Made by a program: the position numbers and the translations under genes. Of a DNA stretch of 64,000 nucleotides, positions 1 to 64,000 are shown piece after piece. The DNA is from Cupriavidus neocaledonicus (GTDB lineage Bacteria; Pseudomonadota; Gammaproteobacteria; Burkholderiales; Burkholderiaceae): positions 39,435-103,434 of the forward strand of contig NZ_AQUR01000105.1 in NCBI RefSeq assembly GCF_000372525.1, read 5' to 3'. Each line of letters opens with the position of its first letter. Position 1 is the stretch's first letter. Under the pieces are notes generated by a model. That model saw only the letters and a list, made by a program, of their open reading frames with translations. It had not been told where the DNA came from and made no database searches.

Positions 1-182
1 CCGCCTTCGGTCAGGCCCGCGGCGAGCATGGCGCCGACGATGATGATGGCCGAGATCGCGTTGGTTACCGCCATCAGGGGCGTATGCAGGGCCGGCGTGA
101 CCGTCCAGACCACGTGGTAACCCACGTAGATCGCCAGCACGAAGATGATCAAGTTGATCACCGTGTGGTTCACCATCTCCAT
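1..182 (-). CDS. pntAB: NAD(P) transhydrogenase subunit alpha part 2 (PntAB), 5' part only
   Basis: The visible 60 residues begin [20 protein letters not shown] and contain two hydrophobic segments (about residues 7-27 and 38-57), as in the short membrane subunit encoded separately in split-alpha transhydrogenases. The protein helps form the proton channel of the inner-membrane enzyme that transfers hydride between NADH and NADP+. A strong ribosome site (GGAGGAG, 6 bases before the ATG) supports the start at 182. A second in-frame ATG follows two codons later. The gene runs off the window edge, and pntB is expected beyond it. It lies downstream of pntAA on the same strand, with panD between them. 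Confidence 0.85.
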
Positions 183-299
183 CGACTTCTCCTCCGTTGC
201 TTTTGAAACCGGGATGCTGCGTGTTGCTGTGATTGTTCTATGCAGTATGACGGTGCGCACGCCAGTGGCCATTGGCTCTCGAGTGGCCGGTGGCGTACT

Positions 300-344
300 C
301 CCTCTCCCGCTTGCGGGAGAGGGCGAGCAACCCCTCGGGGGTTG
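300..344. repeat. Palindromic repeat copy 1 with adjacent second hairpin
   Basis: Arms CCCTCTCCCGC (300-310) and GCGGGAGAGGG (313-323) form a perfect hairpin with a 2-base loop. A second hairpin CAACCCC/GGGGTTG lies at 328-344. The pair sits just after the panD stop codon and before pntAB. It could terminate or stabilise the panD message, although there is no T-tract. The first hairpin recurs elsewhere in the window. Confidence 0.8.
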
Positions 345-348
345 AGAT

Positions 349-711
349 TCAGACCTTCTTGATTTCCTTGATCGCGTTCTTCTCGTTCACCAGGATGATC
401 TTGGGCTTGTAGGTGGCGATCTCCTCGTCCGTCATCGGCGCGTAGGTGCAGATGATCAGCTGGTCGCCCAGGTGCGCGCGGCGCGCGGCGGCGCCGTTCA
501 GCGAGATCTCGCCGCTGCCGCGCTCGCCCTTGATGATGTAGGTGGAGAAGCGCTCGCCGTTGTTGACGTTGTACAGCTCGATCTTCTCGAACTCCTTCAT
601 GTCGGCAGCGTCCAGCAGGTCCTGGTCGATGCCGCACGAACCCTCGTAATTGAGGTCCGCCTGCGTCACGGTGACGCGGTGGAGCTTGGCGCGGAGCATG
701 ATGCGTTGCAT
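349..711 (-). CDS. panD: Aspartate 1-decarboxylase (PanD)
   Basis: 120 residues, a normal PanD length. PanD decarboxylates L-aspartate to beta-alanine for pantothenate and coenzyme A synthesis. The self-processing site Gly24-Ser25 is present in the motif YEGSCG; cleavage there generates the pyruvoyl cofactor on Ser25. The N-terminus [20 protein letters not shown] is typical of the family. The gene lies 57 bp after pntAA and 166 bp before pntAB on the same strand, splitting the two transhydrogenase alpha genes. panB of the same pathway is far away at 49410-50231. Confidence 0.96.
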
Positions 712-768
712 GGGTGATACGTCCTTATATCTGAAGCGAAAGCAGTGGGCGCGCTGCGCCCGTTGGAG

Positions 769-1890
<1,122 letters not shown>

Positions 1891-2132
1891 CGTCAATTTC
1901 TCCTTTAGCTGGCGTCTTGTCTGGTTGGCGGACCGACGTCTGGCCCGTGCGCGCCGCCGGATCGGGTTAAGCCGCAGCGCACAATTTTTCCGCAGCTTAC
2001 AGGAATCTGACTGGCAATGGTGACCGGCCGGTCGGCTTTTGCCCGCCCGGGAGCGGCGCGCCGGCACCCCCGCCGCGCTGCAAGATGGTCCCGCAACCGG
2101 TAGAATGCGGGATTGCCTAAAAATTGAGCATC

Positions 2133-2624
2133 ATGTCAAGTGACTGGAATGCCAGCGTGACCGTTGCCGCCGTGATCGAACGCGGCGGCCGGTTCCTGCT
2201 GGTGGAAGAAGAAACCGCCGACGGGCTGCGCCTGAACCAGCCCGCCGGGCACCTGGATCCGGGCGAGAGCCTGATCCGCGCCGTGATCCGCGAAACCCTG
2301 GAAGAAACCGCGCACACCTTCGAGCCGCGCGCGCTGCTGGGCTGCTACATGGGGCGCTCGCTGTCGTCGCGCACCGGCGGCGACGTGACCTACGTGCGCT
2401 TTGCCTTTACCGGCGACCTCGGCTCGCTCGACGCCGGCCGCCAGCTCGACACCGGCATCGTGCGCACCGTCTGGATGGGCGCCGACGAACTGCGCGCGTG
2501 CCCGGAGCGGCATCGTTCGCCGCTGGTGATGGCGTGCGTCGACGACTACCTGGCCGGCAAGCGCTTTGCGCTCGATGCGCTGTACACGCACCCGTCGGTG
2601 CTGCAAGCGGGGACGCAGCCGTGA
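2133..2624 (+). CDS. Nudix hydrolase (NudJ-like)
   Basis: 163 residues with a canonical Nudix box at about residues 39-61 (GHLDPGE, then seven residues, then RETLEET). That box binds the metal for hydrolysis of nucleoside diphosphate-linked substrates. The arrangement immediately before mnmA matches NudJ/YmfB of other proteobacteria, which is described as a thiamin pyrophosphate/nucleotide pyrophosphatase. The ATG at 2133 is preferred; an in-frame TTG nine bases earlier is possible. The stop codon overlaps the GTG start of mnmA (GTGA), so the two are translationally coupled. Confidence 0.88.
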
Positions 2625-3706
2625 GCGGTGCCGCAAAGCGTGTCGTGGTGGGGATGTCGGGCGGGGTCGATTCGTCGGTCACGGCGTGGCTGCTCAAGCA
2701 GCAGGGCTACGAGGTCATCGGCCTGTTCATGAAGAACTGGGAAGACGATGACGACAGCGAATACTGCTCCACGCGCCAGGACTGGCTCGACGTGGTCTCG
2801 GTGGCCGACCTGATCGGCGTCGACGTCGAGGCGGTCAACTTCGCCGCCGAATACAAGGACCGCGTCTTCGCCGACTTCCTGCGCGAATACTCGGCCGGCC
2901 GCACACCCAACCCGGATGTGCTGTGCAATGCCGAGATCAAGTTCAAGGCGTTCCTGGACCATGCCATGTCGCTGGGGGCGGAAACCATCGCCACCGGCCA
3001 CTATGCGCGCGTGCGCCAGAACGCTGCCGGCCGCTTCGAGCTGCTCAAGGCGCTGGACCATACCAAGGACCAGAGCTACTTCCTGCACCGCCTGAACCAG
3101 GCGCAGTTGTCGCGCACGCTGTTCCCGCTGGGCGAGATCCCGAAAACGCGCGTGCGCGAGATCGCCGCCGAGATCGGCCTGCCCAACGCGAAGAAGAAGG
3201 ATTCGACCGGGATCTGCTTTATCGGCGAGCGTCCGTTCCGCGATTTCCTGAACCGCTACCTGCCGACCAGACCGGGGCCGATGAAGACGCCCGAGGGCAA
3301 GGTGGTCGGCGAGCATATCGGCCTGGCGTTCTACACGCTGGGCCAGCGCAAGGGCATCGGCCTGGGTGGTAGCCGCGACGGCAACGGCGACGCCTGGTAC
3401 GTCGCGCGCAAGGACATGGCCAACAATACGCTTTACGTGGTGCAGGGCCACGACCATCCGTGGCTGCTGACACCGGTGCTGACCGCGTCGGACCTGTCCT
3501 GGGTGGCTGGCGCGCCGCCCGCCGCGGGCGCGGCGATGGCGGCCAAGACCCGCTATCGCCAGAGCGATGCCGCCTGCACGGTGCAGGCGGTCGACGCGCA
3601 GGCGCTGACGCTGTCGTTTGCCGAGCCGCAATGGGCGGTCACGCCCGGGCAGTCGGCGGTGCTGTATGACGGGGATGTCTGCCTGGGCGGCGGGATCATC
3701 CAGTAG
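2621..3706 (+). CDS. mnmA: tRNA-specific 2-thiouridylase MnmA
   Basis: 361 residues. MnmA installs the 2-thio group on the wobble uridine of Lys, Glu and Gln tRNAs. The PP-loop GMSGGVDSS is at residues 11-19. The two catalytic cysteines are Cys102 (NPDVLCN) and Cys199 ([10 protein letters not shown]). The GTG start overlaps the Nudix stop by four bases. A longer frame upstream is Nudix coding sequence read in another phase. The gene is followed by a composite palindromic repeat and then a convergent GST gene. Confidence 0.96.
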
Positions 3707-3732
3707 CCGCTATCAGCAAAACACCCGCGGTT

Positions 3733-3860
3733 TGCTCCCCTCTCCCGCGTGCGGGAGAGGGGCAGGGGGTGAGGGCAGGCGCTGGCATACCGACATACAT
3801 CACTGCGTGGATTCACCCGGCCCTCACCCCTGCCCTCTCCCGCAAGCGGGAGTGGGAGTA
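3733..3860. repeat. Composite palindromic repeat (two hairpins) between mnmA and the GST gene
   Basis: Two copies of the GC-rich palindrome lie at 3737-3762 (perfect arms) and 3833-3856 (one mismatch). They are joined by GGGGTGAGGGC and the string GGCGCTGGCATACCGAC on the left and CCGGCCCTCACCCC on the right. These flanks are complementary to each other, so the whole element can fold as one long structure. It fills the space between two convergent genes. The same layout recurs at 26508-26633. Confidence 0.85.
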
Positions 3861-3865
3861 CACCA

Positions 3866-6210
<2,345 letters not shown>

Positions 6211-6250
6211 CGCCACTTTTTTCCGCCGCCGGCCGGCGGCGGAAACGGAA

Positions 6251-6276
6251 AGCCATCCCGCGGGATGGCTTTTTTG
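6251..6276 (+). terminator. Rho-independent terminator after purB
   Basis: The perfect hairpin AGCCATCCCG/CGGGATGGCT is followed by a run of T residues, 40 bp after the purB stop. A second GC palindrome (6223-6242) sits between the stop and this hairpin. Confidence 0.9.
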
Positions 6277-6282
6277 CTTTTT

Positions 6283-6328
6283 CCGGCAGGCTCCCCGGGT
6301 TGTGGCGTGCGCTTGTGACGCCTGCCGG
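6283..6328. repeat. 9-bp inverted repeat upstream of cytochrome b561
   Basis: CCGGCAGGC (6283-6291) and GCCTGCCGG (6320-6328) are exact inverted copies with a 28-base spacer. They lie in the 280-base gap between purB and the cytochrome b561 gene. Function is unknown; it may be a regulatory hairpin or part of the preceding terminator. The rest of the gap shows no gene. Confidence 0.6.
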
Positions 6329-6490
6329 AATCTCGCTTCAAAGCATTTGAATAACTTAATGAAGGACTGTCCTGCACCGGCGCACATCCCGCCGCAATAA
6401 TGCGAGAATCGTCAGCGCACGGGCGGGTGGATCCGGCCGTTGCCTTCCCCAAAATTGTGAAACGCCCGCGCCGCGGGCGAGAGGAATCCG

Positions 6491-7045
6491 ATGCGTTCTA
6501 CCGCCACTGCCCCCGCCGGCTACGGTGCCACCGCGATCGCCCTGCACTGGCTGGTGGCGCTGGCCATATTCGCCGCGTTCGGGCTGGGTCTGTACATGAC
6601 CGGCATTCCGGGGCTGACGCCGACCAAGCTCAAGTTGTACTCCTGGCACAAGTGGCTGGGCGTGACGATCTTCGCCATCGCCGTGCTGCGCGTGCTGTGG
6701 CGCGCCACCCACGCCGCGCCGCCGGTCGCGCCCGGCACCCCGGCGTGGCAGGCCAGGGCGGCGGCGGGGGCCCATCACCTGCTTTACCTGCTGATCCTGG
6801 TCGTGCCGATCAGCGGCTACCTGTACAGCTCGGCCGCGGGCGTTCCGGTGGTCTACCTGGGCCTGTGGAAGATGCCGGCGCTGATCGAGAAAAGCGATGC
6901 GCTGAAGGACGTGCTGAAGTTCACCCATATCTGGCTGAACTACCTGATGGCCGCGGTGGTCGTTGTCCATGCGGCGGCGGCGCTGAAACACCAGTTTGTC
7001 GACCGTGACGGCACGCTCGGCCGGATGCTGCCGTTCCTGCGCTGA
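6491..7045 (+). CDS. Cytochrome b561 (YodB/CybB family)
   Basis: 184 residues with four hydrophobic helices (about residues 14-36, 50-66, 92-112 and 145-167). Histidines are placed for two b-type hemes (ALHWL, WHKWLG, HHLLYL, FTHIWLN). The family consists of inner-membrane di-heme cytochromes that exchange electrons with quinones. It is followed by two YceI genes, a common pairing in proteobacteria. The ribosome site GAGAGGAA lies just before the ATG. Confidence 0.92.
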   Translation: MRSTATAPAGYGATAIALHWLVALAIFAAFGLGLYMTGIPGLTPTKLKLYSWHKWLGVTIFAIAVLRVLWRATHAAPPVAPGTPAWQARAAAGAHHLLYLLILVVPISGYLYSSAAGVPVVYLGLWKMPALIEKSDALKDVLKFTHIWLNYLMAAVVVVHAAAALKHQFVDRDGTLGRMLPFLR

Positions 7046-7111
7046 GCCTGGCGCGCCAATCTTTTTCGTACCGCGGCGCCGCTGCGCCGTCCCTGACAGG
7101 AGTTTTCCCAG

Positions 7112-7693
7112 ATGAAACCCAATTCCCGCCGCGGCTCGGCCACTCTCCGCGCCACGCTGGCCGCCGTGCTGGCCGCCACCGGCATCGCCGCCAACCTGGC
7201 CTGGGCCCAGGTCGACGCCGCCAAGAGCTCGGTCACCGCGGTGGCGCGCCAGATCGGCGTGCCGATGGAGGGCAAGTTCAAGAAGTTCGACGCCAACGTC
7301 AGCTTCGACCCCGCCAAGCTGGCGACGTCGACGGCCAAGATCGAGATCGACGTGGCCAGCTTCGAGATCGGCGACGCCGAGACCACCAAGGAAGTGAAGG
7401 GCAAGGACTGGTTCGACGCCGCCAGATACCCCAAGGCGGTATTCCAGTCGACCAGCATCAAGAACGGCACGCCGGGCAAGTACGACGTGGCCGGCAAGCT
7501 GACCATCAAGGGCAAGACCGTGGACGTGGTGGTGCCCGCCACCTACCGCCAGGAGGGCGGCGCGCAGGTATTCGAAGGCGCGCTGCCGATCAAGCGCACC
7601 GCCTTCAATATCGGCGACGGCGAATGGAAGGACACCTCCGTGGTCGCCGACGACGTCCAGATCAAATTCCGTATCGTGCTGGCAAAGAAGTAA
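7112..7693 (+). CDS. YceI family periplasmic protein (copy 1)
   Basis: 193 residues. A cleavable signal peptide is likely (positively charged MKPNSRRGS, hydrophobic core, cleavage after AWA near residue 32). The rest is a YceI-type lipocalin-like beta-barrel (FKKFDANVSFDPAKLATSTA, then GKDWFDAARYPKAVFQS). Family members bind isoprenoids or other lipids in the periplasm. The gene lies 66 bp after cytochrome b561 and 74 bp before a second YceI gene, suggesting one operon acting on quinone-like lipids, which is an inference. AGGAG precedes the ATG. Confidence 0.9.
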   Translation: MKPNSRRGSATLRATLAAVLAATGIAANLAWAQVDAAKSSVTAVARQIGVPMEGKFKKFDANVSFDPAKLATSTAKIEIDVASFEIGDAETTKEVKGKDWFDAARYPKAVFQSTSIKNGTPGKYDVAGKLTIKGKTVDVVVPATYRQEGGAQVFEGALPIKRTAFNIGDGEWKDTSVVADDVQIKFRIVLAKK

Positions 7694-7767
7694 GGCCGGC
7701 ATTCCGCTGACGTACCCAGGACTTACCTGAACCGCTCCATCCCAACCCTGATTTGTCGGGAGACACT

Positions 7768-8358
7768 ATGAAACTGCGTTCCCTCGTTGCCGCCGTCGCG
7801 GCCGTTTCCGCAACCGCCGCCTTCGGCGTGGCTTCGGCCAACACCGTGACGTACAACCTCGATCCGACCCATACCTATCCCAGCTTCGAGGCCGACCACC
7901 TGGGCGGCCTGTCGACCTGGCGCGGCAAGTTCGACAAGTCCAGCGGCGTGGTAACGCTGGACCGGGCCGCCAAGGCGGGCTCGGTCGAGGTCAAGATCGA
8001 CCCGGCTTCGATCGATTTCGGCAACGCCAAGCTGAACCAGCACGCCAAGGGCCCGGACATGTTCGATGTCGAAGCCTTCCCCGAGGCCACCTACAAGGGC
8101 AAGTTCTCCAAGTTCAAGGGCGACGTGCCGACCGAGGTCGACGGCGTGCTGACGCTGCGCGGCGTGTCCAAGCCGGTCAAGCTCGAAATCCGCGACTTCA
8201 AGTGCATCCAGCACCCGATGCTCAAGCGCGAAGCCTGCGGCGCCGATGCCGTCGGCCAGTTCAACCGGGCCGATTTCGGCCTGGACTATGGCGTCAAGAT
8301 GGGCTTCAAGCCCGAGGTCAAGCTCGCCATCCAGGTGGAAGGCGTGCGCGCAGACTGA
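7768..8358 (+). CDS. YceI family periplasmic protein (copy 2)
   Basis: 196 residues. The signal peptide [20 protein letters not shown] ends near Ala24. The mature part opens [20 protein letters not shown], the characteristic YceI start. It is more canonical than copy 1 and probably the better candidate for an isoprenoid-binding lipocalin. A GGGAG ribosome site precedes the ATG; an in-frame TTG at 7753 is less likely. A terminator follows the gene. Confidence 0.93.
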
Positions 8359-8392
8359 TTGCGCGGCCCGCTGCGGCGGGCAAACCGATGTC

Positions 8393-8420
8393 AAGGCCGG
8401 CCCATGCCGGCCTTTTTTTG
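8393..8420 (+). terminator. Rho-independent terminator after the second YceI gene
   Basis: AAGGCCGGC, a short loop and GCCGGCC are followed by seven T residues. It ends the cytochrome b561-yceI-yceI unit. Confidence 0.9.
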
Positions 8421-8708
8421 TTGTATTGCACCATCCCGGGGGGCCGCCACGGCACTTTGTTGTGCGAGTTGCGACGGGCACAGTACAATGGCCCGCGGCA
8501 ATCCACCATGATCCGGGGTATTGCGACTCCTGCCACGGCGGGGGGCAGCCATGCCCGCAACTGGCCAGAGCGCATCACTATGAGCATTCGCTGCATGTCC
8601 CGATACCGGTAGCCATTCCCGCGACCCCCTCGCCCTCATGCTGTACCCGGCCGTTCTGCCCTGGCTGTATGGCCCGCAGCGTTTCCCGGTTTTCCCTGGC
8701 GCTATACC
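8421..8708 (+). promoter_or_regulatory. Leader/promoter region of the phc operon
   Basis: About 290 bases between a terminator and phcB. A plausible sigma-70 promoter is TTGTGC (8460-8465), an 18-base spacer, then TACAAT (8484-8489). That would give a long leader of roughly 210 bases before phcB. A 34-codon ATG frame at 8508-8612 lies inside this leader, without a clear ribosome site. No other gene is supported. Confidence 0.45.
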
Positions 8709-10100
8709 GTGTACTCCAAAACGCAAATCGATCCGGTAGTTAGTTTCCGCAACTCGCAGGGCGAGCAGGTGCGGGGCACCATCATCAATCTCCAGAGGAA
8801 ATCTCTGGTGATGGAAATCTACAACCCGTATTCGATCGTGCAGGTCAGCGAGGTGCTGAGCGAGCTCAGCGTCCGCATGGGCGCCAAGAATGCCTATCTC
8901 GGCAAGGCCGTGGTGATGAGCCTGGTGAATACCGGCCTGACCGCGGTGGTGTCGCTGACGCTGATCGACGAGTGGCGCGAGCTGTCCGATCTCAACAACG
9001 AGCCCAAGTCGGTCGCGCGCGAAGCCGAGCTGTTCGTGCAGGATTGGGACACGCGCTTCAACATCCGGCGCGACTACCAGATCGTGGTCAACGAGATGCG
9101 CGCCTTCCTCTCCGAAGTGTCGCGCTGGGTCGAACAGGTCGACCTGACCGAGTCGCTGCCCAAGACCGAAGGCAAGCTGCGCCAGGACGTCTTCTACGAG
9201 CTGGCGACGCCGATCATGGCCAAGACCAAGACCTACCTGGACTGGCTCGAGGGCGAGGCCCAGCGCGTGGATGCCGAAGTCGCCCCGGTGCACCGCACCT
9301 ACGCGCAGTCGGCGCTGCACCCGTTGCTGCTGCGCGCGCCGTTCGTCTACCGCACTTTCACCAAGCCGCTCGGCTATGCCGGCGACTACGAAATGGTGAA
9401 CCAGATCCTGGGCGATCCCCAGCAAGGGCCGACCACCTATTTCCAGATCGTCAATACCGCCTTCCTGAAGGCGGCGGTGGCCACCGCGCACCGCAACCGC
9501 ATCGACCTGCTGATCGATTTCCTCAAGCGCCAGGCCGAGCGCGCGCGCGCCGCCGGGCGGCCGTTCCGCGTGCTCAACGTGGGTTGCGGCCCGGCCTTCG
9601 AAATCCAGCGCTTCGTGCGCGAATACCCGAACCCCGAGCTGCTGTCGTTCCAGTTGGTCGATTTCAGCGAAGAGACGCTGGAATACACGCACAAGTCGAT
9701 CGAGCGCTCGGCCAGCAGCGCCGGCAACAAGTTCGCCGTCGAGATGGTGCACCAGTCGGTGCACGAGCTGCTCAAGCGGCGCATCTCGCCGGACGATGCC
9801 GCCGCGCGCGAGTTCGACGCGGTCTATTGCGCCGGCCTGTTCGACTACCTCTCGGACAAGGTCTGCGCGCGGCTGCTGTCGTACTTCGCCTCGCGCTCGC
9901 GCCCCGGCGGCCAGATCCTGGTGACCAACGTCCATGCCGACAATCCGGAGAAATTCGGCATGGAGCACCTGCTCGAGTGGTACCTGATCTATCGCGACGA
10001 TGCGGGCATGGCGCAACTGCTGCCCGAACACTCGCATTCGCACCGCGTCTACGTCGACAGCACCGGGGTCAACGTATTCGCCGAAGCCACCATTGACTGA
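8709..10100 (+). CDS. phcB: PhcB-like SAM-dependent methyltransferase, signal synthase
   Basis: 463 residues from a GTG start. The N-terminal 90 residues resemble a PilZ-like barrel. The C-terminal half is a class I methyltransferase with the SAM-binding loop VLNVGCGPAFEIQ at about residues 288-300 and an acidic motif-II residue in LVDFSEETLEYT. In Ralstonia solanacearum PhcB makes the 3-hydroxy fatty-acid methyl-ester quorum signal. The assignment rests on this fold plus the three downstream genes, which match phcS, phcR and phcQ in order. The exact acyl chain made here cannot be read from sequence. phcS starts 22 bp after its stop. Confidence 0.88.
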   Translation: MYSKTQIDPVVSFRNSQGEQVRGTIINLQRKSLVMEIYNPYSIVQVSEVLSELSVRMGAKNAYLGKAVVMSLVNTGLTAVVSLTLIDEWRELSDLNNEPKSVAREAELFVQDWDTRFNIRRDYQIVVNEMRAFLSEVSRWVEQVDLTESLPKTEGKLRQDVFYELATPIMAKTKTYLDWLEGEAQRVDAEVAPVHRTYAQSALHPLLLRAPFVYRTFTKPLGYAGDYEMVNQILGDPQQGPTTYFQIVNTAFLKAAVATAHRNRIDLLIDFLKRQAERARAAGRPFRVLNVGCGPAFEIQRFVREYPNPELLSFQLVDFSEETLEYTHKSIERSASSAGNKFAVEMVHQSVHELLKRRISPDDAAAREFDAVYCAGLFDYLSDKVCARLLSYFASRSRPGGQILVTNVHADNPEKFGMEHLLEWYLIYRDDAGMAQLLPEHSHSHRVYVDSTGVNVFAEATID

Positions 10101-10122
10101 GGCTGTCCTCGCGGGTCACGCC

Positions 10123-11454
10123 ATGAGCACCAACCAACTCTACGCCGGCTACCAGTCCGAACTGGTCGACTTCCGCCTGGCCTTCAGCCGCGGCGGCGCC
10201 TATACCGCGATCGTGCTGGTCCTGCTCGGCGTCGGGCTCGACTACGGACAGTATCCGCAGCAGCAGTTTCCCTTTGCGGTCGCACGCGTGGTGGTGTCGA
10301 TGCTGATCGCCGGGGTCGTGGTGGTGCTGTACAGCGCCGCCGGCCGCCGCTTCGCGCCCTGGCTGACGCTGACCTGGCTGCTGTTGCCGCAGATCATGAT
10401 CGCCTGGATGATCTCGCAGACCGAAGGGGTGCATTCGCCGTACTACGTCGGGCTGAACCTGGCCATCTTCGCATCCGGCATCGCGCTGCCGTTCGGGCTG
10501 TGGCAGAACCTGGTGTTCGGCGTGCTTTCCTACCTGCTGTATGTGCTCGCCTGCCTGTTCCACCCCGGCGGCATCGAACCGTTCGGCACCTTTATCGTCA
10601 ATTCGCTGTTCCTGTTGTTTGCCGCCGCTGCCAGCGCCGTCTACACCTATTTCAACGAGCGCGCGCGCTTTATGCTGTTCCGCCTGAAGGCGGAGGTGGC
10701 CGAGAAGAACGCCGAACTCGAGGTCATCAATCGCAAGCTGGTCGACATCAAGGGCCAGATGCTGCAGCAGGAAAAAATGGCGGCGATCGGTACGTTGGCC
10801 GCGGGTCTGTTGCATGAGGTCAACAATCCGGTGAACTTCTGCCTGATGGCGATCGAGGTCGCGATGGAAGAACCCCAGGCCAAGGAAAGCGAGTCGCTGA
10901 CCGAATGCCTGGTAGATGCGAAACAGGGGATGCAGCGCATCCAGCATATCGTCTCGGACCTGAAGACCTTCGCCTACCGCAAGCCGGGCGCTGAGGTGGA
11001 AGGCACGCCGTTCATGTTCGAAAAGGCGCTGGATTCCTCGATCCGCCTGACCGCGCATGAGCTGCGCGGCGTCAAGGTCACGCGCGAGTTGCCTGCGGAT
11101 ACGCTGGTGCTGGGCGACGAGGCCGCCATCATCGGCGTGCTGATCAACCTGTTTTCGAACGCGGCGCTGGCCATGCGCAAGGCCGGCACGACCGAGCCCG
11201 CGATCCATACCACCGTGCACTGGGCCGAAGGCCGATTGCACGTGACCGTGCGCGACAACGGGCCCGGCATCGCGCCGGAGCATCTGGCGCGGGTGTTCGA
11301 GCCGTTCTTCACCACCCGTGAAGTCGGGCAGGGCCTGGGCCTGGGGCTGTCGATCAGCTATGCCGTGATCGAGCGCCACGGAGGCCAGCTGTTTGCCGAA
11401 AGCGAGCTCGGCCAGTGGGCTGCGTTCAGCTTCGACCTGCCTCGCGCGGAGTAA
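10123..11454 (+). CDS. phcS: PhcS-like membrane sensor histidine kinase
   Basis: 443 residues. About six transmembrane helices fill residues 25-178, with almost no periplasmic domain, which suits a lipophilic signal. A coiled linker follows, then a HisKA-type motif GLLHEVNNPVNF with phospho-acceptor His231, and a HATPase domain with the N box (NLFSNAALAM), G1 (DNGPGIAP) and G2 (GQGLGLGLSIS). In R. solanacearum PhcS senses the PhcB product. It sits between phcB and phcR, five bases before the latter. Confidence 0.9.
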   Translation: MSTNQLYAGYQSELVDFRLAFSRGGAYTAIVLVLLGVGLDYGQYPQQQFPFAVARVVVSMLIAGVVVVLYSAAGRRFAPWLTLTWLLLPQIMIAWMISQTEGVHSPYYVGLNLAIFASGIALPFGLWQNLVFGVLSYLLYVLACLFHPGGIEPFGTFIVNSLFLLFAAAASAVYTYFNERARFMLFRLKAEVAEKNAELEVINRKLVDIKGQMLQQEKMAAIGTLAAGLLHEVNNPVNFCLMAIEVAMEEPQAKESESLTECLVDAKQGMQRIQHIVSDLKTFAYRKPGAEVEGTPFMFEKALDSSIRLTAHELRGVKVTRELPADTLVLGDEAAIIGVLINLFSNAALAMRKAGTTEPAIHTTVHWAEGRLHVTVRDNGPGIAPEHLARVFEPFFTTREVGQGLGLGLSISYAVIERHGGQLFAESELGQWAAFSFDLPRAE

Positions 11455-11459
11455 GTCGC

Positions 11460-12596
11460 ATGAGCGAACTCCAGCAAGCCCGGCCCAATGTCGTCCTCTA
11501 TGTCGACGACGAAGACATGGCGCGCAAGTACTTTGCGCGCGCGGTCGGCAGCGAGTATGAGGTCCTGCTTGCCGCCGGCGCCGACGAGGCGATGGCGACG
11601 CTGCGCGCCGAGGGCGGGCGGATCACGATCCTGGTCACTGATTTCCGCATGCCAGGCCGCGATGGCGGCGATCTGCTGCGCGAAGTCGCCCAGGCCTATC
11701 CGCAGATCGTGCGCATCCTGGTGACGGCCTACGCCGACAAGGACATGCTGTTGCAAACCGTCAACAGCGGCGAAGTCTTCCGCATCCTCGAAAAGCCCCT
11801 GAGTGTCGGCGACGTGCGCAAGGTGCTGCACCTTGCCGGCGAGCGCCACCTGGAGCGCGCGTTGCGCCAGCATCGCCTGATGGCGATCGATGAAACCCTG
11901 GCCTTCCTGGCGCATGAACTGAACACGCCGCTGGCCGCCATTGCCAACTTCGCGCGGGGCATCGAAAGCCGCGTCCAGGCCGAGTACAGCGAGCAGCGGC
12001 AAGGAGAAATCGGGCAGGCCGCGGGCGCCATGTACGACAACGCCCAGTATTGCCTGGCGGTGCTGTCGTCGTTCCTCGAGTCGGTGCGCAACAGCGCCGC
12101 CAGCAAGGCGCCGGCGGCCGACGCCGGCACCGAGGTCAGCGCGGGCGCGCTGGTGGCGGGGCTGCTGGATACCTATCCGTTCGCAGGCGGGCAGCGCCAG
12201 TGGGTCGACGTCGACATGCAGGGCGACTTCCCGGTGCAGACGCTGCCCAACTGCGTCGCGCTGGTACTGTCGTCGGTGATGAGCAACGCGCTGCGCGCGC
12301 TCGCGGGCGTGGACCGGCCCTCGCTGCGCTTCGTGGTGACAACCCAGCCCAACCAGGAAATCCGCATCTGCGACAACGGCCCCGGCATCCCGCCAGAGGT
12401 GATGGGGCGGCTGCTGGTCGATCCGGTCACTACCCACGCCAGCGCTGGCGGCAGTGGCCTCGGCATGATTTTCTGCAACCGCGTCATGCAGTCCTTCGGC
12501 GGCGGCATCCGGATCGCCTCCGCTCCCGGTGCCGGGACCACAGTGACGCTGGACTTTCCAAATTTCAGGAATCGAATGATTAGGAGTGACCGATGA
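11460..12596 (+). CDS. phcR: PhcR-like response regulator fused to a histidine kinase domain
   Basis: 378 residues. The N-terminal receiver has YVDDED at residues 14-19, phospho-acceptor Asp61 in VTDFRMPG, and Lys112 in EKPLS. It is joined to a histidine kinase core with His152 in FLAHELNTPLAAI and an ATPase domain (CDNGPGIPP, GGSGLGMIFC). Such receiver-kinase hybrids act as intermediate phosphorelay steps. In R. solanacearum PhcR links PhcS to control of the LysR regulator PhcA. Its last bases overlap the start of phcQ (ATGA). Confidence 0.9.
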   Translation: MSELQQARPNVVLYVDDEDMARKYFARAVGSEYEVLLAAGADEAMATLRAEGGRITILVTDFRMPGRDGGDLLREVAQAYPQIVRILVTAYADKDMLLQTVNSGEVFRILEKPLSVGDVRKVLHLAGERHLERALRQHRLMAIDETLAFLAHELNTPLAAIANFARGIESRVQAEYSEQRQGEIGQAAGAMYDNAQYCLAVLSSFLESVRNSAASKAPAADAGTEVSAGALVAGLLDTYPFAGGQRQWVDVDMQGDFPVQTLPNCVALVLSSVMSNALRALAGVDRPSLRFVVTTQPNQEIRICDNGPGIPPEVMGRLLVDPVTTHASAGGSGLGMIFCNRVMQSFGGGIRIASAPGAGTTVTLDFPNFRNRMIRSDR

Positions 12597-13600
12597 GCGA
12601 ACCGATTGCCACCCAGGCACCACCCCCGGCGATTCTGTTCGTCGATGACGAGGCGACCGCCGTCAAATATTTCCAGCGGGCCATCGGCGCGCTGGCGCCG
12701 GTGGTGACTGGCGGCTCGGTGGAGGAGGGCAAGACGCTGCTGGACGCTCACGCCGACAGCCTGGCCGTGCTGGTCTCGGACCAGCGCATGCCGGGCGAGT
12801 ACGGCAACGAACTGCTGCGCTATGCGCGCGAGCGCTACCCGCACATCGTGCGCATCCTGACCACCGCGTACTCGGAACTCGACCAGACCGTCGAGGCGGT
12901 GAACCAGGGGCAGATCCATCGCTATATCAAGAAGCCGTGGGATATCACCGCGCTGCGCATGGAGCTCAAGCAGGCGCTGGAAATGTCCGGCCTGCGCAAG
13001 GAGCGTGACCAGCTGGTGCGCGAGAAGCTGGCGGTGCTGCAGACCCAGACCGTGGCTACCCGCATCGGCATGCTGCACGCGCTGTGCGCAAGCCTGATTG
13101 GTCCGGGCCATTTCCAGCCGGTGGAGACTTACCTGGCGGCGGTCGACCTGGCGGGGGCCCGCAACGCCGATCCGGACTGGCAGCGCATGGACTACGCCGA
13201 CCTGGTTCGCGCCGAAGCCGAGCGCAGCGGCAGCTTTGGCCATGCAGTGGGCACATGCCTGGCCGGGCTGCGCAGCGCCAATGCGGGCAAGGGCGCTGCC
13301 GATGCCGCCGCCGTGATCGCCGACGCGCTCGGCAGCGAGGTGGTGCGCCGCGACGGCGATACGGTGGTCTGGACCCAGCCGGCCGCGCTGGCCGAGTTCC
13401 TGGCCCAGCCCGTGGGCACGGCGGTGTCGGCGCAGCATGCGGCCTGGCTGGCCAGCCTGCTGTGGCTCGAAGAGGCCGGCGGCGCGCTGAAGTTCGTGCG
13501 CGACGGCGACACCATTGTCTGCCGCGCTGCCCCGCGCAGCGACAGCTTCGCCTCCGACCGGCTGGCGGCATGGATCGAGCGCTTCTCGATGCCGGCCTGA
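12593..13600 (+). CDS. phcQ: PhcQ-like response regulator
   Basis: 335 residues. The receiver domain occupies residues 13-130, with FVDDE at 16-20, phospho-acceptor Asp63 in VSDQRMPG, and Lys110 in IKKPWD. It is followed by a helical linker and a C-terminal region of about 190 residues with no recognisable DNA-binding motif. In R. solanacearum PhcQ is the main response regulator controlling quorum-dependent genes. The four-base overlap with phcR indicates translational coupling. It is the last gene of the operon and is followed by a strong terminator shared with secF. Confidence 0.87.
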   Translation: MSEPIATQAPPPAILFVDDEATAVKYFQRAIGALAPVVTGGSVEEGKTLLDAHADSLAVLVSDQRMPGEYGNELLRYARERYPHIVRILTTAYSELDQTVEAVNQGQIHRYIKKPWDITALRMELKQALEMSGLRKERDQLVREKLAVLQTQTVATRIGMLHALCASLIGPGHFQPVETYLAAVDLAGARNADPDWQRMDYADLVRAEAERSGSFGHAVGTCLAGLRSANAGKGAADAAAVIADALGSEVVRRDGDTVVWTQPAALAEFLAQPVGTAVSAQHAAWLASLLWLEEAGGALKFVRDGDTIVCRAAPRSDSFASDRLAAWIERFSMPA

Positions 13601-13645
13601 GTCTGGCGGCCGCGGCTGTTGCCGGCCTTCGGGCCGGCCATGAAA

Positions 13646-13676
13646 AACGGCGCCCCGCGGGGCGCCGTTCTGTTTT
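13646..13676. terminator. Bidirectional terminator between phcQ and secF
   Basis: The perfect palindrome AACGGCGCCCCG/CGGGGCGCCGTT is flanked by CTGTTTT on the right and by GAAAAA on the left (TTTTTC on the other strand). It can therefore stop transcription from phcQ and from the convergent secF. Confidence 0.9.
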
Positions 13677-13691
13677 GCGGCAGGGCCGGCC

Positions 13692-14663
13692 TCAGGCCTG
13701 CGCGCCGTAGTTGGGGTCGTTGCGGTCGGTCGACTCGCCCTTCTTCTCGCCCTTGACCAGGTCCTCGCGCTTCACGCCGAGCCACATCGCCAGCGCCGCG
13801 GCGACGAACACCGACGAGTAGATGCCGAACAGGATGCCCACCGTCAGCGCCAGCGCGAAGTAGTGCAGCGTCGGGCCGCCGAAGAAGAACATCGACAGCA
13901 CCATCATTTCGGTCGAGCCGTGGGTGATGATGGTCCGCGACATGGTGCTGGTGATGGCATGGTCGATGACCTCGTGGGTGGTCATCTTGCGGTACTTGCG
14001 GAAGGCTTCGCGGATCCGGTCGAAGATCACCACCGACTCGTTCACCGAGTAGCCCAGCACCGCCAGGATCGCCGCCAGCACCGACAGCGAGAATTCCCAC
14101 TGGAAGAAGGCGAAGAAGCCCAGGATGATGACGATGTCGTGCAGGTTGGCGATGATGCCCGCCACCGCGAACTTCCACTCGAAGCGGAACGACAGGTAGA
14201 TCACGATGCCCGCCACCACGCACAGCAGCGCCAGCAGGCCGTCGGTGGCGAGCTCCTTGCCCACCTGCGGGCCGACGAACTCGACGCGCTGCAGCTTGAC
14301 GTCAGGCGAGGCCGCGGTGAGCGCGCCCATCACCTGCTCGCTCTGCTGGGCCGAGGTCGCGGGCTTGCCGTCCGGGCCCTTTTGCAGCGGCAGGCGGATC
14401 ATCACGTCGCGCGAGGTGCCGAAATTCTGCACCTGCACGTCGGTGTAGCCGAGCTTGCCCACCTGGCCGCGGATCTTTTCCAGGTCGGCCGCCTGCTGGT
14501 AGCTGACCTCCATCACCGTGCCGCCGGTGAATTCGATCGACAGGTGCAGGCCCTTTTGCCAGAGGAAGAACACGGCCGCGGCAAACGTCAGGAAGGAGAT
14601 CACGTTGAAGATCAACGCGTGCTTCATGAACGGAATGTCGCGCCGGATGCGGAAGAATTCCAT
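13692..14663 (-). CDS. secF: Protein translocase subunit SecF
   Basis: 323 residues with six predicted membrane helices and a large periplasmic loop after helix 1. The family motif IEFTGGTVMEVSYQ is present near residue 45, and the conserved GYSVNESVVIFDRIRE motif is near residue 220. SecF works with SecD to drive the late stages of protein export. It is the last gene of the queA-tgt-yajC-secD-secF order, 41 bp after secD. Confidence 0.96.
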   Translation of the reverse strand: MEFFRIRRDIPFMKHALIFNVISFLTFAAAVFFLWQKGLHLSIEFTGGTVMEVSYQQAADLEKIRGQVGKLGYTDVQVQNFGTSRDVMIRLPLQKGPDGKPATSAQQSEQVMGALTAASPDVKLQRVEFVGPQVGKELATDGLLALLCVVAGIVIYLSFRFEWKFAVAGIIANLHDIVIILGFFAFFQWEFSLSVLAAILAVLGYSVNESVVIFDRIREAFRKYRKMTTHEVIDHAITSTMSRTIITHGSTEMMVLSMFFFGGPTLHYFALALTVGILFGIYSSVFVAAALAMWLGVKREDLVKGEKKGESTDRNDPNYGAQA

Positions 14664-14704
14664 GTTGAATCCTGTTCTGTACTACGTGTTGTGCCGCGGG
14701 CCGC

Positions 14705-16576
14705 TTACTTGGCGACCGGCGTGTCGGTGGTATTGCCCGGCTTCCAGATCTGGCCGATGGCCACGCTCTGCAGCTTCTTCTTGCGGCCGTACCAGAGATT
14801 GACCAGGCCGCGGTTGAAGAACACCGCCGAGAACATCGAGGTCAGGATGCCCAGGCAGTGCACCACGGCAAAGCCGCGCACCGGGCCCGAACCGAACGCC
14901 AGCAGCGCCAGGCCGGCGATCAGCGTGGTCACGTTGGAGTCCAGGATGGTGGCCCAGGCGCGGTCGAAACCGACCGCGATCGCCACCTGCGGCGACGCGC
15001 CGGCGCGCAGTTCCTCGCGGATGCGCTCGTTGATCAGCACGTTGGCGTCGATGGCCATGCCCAGCACCAGCGCGATGGCGGCGATGCCAGGCAGCGTCAG
15101 CGTGGCCTGCAGCATCGACAGCACCGCGATCAGCAGCAGCAGGTTCACGCCCAGCGCGATCACCGAGAACACGCCGAACAGCATGTAATACAGGATCATG
15201 AACACGCCGATGGCGGCAAAGCCATAGGCAACCGAATCGAAGCCCTTCTCGATGTTCTCCGCACCCAGCGACGGGCCGATGGTGCGCTCTTCGATGATCT
15301 CCATCGGCGCGGCCAGCGAGCCGGCGCGCAGCAGCAGGGCCAGGTCGTTGGCGGCTTCGGTGGAGTAGGAGCCGGTGATCTGGAAGCTCGAGCCCAGTTC
15401 GGACTGGATCGTCGCCACCGTCAGCACTTCGCCCTTGCCCTTCTCGAACAGCACGATCGCCATCGGCTTCTTCAGGTTCTCGCGCGAGACATCGCGCAGC
15501 ACGCGGCCGCCCTGTGCGTCGAGCTTGATGTTGACCGAAGGCTGCTGGTTCTGGTCGAAGCCGGCCGAGGCGCTTTCGATGCGGTCGCCGGTGAAGATGA
15601 CCTGCTTCTTCAGCACCACCGGGGCGCCGTTGCCCTGCGTGAACAGTTCGCTGCCAAACGGGATCGGGTCGCCCGGGCGCGGGCTGCGCGGCGCGTCGTT
15701 GTCGACCAGGCGCGCTTCCAGCGTGGCGGTGCGGCCGATGATGTCCTTGGCCTTGGCGGTGTCCTGCACGCCCGGCAGCTGCACCACGATGCGGTCGGCG
15801 CCTTGCTGCTGGATCACCGGCTCGGCCACGCCGAGCTCGTTGACGCGGTTGTGCAGGGTGGTGATGTTCTGCTTGACCGCGGCGTCCTGCACGGCGCGGC
15901 GGGCGGCCTCGGTGAAGGTGCCGACGATGTTGTTGCCGTCCATGGCGAAGGCCACTTCGCGCACGTTGTCGGTCAGCAGCGCGCGCGCGCGGCCGGCGTC
16001 GTCGGCGTTGTTGAAGCGCACCGTCAGGCGCTCGCCGTCGCGGTCGATGCCGCCGTGGCGGATGTTCTTGTCGCGCAGCAGCGTGCGCGCGTCGCCGGCC
16101 AGGCTGTCGAGCTTCTTGTCGACCGCGCCCTTCATGTCGACCTGCAGCAGGAAGTGCACGCCGCCGCGCAGGTCCAGGCCCAGGTACATCGGCAGCGCGT
16201 GCAGCGAAGTCAGCCAGCGCGGCGAGCCCGAAAGCAGGTTGAGCGCGACCACGTAGGCGGGATCGGACGCGTCCGGGTTCAGCGTGCGCGACAGCACGTC
16301 CTTGGCCTTGAGCTGCTCGTCAGTGGTGCGGAAGCGCGCCTTGACCGAGCCCGACTGGCCGGAAATATCGAAGAAGACGCCGTCTGGCTGCAGCTGGTTC
16401 TGCGCCAGGATCTCTTCGACCTGCTTCTGCATCGACAGGTCGACCTTGACCGTGGCCTTGCCCGAGGACACCTGCACGGCAGGCGCCTCGCCGAAGAAGT
16501 TCGGCAAGGTGTAGATGATGCCGATGGCCAGGGCCACCAGGATCACGAGGTATTTCCAAAGCGGATAACGATTCAT
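14705..16576 (-). CDS. secD: Protein translocase subunit SecD
   Basis: 623 residues. One N-terminal helix (MNRYPLWKYLVILVALAIGI) precedes a long periplasmic region containing GLDLRGGVHFLLQV. Five C-terminal helices include the conserved VLGMAIDANVLINERIREE motif. SecD is the proton-driven export accessory subunit. Its length is normal for betaproteobacteria. It lies 210 bp after yajC; that gap contains GC-rich inverted repeats but no gene that I can support. Confidence 0.96.
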   Translation of the reverse strand: MNRYPLWKYLVILVALAIGIIYTLPNFFGEAPAVQVSSGKATVKVDLSMQKQVEEILAQNQLQPDGVFFDISGQSGSVKARFRTTDEQLKAKDVLSRTLNPDASDPAYVVALNLLSGSPRWLTSLHALPMYLGLDLRGGVHFLLQVDMKGAVDKKLDSLAGDARTLLRDKNIRHGGIDRDGERLTVRFNNADDAGRARALLTDNVREVAFAMDGNNIVGTFTEAARRAVQDAAVKQNITTLHNRVNELGVAEPVIQQQGADRIVVQLPGVQDTAKAKDIIGRTATLEARLVDNDAPRSPRPGDPIPFGSELFTQGNGAPVVLKKQVIFTGDRIESASAGFDQNQQPSVNIKLDAQGGRVLRDVSRENLKKPMAIVLFEKGKGEVLTVATIQSELGSSFQITGSYSTEAANDLALLLRAGSLAAPMEIIEERTIGPSLGAENIEKGFDSVAYGFAAIGVFMILYYMLFGVFSVIALGVNLLLLIAVLSMLQATLTLPGIAAIALVLGMAIDANVLINERIREELRAGASPQVAIAVGFDRAWATILDSNVTTLIAGLALLAFGSGPVRGFAVVHCLGILTSMFSAVFFNRGLVNLWYGRKKKLQSVAIGQIWKPGNTTDTPVAK

Positions 16577-16785
16577 CTCGGGCCAGTCATTCAGCGGTTG
16601 GCGGGGCCGGCGCAGGCGAGGCGCGCCACGTCGGCGGCGCCGAACCGGTTTGGCAAACAGCCGCCTGGCAGCCGCGGAGCGAAGCCGCGGGGGCTTCGTC
16701 GGGCTGGATCAGGCGGCTGCCGGGGCATGCGCGAACGGGCATGCCGGAAAAGACAAAGGCGGGAGTCGCGCGCGCGATCCGGGGA

Positions 16786-17112
16786 TCAGAGCGCCTTCAG
16801 CGAGCCCTTGGGCAGCACCGTGGTCACGGCATTCTTCTGCACCGTGATCTCGGTGCCTTCGGCGACTTCCAGGCTGACGTACTGGTCGGTGACCTTGGTC
16901 ACGCGGCCCAGGATGCCGCCGGCGGTAACGACTTCGTCGTTCTTGGCCAGCGCTTCGAGCATTGCCTTGGCTTCCTTCTGGCGCTTCATCTGCGGGCGGA
17001 TCATGATGAACCACAGCACACCAAACATCAGGATGATGGGCAGGAAGCTCATCAGGCCGCCAGCCGCGCCGCCGGCACCGGCGGTCTGGGCAAATGCGTT
17101 AGAAATCAGCAC
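16786..17112 (-). CDS. yajC: Preprotein translocase accessory subunit YajC
   Basis: 108 residues. A single N-terminal membrane helix (GLMSFLPIILMFGVLWFIMI) is followed by the family segment RPQMKRQKEAKAMLEALAKN and a short Sm-like domain. YajC associates with SecDF. It stands between tgt (189 bp upstream) and secD on the same strand, the usual arrangement. Confidence 0.95.
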   Translation of the reverse strand: MLISNAFAQTAGAGGAAGGLMSFLPIILMFGVLWFIMIRPQMKRQKEAKAMLEALAKNDEVVTAGGILGRVTKVTDQYVSLEVAEGTEITVQKNAVTTVLPKGSLKAL

Positions 17113-17300
17113 GTTGATTCTCCGTCACAAAAGTCAGTCAATTAATCGAACATTCTACCATTCGCACCTGGCCCGCCCTTGGCATTCTAGGGCGGAATAC
17201 GGGTTTGTTCGGGTGCGTTGGGGACAACTTGCGCGGTGGCTGCCGCGCCTCGACCGGCTATTCGACCGCGGGCGGCGGGAAAGTTCGCGCCGCCGGCTTG

Positions 17301-19518
<2,218 letters not shown>

Positions 19519-19595
19519 CGTGGGAAGGGCGGGCTGCGCGGTCTGCGGGCGGTGGAGCATGGCGCATCACTGCGCTGCCCGGGTTGGCAGCCGGC

Positions 19596-19630
19596 ATGGG
19601 TACAATCGGCGAATCCGATATTGTAAGGCC
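19596..19630. promoter_or_regulatory. Divergent -10-like pair between queA and recG
   Basis: TACAAT (19601-19606) on the + strand and TACAAT (19625-19620) on the - strand face apart, as expected for divergent promoters of recG and queA. Neither has a clear -35 box at normal spacing. Confidence 0.35.
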
Positions 19631-19732
19631 ACGGGCGCGCTTGCCGCCGCGCCGGGCGTGATACCCGCCATTCGCCGGCGCCGCGCCAGCCAGTCCAGAA
19701 GCCCGCAGCGACTGCTGCCAACTTATTCGCCG

Positions 19733-21925
19733 ATGCCCGGAACCGCCGCCGAACCGATCCAGGACCCTGCCGACGCCAACGACGCCAGCGACACGGCGGC
19801 GCCCGCGCGCGGCAAGGCCGGTGCGGCCAAGGGCAAGGCCGCCGGCTCTGGCGCATCCACCGCTGCCGCCCGCCTGGCCAAGCTGGGCTTGCGCCGCCCG
19901 GTCGACCTGGTGCTGCACCTGCCGATGCGCTACGAGGACGAGACCACGGTGGTGCCGATCGCCGAGGCCATCCACCGTGCCGGGCTGGGGCTGCCGGCGC
20001 AGGTGGAAGGCGAGGTCATTTCCAACGAAGTCACGTTCCGGCCGCGCCGCCAGCTGGTGGTGAAGCTTGCCGACGACAGCGGCGAGCTGACCCTGCGCTT
20101 CCTGAACTTCTACGGCAGCCAGACCAGGCAGATGGCCGAAGGCGTGCGCCTGCGCGTGCGCGGCGAGGTGCGCGGCGGCTTTTTCGGTGCCGAGATGGTC
20201 CATCCGACGGTGCGCCCGGTGCTGGCGGGCGAGGCGCTGCCCGACCGCCTGACGCCGGTGTACCCGTCCACCGCCGGCATCCCGCAGGCCTATTTGCGCA
20301 AGGCGATCGGCGGCGCGCTGGCGCGCACGCCCTTGCCCGAGACGCTGCCCCAACCGGTGCTGAAGGGCCCGCTGGCGCGCCTGCAGCTGCGTCCGCTGGC
20401 CGACTGCCTGCGGCTGCTGCACGCGCCGCCGCCGCAGGAAAGCGAGGCCGCGCTGGCCGACCGCTCGCACCCGGCCTGGCAGCGCGTCAAGTTCGACGAG
20501 CTGCTGGCGCAGCAGATCTCGCTGCGGCGCGCGCACGCGGCGCGCCGCGACAAGACCGCGCCGACCATGCCGCGCCGCGAGGGCGGGCTGCTCACGCGTT
20601 TCCTGGCGGCCTTGCCGTTCCGGCTGACCGGCGCGCAGCAGCGCGTGGTCGGCGAAATCGCCGCCGACATGACCCTGCCGCACCCGATGCACCGGCTGCT
20701 GCAGGGCGACGTCGGCAGCGGCAAGACCATCGTCGCCGCGCTGGCGGCTTGCCAGGCCATCGATGCCGGTTTCCAGGCGGCGCTGATGGCGCCGACCGAG
20801 ATCCTGGCCGAGCAGCATTTCCGCAAGCTGTCGGCTTGGCTGGAGCCGCTGGGCGTGCCCGTGGTGTGGCTGGCCGGCAGCCAGAAGGCGCGCGACAAGC
20901 GCGCGGCGGTGGCGCGCGTGGAATCGGGCGAGGCCCAGCTGGTGATCGGCACCCATGCGCTGATCCAGGACACCGTGCGTTTTGCCAGGCTGGGGCTGTC
21001 GGTGGTCGACGAGCAGCACCGCTTCGGCGTGGCCCAGCGGCTGGCGCTGCGGGGCAAGGCCGGCGCGGCCGAGGCGCCGGCTGCCATCAGCGCGGCCGAA
21101 ACCGTGCCGCACCAGCTGATGATGTCGGCCACGCCGATCCCGCGCACGCTGGCCATGACGTACTACGCCGACCTCGACGTCTCGGTGATCGATGAACTGC
21201 CGCCGGGGCGCACGCCCATCGTCACGCGCCTGGTCAACGACGAGCGCCGCGACGAGGTGATCGGGCGCATCCACCATGCCGCCGCCGAGGGCCGCCAGGT
21301 CTACTGGGTGTGCCCGCTGATCGAGGAAAGCGAGGCGCTGCAGCTGCAGACCGCGGTCGAGACCTACGAGACCCTGGTGGCGGCGCTGCCCGACCTGCGC
21401 GTGGGCCTGGTGCACGGGCGCCTGCCGCCGGCGGAGAAGGCCGCGGTGATGGATGACTTCAGCGCCAACCGGCTGCAGGTGCTGGTGGCCACCACCGTGA
21501 TCGAGGTGGGGGTGGACGTGCCCAATGCCTCGCTGATGGTGATCGAGCATGCCGAGCGCTTTGGCCTGGCGCAGCTGCACCAGCTGCGCGGCCGGGTCGG
21601 GCGCGGCAGCGCCGAATCGGTCTGCCTGCTGATGTACCAGGCGCCGCTGTCGCCCACCGCGCGCGAGCGCCTGGCGACCATGCGCGAGACCACCGACGGC
21701 TTCGAGATCGCGCGGCGCGACCTGGAAATCCGCGGCCCGGGCGAATTCCTCGGCGCGCGCCAGTCCGGCGAGGCGATGTTGCGCTTTGCCGACCTGCAGA
21801 CCGATGCCTGGCTGGTGGAGTACGCCCAGGCAGCGGCCGAGCTGATGCTGGCGCACTATCCGGAAGCGGTCGAAGCGCACCTGTCGCGCTGGCTGGGTGG
21901 ACGCGAGCACTACCTGAAGGCCTGA
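19733..21925 (+). CDS. recG: ATP-dependent DNA helicase RecG
   Basis: 730 residues. RecG remodels stalled forks and Holliday junctions. An OB-fold wedge domain lies near residues 80-180, Walker A LQGDVGSGKT near residue 325, the DEQH box (VVDEQHRFGVAQR) near residue 425, and helicase motif VI in HQLRGRVGRG. The first 45 residues are Ala/Gly/Asp-rich and not conserved, so the start is uncertain. The frame is open as far as 19358, but that stretch overlaps the queA start. Confidence 0.95.
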   Translation: MPGTAAEPIQDPADANDASDTAAPARGKAGAAKGKAAGSGASTAAARLAKLGLRRPVDLVLHLPMRYEDETTVVPIAEAIHRAGLGLPAQVEGEVISNEVTFRPRRQLVVKLADDSGELTLRFLNFYGSQTRQMAEGVRLRVRGEVRGGFFGAEMVHPTVRPVLAGEALPDRLTPVYPSTAGIPQAYLRKAIGGALARTPLPETLPQPVLKGPLARLQLRPLADCLRLLHAPPPQESEAALADRSHPAWQRVKFDELLAQQISLRRAHAARRDKTAPTMPRREGGLLTRFLAALPFRLTGAQQRVVGEIAADMTLPHPMHRLLQGDVGSGKTIVAALAACQAIDAGFQAALMAPTEILAEQHFRKLSAWLEPLGVPVVWLAGSQKARDKRAAVARVESGEAQLVIGTHALIQDTVRFARLGLSVVDEQHRFGVAQRLALRGKAGAAEAPAAISAAETVPHQLMMSATPIPRTLAMTYYADLDVSVIDELPPGRTPIVTRLVNDERRDEVIGRIHHAAAEGRQVYWVCPLIEESEALQLQTAVETYETLVAALPDLRVGLVHGRLPPAEKAAVMDDFSANRLQVLVATTVIEVGVDVPNASLMVIEHAERFGLAQLHQLRGRVGRGSAESVCLLMYQAPLSPTARERLATMRETTDGFEIARRDLEIRGPGEFLGARQSGEAMLRFADLQTDAWLVEYAQAAAELMLAHYPEAVEAHLSRWLGGREHYLKA

Positions 21926-22046
21926 TCGAAGTCTTGCTGGCGGGCTTTGTGCCGGAGCCGGCGCATACCGGCTCGCGTGAAGTGGGCACTCTGACAGATC
22001 CGACAATCGAAGGTAAAATCTATCGCCTACCCGGATTTGATAAGTC

Positions 22047-22997
22047 ATGACGCTCACCGAACTCAAGTACATCGTCGCCGTGGCGCGCGAGCGCCATTTC
22101 GGCCGGGCCGCCGAAGCCTGCTTCGTGTCGCAGCCGACGCTGTCAGTCGCCATCAAGAAGCTGGAAGACGAACTCAACGTGCAGATCTTCGAGCGCGGCA
22201 CCTCCGAGGTGTCGGTGACATCGGTCGGCGAGCAGATCGTGGCGCAGGCCCAGCGTGTGCTGGAGCAGACCATGGCGATCCGCGAGATCGCCAAGCAGGG
22301 CAAGGACCCGCTGGCGGGGCCGCTGCGCGTGGGCGTGATCTACACCATCGGGCCGTACCTGCTGCCGTCGCTGGTCAAGCAGATGATCGACACCGTGCCG
22401 CAGATGCCGCTGATGCTGCAGGAGAACTACACCCACAAGCTGATCGAGCTGCTCAAGCAGGGCGAGATCGACTGCGCGGTGATGGCCGAGCCGTTCCCAG
22501 ATTCCGGCCTGACGGTGCGCCCGCTCTATGACGAGCCCTTTGTCGTGGCGGTGCCGCGTGGCCACCAGCTGGCGCAGGTGCAAGCGGTCGATCCCGAGGA
22601 ACTGAAGCAGCAGACCATGCTGCTGCTGGGCAGCGGCCACTGCTTCCGCGACCACGTACTGGGCGTGTGCCCCGAGCTGTCGCGCTTTTCGCAGGCGGCC
22701 GACGGCATCCAGAAGACCTTCGAGGGCTCGTCGCTCGAGACCATCCGCCATATGGTGGCCAGCGGCGTCGGCATCACCGTGCTGCCGCGCACCTCGGTGC
22801 CCGACCTGAAGGCCAAGGGCGACATGCTGTCGTATGTGCCGTTTGCCGACCCGGTGCCCGACCGGCGCGTGGTGCTGGCCTGGCGCAAGAGCTTCACCCG
22901 GCTGCCGGCGATGGAGGCACTGGCCAACGCCGTGGCCGCGTGCGACCTGCCCGGCGTGCGCAAGCTCGACGCCAAGGAACTGGCCGAAGCCGCCTGA
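22047..22997 (+). CDS. oxyR: LysR-type peroxide sensor OxyR
   Basis: 316 residues. An N-terminal winged helix (MTLTELKYIVAVARERHFGR, VSQPTLSVAIKKLE) is followed by a LysR effector domain. The two redox cysteines of OxyR are present as Cys199 and Cys208 in GHCFRDHVLGVC, which oxidise to a disulfide in response to peroxide. The gene is directly upstream of katA, and dps follows, both classic OxyR targets. A terminator lies 26 bp after the stop. Confidence 0.95.
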   Translation: MTLTELKYIVAVARERHFGRAAEACFVSQPTLSVAIKKLEDELNVQIFERGTSEVSVTSVGEQIVAQAQRVLEQTMAIREIAKQGKDPLAGPLRVGVIYTIGPYLLPSLVKQMIDTVPQMPLMLQENYTHKLIELLKQGEIDCAVMAEPFPDSGLTVRPLYDEPFVVAVPRGHQLAQVQAVDPEELKQQTMLLLGSGHCFRDHVLGVCPELSRFSQAADGIQKTFEGSSLETIRHMVASGVGITVLPRTSVPDLKAKGDMLSYVPFADPVPDRRVVLAWRKSFTRLPAMEALANAVAACDLPGVRKLDAKELAEAA

Positions 22998-23022
22998 GCG
23001 TCGCGTCGAATAGCCGTCCATG

Positions 23023-23060
23023 CAACGGCCGCAGCGGAGATTCCGCTGCGGCCGTTGTCA
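23023..23060 (+). terminator. Terminator hairpin after oxyR
   Basis: CAACGGCCGCAGCGGA and TCCGCTGCGGCCGTTG form a perfect 16-bp stem with a 3-base loop, followed by TCATTTG. The T-tract is weak but the stem is very strong. Confidence 0.8.
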
Positions 23061-23141
23061 TTTGTGGGTTTCCAGACCGGTCATTTCCCGGAGCTGGTTT
23101 GGGCGGGCACCGGCCGCTGGCACAAGTTTCACTAACCCTAA

Positions 23142-23156
23142 ATAGATTCGACCTAA
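23142..23156. promoter_or_regulatory. Candidate OxyR-binding half-site upstream of katA
   Basis: ATAGATTCGACCTAA matches the E. coli OxyR pattern ATAG-n-T-nnn-A-n-CTAT at nine of ten specified positions (last base differs). It is in an unusually AT-rich patch (23130-23205) of an otherwise GC-rich region, about 260 bp upstream of katA and 95 bp before the small ORF at 23251. A second, weaker ATAG-type site is at 23190. The 400-base oxyR-katA gap otherwise holds the terminator and the small ORF. Confidence 0.55.
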
Positions 23157-23250
23157 TACATAGGTATAAATAATTAAATTCTCAACCTGATAGATAATTT
23201 GTAGACTGGCTCTTGTCGATGCAGCGGGCGCCGACGCAAGACAGGAACCG

Positions 23251-23364
23251 ATGATGAGCACCAGCGCCCAGTCACTGAAAACCATACCGACCCAGCCCCG
23301 TTTTTCCCTCCGCATGGGGCGCTGCCTGCTCGATTGCCTTGCCTGCTATGCCGCCGCGCACTGA
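23251..23364 (+). CDS. Small cysteine-containing ORF upstream of katA, unknown function
   Basis: A 37-codon frame beginning with two ATG codons, with AGGAA placed 6 bases before the second ATG. The predicted peptide ends in an RCLLDCLACYAAAH tail carrying three cysteines (Cys25, Cys29, Cys32). It ends 39 bp before katA on the same strand, between the candidate OxyR promoter and the catalase, so it would be on the same transcript. I do not recognise a family. It could be a leader peptide, a small redox or metal-binding protein, or chance. Confidence 0.4.
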   Translation: MMSTSAQSLKTIPTQPRFSLRMGRCLLDCLACYAAAH

Positions 23365-23403
23365 GGCGGCATTCCCTTTCAGCCCACCCACAAAGAGGAA
23401 AAG

Positions 23404-24846
23404 ATGAGCAAGAAGGACACTCTCACCACTGCCGCCGGCGCACCGGTGGCCGATAACCAGAACTCGCAGACCGCCGGTCCGCGCGGCCCCATGCTGCTGC
23501 AGGACGTCTGGTTCCTCGAAAAGCTGGCCCACTTCGACCGTGAAGTCATTCCCGAGCGCCGCGTCCATGCCAAGGGCTCCGGCGCCTACGGCACGCTGCG
23601 CATCACCCATGACATCACCCGGTACACCAAGGCTTCGGTGTTTGCGGAGGTGGGCAAGGAAACGCCGCTGTTCATCCGCTTCTCCACCGTCGCCGGCGAG
23701 CGCGGCGCGGCCGACGCCGAGCGCGACGTGCGCGGCTTCTCGATCAAGTTCTATACCGACGAAGGCAATTGGGACCTGGTCGGCAACAACACGCCGGTGT
23801 TCTTCGTGCGCGACCCGCTCAAGTTCCCCGACTTCATCCACACGCAGAAGCGCAACCCGCGCACCAACCTGCGCGACCCGATCGCGGTGTGGGACTTCTG
23901 GTCGCGCCATCCGGAATCGCTGCACCAGGTCACCATCCTGATGAGCGACCGCGGCCTGCCGCAGAACTACCGGCAGATGCATGGCTTCGGCTCGCACACG
24001 TACTCGTTCATCAACGCCAGTAACGAGCGCTTCTACGTCAAGTTCCACTTCAAGTCGCAGCAGGGCGTCGAGAACTGGACCAACGAGGAAGCGGCCAAAG
24101 TGGTGGCCAACGACCGCGAGAGCGCCCAGCGCGACCTGTTCGACAATATCGAGCGCGGCAACTTCCCGCGCTGGAACCTGCGCGTGCAGATCATGCCGGA
24201 GGTGGAGGCGGCCAAATACCACATCAACCCGTTCGACCTGACCAAGGTCTGGCCGCACAAGGATTACCCGCTGATCGACGTGGGCGTGGTCGAGCTCAAC
24301 CGCAACCCGGACAACTATTTTGCCGAGGTCGAGCAGGTCGCGATGAACCCGGCCAACATCGTGCCCGGCATCGGCTTCTCGCCCGACAAGATGCTGCAGG
24401 GGCGGCTGTTCTCGTATGGCGACACGCAGCGCTACCGCCTGGGCATCAACCACGCCCAGATCCCGGTCAATGCGCCGAAATGCCCGTTCCACAACAGCTT
24501 CCACCGTGACGGCGCGATGCGCGTGGACGGCAACCAGGGCGGCAAGCTCAATTACGAGCCCAACCGCGAAAGCGCCTACGCCGCCAGCGAGCGCGCCATC
24601 GAGCCGCCGCTGGCGCTCGACGGCGCCGCCGACCGCTGGGACCACCGGGTCGACACCGACTACTACAGCCAGCCCGGCGCGCTGTTCCGCCTGTTCGACG
24701 AAGGCCAGCGCCAGCGCCTGTTCGCCAATATCGCGGCGGCGATGCAGGGTGTGCCGGAGGCCATCGTGCGCGTGCAGCTGGAACACTTCAGCAAGGCCGA
24801 CCCGGCCTACGGCGAGGGCGTGAAGCGGGCGCTCAACCTGCAATAA
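23404..24846 (+). CDS. katA: Heme catalase KatA (small-subunit type)
   Basis: 480 residues, the size of clade 3 monofunctional catalases. It dismutates hydrogen peroxide in the cytoplasm. The distal heme histidine is His55 in [12 protein letters not shown], the distal Asn is in [10 protein letters not shown], and the proximal heme-ligand tyrosine is in [13 protein letters not shown]. No signal peptide is seen. The ribosome site AAAGAGGAA precedes the ATG. Position after oxyR and an OxyR-like site indicate peroxide induction. Confidence 0.97.
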
Positions 24847-24854
24847 GCGCCCGC

Positions 24855-24953
24855 CCGGCAACGGCCCCCCGGCGCGGGGTTTGGCCGGGACCGTTGCCCG
24901 GTGCAATAATGCGGGGTACCGCGCCGCCCGGCCCCCCGAATCGCCACGATTCG
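24855..24953 (+). promoter_or_regulatory. katA-dps intergenic region with two inverted repeats
   Basis: The first inverted structure pairs GGCAACGG (from 24857) with CCGTTGCC (to 24900) and may end the katA transcript, without a T-tract. The second is CGAATCG-CCA-CGATTCG (24937-24953), a compact dyad 52 bp before the dps start that could be an operator. GCAATAATG near 24904 resembles a -10 box. Confidence 0.45.
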
Positions 24954-25004
24954 GCAAGCCCGGCGGCGCGCCTCGTGGCTATACCAGAACGGAGCGTATC
25001 TACC

Positions 25005-25490
25005 ATGGCAAAGAAGAACGAGATGAGCGTGAATATCGGTATTTCCGACAAGGACCGCAAGAAGATCGCGGAAGGGCTGTCCAAGCTGCTGGCGGACACG
25101 TACACCCTCTACCTGAAGACCCACAACTTCCACTGGAACGTGACGGGTCCGATGTTCAATACGCTGCATCTGATGTTCGAGACCCAGTACAACGAGCTGG
25201 CGCTGGCCGTGGACTCGATCGCCGAGCGTATCCGCGCGCTGGGCTACCCGGCCCCGGGCACCTACAAGGAATACGCGCGCCTGTCGTCGATCGCCGAGGA
25301 AGAGGGCGTGCCCGAGGCCACCGAAATGATCCGCAAGCTGGTCGAAGGCCAGGAAGCCGTGGTGCGCACCGCGCGCTCGATCTTCCCGGTGATCGATGCC
25401 GCCGGCGACGAGCCCTCGGCCGACCTGCTGACCCAGCGCATGCAGACGCATGAAAAGACCGCGTGGATGCTGCGCTCGATGCTGGCCTGA
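25005..25490 (+). CDS. dps: Dps family ferritin-like DNA-protection protein
   Basis: 161 residues. Dps forms a dodecamer that oxidises and stores iron with peroxide. The ferroxidase signature includes His43 (NFHWNV), His55, Asp70 and Glu74 in the pattern [35 protein letters not shown] helices. The short Lys-rich N-terminus MAKKNEM could bind DNA. The ATG at 25005 is preferred; the frame extends upstream but the extra part looks non-coding. It completes an oxyR-katA-dps cluster. Confidence 0.94.
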
Positions 25491-25536
25491 GGCCGGCCCG
25501 CCCTCCTGGCTGCCGCGCCCGCGGCGGCCGGCACTG

Positions 25537-25569
25537 CGCGTCGCAGCCGTCCGGGCTGCGGCGCGTTTT
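25537..25569 (+). terminator. Rho-independent terminator after dps
   Basis: A 12-bp stem CGCGTCGCAGCC/GGCTGCGGCGCG (one G-T pair) with a 5-base loop is followed by TTTTC. Confidence 0.85.
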
Positions 25570-25631
25570 CATTGAATCGCCCGCCCCGGATCCACGCCGT
25601 GCAGACCCTCTCGCCGTTGCCCCCGACCCCC

Positions 25632-26489
25632 ATGCTTGAACGCCTTGCCCTCTACGCGCGCCTGGTGCGCATCGACAAGCCCATCGGCACGCTGCTGCTG
25701 CTGTGGCCGACGCTGTGGGCCATGTGGATGGCGGCGGACGGGCCGCCGCGCTGGGGCCTGTTCTGGATCTTCGTCGCCGGCACCTTCCTGATGCGCTCGG
25801 CCGGCTGCGCCATCAACGACTGGGCCGACCGCGACTTCGACAAGCACGTCAAGCGCACCCGGGAACGGCCGCTGACCGCCGGCAAGATTGCCGCGTGGGA
25901 AGCGCTGGCGGTGGCCGCCGTGCTGGCGCTGGTGGCGTTCATGCTGGTGCTGCCGCTGAATGCGCTGACCAAATGGCTGGCGGTGGTGGCGGCGGTGGTG
26001 GCGGGCACGTACCCATTCTTCAAGCGCTTCTTTGCGATTCCGCAGGCCTACCTGGGAATCGCGTTCGGCTTCGGCATCCCGATGGCCTTCGCCGCGATCC
26101 AGGACCAGGTGCCGCCGGTGGCATGGCTGATGCTGCTCGCCAATGTGTTCTGGGCGGTGGCATATGACACCGCCTATGCCATGGTCGATCGCGACGACGA
26201 CCTGCTGATCGGCATGAAGACTTCGGCCATCACTTTCGGGCGCTTCGATGTGGCGGCGATCATGCTGTGCTATGCCGCGTTCTTTGCGCTGATGGCGTGG
26301 GCGGGCGTGCTGCGCGGCCTGGGCTGGCCGTACTGGGTGGGGCTGGTTGCCGCGGTCGGCTGTGCCGGCTACCACTACACGCTGATCCGCGAGCGCGACC
26401 GGATGCGGTGCTTCGCGGCGTTCCGGCACAACAACTGGCTGGGGGCTTGCATGTTTGCGGGGACGGCGCTGGCGTATGCGGTGCGGTGA
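25632..26489 (+). CDS. ubiA: 4-hydroxybenzoate polyprenyltransferase UbiA
   Basis: 285 residues with about eight membrane helices. UbiA attaches the polyprenyl tail to 4-hydroxybenzoate in ubiquinone synthesis. The first Asp-rich motif is at residues 62-70 (NDWADRDFD), and the second is [18 protein letters not shown]. The ATG at 25632 gives the usual family length. In-frame GTG or TTG codons upstream (25599, 25572) are less likely. It is convergent with proC across a composite repeat. Confidence 0.95.
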
Positions 26490-26507
26490 TGGATCCGTGC
26501 CGGTTTG

Positions 26508-26633
26508 CGCCCCTCTCCCGATTGCGGGAGTGGGGCAGGGGGTGAGGGCTGGCGCTGGCATACCGACGGCCAGACTTCGTTGAGACTCCGGCCCTCACCC
26601 ACCCCTCTCCCACTGCGCGGGAGAGGGAGCTTT
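26508..26633. repeat. Composite palindromic repeat between ubiA and proC
   Basis: Same architecture as 3733-3860. A palindrome at 26510-26535 is followed by GGGGTGAGGGC, GGCGCTGGCATACCGAC, a variable centre, then GGCCCTCACCC and a second palindrome at 26602-26628. Again it lies between the 3' ends of convergent genes. Confidence 0.85.
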
Positions 26634-26679
26634 CGCGACGGGCGGCAGCCGGTTCAGGGCAACCGGGTCTTGCCGCGCT

Positions 26680-27516
26680 TCAATCCTTCCCGAACTCCGC
26701 CCCCATCTCCTTGCCGCGCGCCGCGGCCGCGTGCATCGCCTGCACGAAGGCATCGGCGATGCCGGAGGCCTCCATCGCGGTCAGCGCGGCATAGGTGGTG
26801 CCCCCCTTCGAGGTCACGCGCTCGCGCAGCGTTGCCACCGGCTCGGGCGATTGCCCCGCCAGCGTGGCCGCGCCGCGGAAGGTTTCCACCGCGAGCTCGC
26901 GTCCCTGTTCGGCGCTCAGTCCCAGTTCGGTGGCGGCGCGCTGCATGGCCTCGATGAAATAGAACACATAGGCCGGACCGCTGCCGGAAATCGCGGTGAC
27001 GGCGTCGATCTGGTCATCGCCATCGACCCACACGCACTTGCCGACGGCCTCGGCCACCGCGCTGGCGATGGCGCGGTCCCCGGCCGACAGTCCGGCGGGT
27101 GCGGCCAGCCCCGTCATGCCCATGCCCGACAGCGCCGGCGTATTCGGCATCGCGCGCACCACGCGGTTGCGCCCGCCGAGCCAGCGCTGCATGTCCTGCA
27201 GCCGGATGCCGGCGGCCACGCTGATCACCAGGTTGCCCGGGCCATCGGCCGGCAGGTGCGGCAGCAGCTGCGCCGCGGCGTCGCGGAACTGCTGCGGCTT
27301 GACCGCCAGCACCAGCACATCGCTGGCGCCGAAGGCCGCGTCCGGCGCTCCGGCCGCATGCACGCCGAGGTCGCGCGCCAGGCGCTGCTGCGCTTCCGGG
27401 AACGGGTCGACCACGCGGATCGCGCCGGCGGGCACGCCGCGCGCGATCAGGCCGCCGATCAGTGCGGAAGCCATGTTGCCGCCGCCAAGAAAGCCGAAGG
27501 TGAGGGTGTCGAGCAT
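26680..27516 (-). CDS. proC: Pyrroline-5-carboxylate reductase ProC
   Basis: 278 residues. ProC makes the last step of proline synthesis with NAD(P)H. The Rossmann loop GFLGGGNMASALIGG is at the N-terminus, and the C-terminal signature SKGGTTYAALTAMEASGIADAF is present. It ends beside the repeat at 26508-26633 and lies 43 bp after yggS on the same strand, a common pairing. Confidence 0.96.
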   Translation of the reverse strand: MLDTLTFGFLGGGNMASALIGGLIARGVPAGAIRVVDPFPEAQQRLARDLGVHAAGAPDAAFGASDVLVLAVKPQQFRDAAAQLLPHLPADGPGNLVISVAAGIRLQDMQRWLGGRNRVVRAMPNTPALSGMGMTGLAAPAGLSAGDRAIASAVAEAVGKCVWVDGDDQIDAVTAISGSGPAYVFYFIEAMQRAATELGLSAEQGRELAVETFRGAATLAGQSPEPVATLRERVTSKGGTTYAALTAMEASGIADAFVQAMHAAAARGKEMGAEFGKD

Positions 27517-27559
27517 GAAGGTCTCTGGGGTCTGAAAGATTCCGGTCGGGGCGCGGACG

Positions 27560-28249
27560 TCAGCCGCGCGCGCCGAAGATGGCGGTGCCGATCCGCACCA
27601 GGGTGGCGCCCTCGGCGATGGCGGCCTCCATGTCGCCCGACATGCCCATCGACAGCGTGTCGAGCTGCAAGCCGTCGGCGCGCAGCGCCTGCAGCATGGC
27701 GCGCATGGCGGCGAACGGGCGCCGTTGCGCGGCGGGGTCGTACGCGGGTTCGGGGATTGCCATCAACCCGCGCAGCCGCAGGTTGGGCAAGGCCGCGACC
27801 GCATGCGCCAGCGCGGGCACCTCGGCCGGGGCGACGCCGCTCTTGCTGGCTTCGCCGCTGATATTGACCTGGATGCAGACCTGCAACGGCGCCATGCCGG
27901 CAGGACGCTGGGCCGACAGCCGCTCGGCGATCCTGAGCCGCTCGATGGAGTGCACCCAGTCGAAATGTTCCGCCACCGGGCGCGTCTTGTTGCTTTGCAG
28001 CGGGCCGATGAAATGCCATTGCAGGTGGCCGCGCAGGTCGGCCAGCGCGGCGATCTTGTCGATACCTTCCTGGACGTAGTTCTCGCCGAATTCGCGCTGT
28101 CCGGCGGCGTATGCGGCCCTTATGCGGTCGGGGGAAACGGTCTTGGAAACGGCCAGCAGGGCGACGTCCGCGGGTTGCCTGCCGGCCTGTTGTGCTGCCG
28201 CCGCAATGCCCTGGCGTACGGCTTGCAAGTTGGCGGCAATCACAGACAT
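27560..28249 (-). CDS. YggS/PROSC family PLP homeostasis protein
   Basis: 229 residues. A single-domain TIM barrel with the PLP-binding lysine Lys36 in LLAVSKTVSPD, plus family blocks FGENYVQEG, WHFIGPLQSNK and MGMSGDMEAAIAEGATLVRIGT. The family binds PLP and affects vitamin B6 and amino-acid pools. The ATG at 28249 starts MSVIAANLQAVR. It is divergent from pilT and upstream of proC, a conserved neighbourhood. Confidence 0.94.
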   Translation of the reverse strand: MSVIAANLQAVRQGIAAAAQQAGRQPADVALLAVSKTVSPDRIRAAYAAGQREFGENYVQEGIDKIAALADLRGHLQWHFIGPLQSNKTRPVAEHFDWVHSIERLRIAERLSAQRPAGMAPLQVCIQVNISGEASKSGVAPAEVPALAHAVAALPNLRLRGLMAIPEPAYDPAAQRRPFAAMRAMLQALRADGLQLDTLSMGMSGDMEAAIAEGATLVRIGTAIFGARG

Positions 28250-28315
28250 AATCCGGCGAACATATATAAAAGGTACGTCAAGTACCGATAACAAATCAGG
28301 GTGGGGTCATTATAG
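28250..28315. promoter_or_regulatory. Divergent yggS/pilT promoter region
   Basis: 66 AT-richer bases hold CATATATAAA (28261-28270) and a small dyad GGTAC-GTCAA-GTACC (28272-28286). Promoter elements for both genes must lie here or inside the coding ends. Confidence 0.4.
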
Positions 28316-29359
28316 ATGGACATCGCGCAGCTATTGGCTTTCGCCGTCAAGAACAAGGCGTCCGATCTTCATCTGTCCGCGGACATGCCCCCCATGTTGC
28401 GGATCCACGGCGACATGCGCCGCATCAACGTCGCCTCGATGACGCACAAGGATGTCCACGCCATGGTGTACGACATCATGAGCGACACCCAGCGCAAGGC
28501 CTACGAGGAACGCCTCGAAATCGATTTCTCGTTCGAGATCGCCGGCCTATCGCGCTTCCGCGTCAATGCCTATAACACCCAGCGCGGCGCCGCCGCGGTG
28601 TTCCGTACCATTCCGTCCAAGGTGCTGACGCTGGAAGAGCTGCGCGCACCGGCGGTGTTTGCCGACCTGTGCATGAAGCCGCGCGGGCTGGTGCTGGTGA
28701 CGGGCCCGACCGGCTCGGGCAAGTCGACCACGCTGGCGGCGATGGTCGACCATCGCAATGAAAACGACATGGGCCACATCCTCACGGTGGAGGACCCGAT
28801 CGAATTCGTGCACAGCTCCAAGAAGAGCCTGATCAACCAGCGCGAGCTGGGGCCGCATACGCATTCGTTTGCCAACGCGCTGCGCTCGGCGCTGCGCGAA
28901 GACCCCGACGTGATCCTGGTGGGCGAACTGCGCGACCTGGAGACCATCCGCCTGGCGCTGACCGCGGCCGAGACCGGCCACCTGGTCTTCGGCACGCTGC
29001 ACACCAGCTCGGCGGCCAAGACCATCGACCGCGTGGTCGACGTGTTCCCGCCCGAGGAGAAGGACATGGTGCGCACCATGCTGTCGGAATCGCTGGAGGC
29101 GGTGATCTCGCAAACGCTGCTGAAGACCCGCGACGGCAACGGCCGCACCGCTGCGCACGAGATCATGATCGCCACGCCCGCGATCCGCCACCTGATCCGC
29201 GAAAACAAGATCGCGCAGATGTATTCGATGATGCAGACCAGCAGCGGGCTGGGCATGCAGACGCTGGACCAGTGCCTGTCGGACCTGATCAAGCGCAGCG
29301 TCATCAGCTACAACGATGCGCGCGCGATTGCCAAGAACCCGGACGCGTTCATGGGCTGA
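28316..29359 (+). CDS. pilT: Type IV pilus retraction ATPase PilT
   Basis: 347 residues. It powers pilus depolymerisation for twitching and DNA uptake. Walker A is GPTGSGKST at residues 130-138, followed by Asp and His boxes (TVEDPIEFVHSS, TAAETGHLVFGTLHT). The C-terminal retraction motif appears as AIRHLIRENK. No strong ribosome site is visible (GGTGGGG nearby). pilU follows 36 bp later. Confidence 0.97.
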   Translation: MDIAQLLAFAVKNKASDLHLSADMPPMLRIHGDMRRINVASMTHKDVHAMVYDIMSDTQRKAYEERLEIDFSFEIAGLSRFRVNAYNTQRGAAAVFRTIPSKVLTLEELRAPAVFADLCMKPRGLVLVTGPTGSGKSTTLAAMVDHRNENDMGHILTVEDPIEFVHSSKKSLINQRELGPHTHSFANALRSALREDPDVILVGELRDLETIRLALTAAETGHLVFGTLHTSSAAKTIDRVVDVFPPEEKDMVRTMLSESLEAVISQTLLKTRDGNGRTAAHEIMIATPAIRHLIRENKIAQMYSMMQTSSGLGMQTLDQCLSDLIKRSVISYNDARAIAKNPDAFMG

Positions 29360-29395
29360 GGCCCGCCTTCGCGCTTCCTCCAGCAGGACACCGCC

Positions 29396-30535
29396 ATGCT
29401 CGACCGCGAATCCGCCGCCAAGTACATCAACGACCTGCTCGAGCTGATGGTCAGCAACCGCGGCTCGGACCTGTTCATCACCGCCGACTTCCCGCCGGCG
29501 ATCAAGGTCGACGGCAAGATCACGCCGGTGTCGCAGCAGCCGCTGAACCCGACCCAGGCACTGGGGTTGGTGCGCTCGGTGATGAACGAGCGCCAGGTGC
29601 AGGATTTCGACACCAGCCGCGAATGCAACTTCGCGATCAGCGCGCCCAAGGCCGGGCGCTTCCGCGTCTCGGCGTTTATCCAGCAGGGCAAGGCCGGCAT
29701 GGTGGTGCGCACCATCAATACGCGCATCCCGTCGGTGGCCGACCTGGACCTGCCGCAGACGCTGCATGACGTGGTGATGGCCAAGCGCGGCCTGGTGATC
29801 GTCACCGGCGCCACCGGCTCGGGCAAGTCGACCACGCTGGCGGCGATGCTGGACCACCGCAACGCGCACTCCTACGGCCACATCATCACCATCGAGGATC
29901 CGATCGAGTACGTGCATGCGCACCAGAACTGCATCGTCACGCAGCGCGAGGTCGGCATCGATACCGAGTCCTGGCACGTGGCGCTGAAGAACACGCTGCG
30001 CCAGGCCCCCGACGTGATCCTGATCGGCGAGATCCGCGACCGCGAGACCATGGAGTACGCGATGCAGTACGCCGAGACCGGCCACCTGTGCCTGGCCACG
30101 CTGCACGCCAACAACGCCAACCAGGCGATCGACCGCGTGGTCAACTTCTTCCCCGAGGAAAAGCGCCAGCAGCTGCTGATCGACCTGTCGCTGAACCTGA
30201 AGGCGATGATCTCGCAGCGCCTGCTGCCGCGCGCGGGCCGCAAGGGCCGGGTGCCGGCGGTGGAGATCATGATCGGTACGCCGCTGGTGGCCGACCTGAT
30301 CTTCAAGGGCGAGATCCACGAGCTCAAGGAAGTCATCAAGAAGTCGCGCGAGCAGGGCATGATCTCGTTCGACCAGGCGCTGTTCGACCTGTACGAGCAG
30401 GGCAAGATCACCTACGAGGACGCACTGCGCAACGCCGACTCGCTCAACGACCTGCGCCTGATGATCAAGCTGCACAGCACCCACGCCAGGGACTCGGACC
30501 TGGGTGCCGGCACCGAGCATCTCAACGTCATCTGA
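29396..30535 (+). CDS. pilU: PilT-dependent retraction ATPase PilU
   Basis: 379 residues, paralogous to PilT, with Walker A GATGSGKST near residue 141 and the motif AMQYAETGHLCLATLHANN. PilU strengthens PilT-driven retraction. Its C-terminus is longer than PilT and lacks the AIRNLIRE-type motif, typical of PilU. It is cotranscribed with pilT. Confidence 0.94.
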   Translation: MLDRESAAKYINDLLELMVSNRGSDLFITADFPPAIKVDGKITPVSQQPLNPTQALGLVRSVMNERQVQDFDTSRECNFAISAPKAGRFRVSAFIQQGKAGMVVRTINTRIPSVADLDLPQTLHDVVMAKRGLVIVTGATGSGKSTTLAAMLDHRNAHSYGHIITIEDPIEYVHAHQNCIVTQREVGIDTESWHVALKNTLRQAPDVILIGEIRDRETMEYAMQYAETGHLCLATLHANNANQAIDRVVNFFPEEKRQQLLIDLSLNLKAMISQRLLPRAGRKGRVPAVEIMIGTPLVADLIFKGEIHELKEVIKKSREQGMISFDQALFDLYEQGKITYEDALRNADSLNDLRLMIKLHSTHARDSDLGAGTEHLNVI

Positions 30536-30589
30536 GGGCTGCGCATTGCTGCGCGTGGCGGTATGCTTGGCTATCTACAGGAGTTTGCC

Positions 30590-31084
30590 ATGAGCAATGT
30601 CTACCAGTTCGAAGCCAGCTCGCTCGCCGGCCAGCCGGTGCCGCTGTCGCAGTTCCAGGGCAAGGTGATGCTGGTGGTCAATACCGCCAGCGAATGCGGT
30701 TTCACCCCGCAGTACGAGGGCCTGCAGAAGCTCTATGACGAATACCATGGGCGCGGCCTCGAGGTGCTGGGCTTTCCGTGCAACCAGTTCGGCAAGCAGG
30801 AGCCGGGCGATGCGCAGCAGATCGGCCAGTTCTGCGAGACGCGTTTCGCGGTGCGCTTCCCGATGTTCGCCAAGATCGACGTCAACGGCCCCAACGCCCA
30901 TTCGCTGTACCGGTGGCTGACCACCGAAAAGCGTGGCGTGCTCGGTACCCAGGGCATCAAGTGGAATTTCACCAAATTCCTGCTGCGCCGCGACGGTACC
31001 GTGTTCAAGCGCTATGCGCCGACCACCAAGCCGGAAGAGCTGCGCGCCGATATCGAGCGGCTGCTGTCCGACCCCGCCGCCTGA
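30590..31084 (+). CDS. Glutathione peroxidase family thiol peroxidase
   Basis: 164 residues. The catalytic tetrad is visible: Cys36 (NTASECGFTPQY), Gln in FPCNQFGKQEPG, and Trp and Asn in IKWNFTKFLL. Cys replaces selenocysteine, so it is probably a thioredoxin- or glutathione-dependent peroxidase (BtuE/Gpx type). ACAGGAG precedes the ATG at 30590. It is convergent with the WYL regulator, with only three bases between the stop codons. Confidence 0.94.
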   Translation: MSNVYQFEASSLAGQPVPLSQFQGKVMLVVNTASECGFTPQYEGLQKLYDEYHGRGLEVLGFPCNQFGKQEPGDAQQIGQFCETRFAVRFPMFAKIDVNGPNAHSLYRWLTTEKRGVLGTQGIKWNFTKFLLRRDGTVFKRYAPTTKPEELRADIERLLSDPAA

Positions 31085-31087
31085 GCC

Positions 31088-31777
31088 TCAGCTGCCGCCG
31101 GCGCGCACCGCGCGCAGAAAACCGTTGAGCGAGCGGTCCGGGGTCTCGTGGAACTGGTCGTCGAGCATGCGGATGGCGCGGCAGCGGTCGAGCCGGAAGC
31201 TGCGGTAGTCCTCGCGCGTGGTGCACCACGTTGCCAGCAGCCAGGCATTACCCCAGAAGAACAGCCCCAGCGGCATCACCACGCGTTCGGTGATGCGCTG
31301 CTGCACGTCGCAGTAGTCCAGCTGCAGCAGCTTGTGCGCGCCCAGCGCGCCGTGCACCACGTCGAAGGCCTCGCGCACATGCGCCTGGTTGACGTACTCC
31401 GGCGCGAACACGCGGCTCTGCTGCGCCGCCAGCCGGCGCGGCGGCGGCAGCGCGGCCATCAGCTTCTCCAGCGCCGGTTCGGCCGCGGCGGCGAGCGCGC
31501 CGCCACCCCAGGCCTTCAGCAGCCGCAGGCCGGCGACCAGCGCCTCCACTTCCATGGCGGTGAACATCAGCGGCGGGACGTCGAAGTCGGCGCGCAGCCG
31601 GTAGCCGATGCCGGCCTCGCCCTCGACCGGCACGCCCGACAGCGACAGCGCCTGGATATCACGGTAGACGGTGCGTTCCGAGACCCCGAGCCGCTGCGCC
31701 AGCAGCGCCGCCGTGGTCAGGCGGCGACCGCGCAGCACCTGCACGATCTGGAACAGGCGGTCGGCGCGGCGGCTCAT
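31088..31777 (-). CDS. YafY-type HTH/WYL transcriptional regulator
   Basis: 229 residues. The N-terminal DeoR-like helix-turn-helix (MSRRADRLFQIVQVL, RLGVSERTVYRDIQALSLSG) is followed by a WYL domain near residues 140-215 (LLQLDYCDVQQRITERVVMPLGLFFWGNAWLLA-type strand pattern). WYL domains sense ligands. The gene directly follows the VOC gene on the same strand, and a palindrome upstream of that pair is a candidate operator. Confidence 0.9.
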   Translation of the reverse strand: MSRRADRLFQIVQVLRGRRLTTAALLAQRLGVSERTVYRDIQALSLSGVPVEGEAGIGYRLRADFDVPPLMFTAMEVEALVAGLRLLKAWGGGALAAAAEPALEKLMAALPPPRRLAAQQSRVFAPEYVNQAHVREAFDVVHGALGAHKLLQLDYCDVQQRITERVVMPLGLFFWGNAWLLATWCTTREDYRSFRLDRCRAIRMLDDQFHETPDRSLNGFLRAVRAGGS

Positions 31778-31799
31778 CGGTCAGCGTGATCCATGGCGC

Positions 31800-32171
31800 T
31801 CACCCGGCCACCGGTTCATGCAGGCCGATGCGGTTGCCCTCGCTGTCGGTGATATGCGCGATGCGGCCGATCTCGCCCGGCAGGCGCAGCGGCCCGAACA
31901 CGGTCTTGCCGCCGGCACGCGCGACGCGTTCCAGCAGCGCGTCGAGTTCCGGCGCGTGCAGGTACGGCACCGTGCCGTAGTAGTTGCTGGGCCGGTAGCC
32001 CTCGCCGGCGACCAGCGCGCCGCCGGGATCGGGGTGCGGGAACACCGCCATGTCGACCTGGCTCATGGTTTCGCGGCGCAGCCGGATATCGAAGACCTGC
32101 TCGTAGAAGCCGATGGCGCGGGGCATGTCGACGACGGGGATTTCCAGCCAGTTGATCAGACGTTGGCTCAT
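31800..32171 (-). CDS. VOC (glyoxalase/bleomycin-resistance) family protein
   Basis: 123 residues, one VOC module of two beta-alpha-beta-beta-beta units (NWLEIPVVDMPRAIGFYEQV, then FGPLRLPGEIGRIAHITDSEGNRIGLH-type end). Members are metal-dependent dioxygenases, glyoxalases or binding proteins, and the activity here is unknown. The ATG at 32171 follows a GGAG site. It lies 22 bp before the WYL regulator gene. Confidence 0.88.
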   Translation of the reverse strand: MSQRLINWLEIPVVDMPRAIGFYEQVFDIRLRRETMSQVDMAVFPHPDPGGALVAGEGYRPSNYYGTVPYLHAPELDALLERVARAGGKTVFGPLRLPGEIGRIAHITDSEGNRIGLHEPVAG

Positions 32172-32231
32172 GATGGGCTCCTGGGTTCCATAAGTAAGGG
32201 AGTGAAGAGCTCGCATCATGCGCGGGGGCTG

Positions 32232-32249
32232 CTGACAGCGTGCTGTCAG
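32232..32249. promoter_or_regulatory. Palindromic candidate operator upstream of the VOC-WYL pair
   Basis: CTGACAG-CGTG-CTGTCAG is a perfect 7-bp-arm dyad lying 61 bp upstream of the VOC start. Position and symmetry suit binding by the neighbouring WYL regulator. Confidence 0.55.
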
Positions 32250-32252
32250 GAG

Positions 32253-32291
32253 GATGTCAGGGCGGGATGTCGGGGCGCGACGTCAGGGCGA
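32253..32291. repeat. Three 13-bp tandem repeats
   Basis: GATGTCAGGGCGG, GATGTCGGGGCGC and GACGTCAGGGCGA lie head to tail, ending at the lrgB stop codon and beginning just beyond the palindrome at 32232-32249. The units share GA-GTC-GGGCG. Confidence 0.8.
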
Positions 32292-32295
32292 GACC

Positions 32296-33021
32296 TCAAT
32301 GCGGCATCCACGCCGCCAGCACCGGCACCAGGATCGCGGTCAGCACGCCGTTCAGGCCCATGCCGAGCGCGGCAAAGGCGCCGGCCTCCTGGTTGACCTG
32401 GAACGCGCGCGCGGTGCCGATGCCGTGCGCCGCCACGCCGGTGGCAAAGCCGCGCACGCTGTAGTCGCGGATACGCAGCAGGTTCAGCAGCATGGTCGCG
32501 CTGACCGCGCCGATGATGCCGGTGCCCATCACCAGCACCGCGGTCAGCGACGGCAGCCCGCCGATCTTCTCGGCCACGCCCATGGCGATCGGGATCGTCA
32601 CCGACTTGGGCGCGAGCGAGCGCACCGTTTCGGGCGAGGCGCCGAGCAGCCAGGCGATGCCCACCGCCGCCACCACCGCCACCACCGAGCCGGCCACCAG
32701 TCCCGCCAGCAGCGGGAACACATGGGTGCGCAGCTTGGGCAGCTGCAGGTACAGCGGCACCGCCAGCGCCACCGTCGCCGGTCCCAGCAGGAAGTGCACG
32801 AACTGGGCGCCGTCGAAGTAGGTCTTGTAGGGCGTGCCGGTGACGGTCAGCACCGTGACCAGCAGCGCCACCGCGATCATCACGGGATTGGCCAGCGGCG
32901 AGAAGCGCGATTTCTCGTAGATGCGGAAGGCGAACACATAGGCCAGCAGCGTCGCGGTCAGCCCCACCAGCGGGCTGGCAGCCAGGTAGACCCAGATCTC
33001 GTTCAGGCGCGGCGTCATCAT
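32296..33021 (-). CDS. LrgB/CidB family membrane protein
   Basis: 241 residues with about seven or eight membrane helices and the LrgB core (LGPATVALAVPLY, PKSVTIPIAMGVAEKIGG, GFATGVAAHGIGTARAF). LrgB pairs with LrgA. In plants the fused homologue PLGG1 carries glycolate and glycerate, and in Bacillus the homologous pair takes up pyruvate. The start overlaps the lrgA stop (ATGATGA). Being downstream of glcDEF makes a glycolate or related acid transporter plausible, which is an inference. Confidence 0.9.
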   Translation of the reverse strand: MMTPRLNEIWVYLAASPLVGLTATLLAYVFAFRIYEKSRFSPLANPVMIAVALLVTVLTVTGTPYKTYFDGAQFVHFLLGPATVALAVPLYLQLPKLRTHVFPLLAGLVAGSVVAVVAAVGIAWLLGASPETVRSLAPKSVTIPIAMGVAEKIGGLPSLTAVLVMGTGIIGAVSATMLLNLLRIRDYSVRGFATGVAAHGIGTARAFQVNQEAGAFAALGMGLNGVLTAILVPVLAAWMPH

Positions 33022-33404
33022 GCCCGTTCCCCCTTGGCGTCGGCGGGCGGCGCGTCGGGGGTGCCGGAACGCCTGCGCATCAGCATGCGCGTGACCACGG
33101 CGGCGGTGGCAATGGCCAGCCACGTGGACACCACCAGCGCGACCAGGATCGGCATCCATTCGCCCTCGATGCGGTTGGCGTGGACCATGATGCCGACACC
33201 GGCGGGCACGAACAGCAGCGACAGGTGCTTGAGCAGCTCGGTGGTGGTGCCCTGGATCACGGGCAGCAGCCGGTCGTCGAAGACGAGCCAGCCGAACAGC
33301 AGGATCATGCCGAGCACGGGGCCGGGCACGGGCAGGGTCAGCGCGTAGCTGATCACCTCGCCGACGGACTGGAACACCAACAGGATGGCAAAGGTCTGGA
33401 GCAT
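33018..33404 (-). CDS. LrgA/CidA family membrane protein
   Basis: 128 residues with four membrane helices. The family motif LPVPGPVLGMILLF and the stretch LLFVPAGVGIMVHANRIEGEW are present. The start MLQTFAILLVFQSVGEVISY at 33404 is preferred; the frame runs on upstream into the palindromic repeat, which would give a non-family leader. It is translationally coupled to lrgB and lies 87 bp after glcF on the same strand. Confidence 0.9.
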   Translation of the reverse strand: MLQTFAILLVFQSVGEVISYALTLPVPGPVLGMILLFGWLVFDDRLLPVIQGTTTELLKHLSLLFVPAGVGIMVHANRIEGEWMPILVALVVSTWLAIATAAVVTRMLMRRRSGTPDAPPADAKGERA

Positions 33405-33429
33405 GGGGCGTCTTGGTTGTGCATTTTCG

Positions 33430-33455
33430 CCCCTCTCCCGCAAGCGGGAGAGGGG
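33430..33455. repeat. Palindromic repeat copy between glcF and lrgA
   Basis: Perfect arms CCCCTCTCCCGC and GCGGGAGAGGGG with an AA loop. It occupies the 87-bp gap between glcF and lrgA and could reduce read-through into lrgAB. Confidence 0.85.
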
Positions 33456-33491
33456 AGACAACCACGGGGCCTTGCTCCGGCAGGGGCGCGC

Positions 33492-34745
33492 TTATCCCAG
33501 CATGCGATCGACCAGTTCGATCCAGTGCATGACCGGCGTATCGGTGCCGCCCTGCAGGTGCGAGATGCAGCCGATATTGGCCGAGACGATGGCTTCGGGC
33601 TGCGTCGCCTGCAGCTTGGCGAGCTTGTCGTCGCGCAGGCGCCGGGACAGTTCAGGCTGCAGCACCGAGTAAGTGCCCGCCGAGCCGCAGCACAGGTGGC
33701 TGTCAGCGCAGAGTTTGACTTCCACGCCGAGGCCGGTCAAGAGCGCTTCGACCTTGCCGCGGATCTGCTGGCCGTGCTGCAGCGTGCACGGCGGGTGGTA
33801 GGCCACGCGCCGACCGTCGCGCGGCACCGCGCCGGCGGCGGCATGCAGGTCGTCGGCAAAGTCCGGCAGGATCTCGGACAGGTCGCGCGTCAGCGCCGAG
33901 ATGCGGTGCGCGCGCTCGGCATAGGCGGGATCGTTGCGCAGCAGGTGGCCGTAGTCCTTGACCATCGCGCCGCAGCCCGATGCGGTCATCACGATGGCTT
34001 CGGCGCCGGCTTCGACATGCGGCCACCAGGCGTCGATATTGCGGCGCATATTGTCGAGGCCGCCATCGTGGTCGCCGGTGTGGAAGCGGATCGCGCCGCA
34101 GCAGCCGGCTTCGCGCGCCACCACCAGTTGTACGCCGACACGGTCGAACACGCGCGCGGTGGCGGCATTGATGTTGGGCGACATGGCCGGCTGCACGCAA
34201 CCGTCGAGCAACAGCATCCTGCGCGCATGCGTGTTGCGCGGCCACGCGCCGGGCGCGGCGCTGGCCGACAGCGGCGGCACCTTGGCGCGCAGCGTGCCCG
34301 GCAGCAGCGGGCGCACCATCTGGCCCAGGCGCAGCGCCGTGCCGAACAGCGCCGGCCGCGTCAGCCCCTCGCGCAGCACCCAGCGCGCGATGCGCTGGCT
34401 GGCGGGGCGCCGCACGCCTTCGGCCTCGAGCCTGTCGTCGACCAGCTGGCGGCCGATGTCGACCAGGCGGCCGTAGCGCACGCCCGACGGGCAGGTCGAT
34501 TCGCAGTTGCGGCAGGTCAGGCAGCGGTCCAGGTGCAGGCGCGTGCTTTCGGTGATGGCATGACCTTCGAGCACCTGCTTCATCAGGTAGATGCGCCCGC
34601 GCGGCCCGTCCAGTTCATCGCCGAGCAGCTGGTAGGTGGGGCAGGTGGCGGTGCAGAAGCCGCAATGCACGCACTTGCCGACGATGGATTTGGCTTCCTC
34701 GCCTTCGGGCGTGTCGCGGAGAAAATCGGCCAGGGTCGTTTGCAT
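33492..34745 (-). CDS. glcF: Glycolate oxidase iron-sulfur subunit GlcF
   Basis: 417 residues. Two 4Fe-4S motifs are visible: Cys25, 28, 31, 35 (CVHCGFCTATC) and Cys75, 78, 81, 85 (CLTCRNCESTC). Two CCG domains follow (LDGCVQPAMSPN, ASGCGAMVKDYGHLL, YHPPCTLQHGQQI, CCGSAGTYSV). GlcF passes electrons from the flavin subunits to the quinone pool. It is 40 bp after glcE. Confidence 0.96.
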   Translation of the reverse strand: MQTTLADFLRDTPEGEEAKSIVGKCVHCGFCTATCPTYQLLGDELDGPRGRIYLMKQVLEGHAITESTRLHLDRCLTCRNCESTCPSGVRYGRLVDIGRQLVDDRLEAEGVRRPASQRIARWVLREGLTRPALFGTALRLGQMVRPLLPGTLRAKVPPLSASAAPGAWPRNTHARRMLLLDGCVQPAMSPNINAATARVFDRVGVQLVVAREAGCCGAIRFHTGDHDGGLDNMRRNIDAWWPHVEAGAEAIVMTASGCGAMVKDYGHLLRNDPAYAERAHRISALTRDLSEILPDFADDLHAAAGAVPRDGRRVAYHPPCTLQHGQQIRGKVEALLTGLGVEVKLCADSHLCCGSAGTYSVLQPELSRRLRDDKLAKLQATQPEAIVSANIGCISHLQGGTDTPVMHWIELVDRMLG

Positions 34746-34785
34746 GATATGGGGAAGTAGTGCCTGGATGTCAGGTCCCGCGGGC

Positions 34786-35889
34786 TCAGAGCCCGGGGTA
34801 CATGCGCTGCGGATTGAAGATGCCGGCGGGGTCGAAGGTCTCCTTCAGGCGGCGATGGATCGCGGCCAGCGGCGACGCCAGCGGCGTGAACACGCCCATC
34901 GACTTGTCGCCGTGGCGAAACAGCGTGGCATGGCCGCCGGCGGCCTGCGCCACCGCGCGCACGCTTTCGGCGTCGGCCTTGGCCGAGCCCTCCTCGGGCA
35001 GCCACCAGCGCTGGCCGCCGCCCCATTCGACCAGCTGCTCGCCCGGCAGCGCCAGCGGGGCGGCCACGGGGGGCACCGCCAGCCGCCACAGCGCGCGGCC
35101 GGCGTGCGCCGGGGCGAAGAACGGGTGGGTCTGCTCGCGCAGCGCTTGCCACAGCGCGGCGGCGGGTGCCGGGTCCAGGCGCTCGCCGCCGAGCCGAGCG
35201 CAGGCTGCACGCACCGCGGCGCTGGCGCCGGACAGGCGCACGTGCAGCACGCCCGCCTGCCACACCGAAGACGCCAGCGGCAGCGGCTGCCCGCCCCACT
35301 GGTTCAGCTGGCGGATGGCTTCGGCCTGCGCCATCTCGAAGCGCAGCGTGGCCTCGTCGAACGGCGCCGGCAGCACCTTGAGCGAGACCTGCAGGATCAG
35401 CCCGAGCGTGCCGAGCGAGCCCGCCAGCAGCCTCGACACGTCGTAGCCAGCCACGTTCTTCATCACCTGGCCGCCGAAGTCCATGACCTCGCCGCGGCCG
35501 TCCATCAGTTGGGCGCCCAGCACGAAGTCGCGCAGCGCGCCCACCGACTGCCGGCGCGGGCCCGACAACCCGGCGGCGACGGCACCCCCCAGCGTCGCCA
35601 CGCTGGCCTGGCCCGGCAGCGCGAAGTGGGGCGGCTCGAATGCCAGGATCTGGCGCTTTTCCGCCAGCACGGCTTCAATCTCGGCCAGCGGCGTGCCGCA
35701 GCGCGCGGTGATCACCAGTTCGGCCGGATCGTAGTCGACGATGCCGGTGTGGGCGCGCGTGTCCAGCAGCTGGCCTTGCGGCGGCTGGCCGTAGAAGTCC
35801 TTGCTGCCGCCGCCGCGCAGCCGCAGCGCGGTGCGGGTCTCGGTGGCTTGCCTGACGGCGTCGCGGAAGGCGTCGAGGGTGGCTTGCAT
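34786..35889 (-). CDS. glcE: Glycolate oxidase FAD-binding subunit GlcE
   Basis: 367 residues. A FAD-binding PCMH domain (LRLRGGGSKDFYG, GQASVATLGGAVAAGLSGPRR, DFGGQVMKNVAGYDVSRLLAGS) in a form shorter than GlcD, as usual for GlcE. The ATG at 35889 gives MQATLDAFRDAVRQA. It is separated from glcD by the ion-channel gene but remains on the same strand, with gaps of only 39 and 40 bp on its two sides. Confidence 0.95.
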   Translation of the reverse strand: MQATLDAFRDAVRQATETRTALRLRGGGSKDFYGQPPQGQLLDTRAHTGIVDYDPAELVITARCGTPLAEIEAVLAEKRQILAFEPPHFALPGQASVATLGGAVAAGLSGPRRQSVGALRDFVLGAQLMDGRGEVMDFGGQVMKNVAGYDVSRLLAGSLGTLGLILQVSLKVLPAPFDEATLRFEMAQAEAIRQLNQWGGQPLPLASSVWQAGVLHVRLSGASAAVRAACARLGGERLDPAPAAALWQALREQTHPFFAPAHAGRALWRLAVPPVAAPLALPGEQLVEWGGGQRWWLPEEGSAKADAESVRAVAQAAGGHATLFRHGDKSMGVFTPLASPLAAIHRRLKETFDPAGIFNPQRMYPGL

Positions 35890-35928
35890 AGTCGTGCGAG
35901 ATGGGGAGGGTTGTGGCAAGGCCCGGGG

Positions 35929-36852
35929 TCAGGTCGAGCCGTCGCGGCCGCCCGGGACTTCAGGCCGGTCGTTCTGATAACCCGGCAGCGGGCTGCCGCA
36001 GTGCTTGCAATACTGCGCGTCGGGCTCGTGCCCCTCGGCCAGGCAATGGGTGCAGGTGCGCGTGGTCAGCGGCCGCTTCATGATGCTGGCGGCCAGCTCG
36101 GCGCCGACGATGCCGGTGGGAAAGGCGATGATGCCGTAGCCCAGCAGGATCGTCAGCGAGGTGATGAACTGCCCCAGCGGCGTCTTCGGCACCATGTCGC
36201 CGAAGCCGGTGGTGGTCAGCGTCACCACGGCCCAGTACATGCTGACCGGGATGCTGTGGAAGCCGTGCTCCGGGCCCTCGACCACGTACATCACGGTGCC
36301 GAGGATCACGGTGATGATGAACACCGCGGCCAGGAACACGAAGATCTTGCGCCGGCTGTTGACCAGCGCGCGGTACAGGATCTCGGCTTCCTCGAAGTAC
36401 ACGGTCAGCTTCAGGATCCGGAACACGCGCAGCAGCCGCAGCAGGCGCACGTCGATCAGGAAATGCAGTTCGGGCACGAAGAACGCCAGCCAGGTCGGCA
36501 TGATCGAGATGAAATCGATGATGCCGTAGAAGCTCAGCGCATAACGCCATGGCCGCCGCACCACCAGCAGGCGCATGGCGTACTCGGCCGTGAACAGCAG
36601 CGTGAACATCCATTCCAGTGCCGTGAAGGCACGGCCCAGGCGCGGGCTCAGCGCCGGCAGGCTGTCGAGCATCACGATCATCACGCTGGTGACGATGACG
36701 ATCAGCAGCGCGATATCGAACAGGCGGCCTGCGCGGGTATCGGCCTCGAAGATGATGGTGTACCAGCGCTGGCGCCAGCCGGCCTCGGGCTGGCCCAGGC
36801 GCTGGCGCACCACGGCTTCCTGGTGCTGGCGCCGGCGGGGATCGTCTCGCAT
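35929..36852 (-). CDS. Kch-like voltage-gated potassium channel with zinc-ribbon tail
   Basis: 307 residues. Six membrane helices include an S4 segment with regularly spaced arginines (residues 136-148, DVRLLRLLRVFRILKL) and a pore loop with selectivity filter TTGFGD (214-219), a TVGYGD variant. The C-terminus has paired cysteines Cys267/Cys270 and Cys282/Cys285, spaced as a zinc ribbon. The ATG at 36852 is 8 bp after the glcD stop. Its location between glcD and glcE is unusual for a channel. Confidence 0.92.
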   Translation of the reverse strand: MRDDPRRRQHQEAVVRQRLGQPEAGWRQRWYTIIFEADTRAGRLFDIALLIVIVTSVMIVMLDSLPALSPRLGRAFTALEWMFTLLFTAEYAMRLLVVRRPWRYALSFYGIIDFISIMPTWLAFFVPELHFLIDVRLLRLLRVFRILKLTVYFEEAEILYRALVNSRRKIFVFLAAVFIITVILGTVMYVVEGPEHGFHSIPVSMYWAVVTLTTTGFGDMVPKTPLGQFITSLTILLGYGIIAFPTGIVGAELAASIMKRPLTTRTCTHCLAEGHEPDAQYCKHCGSPLPGYQNDRPEVPGGRDGST

Positions 36853-36860
36853 GGCTGGGC

Positions 36861-38384
36861 TCAGAAGCGCGGCAACTCGGGATGCGGCAGCAGGCCCTTC
36901 TTCACGTGCATCTTGCCGTATTCGGCACAGCGCGCCAGCGTCGGGATGGCCTTGTCGGGGTTGAGCAGCCGCGCCGGGTCGAAGGCGGCCTTGACGCCGA
37001 AGAAGGCGTCGCGCTCCGCGGTCGAAAACTGCACGCACATGGAGTTGAGCTTTTCCACGCCGACGCCGTGCTCGCCGGTGACGGTGCCGCCCAGCTCGAC
37101 GCAGGTTTCAAGGATGTCGGCGCCGAACAGCTCGGCGCGGTGCCATTCGTCCTGGTCGCCGCCGTCGAACAGCACCAGCGGGTGCATGTTGCCGTCGCCG
37201 GCATGGAACACGTTGATGCAGCGCAGGCCATACTTCGCTTCCATGGCCTCGATGCGCTTGAGCAGCGTGCCAATGTGCTTGCGCGGGATGGTGCCGTCCA
37301 TGCAGTAATAGTCCGGCGAGATCCGCCCTGCCGCGGGGAAGGCGTTCTTGCGGCCGCTCCAGAAGCGCAGCCGCTCGGCCTCGTTCTGCGAGACCACGAT
37401 GCGGGTGCAGCCGGATGCGGTCAGCACCGCGCTCATGCGCTCGATCTCCTCGGCGACTTCCTCGGGCGTGCCGTCGGACTCGCACAGCAGGATCGCGGCG
37501 GCATCGAGGTCATAGCCCGCATGCACGAATTGCTCGACCGCGGCGGTGGCGGGCTTGTCCATCATCTCCAGCCCGGCCGGGATGATGCCCGCGGCGATCA
37601 CGTCGGCGACCGCGTTGCCGCCTTTCTCGACATCGTCGAAGCAAGCCATGATCACCTGCGCCAGCTGCGGCTTGGGGATCAGGCGCACGGTGACCTCGGT
37701 GACCACCGCCAGCATGCCCTCGGAGCCGATCAGCACGGCCAGCAGGTCCAGCCCGGGCGCATCGGGCGCCTCGGAGCCGAACACCACCACCTCGCCCGAC
37801 ATCGTCACCGCGCGCACGCGCAGCACGTTGTGCACGGTCAGGCCGTACTTCAGGCAGTGCACGCCGCCCGAGTTCTCGCTGACATTGCCGCCGATGGTGC
37901 AGGCGATCTGCGACGACGGGTCGGGCGCGTAGTACAGGTTGTGCGGCGCGGCGGCGTCCGAGATCGCCAGGTTGCGCACGCCCGGCTGGACCACCGCGGT
38001 GCGCGCATACGGATCGACCGACAGGATGCGCTTGAACTTCGCCAGCGACAGCACCAGGCCCTCGGCGATCGGCATGGCGCCGCCAGACAGGCTGGTGCCG
38101 GCGCCGCGCGGCACCACCGGCACGCCCAGCTGGTGGCACAGCCGCAAGATGGCGCAGACCTGCTCCTCGGTGTCGGGCAGCGCCACCGCCATCGGCACCT
38201 GGCGGTATGCAGCCAGGCCGTCGCACTCATAGGGCACGGTGTCTTCCGGCTTCCACAGCACCGCGGCGTCGGGCAGGATCTGCGCCAGGCCGGCCAGCAG
38301 TGCGTCGCGGCGGCCGTCGGCCGTGGCCTGGGCCGGGGCATCGCCGGCGGCGGCGAGGGTTTGGGCTTCGTGCGGGGCATTCAT
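36861..38384 (-). CDS. glcD: Glycolate oxidase FAD-linked subunit GlcD
   Basis: 507 residues. FAD-binding PCMH domain (VVPRGAGTSLSGGAMP, GGNVSENSGGVHCLKYG) and the C-terminal flavin-oxidase domain with HAGDGNMHP and TGEHGVGVEKL. GlcD oxidises glycolate to glyoxylate with GlcE and GlcF. The ATG at 38384 (MNAPHEAQTL) is preferred over a longer frame upstream. It is the first gene of the glcD-channel-glcE-glcF run. In autotrophic Cupriavidus this enzyme is known to serve phosphoglycolate salvage. Confidence 0.95.
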   Translation of the reverse strand: MNAPHEAQTLAAAGDAPAQATADGRRDALLAGLAQILPDAAVLWKPEDTVPYECDGLAAYRQVPMAVALPDTEEQVCAILRLCHQLGVPVVPRGAGTSLSGGAMPIAEGLVLSLAKFKRILSVDPYARTAVVQPGVRNLAISDAAAPHNLYYAPDPSSQIACTIGGNVSENSGGVHCLKYGLTVHNVLRVRAVTMSGEVVVFGSEAPDAPGLDLLAVLIGSEGMLAVVTEVTVRLIPKPQLAQVIMACFDDVEKGGNAVADVIAAGIIPAGLEMMDKPATAAVEQFVHAGYDLDAAAILLCESDGTPEEVAEEIERMSAVLTASGCTRIVVSQNEAERLRFWSGRKNAFPAAGRISPDYYCMDGTIPRKHIGTLLKRIEAMEAKYGLRCINVFHAGDGNMHPLVLFDGGDQDEWHRAELFGADILETCVELGGTVTGEHGVGVEKLNSMCVQFSTAERDAFFGVKAAFDPARLLNPDKAIPTLARCAEYGKMHVKKGLLPHPELPRF

Positions 38385-38656
38385 GAGCGACTCCTGTGGG
38401 GTCCTCCTGGACGGCGGCCTGTGGCATTCGCTTGCCGGCCTGCCGGCCGCGGCGGTGCAGTGCCGGCCGCGGGGGGACGGCTGACTATAGCGCAGGCCAC
38501 CTGGCGCGGGCACCACGGCGGACGTGAATTCGGCATGCCGGGCCGATCAAAAATGCTCATCATGCCGGGCGGGCACGGGCGCCGGTTTCAGCGTAGCACC
38601 GGCGGCCGGCCAGCGGTAAGGCGGGGCAGGGTCCAGAGATCCGGCCGCGCTGCGTG
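38385..38656. other. Intergenic region upstream of glcD
   Basis: 272 GC-rich bases. TATAGT on the - strand (38489-38484) is a possible -10 box for glcD, without a good -35 box. CATGCCGGGC occurs twice (near 38534 and 38564). No gene is supported. Confidence 0.35.
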
Positions 38657-39196
38657 TCAGAGGTCCGGCTGCGCCGGGGCGGCCGGCAGCCGCAGCACCA
38701 TGTCGAGCTTGTCGTGGAAGTGCGGCGCGACGTACAACGCATCGGGCTCCAGCCCGAAGCGCTCGAAGCCGAGCGATTCGTACAAGCGCACCGCGCCCGC
38801 GCTGCCGGCATTGACGCACAACGTGACCTGGCGCACCCCCGGCATGGCGGCGGCCTGCTGCAGCGCGCGCAGCATCAGCGCCCGGCCGAGCTTGCGCGCG
38901 CGCCAGTCCGGCGCCACATACATGCCGAAGATCGAGGCCTTGTGCCAGTGCTTGCGCCGCGGCTCGCGCATCACCCCCACCATGCCGGCCAGCGCGATGC
39001 CGCCGGGGCCGGCCTCGAAGGCGCCGAAGATGGCCTTGTCCGCGCTCGGCGCAAGGCGTTGCGCCACCGCCTCCGGCGCCAGGTCCTGTTCTTCTTCGAG
39101 GCTGGCGGCGAAGGCCTCCGGAGCTTCGGCGAGTCCCTGCAGGCGCAGCGCGTGGAAGGCTGCGGCATCGTCGGGGGTCAGCAGGCGGATTTCCAT
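38657..39196 (-). CDS. GNAT family N-acetyltransferase
   Basis: 179 residues. The acetyl-CoA-binding motif A is IFGMYVAPDWRARKLGRALM near residues 98-117, with motif B in LCVNAGSAGAVRLYESLGFER. The substrate is unknown. It follows the LysR gene by 13 bp and is probably cotranscribed with it and the flavoenzyme upstream. Confidence 0.88.
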   Translation of the reverse strand: MEIRLLTPDDAAAFHALRLQGLAEAPEAFAASLEEEQDLAPEAVAQRLAPSADKAIFGAFEAGPGGIALAGMVGVMREPRRKHWHKASIFGMYVAPDWRARKLGRALMLRALQQAAAMPGVRQVTLCVNAGSAGAVRLYESLGFERFGLEPDALYVAPHFHDKLDMVLRLPAAPAQPDL

Positions 39197-39209
39197 CGGC
39201 CGCAGTCTC

Positions 39210-40100
39210 CTACCAGTCCAGGCTCAGCAGCCAGTCGACGAAATAGCGCGCCTCGGGCTTGAGCGGCGCCTGCTCACGCTCGACGATGTAGTAGCCGTGC
39301 GGCGATACCGATTCCACATCGAGCAGCCGCACCATCTGGCCCAGCGACAGCCAGTGCCGCGCCATGCGCTGGCGCACCAGCGCCACGCCCTGGTTCGAGG
39401 CGATCGCCTCAAGCATCAGGCCAATGTCGTTGAACTGCGGGCCGGTCTGGGGCTCGGGCCAGTCCAGCCCGGCGGTCTCGAACCACGGCTTCCACGGCTC
39501 CAGCGGGCTGCGCAGCAGCACCAGCCCGTGCAGGTGCTCGGGCCGGGTGATGGCGCGGCCGTTGACGCGCTCGTAGTACTCGCGCCCGCACGCCGGGAAC
39601 ACCGGCTCCACCAGCAGTTTTGTGGTCTTCAGGTCGGGGTAGCGGCCGGTGCCGTAGCGGATCTCGACATCGGTGTCCTCGGCCTTGACGTCGAGGAACG
39701 GGATCGCCAGGTGCAGCTCGAGGTCGATATGCGGATAGAGCGCGCCGAACTCCGGCAGCCGCGGCACCAGGTGCTGGCGTCCGAAGGTGGGCGGGATCGC
39801 CACGCGCAGCCGCGTGCGCATCTTGTTGTACTCGGGCCGGGCCAGCTCGTTGAGCGACTTGAGCGCGTCCTGCACGTTGCGCAGGTAGCGCGTGCCGGCG
39901 GCGGTCAGCCGCAGCGCGGCATTGGCGCGCACGAACAGGTCTTCGCCCCACAGCTCCTCGAGGTTCTTGATGCGGTGCGAGACCGCGCTGGGCGTCACCG
40001 ACAGCTCCTCGGCCGCGCGCGCAAAGCTGCCCAGGCGCGCCGCCGCCTCGAAGGCGATCAGCAGGTGCAGTGGCGGCACGCGGTTGAACATGGAGGCCAT
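39210..40100 (-). CDS. LysR-type regulator (GcvA-like)
   Basis: 296 residues. An N-terminal winged helix (LHLLIAFEAAARLGSFARAA, SVTPSAVSHRIKNLEE) of the GcvA/AmpR subgroup and a LysR effector domain. It lies 24 bp downstream of the D-lactate-dehydrogenase-type gene in the same direction, not divergent from it, which is atypical for LysR pairs. It may control that gene or act elsewhere. Confidence 0.9.
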   Translation of the reverse strand: MASMFNRVPPLHLLIAFEAAARLGSFARAAEELSVTPSAVSHRIKNLEELWGEDLFVRANAALRLTAAGTRYLRNVQDALKSLNELARPEYNKMRTRLRVAIPPTFGRQHLVPRLPEFGALYPHIDLELHLAIPFLDVKAEDTDVEIRYGTGRYPDLKTTKLLVEPVFPACGREYYERVNGRAITRPEHLHGLVLLRSPLEPWKPWFETAGLDWPEPQTGPQFNDIGLMLEAIASNQGVALVRQRMARHWLSLGQMVRLLDVESVSPHGYYIVEREQAPLKPEARYFVDWLLSLDW

Positions 40101-40124
40101 CCGTGCGTGTGCGGGTCGGGCGCC

Positions 40125-41555
40125 TTACTGCGCGCCGGCGCGCGCGGCGCTGAAGATCTTGCCGGGGTTGAGGATGTGGTTGGGGTCGAGCGCATCCTTG
40201 ATCGCGCGCATCAGGTCGAGCGCGTCCTCGCCGTGCTCAGCCACCAGGAAGCGCTGCTTGTGCAGGCCCACGCCGTGCTCGCCGGTGCAGGTGCCGCCCA
40301 TCGCCAGCGCGCGCTCGACGATGCGCTGGTTGATGGCCTCGGCCTCGGCCATTTCCTCGGGCTTGTCGGGGTCGACCAGGATCGCCACGTGGAAGTTGCC
40401 GTCGCCGACGTGGCCGACGATGGGGCAAGGCAGCGCCGAGGCGTTCAGGTCCTTCTCGGTCTCGGTGACGCAGTCGGCCAGGCGCGAGATCGGCACGCAC
40501 ACGTCGGTGGTGACCGACTTGCAGCCCGGCTTGAGCTGCAGCATCGCAAAGTACGCGGTATGGCGCGCATTCCACAGCCGGCTGCGGTCTTCCGGGCGCG
40601 TGGCCCACTCGAAGCCCTGGCCGCCGCATTCGGCGGTGATCTGCTGCACGGTCTCGGCCTGCTCGCGCACGCCGGCCTCGGTGCCGTGGAACTCGAAGAA
40701 CAGGTGCGGGGTCTCGGGCAGCGTCAGGTTGTCGTGGCGGTTGATGGCGCGGATCGCCAGCGCATCGACGAATTCCACGCGCGCCACCGGCACGCCCAGC
40801 TGGATGGTCTGGATCACCGCCTGCACCGCGCTGCCCATGCTGGGGAAGGCGCATACCGCGGCGGAGATCGCCTCGGGCTGCGGGTACAGCCGCACCGTGA
40901 CCTCTGTGATGAGGCCGAGCGTACCTTCGCTGCCGATGAAGAGCCGGGTCAGGTCATAGCCCGCCGACGACTTGCGCGCCTGCGTGCCGGTGCGGATCAC
41001 GCGGCCGTCGGCGGTCACCACCGTCAGCGCCAGCACGTTCTCGCGCATGGTGCCGTAGCGCACCGCGTTGGTCCCCGACGCGCGCGTGGCGCACATGCCG
41101 CCCAGCGACGCGTCGGCGCCCGGGTCGATCGGGAAGAACAGGCCGGTGTCCTTGATCTCCTGGTTCAGTTGCTTGCGCGTGACGCCGGGCTGCACCGTCA
41201 CGGTCAGGTCCTCGGGCTGTACCGCCAGCACCCGGTTCATCTGCGACAGGTCCAGGCTGATGCCGCCGGCTACCGCCAGCAGGTGGCCTTCCAGCGACGA
41301 GCCCGCGCCATACGCAATCAGCGGCACGCCATGCTGGTTGCACAGGCGCGCCACCTCGGCCACTTCCTCGGTGCTGTGGGCAAACACCACCGCATCCGGC
41401 AGCGCCGGCGGGAACGGCGACTCGTCGCGGCCGTGGTGCTCGCGCACGCCGGCGGAAGTGGTGAAGCGCTCGCCGAAGCGCGCCGCGAGGGCGTCCGCCA
41501 TGGCGGGCGGCAGCGGACGGCGGGCGAGGGAGGCGGACGGCGTGGGGTGGTTCAT
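40125..41555 (-). CDS. FAD-linked 2-hydroxyacid dehydrogenase (D-lactate dehydrogenase type)
   Basis: 476 residues. PCMH FAD domain (IAYGAGSSLEGHLLAVAGG, GADASLGGMCATRASGTNAVRYG) and C-terminal FAD-oxidase domain (GHVGDGNFHVAI, TGEHGVGLHKQ). The motif spacing matches mitochondrial-type D-lactate dehydrogenases (DLD/LDHD) more closely than GlcD. Expected role: oxidation of D-lactate or a related D-2-hydroxyacid, passing electrons to cytochrome or quinone. It is first in an apparent operon with a LysR and a GNAT. Confidence 0.88.
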   Translation of the reverse strand: MNHPTPSASLARRPLPPAMADALAARFGERFTTSAGVREHHGRDESPFPPALPDAVVFAHSTEEVAEVARLCNQHGVPLIAYGAGSSLEGHLLAVAGGISLDLSQMNRVLAVQPEDLTVTVQPGVTRKQLNQEIKDTGLFFPIDPGADASLGGMCATRASGTNAVRYGTMRENVLALTVVTADGRVIRTGTQARKSSAGYDLTRLFIGSEGTLGLITEVTVRLYPQPEAISAAVCAFPSMGSAVQAVIQTIQLGVPVARVEFVDALAIRAINRHDNLTLPETPHLFFEFHGTEAGVREQAETVQQITAECGGQGFEWATRPEDRSRLWNARHTAYFAMLQLKPGCKSVTTDVCVPISRLADCVTETEKDLNASALPCPIVGHVGDGNFHVAILVDPDKPEEMAEAEAINQRIVERALAMGGTCTGEHGVGLHKQRFLVAEHGEDALDLMRAIKDALDPNHILNPGKIFSAARAGAQ

Positions 41556-41844
41556 GCGGGGTCTCCGGCGGGTCGGTGCGGCCTCATGGACTGCGAGGCC
41601 GCCGAGGGTGCCGGCGGCAGGCTGGGGCGCGACCCGGTTATCGAATGGATGAATAACTGCATTCTACGCCGCGCGGCGGCTGGTACACCTTCCCGCGGCG
41701 AGCGCGCGGCCGATAGCCGCACAAGCGCAATGGGCATGCGGGTCGATGGCGGCTGCGGCGGTTGCGGCGCGCATGGCGAAGTCACCGGCTCCGGCGCGAT
41801 AATGCGCCATTTCCCAATGACAAACCGCTGACAAGGAGACCGGC
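41556..41844. other. Divergent intergenic region between the flavoenzyme and cobalamin adenosyltransferase
   Basis: 289 bases. Possible -10 boxes are TAGAAT on the - strand (41666-41661) and GATAAT on the + strand (41798-41803). Neither has a good -35 box. I looked for a cobalamin riboswitch here and saw no convincing B12 box. Confidence 0.35.
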
Positions 41845-42405
41845 ATGGGCAACCGCCTGTCGAAGATCGCCACCCGCACCGGCGACGCCGGCACCACCGG
41901 CCTGGGCGACGGCAGCCGCACCGGCAAGGACAGCCTGCGCATCGCCGCCATCGGCGACGTCGATGAACTGAACTGCCACGTCGGCGTGCTGCTGACCGAA
42001 GCGCTGCCCGCCGACGTGCGCGCCGCGCTGCTGCATATCCAGCATGACCTGTTCGACCTGGGCGGCGAGCTGTCCATCCCGGGCTACACGCTGCTGAAGC
42101 CCGCGCAGGTGGCCCGGCTCGACACCTGGCTGGCCGACTACAACGCCAACCTGCCGCGCCTGGCCGAGTTCATCCTGCCCGGCGGCAGCCGCGCCGCGGC
42201 GCAGGCCCATGTGTGCCGCACCGTGTGCCGGCGCGCGGAGCGCGCGCTGGTGGCGCTGGGCGCGGCCGAGGCGCTGAACGAGGCGCCGCGCCAGTACCTG
42301 AACCGGCTCTCGGACCTGATGTTCGTGCTGGCGCGGGTGCTGAACCGGGTCGGCGGCGGCTCGGACGTGCTGTGGCAGCGCGATCGTGACGCTGCCGAGA
42401 AGTAA
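41845..42405 (+). CDS. Corrinoid adenosyltransferase, PduO type
   Basis: 186 residues. The N-terminal ATP-binding motif TRTGDAGTTGLGDGSR and the conserved helix GGSRAAAQAHVCRTVCRRAER define the PduO/MMAB family, which transfers adenosyl from ATP to cob(I)alamin. Good ribosome site AAGGAG before the ATG. It is alone between the flavoenzyme and dnaK; in many betaproteobacteria the same gene is found near D-lactate dehydrogenase-type genes. Confidence 0.94.
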   Translation: MGNRLSKIATRTGDAGTTGLGDGSRTGKDSLRIAAIGDVDELNCHVGVLLTEALPADVRAALLHIQHDLFDLGGELSIPGYTLLKPAQVARLDTWLADYNANLPRLAEFILPGGSRAAAQAHVCRTVCRRAERALVALGAAEALNEAPRQYLNRLSDLMFVLARVLNRVGGGSDVLWQRDRDAAEK

Positions 42406-42435
42406 TCCAGGGGCCACATAACGCGGCCTGTCGGC

Positions 42436-42518
42436 GCCGCGGGCTCAAGCCGCGGCAGCGGCTGCCGTTGAATGAGGGCAGAAACCGAGAAAATTACTCG
42501 GATTTGCCGGTTCTGCCC
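42436..42518 (+). promoter_or_regulatory. Inverted repeats between the adenosyltransferase gene and dnaK
   Basis: Two dyads: GCCGCGG-n7-CCGCGGC (42436-42456) and a larger nested one pairing GGGCAGAA (from 42476) with TTCTGCCC (to 42518), enclosing CCGAG/CTCGG. The second ends exactly at the -35 box of the heat-shock promoter. It may be a terminator of the upstream gene or an operator. Confidence 0.55.
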
Positions 42519-42545
42519 TTGAAAAGCCCCCGGGCGGCCACATTT
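42518..42545 (+). promoter_or_regulatory. Sigma-32 (RpoH) heat-shock promoter of dnaK
   Basis: CTTGAAA (42518-42524), a 13-base spacer and CCACATTT (42538-42545) match the RpoH consensus CTTGAAA-n13-14-CCCCATnT with one mismatch. It lies 57 bp upstream of the dnaK start. Confidence 0.85.
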
Positions 42546-42601
42546 CGGCCTCAGGTTGAATTGCAGCGGCGCGGATAGCGCTGGCTCAAGAGGAGAGAAT
42601 A

Positions 42602-44548
42602 ATGGGTAAGATCATCGGTATCGACCTCGGTACCACCAACAGCTGCGTCGCGATCCTGGAAGGCAACTCGCCCAAGGTCATCGAGAATTCCGAGGGGGCC
42701 CGCACCACCCCGTCGATCATCGCCTACATGGAAGACGGCGAGATCCTGGTCGGCGCGCCCGCCAAGCGCCAGGCCGTGACCAACCCGCGTAACACGCTGT
42801 ACGCGGTCAAGCGCCTGATCGGCCGCAAGTTCGAAGAGAAGGAAGTCCAGAAGGACATCGGCCTGATGCCGTACGCCATCGTCAAGGCCGACAACGGCGA
42901 CGCCTGGGTGTCGGTGCGCGACCAGAAGCTGGCGCCGCCGCAGGTCTCGGCCGAAGTGCTGCGCAAGATGAAGAAGACCGCCGAGGACTACCTCGGCGAG
43001 CCGGTGACCGAAGCCGTGATCACCGTGCCGGCCTACTTCAACGACTCGCAGCGCCAGGCGACCAAGGACGCCGGCCGCATCGCCGGCCTGGACGTCAAGC
43101 GCATCATCAACGAGCCGACCGCGGCCGCGCTGGCTTTCGGCCTGGACAAGAACGAGAAGGGCGACCGCAAGATCGCCGTGTATGACCTCGGCGGCGGCAC
43201 CTTCGACATCTCGATCATCGAGATCGCGGACGTGGACGGCGAGAAGCAGTTCGAAGTGCTGTCGACCAACGGCGACACCTTCCTGGGCGGCGAAGACTTC
43301 GACCAGCGCATCATCGACTACATCATCGCCGAGTTCAAGAAGGACCAGGGCGTCGACCTGTCCAAGGACGTGCTCGCGCTGCAGCGCCTGAAGGAAGCCG
43401 CCGAAAAGGCCAAGATCGAGCTGTCGAGCTCGCAGCAGACCGAGATCAACCTGCCGTACATCACGGCCGATGCCTCGGGTCCGAAGCACCTGAACCTGAA
43501 GATGACCCGCGCCAAGCTGGAATCGCTGGTCGAGGAGCTGATCACCCGCACCATCGAGCCGTGCCGCACCGCGATCAAGGATGCGGGCGTCAAGGTCAGC
43601 GACATCGACGACGTGATCCTGGTCGGCGGCATGACCCGGATGCCCAAGGTGCAGGAGCAGGTCAAGGAGTTCTTCGGCAAGGAAGCGCGCAAGGACGTGA
43701 ACCCGGACGAAGCCGTGGCCGTCGGTGCCGCGATCCAGGGCTCGGTGCTGTCGGGCGACCGCAAGGACGTGCTGCTGCTGGACGTGACGCCGCTGTCGCT
43801 GGGTATCGAGACCCTGGGCGGCGTGATGACCAAGATGATCACCAAGAACACCACCATCCCGACCAAGCATGCGCAGGTGTTCTCGACCGCCGACGACAAC
43901 CAGCCGGCCGTGACCATCAAGGTGTACCAGGGCGAGCGCGAGATGGCCACCGGCAACAAGCTGCTGGGCGAGTTCAACCTCGAGGGCATTCCGCCGGCAC
44001 CGCGCGGCACGCCGCAGATCGAGGTCTCGTTCGACATCGACGCCAACGGCATCCTGCACGTGGGCGCCAAGGACAAGGCCAGCGGCAAGGAAAACCGGAT
44101 CACCATCAAGGCCAACTCGGGCCTGTCGGAAGACGAGATCCAGCGCATGGTCAAGGACGCCGAGGCCAACGCCGAGGAAGACAAGAAGGCCCGCGAGCTG
44201 GCTGATGCCCGCAACCAGGCCGACGCGCTGATCCACTCGACCAAGAAGGCGCTGACCGAGTACGGCGACAAGCTCGACGCGGGCGAGAAGGAAAAGATCG
44301 AAGCCGCGATCAAGGCACTGGAAGACGCCGCACGCGGCGGCGACAAGACCGAGATCGACGCCAAGGTCAACGCGCTGTCCGAAGTCAGCCAGAAGCTGGG
44401 CGAGAAGGTCTACGCCGACATGCAGGCCAAGGCCGGCGAAGGCGCCGCGGCCGGTGCCGCGGGTGCTGCCGGCGGCCAGCAGCAGGCCCAACCGCAGGAC
44501 GACAACGTTGTGGACGCCGAATTCAAGGAAGTCAACGACAAGAAGTAA
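42602..44548 (+). CDS. dnaK: Hsp70 chaperone DnaK
   Basis: 648 residues. ATPase signatures [25 protein letters not shown] and [13 protein letters not shown] are present, followed by the substrate-binding domain and a Gly/Ala/Gln-rich tail ending in [15 protein letters not shown]. It folds nascent and damaged proteins together with DnaJ and GrpE. The RBS AAGAGGAG precedes the ATG. grpE is not adjacent, so in this window dnaK begins its own heat-shock unit. Confidence 0.98.
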
Positions 44549-44645
44549 TCGGGATACGCGGGCGGCGGTGCAGGCACTGGCCGGCGCCGCACCCGTCCCG
44601 ACGCCGGGCGACGGCCATCAGACCTGCGGGAAACCGCCGTCGGAT

Positions 44646-44663
44646 GCCGCGCTCGGCTTTTTT
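44646..44663 (+). terminator. Weak terminator-like hairpin between dnaK and dnaJ
   Basis: GCCG-CGCT-CGGC followed by TTTTTT. The short stem suggests partial attenuation, not full termination, in the 171-bp gap before dnaJ. Confidence 0.4.
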
Positions 44664-44719
44664 GCTATTCGCCGGCCCGTGCCGCTTGCACCCGCCGGCC
44701 AATGAGGTAATGAGCCACC

Positions 44720-45853
44720 ATGGCAAAACGTGACTATTACGAAGTGCTCGGGGTAGGCAAGAACGCGAGCGAAGACGAAGTCAAGAAGGCTTATCGCAAG
44801 CTCGCGATGAAATACCACCCGGACCGCAATCCGGACAGCAAGGAATCCGAGGAAAAATTCAAGGAGGCCAAGGAGGCCTACGAGATGCTTTCCGACCCGG
44901 AGAAGAAGGCCGCGTATGACCAGTACGGCCATGCCGGCGTGGACCCGAACATGGCGGGCGGTTTCGGCGGCGCGCAGGGCTACGGCGGCTTCGCCGAGGC
45001 CTTCGGCGATATCTTCGGCGACATCTTCGGCCAGGGCGGCGGTCGCCGTGGCGGCGGCGGCCCGCAGGCCTACCGCGGCGCCGACCTGCGCTACAGCATG
45101 GAGATCTCGCTGGAGCAGGCCGCGCACGGCCACGAGGCACAGATCCGCGTGCCGCACTGGGACGACTGCGACCACTGCCACGGCAACGGCGCCGAGCCCG
45201 GCTCGAGCGTGGAAACCTGCCCGACCTGCCACGGCGCCGGCCAGGTGCGCGTGTCGCAGGGCTTCTTCACCATGCAGCAGACCTGCCCGAAGTGCCACGG
45301 CAGCGGCAAGTTCATCCCCAAGCCCTGCACCAAGTGCCACGGCCAGGGCAAGCTGAAGTCGCAGAAGACGCTGGAAGTGAAGATCCCGGCCGGCATCGAC
45401 GAAGGCATGCGGATCCGATCGTCCGGCAACGGCGAGCCGGGCATCAACGGCGGCCCCCCGGGCGACCTGTATGTGGAAGTCCACATCAAGCCGCACGCGG
45501 TGTTCGAGCGCGACGGCGACGACCTGCACTGCCAGATGCCGATCTCGTTCGCCACCGCGGCGCTGGGCGGCGACCTGGAAGTGCCGACGCTGAGCGGCAA
45601 GGCCACCTTCCCGGTGCCCGAGGCCACCCAGTCCGGCAAGACCTTCCGGCTGCGCGGCAAGGGTATCAAGGGCGTGCGCTCGGGCTACCCGGGCGACCTC
45701 TACGTGCATGTGAACGTGGAGACGCCGGTCAAGCTGACCGAGGCGCAGAAGGAAATGCTGCGCCAGTTCGACCGCTCGGTGCACGAGGGCGGCTCGCGCC
45801 ACAGCCCGCAGGAAACCTCCTGGCTGGACAAGGTGAAGAGCTTCTTCAGCTGA
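44720..45853 (+). CDS. dnaJ: Chaperone DnaJ (Hsp40)
   Basis: 377 residues. J domain with HPD at residues 33-35, a Gly/Phe-rich linker ([16 protein letters not shown]), and four zinc repeats of the CxxCxGxG type ([32 protein letters not shown]). The C-terminal substrate-binding domains follow. It is the cochaperone stimulating DnaK. It probably depends on the dnaK heat-shock promoter. Confidence 0.97.
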
Positions 45854-45871
45854 TCCGGCTTGGCGGAATGG

Positions 45872-45908
45872 AACCGGCCACGTGCAAGCGTGGCCGGTTT
45901 TGTTTTTG
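45872..45908 (+). terminator. Rho-independent terminator after dnaJ
   Basis: AACCGGCCACG and CGTGGCCGGTT form a perfect stem, followed by TTGTTTTT. Confidence 0.9.
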
Positions 45909-45939
45909 GCGCATGACGCCGGCGCACCACGGGTTTGCT

Positions 45940-46140
45940 CGCCTCTCCCGCCTGCGGGAGAGGGGCCGGGGGAGAGGGCCGGCGTATCCATCGCCACCAT
46001 CCTTGCGCCGCGCGATAATGCATGCCTGCGCCCTGCCGGTACGCCGGCAATCCTGTTTTTCCTGACGATTTCCCGTGGTAGCAAGCACCCAGCGCCCCCC
46101 CTTTCCCCCAGCCCCTCTCCCGCAAGCGGGAGAGGGAAGC
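45940..46140. repeat. Spread composite palindromic repeat straddling the pabB-pabC start
   Basis: One palindrome at 45942-45963 is followed by GGGGGAGAGGGCCGGCG. A second lies at 46113-46136, preceded by CCCCCTTTCCCCCAGCCCC. Spacing is larger than in the other two composites. The second hairpin lies inside the pabB-pabC reading frame. Confidence 0.75.
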
Positions 46141-48003
46141 ACGCAAGCGGGCGGCGATGACGCCTTCGTCCTGCTCGACGACGCCACCGCAACCGCCGGG
46201 CAACCCGCATCCCGGCTCTACACCGGCTTCGTCCACGCAGATCTGCTGCCCTCCGGCAGCGACATCGCCCGGCTCGACGCCATGCTGGCCGAAGGCTGGC
46301 GCCAGGGCTGGCACGCCACCCTGTTCGCGCCCTACGAATTCGGTGGTGCGCTGGTCGATGCGCCGGTGCATACCGGCAACGCCATGCCGTTCCACGACGG
46401 CGCGCTGCGCGTGCTGTGGTTCCGCGCGCTGCAACGGCTCGATGCCGAGGCGGTGGCGGCGTGGCTGCAAGCCCATGCGCAGCCACGGCCTGCGGGCCTG
46501 ATGGATATCGCTTCCGATACCTCGCGCGCTGCCTTCGGCGACGCCATCGCGCGCATCCACCAATGGATCGAAGCGGGCGACACCTACCAGGTCAACTACA
46601 CCCAGCGCCTGCGCTGCAATGCCTTCGGCGATCCGGTGGCGCTGTACGCGGCGCTGCGGGCCGCGCAGCCGGTGCCTTATGGCGTGCTGGCGCGGCTGCC
46701 GGACGACGCCATGGTGCTGTCGCTGTCGCCCGAGCTGTTCGTGCGCCACGACGGCCAGGGCCATCTGCTGACGCGGCCGATGAAGGGCACCGCACCGCGC
46801 GCCGGCGATGCCGCGCGCGATGCGCAGGCCGCCGCCGCGCTGGCCGCCGACGCCAAGAACCGGGCCGAAAACGTGATGATCGTCGACCTGCTGCGCAACG
46901 ACCTGGGCCGCATCGCGCAGCCGGGCAGCGTGGCGGTGCCGGAGCGTTTCGCGGTGCACCCGTTCGGCGCGGTGCTGCAGATGACCTCGACCGTGACGGC
47001 GACGGCGCGGCCCGGCGCCGGCTTCGGCGCGCTGATGGCGGCGCTGTTCCCGTGCGGCTCGATTACCGGCGCGCCCAAGCGCCGCACCATGCAGATCATC
47101 ACCGAGCTCGAGCGCGCGCCGCGCGGGCTCTACACCGGCGCGATCGGCTGGATCGAGGCGCCTTCCGGCGCGGCCATGGCCGGACCGTTCGCGCTGTCGG
47201 TGGCGATCCGCACGCTGGTGCTCGCGCCGCCCGCGGCGAGCGCACTGCGCGCCGGCGAGATGGGCGTGGGCGGCGGCATCGTCCATGACAGCGTGGCCGC
47301 GGAGGAATTCGCCGAATGCGGCTGGAAGGCGCGCTTCCTGACCCGGCACGATCCCGGCTTCACACTGTTCGAGACCGTCCGCGTGCAAGACGGCGCGTGC
47401 CCGCACCTGGCACGGCACCTCGCGCGCATCGGGGCGTCGGCGCGGGCATTCGGCTTCGCCTTCGACGCCGACGCCGCGCGCGACGCGGTGGCCGCGCAGG
47501 CGGTACAACTGGGCGCCGGCAGCTGGCGCCTGCGCCTGAGCGTGGACAAGTCCGGCACGCTGGCGTTTGCCAGCGGCGCGCTGGCGCCGTTGCCGGCGGG
47601 GCCGGTCGGTGTCGACCTCGCCCCGGACCCGCTGCCACTTGCCGACCCGCTGCGCCGCCACAAGACCAGTGCGCGCGCGGCCTTCGATGCCGGCTGGCAG
47701 GCCGCCGAGCGTGCCGGCGGCTTCGACCGGCTGTTCTTCAACACGCGCGGCGAACTGCTCGAGGGCGGGCGCAGCTCGGTGTTCGTGCGCGTCGATGGCC
47801 GCTGGCTGACGCCGCCGCTGTCGGCCGACATCCTGCCGGGCGTGATGCGGGCGGTGGTGCTGGAGACGGGCGGCGCGGCGCTGGGCGCGCCGGGCGAGCC
47901 GGTCGAAGAAGCCGTGGTCACACGCGCGATGCTGGCGCGCGCCGAGGCCATCGTGCTGGTCAACGCCTTGCGCGGTGTGATGCCGGCGAAGTTGGCGGCC
48001 TAG
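46075..48003 (+). CDS. pabB: Fused aminodeoxychorismate synthase component I / aminodeoxychorismate lyase
   Basis: 642 residues. Residues about 30-385 form the chorismate-binding PabB domain (GDTYQVNYTQRL, GTAPRAGDAARD, ENVMIVDLLRNDLGR, GSITGAPKRRTMQI). Residues about 390-642 form a PabC-type PLP lyase with Lys530 in RRHKTSARAAFDAGW. Together they would make p-aminobenzoate for folate. The GTG at 46075 is the most upstream supported start. The next 25 residues ([20 protein letters not shown]) are encoded by a palindromic repeat, and homology begins only at DDAFVLLDDATA. It ends 8 bp from the convergent ABC ATPase gene. Confidence 0.9.
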   Translation: MVASTQRPPFPPAPLPQAGEGSTQAGGDDAFVLLDDATATAGQPASRLYTGFVHADLLPSGSDIARLDAMLAEGWRQGWHATLFAPYEFGGALVDAPVHTGNAMPFHDGALRVLWFRALQRLDAEAVAAWLQAHAQPRPAGLMDIASDTSRAAFGDAIARIHQWIEAGDTYQVNYTQRLRCNAFGDPVALYAALRAAQPVPYGVLARLPDDAMVLSLSPELFVRHDGQGHLLTRPMKGTAPRAGDAARDAQAAAALAADAKNRAENVMIVDLLRNDLGRIAQPGSVAVPERFAVHPFGAVLQMTSTVTATARPGAGFGALMAALFPCGSITGAPKRRTMQIITELERAPRGLYTGAIGWIEAPSGAAMAGPFALSVAIRTLVLAPPAASALRAGEMGVGGGIVHDSVAAEEFAECGWKARFLTRHDPGFTLFETVRVQDGACPHLARHLARIGASARAFGFAFDADAARDAVAAQAVQLGAGSWRLRLSVDKSGTLAFASGALAPLPAGPVGVDLAPDPLPLADPLRRHKTSARAAFDAGWQAAERAGGFDRLFFNTRGELLEGGRSSVFVRVDGRWLTPPLSADILPGVMRAVVLETGGAALGAPGEPVEEAVVTRAMLARAEAIVLVNALRGVMPAKLAA

Positions 48004-48011
48004 CGCGTTGG

Positions 48012-48706
<695 letters not shown>

Positions 48707-48710
<4 letters not shown>

Positions 48711-49405
48711 CGGCGAAAGCCTCCGGCCCCCTGCAGCCAGGCCATGCCGATATTGACCAGCAGCGCCAGCGCCACCAGCACCAGGCCCAGCGCAATGCCC
48801 TGCGCGAATTCGCCCTTGCTGGTTTCCAGCGCGATCGCCGTGGTGATGGTGCGGGTCGAGCCTTCGATATTGCCGCCGATCATCAGCGCCGAGCCCACTT
48901 CGGCAATGACCCGTCCAAAGCCGGCGACCACCGCCGCCATCAGCCCGAAGCGCAGTTCGCGCAGCACCGTGACGAAGGTGCGCCAGCGGCCGGCGCCCAG
49001 CACCCAGGCGGTTTCGCGCAGGCGCACGTCGGCACCCTGCAGCGTCGACAGCGCAAACGCCAGCACCACCGGGAAGCCGATCACCGCCTGTCCCAGCACC
49101 ATGCCGGCCGGGGTAAACAGCAGGTGCAGGCTGCCCAGCGGACCCTGGCGCGTCAGCAGCAGGTAGAGGATCAGCCCGACCAGCACGGTCGGGAACGACA
49201 GGAAAGCCTGCGCCACCACCACCAGCGCGCGCCGGCCCGGGAACTGCCGCGTGGCGATCAGCCAGGCCGCGGCGATGGCCGGCACGGTGGCGATCGCCAG
49301 CCCCAGCACCGCCACCACCAGCGAGGTCCAGACGATGAACCACAGGCCGGCGTCGCCGCTGGCCAGCAGGCGGAAGGCTTCGGCGGTGGCGCTGCCGATC
49401 TCCAC
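48707..49405 (-). CDS. ABC transporter permease (tungstate/TupB-like)
   Basis: 232 residues with about five or six helices and the EAA-loop pattern of binding-protein-dependent permeases (RETAWVLGAGRWRTFVTVLRE). The region VIAEVGSALMIGGNIEGSTR is characteristic of TupB-type tungstate permeases. It starts four bases after the panB stop on the same strand, so it appears to be attached to the panB operon. Confidence 0.85.
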
Positions 49406-49409
49406 CGCG

Positions 49410-50231
49410 TCAGGCGGAGAAGGTGTGCTCGGCGGCGGGGAAGCTGCCGTCCTTGACGGCCGCCACGTAGGCGCGCACCGCGGCCTCGATCGAGGGCTGG
49501 CCGTCCATGAAGTTGCGCACGAACTTGGCCTTGCGGCCGGGGTAGATATTGAGCATGTCCTGCAGAACCAGCACCTGGCCCGTGCAGTCGGCGCCGGCGC
49601 CGATGCCGATGGTGGGCACCGCCAGCGATTGCGTGATCTCGCCGGCCAGCGCCGCCGGCACCGCCTCCATCAGCACCACCTGGGCGCCGGCGGCCTGCAG
49701 CGCCAGCGCGTCGCGCCTGAGCTGGGCCGCGCCCGCATCGGTCTTGCCCTGCACCCTGAAGCCGCCCAGCGCGTGCACCGACTGCGGCGTCAGGCCGATA
49801 TGCGCGCACACCGGGATGCTGCGCTCGACCAGGAACTTGACGATCGGCGCCAGCCAGTCGCCGCCTTCGAGCTTGACCATCTGCGCGCCCGCCTTCATCA
49901 GCGTGACGGCGCTGGCAAACGCGGCTTCCGGGGTCGGATAGGTGCCAAACGGCAGGTCGGTCAGCAGCAGCGCGGTCTGGTTGCCGCGCGCGGCGCATTC
50001 GGTGTGGTAGGCCATCTGTTCCAGCGTGACCGGCAGCGTGGTCTGCTGGCCCTGCATCACATTGCCCAGCGAGTCGCCCACCAGGATCATCTCGACGCCG
50101 CAGTAGTCGAGCAGCGCGGCGAAGCTGGAGTCGTACGCGGTCAGCATGGCGATTTTCTCGCCGGCGTCACGCATCGCCTGCAGTTTGGGAATGGTGATGG
50201 TCTTGCGGGAGGGATCGAGGAGGTAGCTCAT
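49410..50231 (-). CDS. panB: 3-methyl-2-oxobutanoate hydroxymethyltransferase PanB
   Basis: 273 residues. PanB makes ketopantoate for coenzyme A. Metal and substrate motifs [31 protein letters not shown] and [16 protein letters not shown] are present. The ATG at 50231 ([20 protein letters not shown]) is preferred. It lies after dgk and before the TupB-like gene on the same strand. Confidence 0.96.
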
Positions 50232-50333
50232 GGCAGTGCCCGTGTAGGACGGCCTTGCCGGTGCCGGGAGGGCTGCCCGCACGGCAACGACAGCCGTCGT
50301 TATTGTGTTGTGTCTGGCAGGCGAGCGGGCCTG

Positions 50334-50975
50334 TCAGGGCGCGGCGAGATTGAGAAAGGCCTTGCGGCCGCGCATGTTTTCGATGCGCGACAGTAGTGTA
50401 CGGAAATCGTCGTCATTGTCCACCGGATTGAAGTGGGCGGTGTCGACCACCAGCACCGGGGCGTCGTCGTAGCGGTGGAACAGTTCGCCATAGGCGCCGG
50501 CCAGGCGCTGCAGGTAGTGTTCGTCGATGCCGGCCTCGCCCGGCTCGCCGCGGCGCACGATGCGCTCGCGCAAGAGCGATGGTGTCGCCTGCAGCACGAT
50601 CACCAGGTCGGCGCGCTGCGGCGGCAGCGCCAGCCGCGCGGCGATGGCGTCGTACAGCGCCAGTTCGTCCGCGGACAGGGTCAGCGCGGCATGCAGGCGA
50701 TCCCTGGCGATCAGGAAGTTGCTGACCATGCGCTGGCCCGAGGCAACGCCGGCCTGCCACTGCTGCAGCTGCACCGCGCGCTGGGTCAGGCACCACAGCT
50801 GCAGCGCCAGCGCGTGGCGCGCGGGGTCGCGGTAGAACGGCTCGAGGAACGGGCTGCGGCGGGCGTGGTCGGGCAGCTCCTGCGCCTGCAGCGTGCGCGC
50901 CAGGCGCTGCGCCAGCGAGGTCTTGCCCGATCCGACGGGGCCTTCGACGACAATGCGGCGCAGGTGATCGAGCAT
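50334..50975 (-). CDS. Deoxynucleoside kinase family protein
   Basis: 213 residues. P-loop VEGPVGSGKTSLAQRLA at residues 9-25, with the family DRL-type segment (ARDRLHAALTL) and the lid arginines LRERIVRRGEPGE. The family phosphorylates deoxyadenosine or deoxyguanosine. Position between folK and panB is conserved in betaproteobacteria. The start at 50975 gives MLDHLRRIVVEG. Confidence 0.88.
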   Translation of the reverse strand: MLDHLRRIVVEGPVGSGKTSLAQRLARTLQAQELPDHARRSPFLEPFYRDPARHALALQLWCLTQRAVQLQQWQAGVASGQRMVSNFLIARDRLHAALTLSADELALYDAIAARLALPPQRADLVIVLQATPSLLRERIVRRGEPGEAGIDEHYLQRLAGAYGELFHRYDDAPVLVVDTAHFNPVDNDDDFRTLLSRIENMRGRKAFLNLAAP

Positions 50976-51031
50976 GGCGCTCCGGGCGTCAGTGAGGGGG
51001 ATGGCAGCGCCGCGGGCGCTGCCGGGCGGGA

Positions 51032-51571
51032 TCAGCCGGGCGTGCCGCCATTGCCAGTCTCGCCGGCGGCGGCCTGCATGCGCAGGCACTTGCAGGTGGA
51101 GACCTTCTCGATGCGCTGCGCGCCCACGCCGGGCAGGTAGTCGGCGGCGCGGCCGCGCCCCGGGATCGCCAGCGCGGCGTCCAGCTCCAAGAGCGGCACC
51201 AGCGTGAAGGCGCGCTCGGTCAGGCGCGGGTGCGGCACGGTCAGGTGCTCGTGGTCGTGCTGTTCGTCGCCGAACAGCAGCAGGTCCAGGTCGAGCGTGC
51301 GCGGCGCGTTGCGGAACGGGCGCTCGCGGCCGAACTGGTCTTCGATGTGGTGGCAGATGCGCAGCAGCTGCGACGCCGTGAACGAAGTCTGCACCTTGAC
51401 CACCGCGTTGTAGTAGTCGTCGCCGCCGGCATCGACCGGCGCGGTGCGATAGAGCGAGGAACGCGCCAGCACCGTGATGCCGACCTGCTGGGCCAGGCAC
51501 ACGATGGCGTCCTTGATGGCCTGGCGCGCATCGCCAAGATTTGCGCCGATGCCGATGAAGGCGAGAGTCAT
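51032..51571 (-). CDS. folK: HPPK, 2-amino-4-hydroxy-6-hydroxymethyldihydropteridine pyrophosphokinase (FolK)
   Basis: 179 residues. FolK activates the pterin before dihydropteroate synthesis. Motifs FIGIGANLGD and RNAPRTLDLDLLLFGD (the HPPK signature) and VPHPRLTERAFTLVPL are present. Its ATG immediately follows the pcnB stop codon with no gap. The C-terminal 25 residues (with two Cys) extend beyond the usual family end. Confidence 0.95.
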   Translation of the reverse strand: MTLAFIGIGANLGDARQAIKDAIVCLAQQVGITVLARSSLYRTAPVDAGGDDYYNAVVKVQTSFTASQLLRICHHIEDQFGRERPFRNAPRTLDLDLLLFGDEQHDHEHLTVPHPRLTERAFTLVPLLELDAALAIPGRGRAADYLPGVGAQRIEKVSTCKCLRMQAAAGETGNGGTPG

Positions 51572-53101
51572 TTACGTTTCCTCCGGCTGGCCGGGGCCGG
51601 CATGTGCTGCCTCGCCCGCGTCCGAGTCGCTCCGGGAAGAAACTTTATCCGATTTCCGCGGACCGCGCCGGCGGCGCTTCTTGCGCGCCGGGCCTTCGCC
51701 TTCCGCGCCCTGGGCCCCGCCCTGGCCGCCACCCTGGCCGCGCGCGCTGCGCACGGCGTCGATCAGGTCTTCGCGCTCATGCGGCTCGGCGTTCTGGAAA
51801 TCGTTCCACCAGCCGGCCAGCTCTTCCGGCAGCTCGCCGGACTGGCAGCGCAGCACCAGGAAATCGTAGCCGGCGCGAAAGCGCGGCGACTCCAGCAGGC
51901 GGAACGGCATGCGGCCCACGCGCTTCTCGAAGCGCGGCTGCATGCCCCAGATATCGCGCATGTCGGTGACGAAGCGGCGCTGGATCGCGAGCTGGCCGGT
52001 CTGCTTTTCCAGCACCGTGTCCATGGCCGCGTTGAGCGCGGCGATGGCGTGCTCGCCCTCGTCGCGCAGCTTGTTCCAGCGCTGCAGCACGTGGTGCCAC
52101 AGCAGCGCGGCGAACAGGAAGCCCGGCGACACCGGCTTGCCGGCCTGTACGCGGCGGTCGGTGTTGTCCAGCGCCAGCTGCACGAAGCGCTGGCCCATGG
52201 GCTGCTCCAGCGCCACGTCCAGCAGCGGCAGCAGGCCCTTGTGCAGGCCCGCCTTGCGCAGCTCCTGGAGCGAGGCCCAGGCGTGGCCGGACATCAGCAG
52301 CTTGAGCATCTCGTCGAACAGGCGCGCGCTCGGCACGTTGTGGATCAGCTCGGCCAGGCCGGCGATCGGCAGGCGCGTGGCCTCGTCGATGTCGAAGCCG
52401 GTCTTGGCTGCGAAGCGCACCACGCGCAGCATCCGCACCGGGTCTTCGCGATAGCGCGTGGCCGGGTCGCCGATCATGCGCAGCAGGCGCGCGCGGATGT
52501 CTTCCATGCCGTGATGGTAGTCATGCACGGTCTGCGCGGCGGGGTCGTAGTACATCGCGTTGATGGTGAAGTCGCGGCGTTCCGCGTCTTCGGCCTGCGA
52601 GCCCCACACGTTGTCGCGCAGCACCCGGCCCGAGGCGTCGATCGCATGGGTCTTGCTGTCGAGCTCGGCGCGCTTCAGGCGCCGGCCTTCGGGCAGGGTC
52701 TCGCTGGCGATGGCGTCGACCAGCGCGCGGAAGGTCGAGACCTCGATGATTTCCTGCTCGCGCCCGCCGTAGAAGGTCACGTGCACGATCTGGAAGCGCC
52801 GGCCGATGATGCGCGAGCGGCGGAACAGCGACTGCACCTGCTCGGGCGTGGCATTGGTGGCGACGTCGAAGTCCTTGGGCTTGATGCCGAGCAGCAGGTC
52901 GCGCACCGCGCCGCCGACGATATAGGCCTGGTAGCCGGCCTGCTGCAGCGTCGAGGTGACCTTGACGGCATTGCGTGACAGCAGCGTGGGGTCGATCTGG
53001 TGCTCGTCGACGTTGACGATGCGCGGCGTATGGGCGCGGCCGGTGCGGCGCTGCTTGGGGCCGGGTTTGCCCAGCAGCCGGGTAATGAGCTTCTTGATCA
53101 C
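51572..53101 (-). CDS. pcnB: Poly(A) polymerase I PcnB
   Basis: 509 residues. PcnB adds poly(A) tails to RNA for decay. The nucleotidyltransferase motif GGAVRDLLLG is at residues 63-72, with catalytic Asp77 and Asp79 in KDFDVATNATPEQV. An RNA-binding region follows and a strongly basic C-terminal tail (ARKKRRRRGPRKSDK). Basic tails distinguish PcnB from CCA-adding enzymes. Nearly abuts the HAD gene upstream (one base). Confidence 0.94.
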   Translation of the reverse strand: MIKKLITRLLGKPGPKQRRTGRAHTPRIVNVDEHQIDPTLLSRNAVKVTSTLQQAGYQAYIVGGAVRDLLLGIKPKDFDVATNATPEQVQSLFRRSRIIGRRFQIVHVTFYGGREQEIIEVSTFRALVDAIASETLPEGRRLKRAELDSKTHAIDASGRVLRDNVWGSQAEDAERRDFTINAMYYDPAAQTVHDYHHGMEDIRARLLRMIGDPATRYREDPVRMLRVVRFAAKTGFDIDEATRLPIAGLAELIHNVPSARLFDEMLKLLMSGHAWASLQELRKAGLHKGLLPLLDVALEQPMGQRFVQLALDNTDRRVQAGKPVSPGFLFAALLWHHVLQRWNKLRDEGEHAIAALNAAMDTVLEKQTGQLAIQRRFVTDMRDIWGMQPRFEKRVGRMPFRLLESPRFRAGYDFLVLRCQSGELPEELAGWWNDFQNAEPHEREDLIDAVRSARGQGGGQGGAQGAEGEGPARKKRRRRGPRKSDKVSSRSDSDAGEAAHAGPGQPEET

Positions 53102-53102
53102 G

Positions 53103-53777
53103 TCAGAACAGATCCATGATGCGCCAGCCGGCCGCGGCGGCGTGGTGGCGCAGGCGATCGTCCGGGTTGGTGGCGATCGGCTCGGAGACCTTTTCCAGCA
53201 GGGGCAGGTCGTTGGCCGAGTCGCTGTAGAAGGTGGTGGTCTCGAAGTTGTCCCAGCCCGCGCCCTGGGCCTTGAGCCAGGCCTCGACGCGGGTGATCTT
53301 GCCTTCGCGGAAGCTGGGCACGCCCTCGACCTCGCCGGTGAACTGGCTCTCGGGCTTGCCGTCGACGGTGGCCGGCTCGGTCGCGATCAGGTGCTTGATG
53401 CCGAAGGCCGCGGCGATCGGCGCGGTGACGAAGCTGTTGGTGGCGGTGACCACGGCGCACAGGTCGCCGGCTTCGAGGTGCTTGTAGACCAGCGCGCGCG
53501 CCTGCGGCGTGATCACCGGGTCGATCACCTCGTGCATGAAGCGCACCCGCATGGCATCGAGCCGGTCGCGCGGGTTGGCCGCCAGCGGCGCCAGCGCAAA
53601 GCGCAGGAAGGCCTGGATATCGAGCGTGCCGGCCTTGTAGTGGCCGTAGAACTCGTCGTTCTTCTGCCGGTAGATTACCTCGTCGACGACGCCCAGGCGG
53701 ACCAGGAAGCGGCCCCATTCATGGTCGCTGTCGGTCGGGATCAGGGTGTGGTCGAGGTCAAAGAGTGCCAGATTCAT
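53103..53777 (-). CDS. HAD-superfamily IB hydrolase (SerB/CicA-like phosphatase)
   Basis: 224 residues. Motif I FDLDHTLIPTDSD supplies the nucleophile Asp7 and Asp9, motif II is VVTATNSF, and motif III/IV is FYSDSANDLPLL. The subfamily of phosphoserine-phosphatase-like enzymes is common beside pcnB in betaproteobacteria. The true substrate is not evident. Followed closely by pcnB, preceded by hda. Confidence 0.9.
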   Translation of the reverse strand: MNLALFDLDHTLIPTDSDHEWGRFLVRLGVVDEVIYRQKNDEFYGHYKAGTLDIQAFLRFALAPLAANPRDRLDAMRVRFMHEVIDPVITPQARALVYKHLEAGDLCAVVTATNSFVTAPIAAAFGIKHLIATEPATVDGKPESQFTGEVEGVPSFREGKITRVEAWLKAQGAGWDNFETTTFYSDSANDLPLLEKVSEPIATNPDDRLRHHAAAAGWRIMDLF

Positions 53778-53839
53778 GGGCGGCGATTTTACCTGAAGGC
53801 AGGATGGGGGGAGGGAGCGTGCGGGGCCGGGGCGGTCGC

Positions 53840-54547
53840 CTAATCCCGGAATTCGGCGAACATCTCGCGCAGCAGCGGCAGCGTGACCGGCCGCTTGCGC
53901 TCGAGCGAATAGGTGTCGAGCGCGTCCAGCAGCGCCATCAGGCTGGGCATGTCGCGGTAATGCCGCGTCACCAGCCAGTGCGTGATCTCGGGTGACAGCT
54001 GCAGCCCGCGCTCGCGTGCGGCATGAAGCACGGCAGCCTTCTTGTCGTCGTCGGACAAGGGCGCGACCTGGTACACCAGGCCCCAGCCCAGCCGGGTGCG
54101 CAGGTCTTCGCGAACCGGCATCGCGCGCGGCGCCAGGCCGCCCGCCACCACCAGCGCGGTGCGCCCGTGCGCGCGCACCTCGTTGTAGAGCGAGAACACC
54201 GCGATCTGGCGCGCTTCGTCGAGCAGCTCGACGTCGTCGACGGTGTAAAGCTGGCACCAGGGGTCGAACAGGAAATCGGAGAGCGGGTGGTGCGGGCTCA
54301 GGTAGCGGCAGCGGATGCCGTGTTGCGGCCCGGCCTCGCACACCGCATGCAGCAGATGGGTGCGGCCGCAGCCGACCTCGCCCCACAGGTAGATCAGGCG
54401 GTCGCTGGCATGCTCCTGCGCCAGCGCCGGCGACAGCTCGCGCAGCCGCTGCACCGCCTCGCGGTTGGACGCCACCACGAAATTCTCGAAGGTCGAAGGC
54501 GGCGGGCTGCCCAGCTCGAGCGACAGTTGCTTGGGACGCGGGGACAT
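53840..54547 (-). CDS. hda: DnaA regulatory inactivator Hda
   Basis: 235 residues. The N-terminal sliding-clamp motif QLSLEL is at residues 7-12. The AAA+ domain has a P-loop GEVGCGRTHLLHA and a sensor region YTVDDVELLDE. Hda with the clamp stimulates ATP hydrolysis on DnaA to prevent re-initiation of replication. The clamp motif separates it from DnaA itself. It lies between perM and the HAD gene. Confidence 0.94.
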   Translation of the reverse strand: MSPRPKQLSLELGSPPPSTFENFVVASNREAVQRLRELSPALAQEHASDRLIYLWGEVGCGRTHLLHAVCEAGPQHGIRCRYLSPHHPLSDFLFDPWCQLYTVDDVELLDEARQIAVFSLYNEVRAHGRTALVVAGGLAPRAMPVREDLRTRLGWGLVYQVAPLSDDDKKAAVLHAARERGLQLSPEITHWLVTRHYRDMPSLMALLDALDTYSLERKRPVTLPLLREMFAEFRD

Positions 54548-54578
54548 GACGTATGGCTAACTTCGGCTAGATTCGTGG

Positions 54579-54606
54579 AGCGGATAGCGGACAGCGGGTA
54601 GCGGAC
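54579..54606. repeat. Four 7-bp tandem repeats upstream of hda
   Basis: AGCGGAT, AGCGGAC, AGCGGGT and AGCGGAC run head to tail, 32 bp upstream of the hda start codon and before the end of perM. Four of the seven positions are invariant with few changes in the rest. Confidence 0.8.
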
Positions 54607-54619
54607 AGGGCAGCAGCCG

Positions 54620-55693
54620 TTATTTTCGATAGAGATCGCTGGCCAGGTAAACCCGCCGCAGCTGGCGCGCCCCCACCAGCAGCACGGCGCAGGTCGGCAG
54701 CGCCAGCAGCACGCCGAAGAAGCCGAACAGCTGGCCGAAGGCGAGCAGCGCGAAGATCACCACCAGCGGGTGCAGGCCGATGCGCTCGCCCACCAGCCTT
54801 GGGGTCAGGTAGAAGCTCTCGATGAACTGGCCGAAGCCGTAGACCACCGCCACCGCGGCCAGGCCGTACCAGTTGCCGAACTGCAGCAGCGCGGCCAGGA
54901 TCGCCATCACCAGGCCGACGCCGAAGCCAATATACGGGATAAACACCGCCAGCCCGGTGAAGACCCCGACCGGCACGCCGATATCGAAGCCGGCAATGGT
55001 CAGCCCGATCGAGTAGATCGCCGCCAGGATCACCATCACCAGGATCTGGCCGCGCAGGTATTGCGACAGCAGCGCGTCGGTTTCGTTGGTCAGTTCGCGC
55101 ACCTTGGGCACCCAGCGGCGCGGCACCACGCCCTCGATGCGGCGCATCACCATGTGCCAGTCCATCATCAGGTAGAACATGACGATGGGCACGATGAAGA
55201 CGATGCCCGCCACCGTGATCAGCGCCGAACCCGACATCTTGACGTAGTTCAGCAGCACCACCAGCAGGTCTTCCGGGCTGGCGGCGAAGCGGTCCGACAT
55301 CATGTTGCGCAGGCCGGGAAAGTCGAAGCGCACGCGCACGCCGAACTCGGCCAGCCGCGGCGACACCACCGAATTGAGCTTCTTCAGCAGGATTGGCAAT
55401 TGCTCGCGCACCTGCGGGATCTCGCGCTGGAGCACCGCGATCAGCAGCAGCACCAGCATCACGCAGACCACCGTCAGCAGCAGGATCATCAGCGTCACGC
55501 CGATCGCCCGCGGCACGCGGCGGCGCTGCAGCCAGTCGACGCCGGGGTTCAGGATATAGGCGAAGATGAATGCGAACAGGAACGGAGTCAGCACCGGCGC
55601 CAGCGCGATGACGGCGGCGAACAGCGCCACGGCCAGGACGATCCACAGCAGGATGCGCTTGGCCTCTTGGTTCAACAGCGGGGCATTCATCAA
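54620..55693 (-). CDS. AI-2E/PerM family membrane permease
   Basis: 357 residues with about seven or eight helices. The family pattern includes FIFAYILNPGVDWLQRR, LRGQILVMVILAAIYSIGLTIAG, FIPYIGFGVG and FYLTPRLVGERIGLHPLVVI. The family includes AI-2 exporter TqsA and Na+/H+ antiporters; the substrate is unknown here. Divergent from purM and upstream of hda, a common betaproteobacterial arrangement. Confidence 0.9.
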   Translation of the reverse strand: MMNAPLLNQEAKRILLWIVLAVALFAAVIALAPVLTPFLFAFIFAYILNPGVDWLQRRRVPRAIGVTLMILLLTVVCVMLVLLLIAVLQREIPQVREQLPILLKKLNSVVSPRLAEFGVRVRFDFPGLRNMMSDRFAASPEDLLVVLLNYVKMSGSALITVAGIVFIVPIVMFYLMMDWHMVMRRIEGVVPRRWVPKVRELTNETDALLSQYLRGQILVMVILAAIYSIGLTIAGFDIGVPVGVFTGLAVFIPYIGFGVGLVMAILAALLQFGNWYGLAAVAVVYGFGQFIESFYLTPRLVGERIGLHPLVVIFALLAFGQLFGFFGVLLALPTCAVLLVGARQLRRVYLASDLYRK

Positions 55694-55880
55694 GGGTTGC
55701 AGGTGGGCGGCAGCGCGGTTTGCGGCGCGGTCTCGCCGGAAACTGGAGCGGGGGGCCTCTATCCGTTAAAATTGCGATTCTACTGGACTCGCGCCCGCCT
55801 TCCGATGCCATGCGACGGAAGCGACGGTGGCCCGAGGGCCGAATTCCTCACTTTATTTCCTCCAGGACAAGCAGGTTCCC

Positions 55881-56933
<1,053 letters not shown>

Positions 56934-56955
56934 CGCCAGCTCGGCACCAATGGAA

Positions 56956-56991
56956 AACGGCGCATGCCTTCGGGCATGCGCCGTTTTTTTT
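56956..56991 (+). terminator. Rho-independent terminator after purM
   Basis: AACGGCGCATGCC, loop TTCG and GGCATGCGCCGTT are followed by TTTTTT. Confidence 0.95.
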
Positions 56992-57130
56992 CGTCCTTGC
57001 GCCGGTGGCTAGGTGTTAACCCGAGGGGGCGGCAGCGAAGCCAGCCATTTTGCGGACCGTGCCGCATGCGTGCATTGCACCAAAATCCAGCATGCATATG
57101 CACCACTTCTGACAAACAATATTTCACTTG

Positions 57131-57144
57131 ATTGTATGGCGGTT
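57131..57144 (+). promoter_or_regulatory. Candidate GntR operator upstream of the ureide operon
   Basis: ATTGTATGGCGGTT is identical to 63077-63090, upstream of the GntR gene. It overlaps the predicted -35 box of the transporter operon, as expected for a repressor site. TATGGC is repeated once within it and just after it. Confidence 0.65.
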
Positions 57145-57169
57145 TATGGCCTAATGTACTGAGCAAAGG

Positions 57170-57189
57170 CGAGGCACATGCATGCCTCG
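57170..57189. repeat. Inverted repeat between the promoter and the transporter gene
   Basis: CGAGGCA and TGCCTCG with a 6-base spacer (CATGCA). It lies downstream of the predicted -10 box, so it would be transcribed. It may be a second operator or a leader hairpin. Confidence 0.6.
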
Positions 57190-57259
57190 TCGGAGACAAG
57201 CCGGCACGCAGCCATCGAACGGGGCGTACCGGACAGGCCAGGACCATTGGAGGACCACC

Positions 57260-58591
57260 ATGCAAGCAGTCAGCCTCGACACAGCCGGCAAGAGCGGCGC
57301 GTCGGCCCAGAAGCAATCCGTCGCGCGCGTTGCCGGGGCCAGCCTGGCCGGCACCACGCTCGAGTTCTACGACCATTTCATCTACGGATCGGCCGCCGCG
57401 CTGGTCTTCCCCAAGCTGTTCTTCCCGCAGAGCGATCCGCTGACCGCGACGCTGCTGTCCTTTGCCAGCTACGGCGTGGCGTTCGTGGCGCGGCCGCTGG
57501 GGGCGGCGATCTTCGGCCACTTCGGCGACAAGATGGGCCGCAAGTCGATCCTGATCATCACGCTGCTGATGATGGGCCTGGCCACCTTTGGCATCGGCCT
57601 GTTGCCGACCTATGCCGCGGCCGGCGCGCTGGCGCCGCTGCTGCTGGTGCTGCTGCGCGTGGTGCAGGGCCTGGCGCTGGGCGGCGAGTGGGGCGGGGCG
57701 GCAATCATGGTCAACGAGCTCGATCCCGAAGGGAAACGGCGCGGCATCCTCGGCAGCCTGGTGCAGCTGGCCGCGCCGATCGGGCTGCTGCTGGCCAACG
57801 GCATCTTTGCGCTGGTGACCTGGCAGGTATCGGAAGAAGCCTTCCTCAGCTGGGGCTGGCGCGTGCCGTTCCTGCTGTCGGCGCTGCTGGTCGGGGTCGG
57901 GCTGTATATCCGTTCCAACGTGCGCGAATCCGGCATGTTCGAGAAGCTGGAGGAGTCGCATGCCGAAGCGCGCGCCCCCATCATGGAAGTGCTGCGCCAC
58001 TACAAGAAGCAGCTGCTGATCGCGTTCGGCGCACGGCTGGGCGGCGACATCGCCTTCTACGTGTTCACGCTGTTCCTGCTGTATTTCGTGCCGACCAAGC
58101 TGGGCCTGCCCAAGAGCATTGCGCTCAATGCCGTGCTGCTGGGCGCGGTGGCGCAGATCCTGTTCATCCCGATCGCCGGCCTGCTGGCGGACCGCATCGG
58201 CCGCCGCCCGGTGCTGATGATCGGCGGCATCGGCGGCGCGGTGTGGGCGTTCGTGTTCTTCGCCCTGGTCAAGACCGGCAGCCCGGCGCTGATCATGCTG
58301 GCCTCGTTCGTCGGCATGGTGCTGGTGTCGTTCATGTTCTCGCCGCTGGCGTCGTTCCTGCCCGAGCTGTTTGCCACCCGGGTGCGCGTAACCGGCGCCT
58401 CGCTGGGCTTCCAGTTTGCCGGCGTGTTCGGCGGCGCGCTCGCCCCGCTGATTGCCGTGGGCCTGCTCGACCGCTTCGGCAACACCATGCCGGTGGCGCT
58501 CTACCTGGCGGCGGTGTGCGCGCTGATCGCGGTGGCGGCGTTCGCGGCGCGTGAAACCGCGCGCATGCACCTGTCCGACGCCGACCGCTGA
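57260..58591 (+). CDS. MFS transporter, metabolite:H+ symporter (MHS) family
   Basis: 443 residues with twelve helices. The motif HFGDKMGRKS after helix 2 and RVVQGLALGGEWGGAA are typical of the MHS family (ShiA/ProP-like). The AGGA ribosome site is 5 bases before the ATG at 57260. It heads the operon with hydantoinase, amidase and racemase-like genes, so it probably imports the ureide substrate, which is an inference. Confidence 0.9.
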   Translation: MQAVSLDTAGKSGASAQKQSVARVAGASLAGTTLEFYDHFIYGSAAALVFPKLFFPQSDPLTATLLSFASYGVAFVARPLGAAIFGHFGDKMGRKSILIITLLMMGLATFGIGLLPTYAAAGALAPLLLVLLRVVQGLALGGEWGGAAIMVNELDPEGKRRGILGSLVQLAAPIGLLLANGIFALVTWQVSEEAFLSWGWRVPFLLSALLVGVGLYIRSNVRESGMFEKLEESHAEARAPIMEVLRHYKKQLLIAFGARLGGDIAFYVFTLFLLYFVPTKLGLPKSIALNAVLLGAVAQILFIPIAGLLADRIGRRPVLMIGGIGGAVWAFVFFALVKTGSPALIMLASFVGMVLVSFMFSPLASFLPELFATRVRVTGASLGFQFAGVFGGALAPLIAVGLLDRFGNTMPVALYLAAVCALIAVAAFAARETARMHLSDADR

Positions 58592-58631
58592 AGCGCGGCC
58601 TCTCTCCTTGTCCTCACAACAAAACCGTACC

Positions 58632-60068
58632 GTGAAACAGTTCGACCTCATCATCCGCAACGGCACCGTGGTGACCGCCAGCGACACCATGCAATGCGAT
58701 ATCGGCATCGCCGGCGGCCGCATCGTGCAGCTGGGCCATGACCTGGGCGAGGCCGCCCAGGTCATCGACGCCAGTGGCAAGCTGGTGCTGCCGGGCGGTG
58801 TCGATGCGCACTGCCACCTGGACCAGCCGATGCCGGACGGCTTGTGCATGGCCGACGACTTCCGTACCGGCTCGGTCTCGGCGGCGTGCGGCGGCACCAC
58901 CACCGTGATCCCGTTCGCGGCGCAGGAGAAAGGCCATTCGCTGCGCGCCGCGGTGGCCGACTACCATCGCCGCGCCGGCGGCAAGTCGGTGGTCGACTAC
59001 GCCTTCCACCTGATCGTGGCCGACCCGACCGGGGCCGTGCTGAACGACGAGTTGCCGGGCCTGATCCGTGAAGGCTATTCGTCGTTCAAGATCTACATGA
59101 CCTACGACGACCTCAAGCTGAACGACCGCGAGATCCTCGAGGTGCTGTCGGTGGCGCGCCAGGAAGGCGCGCTGGTGATGGTGCATGCCGAGAACTCGGA
59201 CTGCATCGCCTGGCTGACCGACAAGCTCGAGGCGGCCGGCAATACCGCGCCGAAGTTCCATGCGCTGGCGCGGCCGATGGCGATCGAGCGCGAGGCCACG
59301 CACCGCGCCATCACCTTCTCCGAGTTGGTCGACGTGCCGATCCTGATCGTCCATGTCTCGGGCAAGGAGGCGGTCGAGCAGATCCGCTGGGCGCGCAACC
59401 GCGGCATGAAGATCTTCGCCGAGACCTGCCCGCAGTACCTGTTCCTGACCGCCGAAGACCTCGACCAGCCCGGCTACCACGGCGCCAAGTGCGTGTGCAG
59501 CCCGCCGCCGCGCGACCGCAGCAACCAGCAGGTGATCTGGGACGGCCTGGCCGACGGCCTCTTCACCATCTTCTCGTCCGACCATGCACCGTTCCGCTAC
59601 GAAGACGCGCAGGGCAAGAAGCCCGGCGGCCAGGAAGTCCCGTTCCAGTACATCCCCAACGGCATCCCCGGACTGGAGACGCGGCTGCCGCTGCTGTTCT
59701 CGGCAGGCGTGGTGGGCGGCCGCATCTCGGTCAACCAGTTCGTCGCGCTGACCTCGACCAACCCGGCCAAGCTCTACGGCCTGCATCCGCGCAAGGGCAC
59801 CATCGCCATCGGCGCCGATGCCGACCTGGCGATCTGGGATCCGCAGCGCGAAGTGACGATCCGCAATACCGAATTGCACCATGCCGTCGACTACACCCCC
59901 TACGAGGGCCTGCGCGTGACCGGCTGGCCGGTGACCACGCTGGTGCGCGGCAAAGTGGTGGCGCACGAGGGCGAGGTCATGGCCGAGGCCGGCCACGGCG
60001 AGTTCCTGCCATGCGGCCTGCCGGAAATGGCGCGGCCGCGCTACCGCACATCGGGCGGCAGCCTGTGA
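58632..60068 (+). CDS. Dihydropyrimidinase/D-hydantoinase
   Basis: 478 residues from a GTG start. It opens cyclic ureides to N-carbamoyl acids. All ligands of the two-metal site are visible: His60 and His62 (DAHCHLD), the carboxylated Lys153 (SSFKIYMTY), His185, His241 and Asp317 (SSDHAPF). The ribosome site is weak. It is 40 bp after the transporter. No downstream M20-type carbamoylase is present; an amidase follows instead. Confidence 0.93.
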   Translation: MKQFDLIIRNGTVVTASDTMQCDIGIAGGRIVQLGHDLGEAAQVIDASGKLVLPGGVDAHCHLDQPMPDGLCMADDFRTGSVSAACGGTTTVIPFAAQEKGHSLRAAVADYHRRAGGKSVVDYAFHLIVADPTGAVLNDELPGLIREGYSSFKIYMTYDDLKLNDREILEVLSVARQEGALVMVHAENSDCIAWLTDKLEAAGNTAPKFHALARPMAIEREATHRAITFSELVDVPILIVHVSGKEAVEQIRWARNRGMKIFAETCPQYLFLTAEDLDQPGYHGAKCVCSPPPRDRSNQQVIWDGLADGLFTIFSSDHAPFRYEDAQGKKPGGQEVPFQYIPNGIPGLETRLPLLFSAGVVGGRISVNQFVALTSTNPAKLYGLHPRKGTIAIGADADLAIWDPQREVTIRNTELHHAVDYTPYEGLRVTGWPVTTLVRGKVVAHEGEVMAEAGHGEFLPCGLPEMARPRYRTSGGSL

Positions 60069-60110
60069 GCGCCGCCTTGCACGACCAATAGTTTGACCGA
60101 CACTGTAGAC

Positions 60111-61502
60111 ATGGAACTGACCAACCGCCTGGACGCCGCCACCATCGCGGCCCGCGTCGCCGCCGGGCGCCTCGATCCCGCCGAGGTGGCGGCGGCCTTC
60201 CAGGCCCGCATCGCGGCGCGCAACGACCAGCTCAACGCTGTCTTCGAACAACGCCAGGAACTGGTCGATGCCGACCTGGCGCAGTTGCGCGCGCGCCTGG
60301 CGCAGGGCGAGCGCCCGTTGCTGGCAGGGGTGCCGGTGATCGTCAAGGACGTGATCTGGAGCCAGGGCCGGCGCGTGACGCAGGGCTCGCAGCTGTACCG
60401 CGACTTCATCGCACCCGCCGACGCGATCGCGGTCGAACGGCTGCGCCGCGCCGGCGCGATCGTGCTCGGCATGGGCAACACCTCGGAGTTCGCCTGCAAG
60501 GGGCTGACCACCAACAAGGTCTATGGCCTGACGCGCCATCCGCGCGATGCCACGCTGACCGCGGGCGGCTCGTCGGGCGGCTGCGCGGTGGCGGTGGCGG
60601 CCGGCATGGCGCCGCTGGCGCTGGGCACCGATGGCGGCGGCTCCAGCCGGCGCCCGCCCGCGCATGCCGGCGTGGTCGGCTTCAAGCCCTCCTACGGCGC
60701 GATCCCCGACTCGGTCGGCTTCGCCCATGCCTTCAACGGCATTCAGGTGATTGCGCCGATCACGCGCACCGTCGCCGATGCCGAGCTGATGTTCGAGGCG
60801 CTGGCCGGCGCCGATCCGCGCGACCCCGACACGCTGGGCTTTGCGCTGGCCGCGGCGCGGCCGCTGCATACGCTGAAGATCGCGGTCAGCCCGCGCCTGG
60901 GGCTGGACACGCCGGTCGACGACGATGTCGCCCAGGCCTTCGAGCAGGCCGTGGCGCGCTTGCAGGCCGCGGGGCTGAGCATCGAGCGCGCCGACCCGGC
61001 GTGGCCGCAAGGCGCCGACGAGGCCGCGCTGATGCCGCTGCAGCATGTCGGCCTGGCCAACCTCTATGGCGACGCCTGGCGTCGCGACCCGGAGCTGTTC
61101 GATGCCGACGTCGCGCGCCAGATCGAGCGCGGCCTGGCGTGGACCGGCGCCGAGGTCGCGCGCGCGCGCGAGGCCAGCCGCCAGATCGCGCTGGCCGTGG
61201 CCGGCTTCTTTACCCGTTATGACCTGCTGCTGTGCCCGACCACGCCGTGCGTGGCCTGGCGCAACGATCGCCTCGGGCCGGAGCGCATCGGCGGCGTCGC
61301 GGTCGAGCCGCGCGCCCATGCCGTGTTCACCCCCTTCTTCAACCATGCGCTGGCGCCGGCGATCTCGGTGCCTTGCGGCAGCGGCCGCGACGGCCTGCCG
61401 GTGGGCCTGCAGATCGCCGGCCCGCGCGGTGCCGACCGCAGCGTGCTGGCCGCTGCGAAGCTGGCCGAAAGCGTGCTGGCGTCCTTAGTCAACCCTGCCT
61501 GA
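60111..61502 (+). CDS. Amidase signature family amidohydrolase
   Basis: 463 residues. The Ser-cisSer-Lys triad is visible: Lys79 (VIVKDVIW), Ser155 in GGSSGG and the nucleophile Ser178 in GTDGGGSS. The last motif normally reads GTDTGGS-IR-P, so it is slightly diverged. The substrate is unknown; context suggests an N-carbamoyl or ureido product of the hydantoinase, an inference. The ATG at 60111 lacks a clear ribosome site; an in-frame TTG at 60093 is possible. Confidence 0.88.
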   Translation: MELTNRLDAATIAARVAAGRLDPAEVAAAFQARIAARNDQLNAVFEQRQELVDADLAQLRARLAQGERPLLAGVPVIVKDVIWSQGRRVTQGSQLYRDFIAPADAIAVERLRRAGAIVLGMGNTSEFACKGLTTNKVYGLTRHPRDATLTAGGSSGGCAVAVAAGMAPLALGTDGGGSSRRPPAHAGVVGFKPSYGAIPDSVGFAHAFNGIQVIAPITRTVADAELMFEALAGADPRDPDTLGFALAAARPLHTLKIAVSPRLGLDTPVDDDVAQAFEQAVARLQAAGLSIERADPAWPQGADEAALMPLQHVGLANLYGDAWRRDPELFDADVARQIERGLAWTGAEVARAREASRQIALAVAGFFTRYDLLLCPTTPCVAWRNDRLGPERIGGVAVEPRAHAVFTPFFNHALAPAISVPCGSGRDGLPVGLQIAGPRGADRSVLAAAKLAESVLASLVNPA

Positions 61503-61511
61503 TCCCCTGAC

Positions 61512-62255
61512 ATGCGAATCCTTGTTCTGAATCCCAACACCAGCGAAGGCATCACCGCGCGCCTGATGGCCGCGGCTACCGAAGCCGCCGCGCCCGGCAC
61601 CGAGCTGGTGCCGCTGACCGCAAGCCGTGGCGTGCCGTATATCGCCACCCGCGCCGAGGCGCAGATCGGCGGCGCCATCGCGCTGGAAATGCTGGCCGAG
61701 CATCACAACCAGTTCGACGCGGCGGTCATCGCCGCCTTCGGCGATCCCGGCCTGATGGGGGCACGCGAGCTGTTCGACCTGCCCGTGGTGGGCATGGCCG
61801 AGGCGGCGATGCTGTCGGCGTGCATGCTGGGTCGGCGCTTTGCCATCGTCACCTTTGCCCGCGCGCTCGGCCCGTGGTACGAGGAGTGCGTCGACATGCA
61901 TGGCCTGCGCGGCCGGCTGGCCGGCATCCGCATGCTCGACGGCAGCTTTGCCTCGGTCTCGGACGTGCAGGAAGAGAAGGAAGCCGTGCTGGTGGAACTG
62001 GCCAACCGCGCGGTGGTGGAGGACGAGGCCGATGTGGTGATCCTGGCCGGCGCGCCGCTGGCCGGCCTGGCCGCGCGCGTGCGCGACCGCATTCCGGTGC
62101 CGGTGGTCGACCAGATGGCCGCCGCCGTCAAGCAGGCCGAGGCGCTGGTCGCGCTGCAGCCGCGCAAGGCTACCGCGGGTACGTTCCGCCGCCCGGATGC
62201 CAAGCCCACGCTGGGTTTGAGCGCCGCGCTGGCGGCGCGCATCGAGCACCGCTAA
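61512..62255 (+). CDS. Asp/Glu/hydantoin racemase family protein lacking the usual cysteines
   Basis: 247 residues starting MRILVLNPNTSEGITARLM, the hydantoin-racemase N-terminus. In characterised racemases of this family a cysteine occurs in both the A-C-F-x-DPGL motif and the later LGC/LGG block. Here the first reads VIAAFGDPGL with Ala75, and the second reads VILAGAPLAG with no cysteine near residue 181. Only Cys104 and Cys126 remain. The fold is retained but racemisation may not be. Starts 9 bp after the amidase stop. Confidence 0.82.
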   Translation: MRILVLNPNTSEGITARLMAAATEAAAPGTELVPLTASRGVPYIATRAEAQIGGAIALEMLAEHHNQFDAAVIAAFGDPGLMGARELFDLPVVGMAEAAMLSACMLGRRFAIVTFARALGPWYEECVDMHGLRGRLAGIRMLDGSFASVSDVQEEKEAVLVELANRAVVEDEADVVILAGAPLAGLAARVRDRIPVPVVDQMAAAVKQAEALVALQPRKATAGTFRRPDAKPTLGLSAALAARIEHR

Positions 62256-62276
62256 GCCGCACCGCGGCTTGCTTTT
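62254..62276 (+). terminator. Terminator after the racemase-like gene
   Basis: AAGCCGC-ACC-GCGGCTT, then GCTTTT, overlapping the stop codon. It lies between this gene and the convergent GntR gene. Confidence 0.7.
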
Positions 62277-62292
62277 ACGGTGACGCCGCGGC

Positions 62293-63036
62293 TCAGACCG
62301 CGGCGAACACCGCTTCCAGGTCGACCTTTCCCTCGGCCGGCAGCTCCAGCCGCAGCGTGCTTTCGACGTGGCCGAGGTGCTCGGCCATCAGCCGCGCGGC
62401 GCGTTCGCCGTCGCCGGCTTCGAGCGCATCGACGATATCGTCGTGCTCGTGATGCGGGCACGACGGCACGCCGGGCGCGTCATACAGCGCGATGATCAGG
62501 CAGGTCAGCGAGCACAGCTCGCGCATGTACTTGCCCAGGTACTGGTTGCCCGTCATTTCCGCGAGCCTGCAGTGGAACTCGCCCGACAGCCGGATGATGG
62601 CGCGGCGGTCGTTGCTGTCGCGCGCCTGGGCTTCCTGGCGCGTGGTTTCGCGCAGCGCGCGCACGCCCCCGGCGCTGATCGCGCCGGCCAGGTCCCGCAC
62701 CAGCGCGGGCTCCAGCAGGTGGCGGGAATGCAGCACCTGGCGCGCTTCGGCCACGCTCGGGCTGGAGACGAAGGTGCCCCGGTTGGGATGCACGGTCAGC
62801 ACGCCCTCGTGCGCCAGCTTGGCGAAGGCCAGCCGCACCTTGGTGCGGCTGACGCCGAACACGCCGCCCAGCTTTTCCTCGACCAGCTTGGTGCCCGGCG
62901 GCAGGCGGTGCTCCCAGATCGCGGTCAGGATGCGGTCGGCGATTTCCTCGACCGACGCGCCGCGCGCGCCGTCCGCGTCGGTCTCGGGGAGTCCGTCGGC
63001 GGGCCTGGCGGTCGGTTCGGCTTTGGTGCGTGGCAT
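62293..63036 (-). CDS. GntR family transcriptional regulator, FCD subfamily
   Basis: 247 residues from the ATG at 63036. The winged helix (IADRILTAIWEHRLPPGTKL, GVSRTKVRLAFAKLAHEG) is followed by an FCD ligand domain (LEPALVRDLA, SGEFHCRLAEMTGN, HHEHDDIVDALEAGD) with conserved metal-binding histidines. FCD regulators respond to small organic acids. The frame is open to 63099, but that upstream stretch contains the shared 14-bp motif, so 63036 is preferred. It is convergent with the ureide operon. Confidence 0.85.
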   Translation of the reverse strand: MPRTKAEPTARPADGLPETDADGARGASVEEIADRILTAIWEHRLPPGTKLVEEKLGGVFGVSRTKVRLAFAKLAHEGVLTVHPNRGTFVSSPSVAEARQVLHSRHLLEPALVRDLAGAISAGGVRALRETTRQEAQARDSNDRRAIIRLSGEFHCRLAEMTGNQYLGKYMRELCSLTCLIIALYDAPGVPSCPHHEHDDIVDALEAGDGERAARLMAEHLGHVESTLRLELPAEGKVDLEAVFAAV

Positions 63037-63076
63037 GGCGGTTGGCGCGGTCCGAAAAAAGACAGTTGGTGCTGCC

Positions 63077-63090
63077 ATTGTATGGCGGTT
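63077..63090 (-). promoter_or_regulatory. Candidate GntR autoregulatory operator
   Basis: ATTGTATGGCGGTT, the same 14 bases as at 57131-57144, located 41 bp upstream of the preferred GntR start. It suggests autoregulation. Confidence 0.6.
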
Positions 63091-63132
63091 CGGCATCAAG
63101 TGTATAACACCGAAGGTGGGCCGGTTGCCGTC

Positions 63133-63645
63133 TTATTCAGCGCCGAGCTGGTCCAGTGCGGCGCCGGTCACGCGGCAGATGCGCCAGTCGGGCAGCACGT
63201 CTGCGCCCATGGCCCGGTAGAAGTCGATCGACGCCTGGTTCCAGTCCAGCACCGACCATTCGAAGCGGCCGCAGCCGCGCTCGACCGCGAGCGCGGCCAG
63301 GTGCTTGAGCAGGGCCTTGCCCAGGCCGTGCCCGCGCCAGGCTGGATCGACGTAAAGGTCTTCCAGGTAGAGGCCCGGCTTGGCCAGGAAGGTCGAGAAG
63401 TTGTGGAAGAAGAGGGCAAAGCCGACCGCCTTTCGGCCTGCATTGCCGTCGACATCGGTGTCGACTTCCACCAGCACGGCCTCGGCATGCGGCGTGGCGC
63501 CGAACAGCGCCGCCTCGATCTTCCGCGGCGTGGCTTCGACCAGGTGCGTCAGCTTTTCGTATTCGGCCAGCGCCAGGATCAGGTTGAACAGGGTTTCGCT
63601 GTCGGCGGCGGTGGCGGGACGCAGCGTGAAGGTGGGCTTGGACAT
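63133..63645 (-). CDS. GNAT N-acetyltransferase (SSAT-like)
   Basis: 170 residues. Motif A is YLEDLYVDPAWRGHGLGKALL, and the C-terminal pattern FEWSVLDWNQASIDFYRAMGA resembles diamine/spermidine acetyltransferases of the SSAT family. The substrate is not certain. It starts MSKPTFTLRPATAADSETLF at 63645 and lies upstream of the GntR gene on the same strand. Confidence 0.88.
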   Translation of the reverse strand: MSKPTFTLRPATAADSETLFNLILALAEYEKLTHLVEATPRKIEAALFGATPHAEAVLVEVDTDVDGNAGRKAVGFALFFHNFSTFLAKPGLYLEDLYVDPAWRGHGLGKALLKHLAALAVERGCGRFEWSVLDWNQASIDFYRAMGADVLPDWRICRVTGAALDQLGAE

Positions 63646-63725
63646 GCGGGTCGGCCTTGCGAGGTCAGGGACCGGCAATTATCGCCTGTCCGTCACTCGC
63701 CATGCCAGCCGGCAATGCCGCAGGA

Positions 63726-64000
63726 TCAGTGTCCGAAGTCCGCCAGCCTGCGCACGTGGCCGACATAATCGGGCGCCAGGCAATCGACCACCAGCCGCTC
63801 GGGCGTGCTGCGCAGCCAGGTCAGCTGGCGCTTGCACAGCTGGCGCGTGGCGGCGATGCCGCGCTCGCGCATGGTGGCAAAGTCGGCCTCGCCATCCAGG
63901 TATTCCCACACCTGCCGGTAACCGACGCAGCGGATCGATGGCAGTCCCGGATGCAGGTCGCCGCGCGCGCGCAGCCGCTCGACCTCTTCGATAAAGCCGT
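63726..64000 (-). CDS. miaA: tRNA dimethylallyltransferase MiaA, 3' end only
   Basis: The last 91 codons before the stop at 63726. The visible segment [20 protein letters not shown] is a MiaA signature, followed by [10 protein letters not shown]. MiaA adds the dimethylallyl group to adenosine 37 of tRNAs reading UNN codons. The rest lies beyond the window. It is the fourth tRNA-modification gene in the window, with mnmA, queA and tgt. Confidence 0.93.

Follow-up and report, generated by a model that had tools for sequence, protein, structure and literature searches.

In Ralstonia, PhcB and PhcS sequences fall into two groups that match signal type, according to the accessible text of a review citing Kai 2015. 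Within Cupriavidus, the operon itself is already known: phcBSRQ and phcA were reported in 2010 for C. metallidurans CH34 and C. necator JMP134, to go by the accessible text of the two genome papers. That text states for CH34 that phcA adjoins fur, that PhcA stimulates motility and that a 3-OH PAME-like activity is present, with 3-OH PAME itself not purified (PMC2864759). A phcA deletion has been made in C. taiwanensis; for the branch leading to this species, excess change in phcBQRS has been described, with phcB and phcS under positive selection (PMC5995829). No phc allele classes in Cupriavidus were found in the published literature that we searched, and the class structure described here looks new: the signal maker and the sensor occur in matching deep classes, which closely related genomes have swapped at a single locus.

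The window, the whole 64,000-nucleotide stretch of C. neocaledonicus DNA that was analysed, contains four open frames on the + strand in the order phcB–phcS–phcR–phcQ. Its genome belongs to, or sits beside, C. taiwanensis/necator. phcB (8709–10100, GTG start, 463 aa) encodes a SAM-dependent methyltransferase, here a class I allele, with a Pfam methyltransferase match at E 1e-7 and three regions: a predicted beta barrel (residues 7–85), a mainly helical part (99–282) and a Rossmann-type methyltransferase (286–462). phcS (10123–11454, 443 aa) encodes a sensor histidine kinase with six likely membrane helices followed by a DHp domain (H231) and an ATPase domain (Pfam HisKA and HATPase). phcR (11460–12596, ATG start, 378 aa) encodes a receiver (D61) fused to a histidine kinase (H152; Pfam receiver, HisKA and HATPase), with residues counted from the ATG at 11460 and an alternative longer frame beginning at a GTG at 11415. 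phcQ (12593–13600, 335 aa) encodes a receiver (D63; Pfam receiver) with an uncharacterised C-terminal part. Terminator-like hairpins lie upstream of the operon (8393–8414, + strand) and downstream of phcQ (13646–13669, + strand), at a frequency no higher than in shuffles, and a search for promoters at the operon found none. The conserved left flank holds cytochrome b561 and two YceI genes (6491–8358, + strand), assigned from Pfam and genus-wide gene order. The conserved right flank (13692–19560, − strand) holds genes that serve as species markers and that we take, from their protein sequences, to be secF, secD, yajC, tgt and queA.

Judged from its sequence, this operon is the Cupriavidus phc cell-density (quorum-sensing) system, phcBSRQ. 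With PhcB of R. pseudosolanacearum (P0066) as query, the window phcB is the sole match in the genome (70% identity), and with PhcS, PhcR and PhcQ of R. pickettii as queries the window genes are the best genome matches (63, 58 and 56%), in a comparison run one way, from Ralstonia query to this genome. Together with the Pfam domains and the gene order, these matches bear out the phcBSRQ composition and order proposed in the initial annotation. Its description of four tightly packed genes agrees with spacings of 22 bp (phcB–phcS) and 5 bp (phcS–phcR) and a 4-bp overlap (phcR–phcQ), and the phospho-acceptors it listed (PhcS H231, PhcR D61 and H152, PhcQ D63) are all present as described. H231 is invariant across 39 PhcS sequences; the phospho-accepting histidine of OE1-1 PhcS is given as H230 in the accessible text of PMC11960443. 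The structure model of PhcS, with six helices joined by short loops, is compatible with a membrane kinase that has almost no periplasmic part, the helices being read as membrane-spanning from the model alone; among the PDB matches listed for PhcS, most are kinase cores.

One earlier proposal, a PilZ-like N terminus of PhcB, found no profile support: at E 1, no Pfam match to PilZ (PF07238) was listed for 47 PhcB sequences, and hhalign of the PhcB N terminus against five PilZ domains of this genome, with shallow profiles, gave at most 0.2%. Matches listed in structure searches with PhcB (Foldseek, VIA-align) were mainly methyltransferases and barely covered residues 1–73, and a search of solved structures with the PhcB profile returned no match. 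The view that the system is poorly described outside plant pathogens stands for the signal and falls for the operon, given the two 2010 Cupriavidus papers and the phcA deletion.

A search for phcA elsewhere in the genome located it at G000:C96:141828-142817, adjoining fur on contig C96, and a relative is present in all 60 genus genomes at 82–100% identity, split into two pieces in two of them. We take the C96 gene to be PhcA from its fur neighbourhood, as in CH34, and from its sequence. A LysR gene within the window (39210–40100) was also considered as phcA and was set aside because the gene with relatives in 60 of 60 genomes is the fur neighbour on C96.

Across the genus set of 60 genomes, which includes the window genome, every genome has one phcB locus at the same spot, and the window genome has no second phcB. 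All six of yceI, phcB, phcS, phcR, phcQ and secF are present at ≥80% coverage in 51 genomes, and in all 51 they share order and orientation, an arrangement therefore conserved beyond chance; the other nine keep the order for whichever of the six genes are present. Intact PhcB and PhcS occur together in 55 genomes, of which 45, including the window genome, carry class I, 8 class II and 2 class III. The same partition emerges from the methyltransferase part of PhcB and from the membrane sensor of PhcS (thresholds 0.76/0.70; classes match in 55 of 55), and at two tighter threshold pairs class II splits in PhcB and not in PhcS. Clustering the 56 intact whole PhcB sequences at 80% gives groups of 46, 6, 2 and 2; class III and class IIb comprise two genomes each. 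Left out of these counts were G045 (one stop), G046, G058 and G042 (in pieces) for PhcB, and G011, G058 and G042 for PhcS.

The divergence between classes is deep and local. Identity across classes is 63–74% in the methyltransferase part of PhcB and 48–62% in the membrane sensor of PhcS, whereas the DNA flanking the divergent block can be 92–100% identical. Sites without any residue in common between classes I and II number 41 in PhcB, with none in residues 1–85, and 39 in PhcS, with none in residues 211–443; PhcB 86–463 and PhcS 1–210 thus hold 80 fixed sites. Measured in the same way, the flank genes purB, yceI, secF, secD, yajC and tgt, six in all, show no such classes. Class III, and class I in part, extend into Paraburkholderia, and PhcB and PhcS of C. 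metallidurans are class I-like (86%).

Pairwise genome comparison mapped the edges of the divergent block to codons. Transferred to the window by codon number, the exchangeable core spans phcB codon 87 to about phcS codon 202–209 (8967–10749, + strand). In the sharpest pair (G019 and G037), nucleotide difference is 0.298 between phcB codon 87 and phcS codon 202 and 0.032 outside, with both edges near domain borders. The right-hand edge does not coincide with the sensor border in every pair: in three of the eight cross-class pairs, all belonging to the clade of the window, divergence continues into phcR, to codon 300 or to the end of the gene. Other left edges fall upstream of phcB in one pair and at codons 51 and 147 in two others; in one pair (G009 and G051) the best split is the conserved right block, and the left edge was therefore taken from sliding windows. 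The eight pairs have genomes in common and are not eight independent events. Among ten same-class control pairs, one (G018 and G049) shows a mild block, with a difference of 0.070 versus 0.022, starting at phcB codon 254 and extending beyond phcQ; most of the other controls show just upstream, end-of-phcQ or alignment-end effects.

PhcB and PhcS distances are linked beyond what the flanks predict. For trees and correlations, genomes without an intact gene at 90% coverage were dropped, leaving 49, 48 or 47, and for the PhcB tree 23 of the 46 class I sequences were kept. With flanks removed, the partial correlation between distances of the PhcB methyltransferase part and the PhcS sensor is 0.978 (0 of 999 permutations as high; 47 genomes); the same PhcB part gives 0.721 with the PhcS kinase, 0.539 with the PhcB N terminus, 0.523 with PhcR and 0.231 with PhcQ (47 genomes). 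On the flank tree of 49 genomes, parsimony needs ten class changes, and strongly supported branches alone force six for class I. AU tests on 48 genomes reject the host clades for both the PhcB methyltransferase part and the PhcS sensor (p ≤ 3e-8); for the flanks, a class II clade is likewise rejected (p 2e-6). Class II sequences from different hosts group together with an SH-aLRT of 98 for the PhcB methyltransferase part and 90, a weak support, for the PhcS sensor.

By analogy with Ralstonia, PhcB would make a 3-hydroxy fatty-acid methyl ester and the six-helix domain of PhcS would sense it; PhcS would then pass phosphate to PhcR and PhcQ, which would set the activity or stability of PhcA, the LysR regulator encoded elsewhere. 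The sequences show the classes, their linkage, their in-place swaps between close relatives and the edges of the swapped block, several of which fall where the N-terminal barrel of PhcB ends and shortly ahead of the DHp domain of PhcS; we attribute the swaps to homologous recombination. We propose that the methyltransferase part of PhcB and the membrane sensor of PhcS act as a single exchangeable cassette for signal specificity, with three or more old classes, and that each class may make and hear its own variant of the signal. We give a probability of roughly 70% to this reading of the phcB–phcS block as a signal-specificity cassette. Class swaps would then probably change the chemical language used. 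A point against this is the 3-OH PAME-like activity of CH34, which, taken with the class I-like proteins of C. metallidurans, indicates at least cross-reaction between class I and the signal of Ralstonia.

As phcB and phcS are adjacent, their linkage by itself is no proof of co-adaptation, and this could be an ordinary phc operon whose classes are old neutral haplotypes moved by general recombination, with the signal unchanged. Recombination is common in C. taiwanensis, where 1,699 of 3,568 core genes carry a PHI signal (PMC5995829); neighbouring genes travel together, and the classes could differ for reasons other than the signal. Neutral haplotypes sit poorly, however, with the lack of classes in the six flank genes, with the presence of 80 fixed sites in PhcB 86–463 and PhcS 1–210 and zero in PhcB 1–85 and PhcS 211–443, and with Ralstonia, where a grouping confined to PhcB and PhcS likewise tracks signal type in the review text cited above; we consider this account unlikely, though not negligible.

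Two further accounts fare worse. One, put forward for C. taiwanensis, is rapid positive selection on phcB and phcS acting through point mutations inside each lineage. It would fit the excess change and selection signal reported there, yet class II sequences of different hosts cluster, and the window PhcB is nearer to 13 named Paraburkholderia or Burkholderia loci (83–86%) than to that of G057 (75%), whose flanks are 99% identical. Exchange, rather than parallel mutation, is therefore needed, and we consider point mutation very improbable as the source of the classes. Deep classes at one locus would also be expected had two ancestral tandem or paralogous phcBS copies been lost differently by lineage, but a second phcB locus, or both classes side by side, is seen in 0 of 60 genomes, and divergence begins and stops within genes, flanked left and right by DNA that is nearly identical in those same genomes, which makes differential loss scarcely credible.

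It is reasonably probable that the exchangeable cassette belongs to a Burkholderiales-wide pool. Its Cupriavidus classes, at least three in number, would have been swapped near domain borders across strains, species and genera (with Paraburkholderia), with the barrel, the kinase, PhcR, PhcQ and PhcA mostly staying in place, such that relatives would switch their hydroxy-ester signal and keep the same output. The genus offers a natural series of matched strains whose sequences, in the best pair, are almost the same to either side of a block of about 1.8 kb; they could serve to test what the Cupriavidus signal is and how specific quorum sensing by fatty-acid esters is. Part of the positive selection reported for C. 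taiwanensis may itself be a class swap, which gives an alternative reading of a published example of adaptive quorum-sensing evolution in a plant symbiont, and the signal-type polymorphism of wilt bacteria would extend to a mostly non-pathogenic genus.

The window operon has its operon structure, phcA and genus in common with the phc systems of CH34 and JMP134, whose reports cover a single genome each and, in their accessible text, make no mention of allele classes. With Ralstonia phc it shares gene order, domains, phospho-acceptors and a PhcA encoded next to fur, and two R. pseudosolanacearum PhcB sequences, 68–70% identical to the window PhcB, are 98.8% identical to each other over residues 1–85 and 82.1% over 90–463. 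Unlike in Ralstonia, the Cupriavidus locus sits between YceI genes and secF, its classes number at least three as against two Ralstonia signal groups, and its block edges are mapped to codons. Pherotype cassettes such as agr of Staphylococcus and comCD of Streptococcus likewise keep their kinase core while the signal-producing gene and the sensor domain vary together and are exchanged. These systems are not homologous to phc: their signals are peptides, whereas the phc signal maker is a methyltransferase and its signal a fatty-acid ester.

The four tightly packed genes at 8709–13600 on the plus strand, whose products are a methyltransferase, a membrane histidine kinase, a receiver fused to a kinase and a further receiver protein (gaps of 22 and 5 bp, then a 4-bp overlap), lie on contig C105 of a 6.77-Mb genome, G000, and by sequence comparison constitute phcBSRQ, as the initial annotation had read them. 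Two observations support this identity. The genes are the best matches in G000 to Ralstonia proteins: phcB is the sole match to a source-named R. pseudosolanacearum PhcB (P0066; 70% identity), and R. pickettii PhcS, PhcR and PhcQ match best to the other three (63, 58 and 56%). Further, the gene at G000:C96:141828-142817 is assigned as the phcA expected elsewhere in the genome from its place beside fur, the arrangement that PMC2864759 reports for CH34 and R. solanacearum. Within the genus, window PhcB is 98% identical to that of Cupriavidus necator SHC 2-3, and window PhcS has the same identity, 98%, to a protein of C. taiwanensis source-named ‘sensor histidine kinase, repressor of PhcA’.

Relatives of this phcA occur in 60/60 genus genomes at 82–100% identity. 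It is on another contig than phcB in G000 and about 22 kb from phcB in G054, reflecting either a rearrangement or a contig break. A LysR-type regulator in the window (39210–40100), between two FAD-linked oxidase-like genes (36861–38516 and 40125–41555) and presumably GcvA-like, was rejected as phcA, being a different gene from the one found in all 60 genomes. Across these genomes phcA is split in two in G049 and G027, and phcB is in pieces in G046, G058 and G042, which have other cut genes too; the fragmentation could stem from assembly noise or, much as in phenotype conversion, from the system being lost during culture.

The presence of phcBSRQ in Cupriavidus is not a new find, and the earlier view that the system is poorly described outside plant pathogens does not hold: 2010 papers on JMP134 (PMC2842291) and CH34 (PMC2864759) report both phcBSRQ and phcA and cite earlier functional work in the genus. 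CH34 has 3-OH PAME-like activity, but the compound itself was not purified from this strain (PMC2864759). In the open-access literature, covered by titles and abstract openings, we found no account of phc class exchange in Cupriavidus.

Each of the 60 genus genomes carries exactly one phcB locus, and we extracted the regions of the 59 besides the window's for comparison. In 51/60 genomes yceI, phcB, phcS, phcR, phcQ and secF each reach at least 80% coverage, with identical order and orientation in 51/51, and in 50/51 secF is no more than 2.5 kb from where phcQ starts; in the remaining 9, a gene is broken or cut or a gap is longer, with order still kept. The secF–phcQ distance is about 7 kb in L137 (the G035 locus) and about 4 kb in L152 (G046), against about 1 kb usually, so something is inserted between them.

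At this fixed position, intact PhcB falls into discontinuous ranges of identity to the window (85–100% in 46 genomes, 74–76% in 8 and 69–70% in 2), and clustering the 56 sequences at 80% gives groups of 46, 6, 2 and 2. The PhcB methyltransferase (residues 90–463) and the PhcS sensor (1–195) yield the same 45/8/2 partition into classes I (the window's), II and III across the 55 genomes with both intact (thresholds 0.76/0.70). Under two tighter threshold pairs class II is split in two by PhcB and unsplit by PhcS, and 0/55 genomes move between classes. Class I and class II sequences have on average an identity of 0.96 over PhcB 1–85 versus 0.70 over 90–463, and 0.59 over PhcS 1–195 versus 0.89 over 211–443. 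Sites without any residue common to both classes number 41 in PhcB, none within 1–85, and 39 in PhcS, none within 211–443.

On a PurB, SecF and SecD tree of 49 genomes, 10 class changes are needed, against a minimum of 3 and 9.7 in shuffles, and strongly supported branches alone force 6 class I changes. In AU tests on 48 genomes, the PhcB methyltransferase and the PhcS sensor each reject the window's clade, G019+G037 and G009+G012+G051, and the flanks do not allow class II to form a single clade (p 1.8e-6). With the PhcS kinase, G019+G037 and G009+G012+G051 each stay together, yet the window's clade (p 0.026) and a class II clade (p 0.002) are rejected, as would be predicted were the block in the former to extend beyond the kinase. 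With flank distance removed (47 genomes), the methyltransferase correlates at 0.978 with the PhcS sensor, 0.721 with the PhcS kinase, 0.539 with the PhcB N-terminus, 0.523 with PhcR and 0.231 with PhcQ.

Pairs of genomes locate the exchangeable stretch. G057 and the window share flanks at 0.99 (mean of PurB, YceI, SecF and SecD), with PhcB at 0.746 and PhcS at 0.755. G019 and G037 are 92–100% identical in 200-bp steps along 10.6 kb, outside nine steps (4400 to 6199) at 60–87%; a two-edge likelihood scan places the edges of this block at phcB codon 87 and phcS codon 202, the two genomes differing by 0.298 within it and 0.032 outside. Of eight cross-class pairs (two genomes used twice), four have the left edge at codon 87 and one each at codon 51 and codon 147; another has it upstream, and the scan leaves it unresolved in the last. 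On the right, the block ends at phcS codon 202–209 in four pairs and at codon 170 in another, and the remaining three, which belong to the window's clade, have this edge within phcR. The same scan of ten same-class control pairs found no comparable block; G018/G049 (class II) has a mild one (0.070 versus 0.022), and G048/G051 (class III) shows the reverse pattern, the phcB–phcQ region being closer (0.161) than the rest (0.356).

The commonest edges coincide with the end of a barrel in PhcB and a point 22–29 residues ahead of H231 in PhcS. In the PhcB model (mean pLDDT 80) a six-strand barrel (7–85) is followed by a helical region and then a Rossmann-type methyltransferase; the PhcS model (mean pLDDT 81, pTM 0.48) shows six likely membrane helices, with a long helix (154–249) running on to the DHp domain. 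R22, in the barrel and outside the core block, is invariant in 47/47 PhcB, and its change in R. solanacearum leaves less signal in supernatants (PMC6989110); the barrel may therefore have a role shared by all classes, for example in regulating PhcB. Precomputed annotation assigns MASE8 (PF20968) to 119/120 PhcS relatives among the matches listed (window 10123–10750 region); direct Pfam profile search recovers it in 5/39 PhcS members at E 1, and window PhcS does not reach that threshold.

Within C. taiwanensis, PhcS records span classes I and II: P0121 and P0122 belong to class I (sensor 97–98% to the window), and P0196, a record of 27 member sequences, belongs to class II (59% to the window against 99% to G018). 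For this branch, PMC5995829 reports, after filtering for recombination, that phcBQRS changed in excess and that phcB and phcS were under positive selection; exchange of the cassette would be another reading of that change.

The classes also extend outside Cupriavidus. A 71-row PhcB tree (23/46 class I rows kept; Paraburkholderia represented by one named locus per set, others assigned by genus code) places the two class III Cupriavidus rows with seven from Paraburkholderia (support 100). Four other Paraburkholderia rows and a single row from another genus fall in class I (98), class II forms a clade (100) and 16 Ralstonia rows are separate (95). Window PhcB is 83–86% identical to 13 named Paraburkholderia/Burkholderia loci, and lower, 75–76%, to four named class II Cupriavidus loci. 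A family search matched PhcB at E 1e-90 in 67/299 genomes and 5/25 genera. Two loci have phcB–phcS–phcQ without phcR between (L058:12713-13795 and L181:5755-6828), and several Paraburkholderia loci (L174 and others, L064) match only about one third of PhcR, which fits the weak effect of phcR deletion described for OE1-1 in PMC8578825.

A similar pattern appears in Ralstonia, where two PhcB proteins named R. pseudosolanacearum are 98.8% identical over 1–85 and 82.1% over 90–463, although in 20-residue steps the drop starts at around residue 141 rather than at 87, the commonest left edge in Cupriavidus. Grouping of R. solanacearum strains by PhcB and PhcS reportedly follows signal type, 3-OH MAME or 3-OH PAME, independently of phylotype (Kai, 2015). 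Candidates for balancing selection in Ralstonia include phcB and phcS, with phcB having the most windows in the phylotype I list (PMC6580516). By analogy with this shared pattern, the signal grouping and the balancing selection in Ralstonia, it is most likely that the Cupriavidus classes use different signals.
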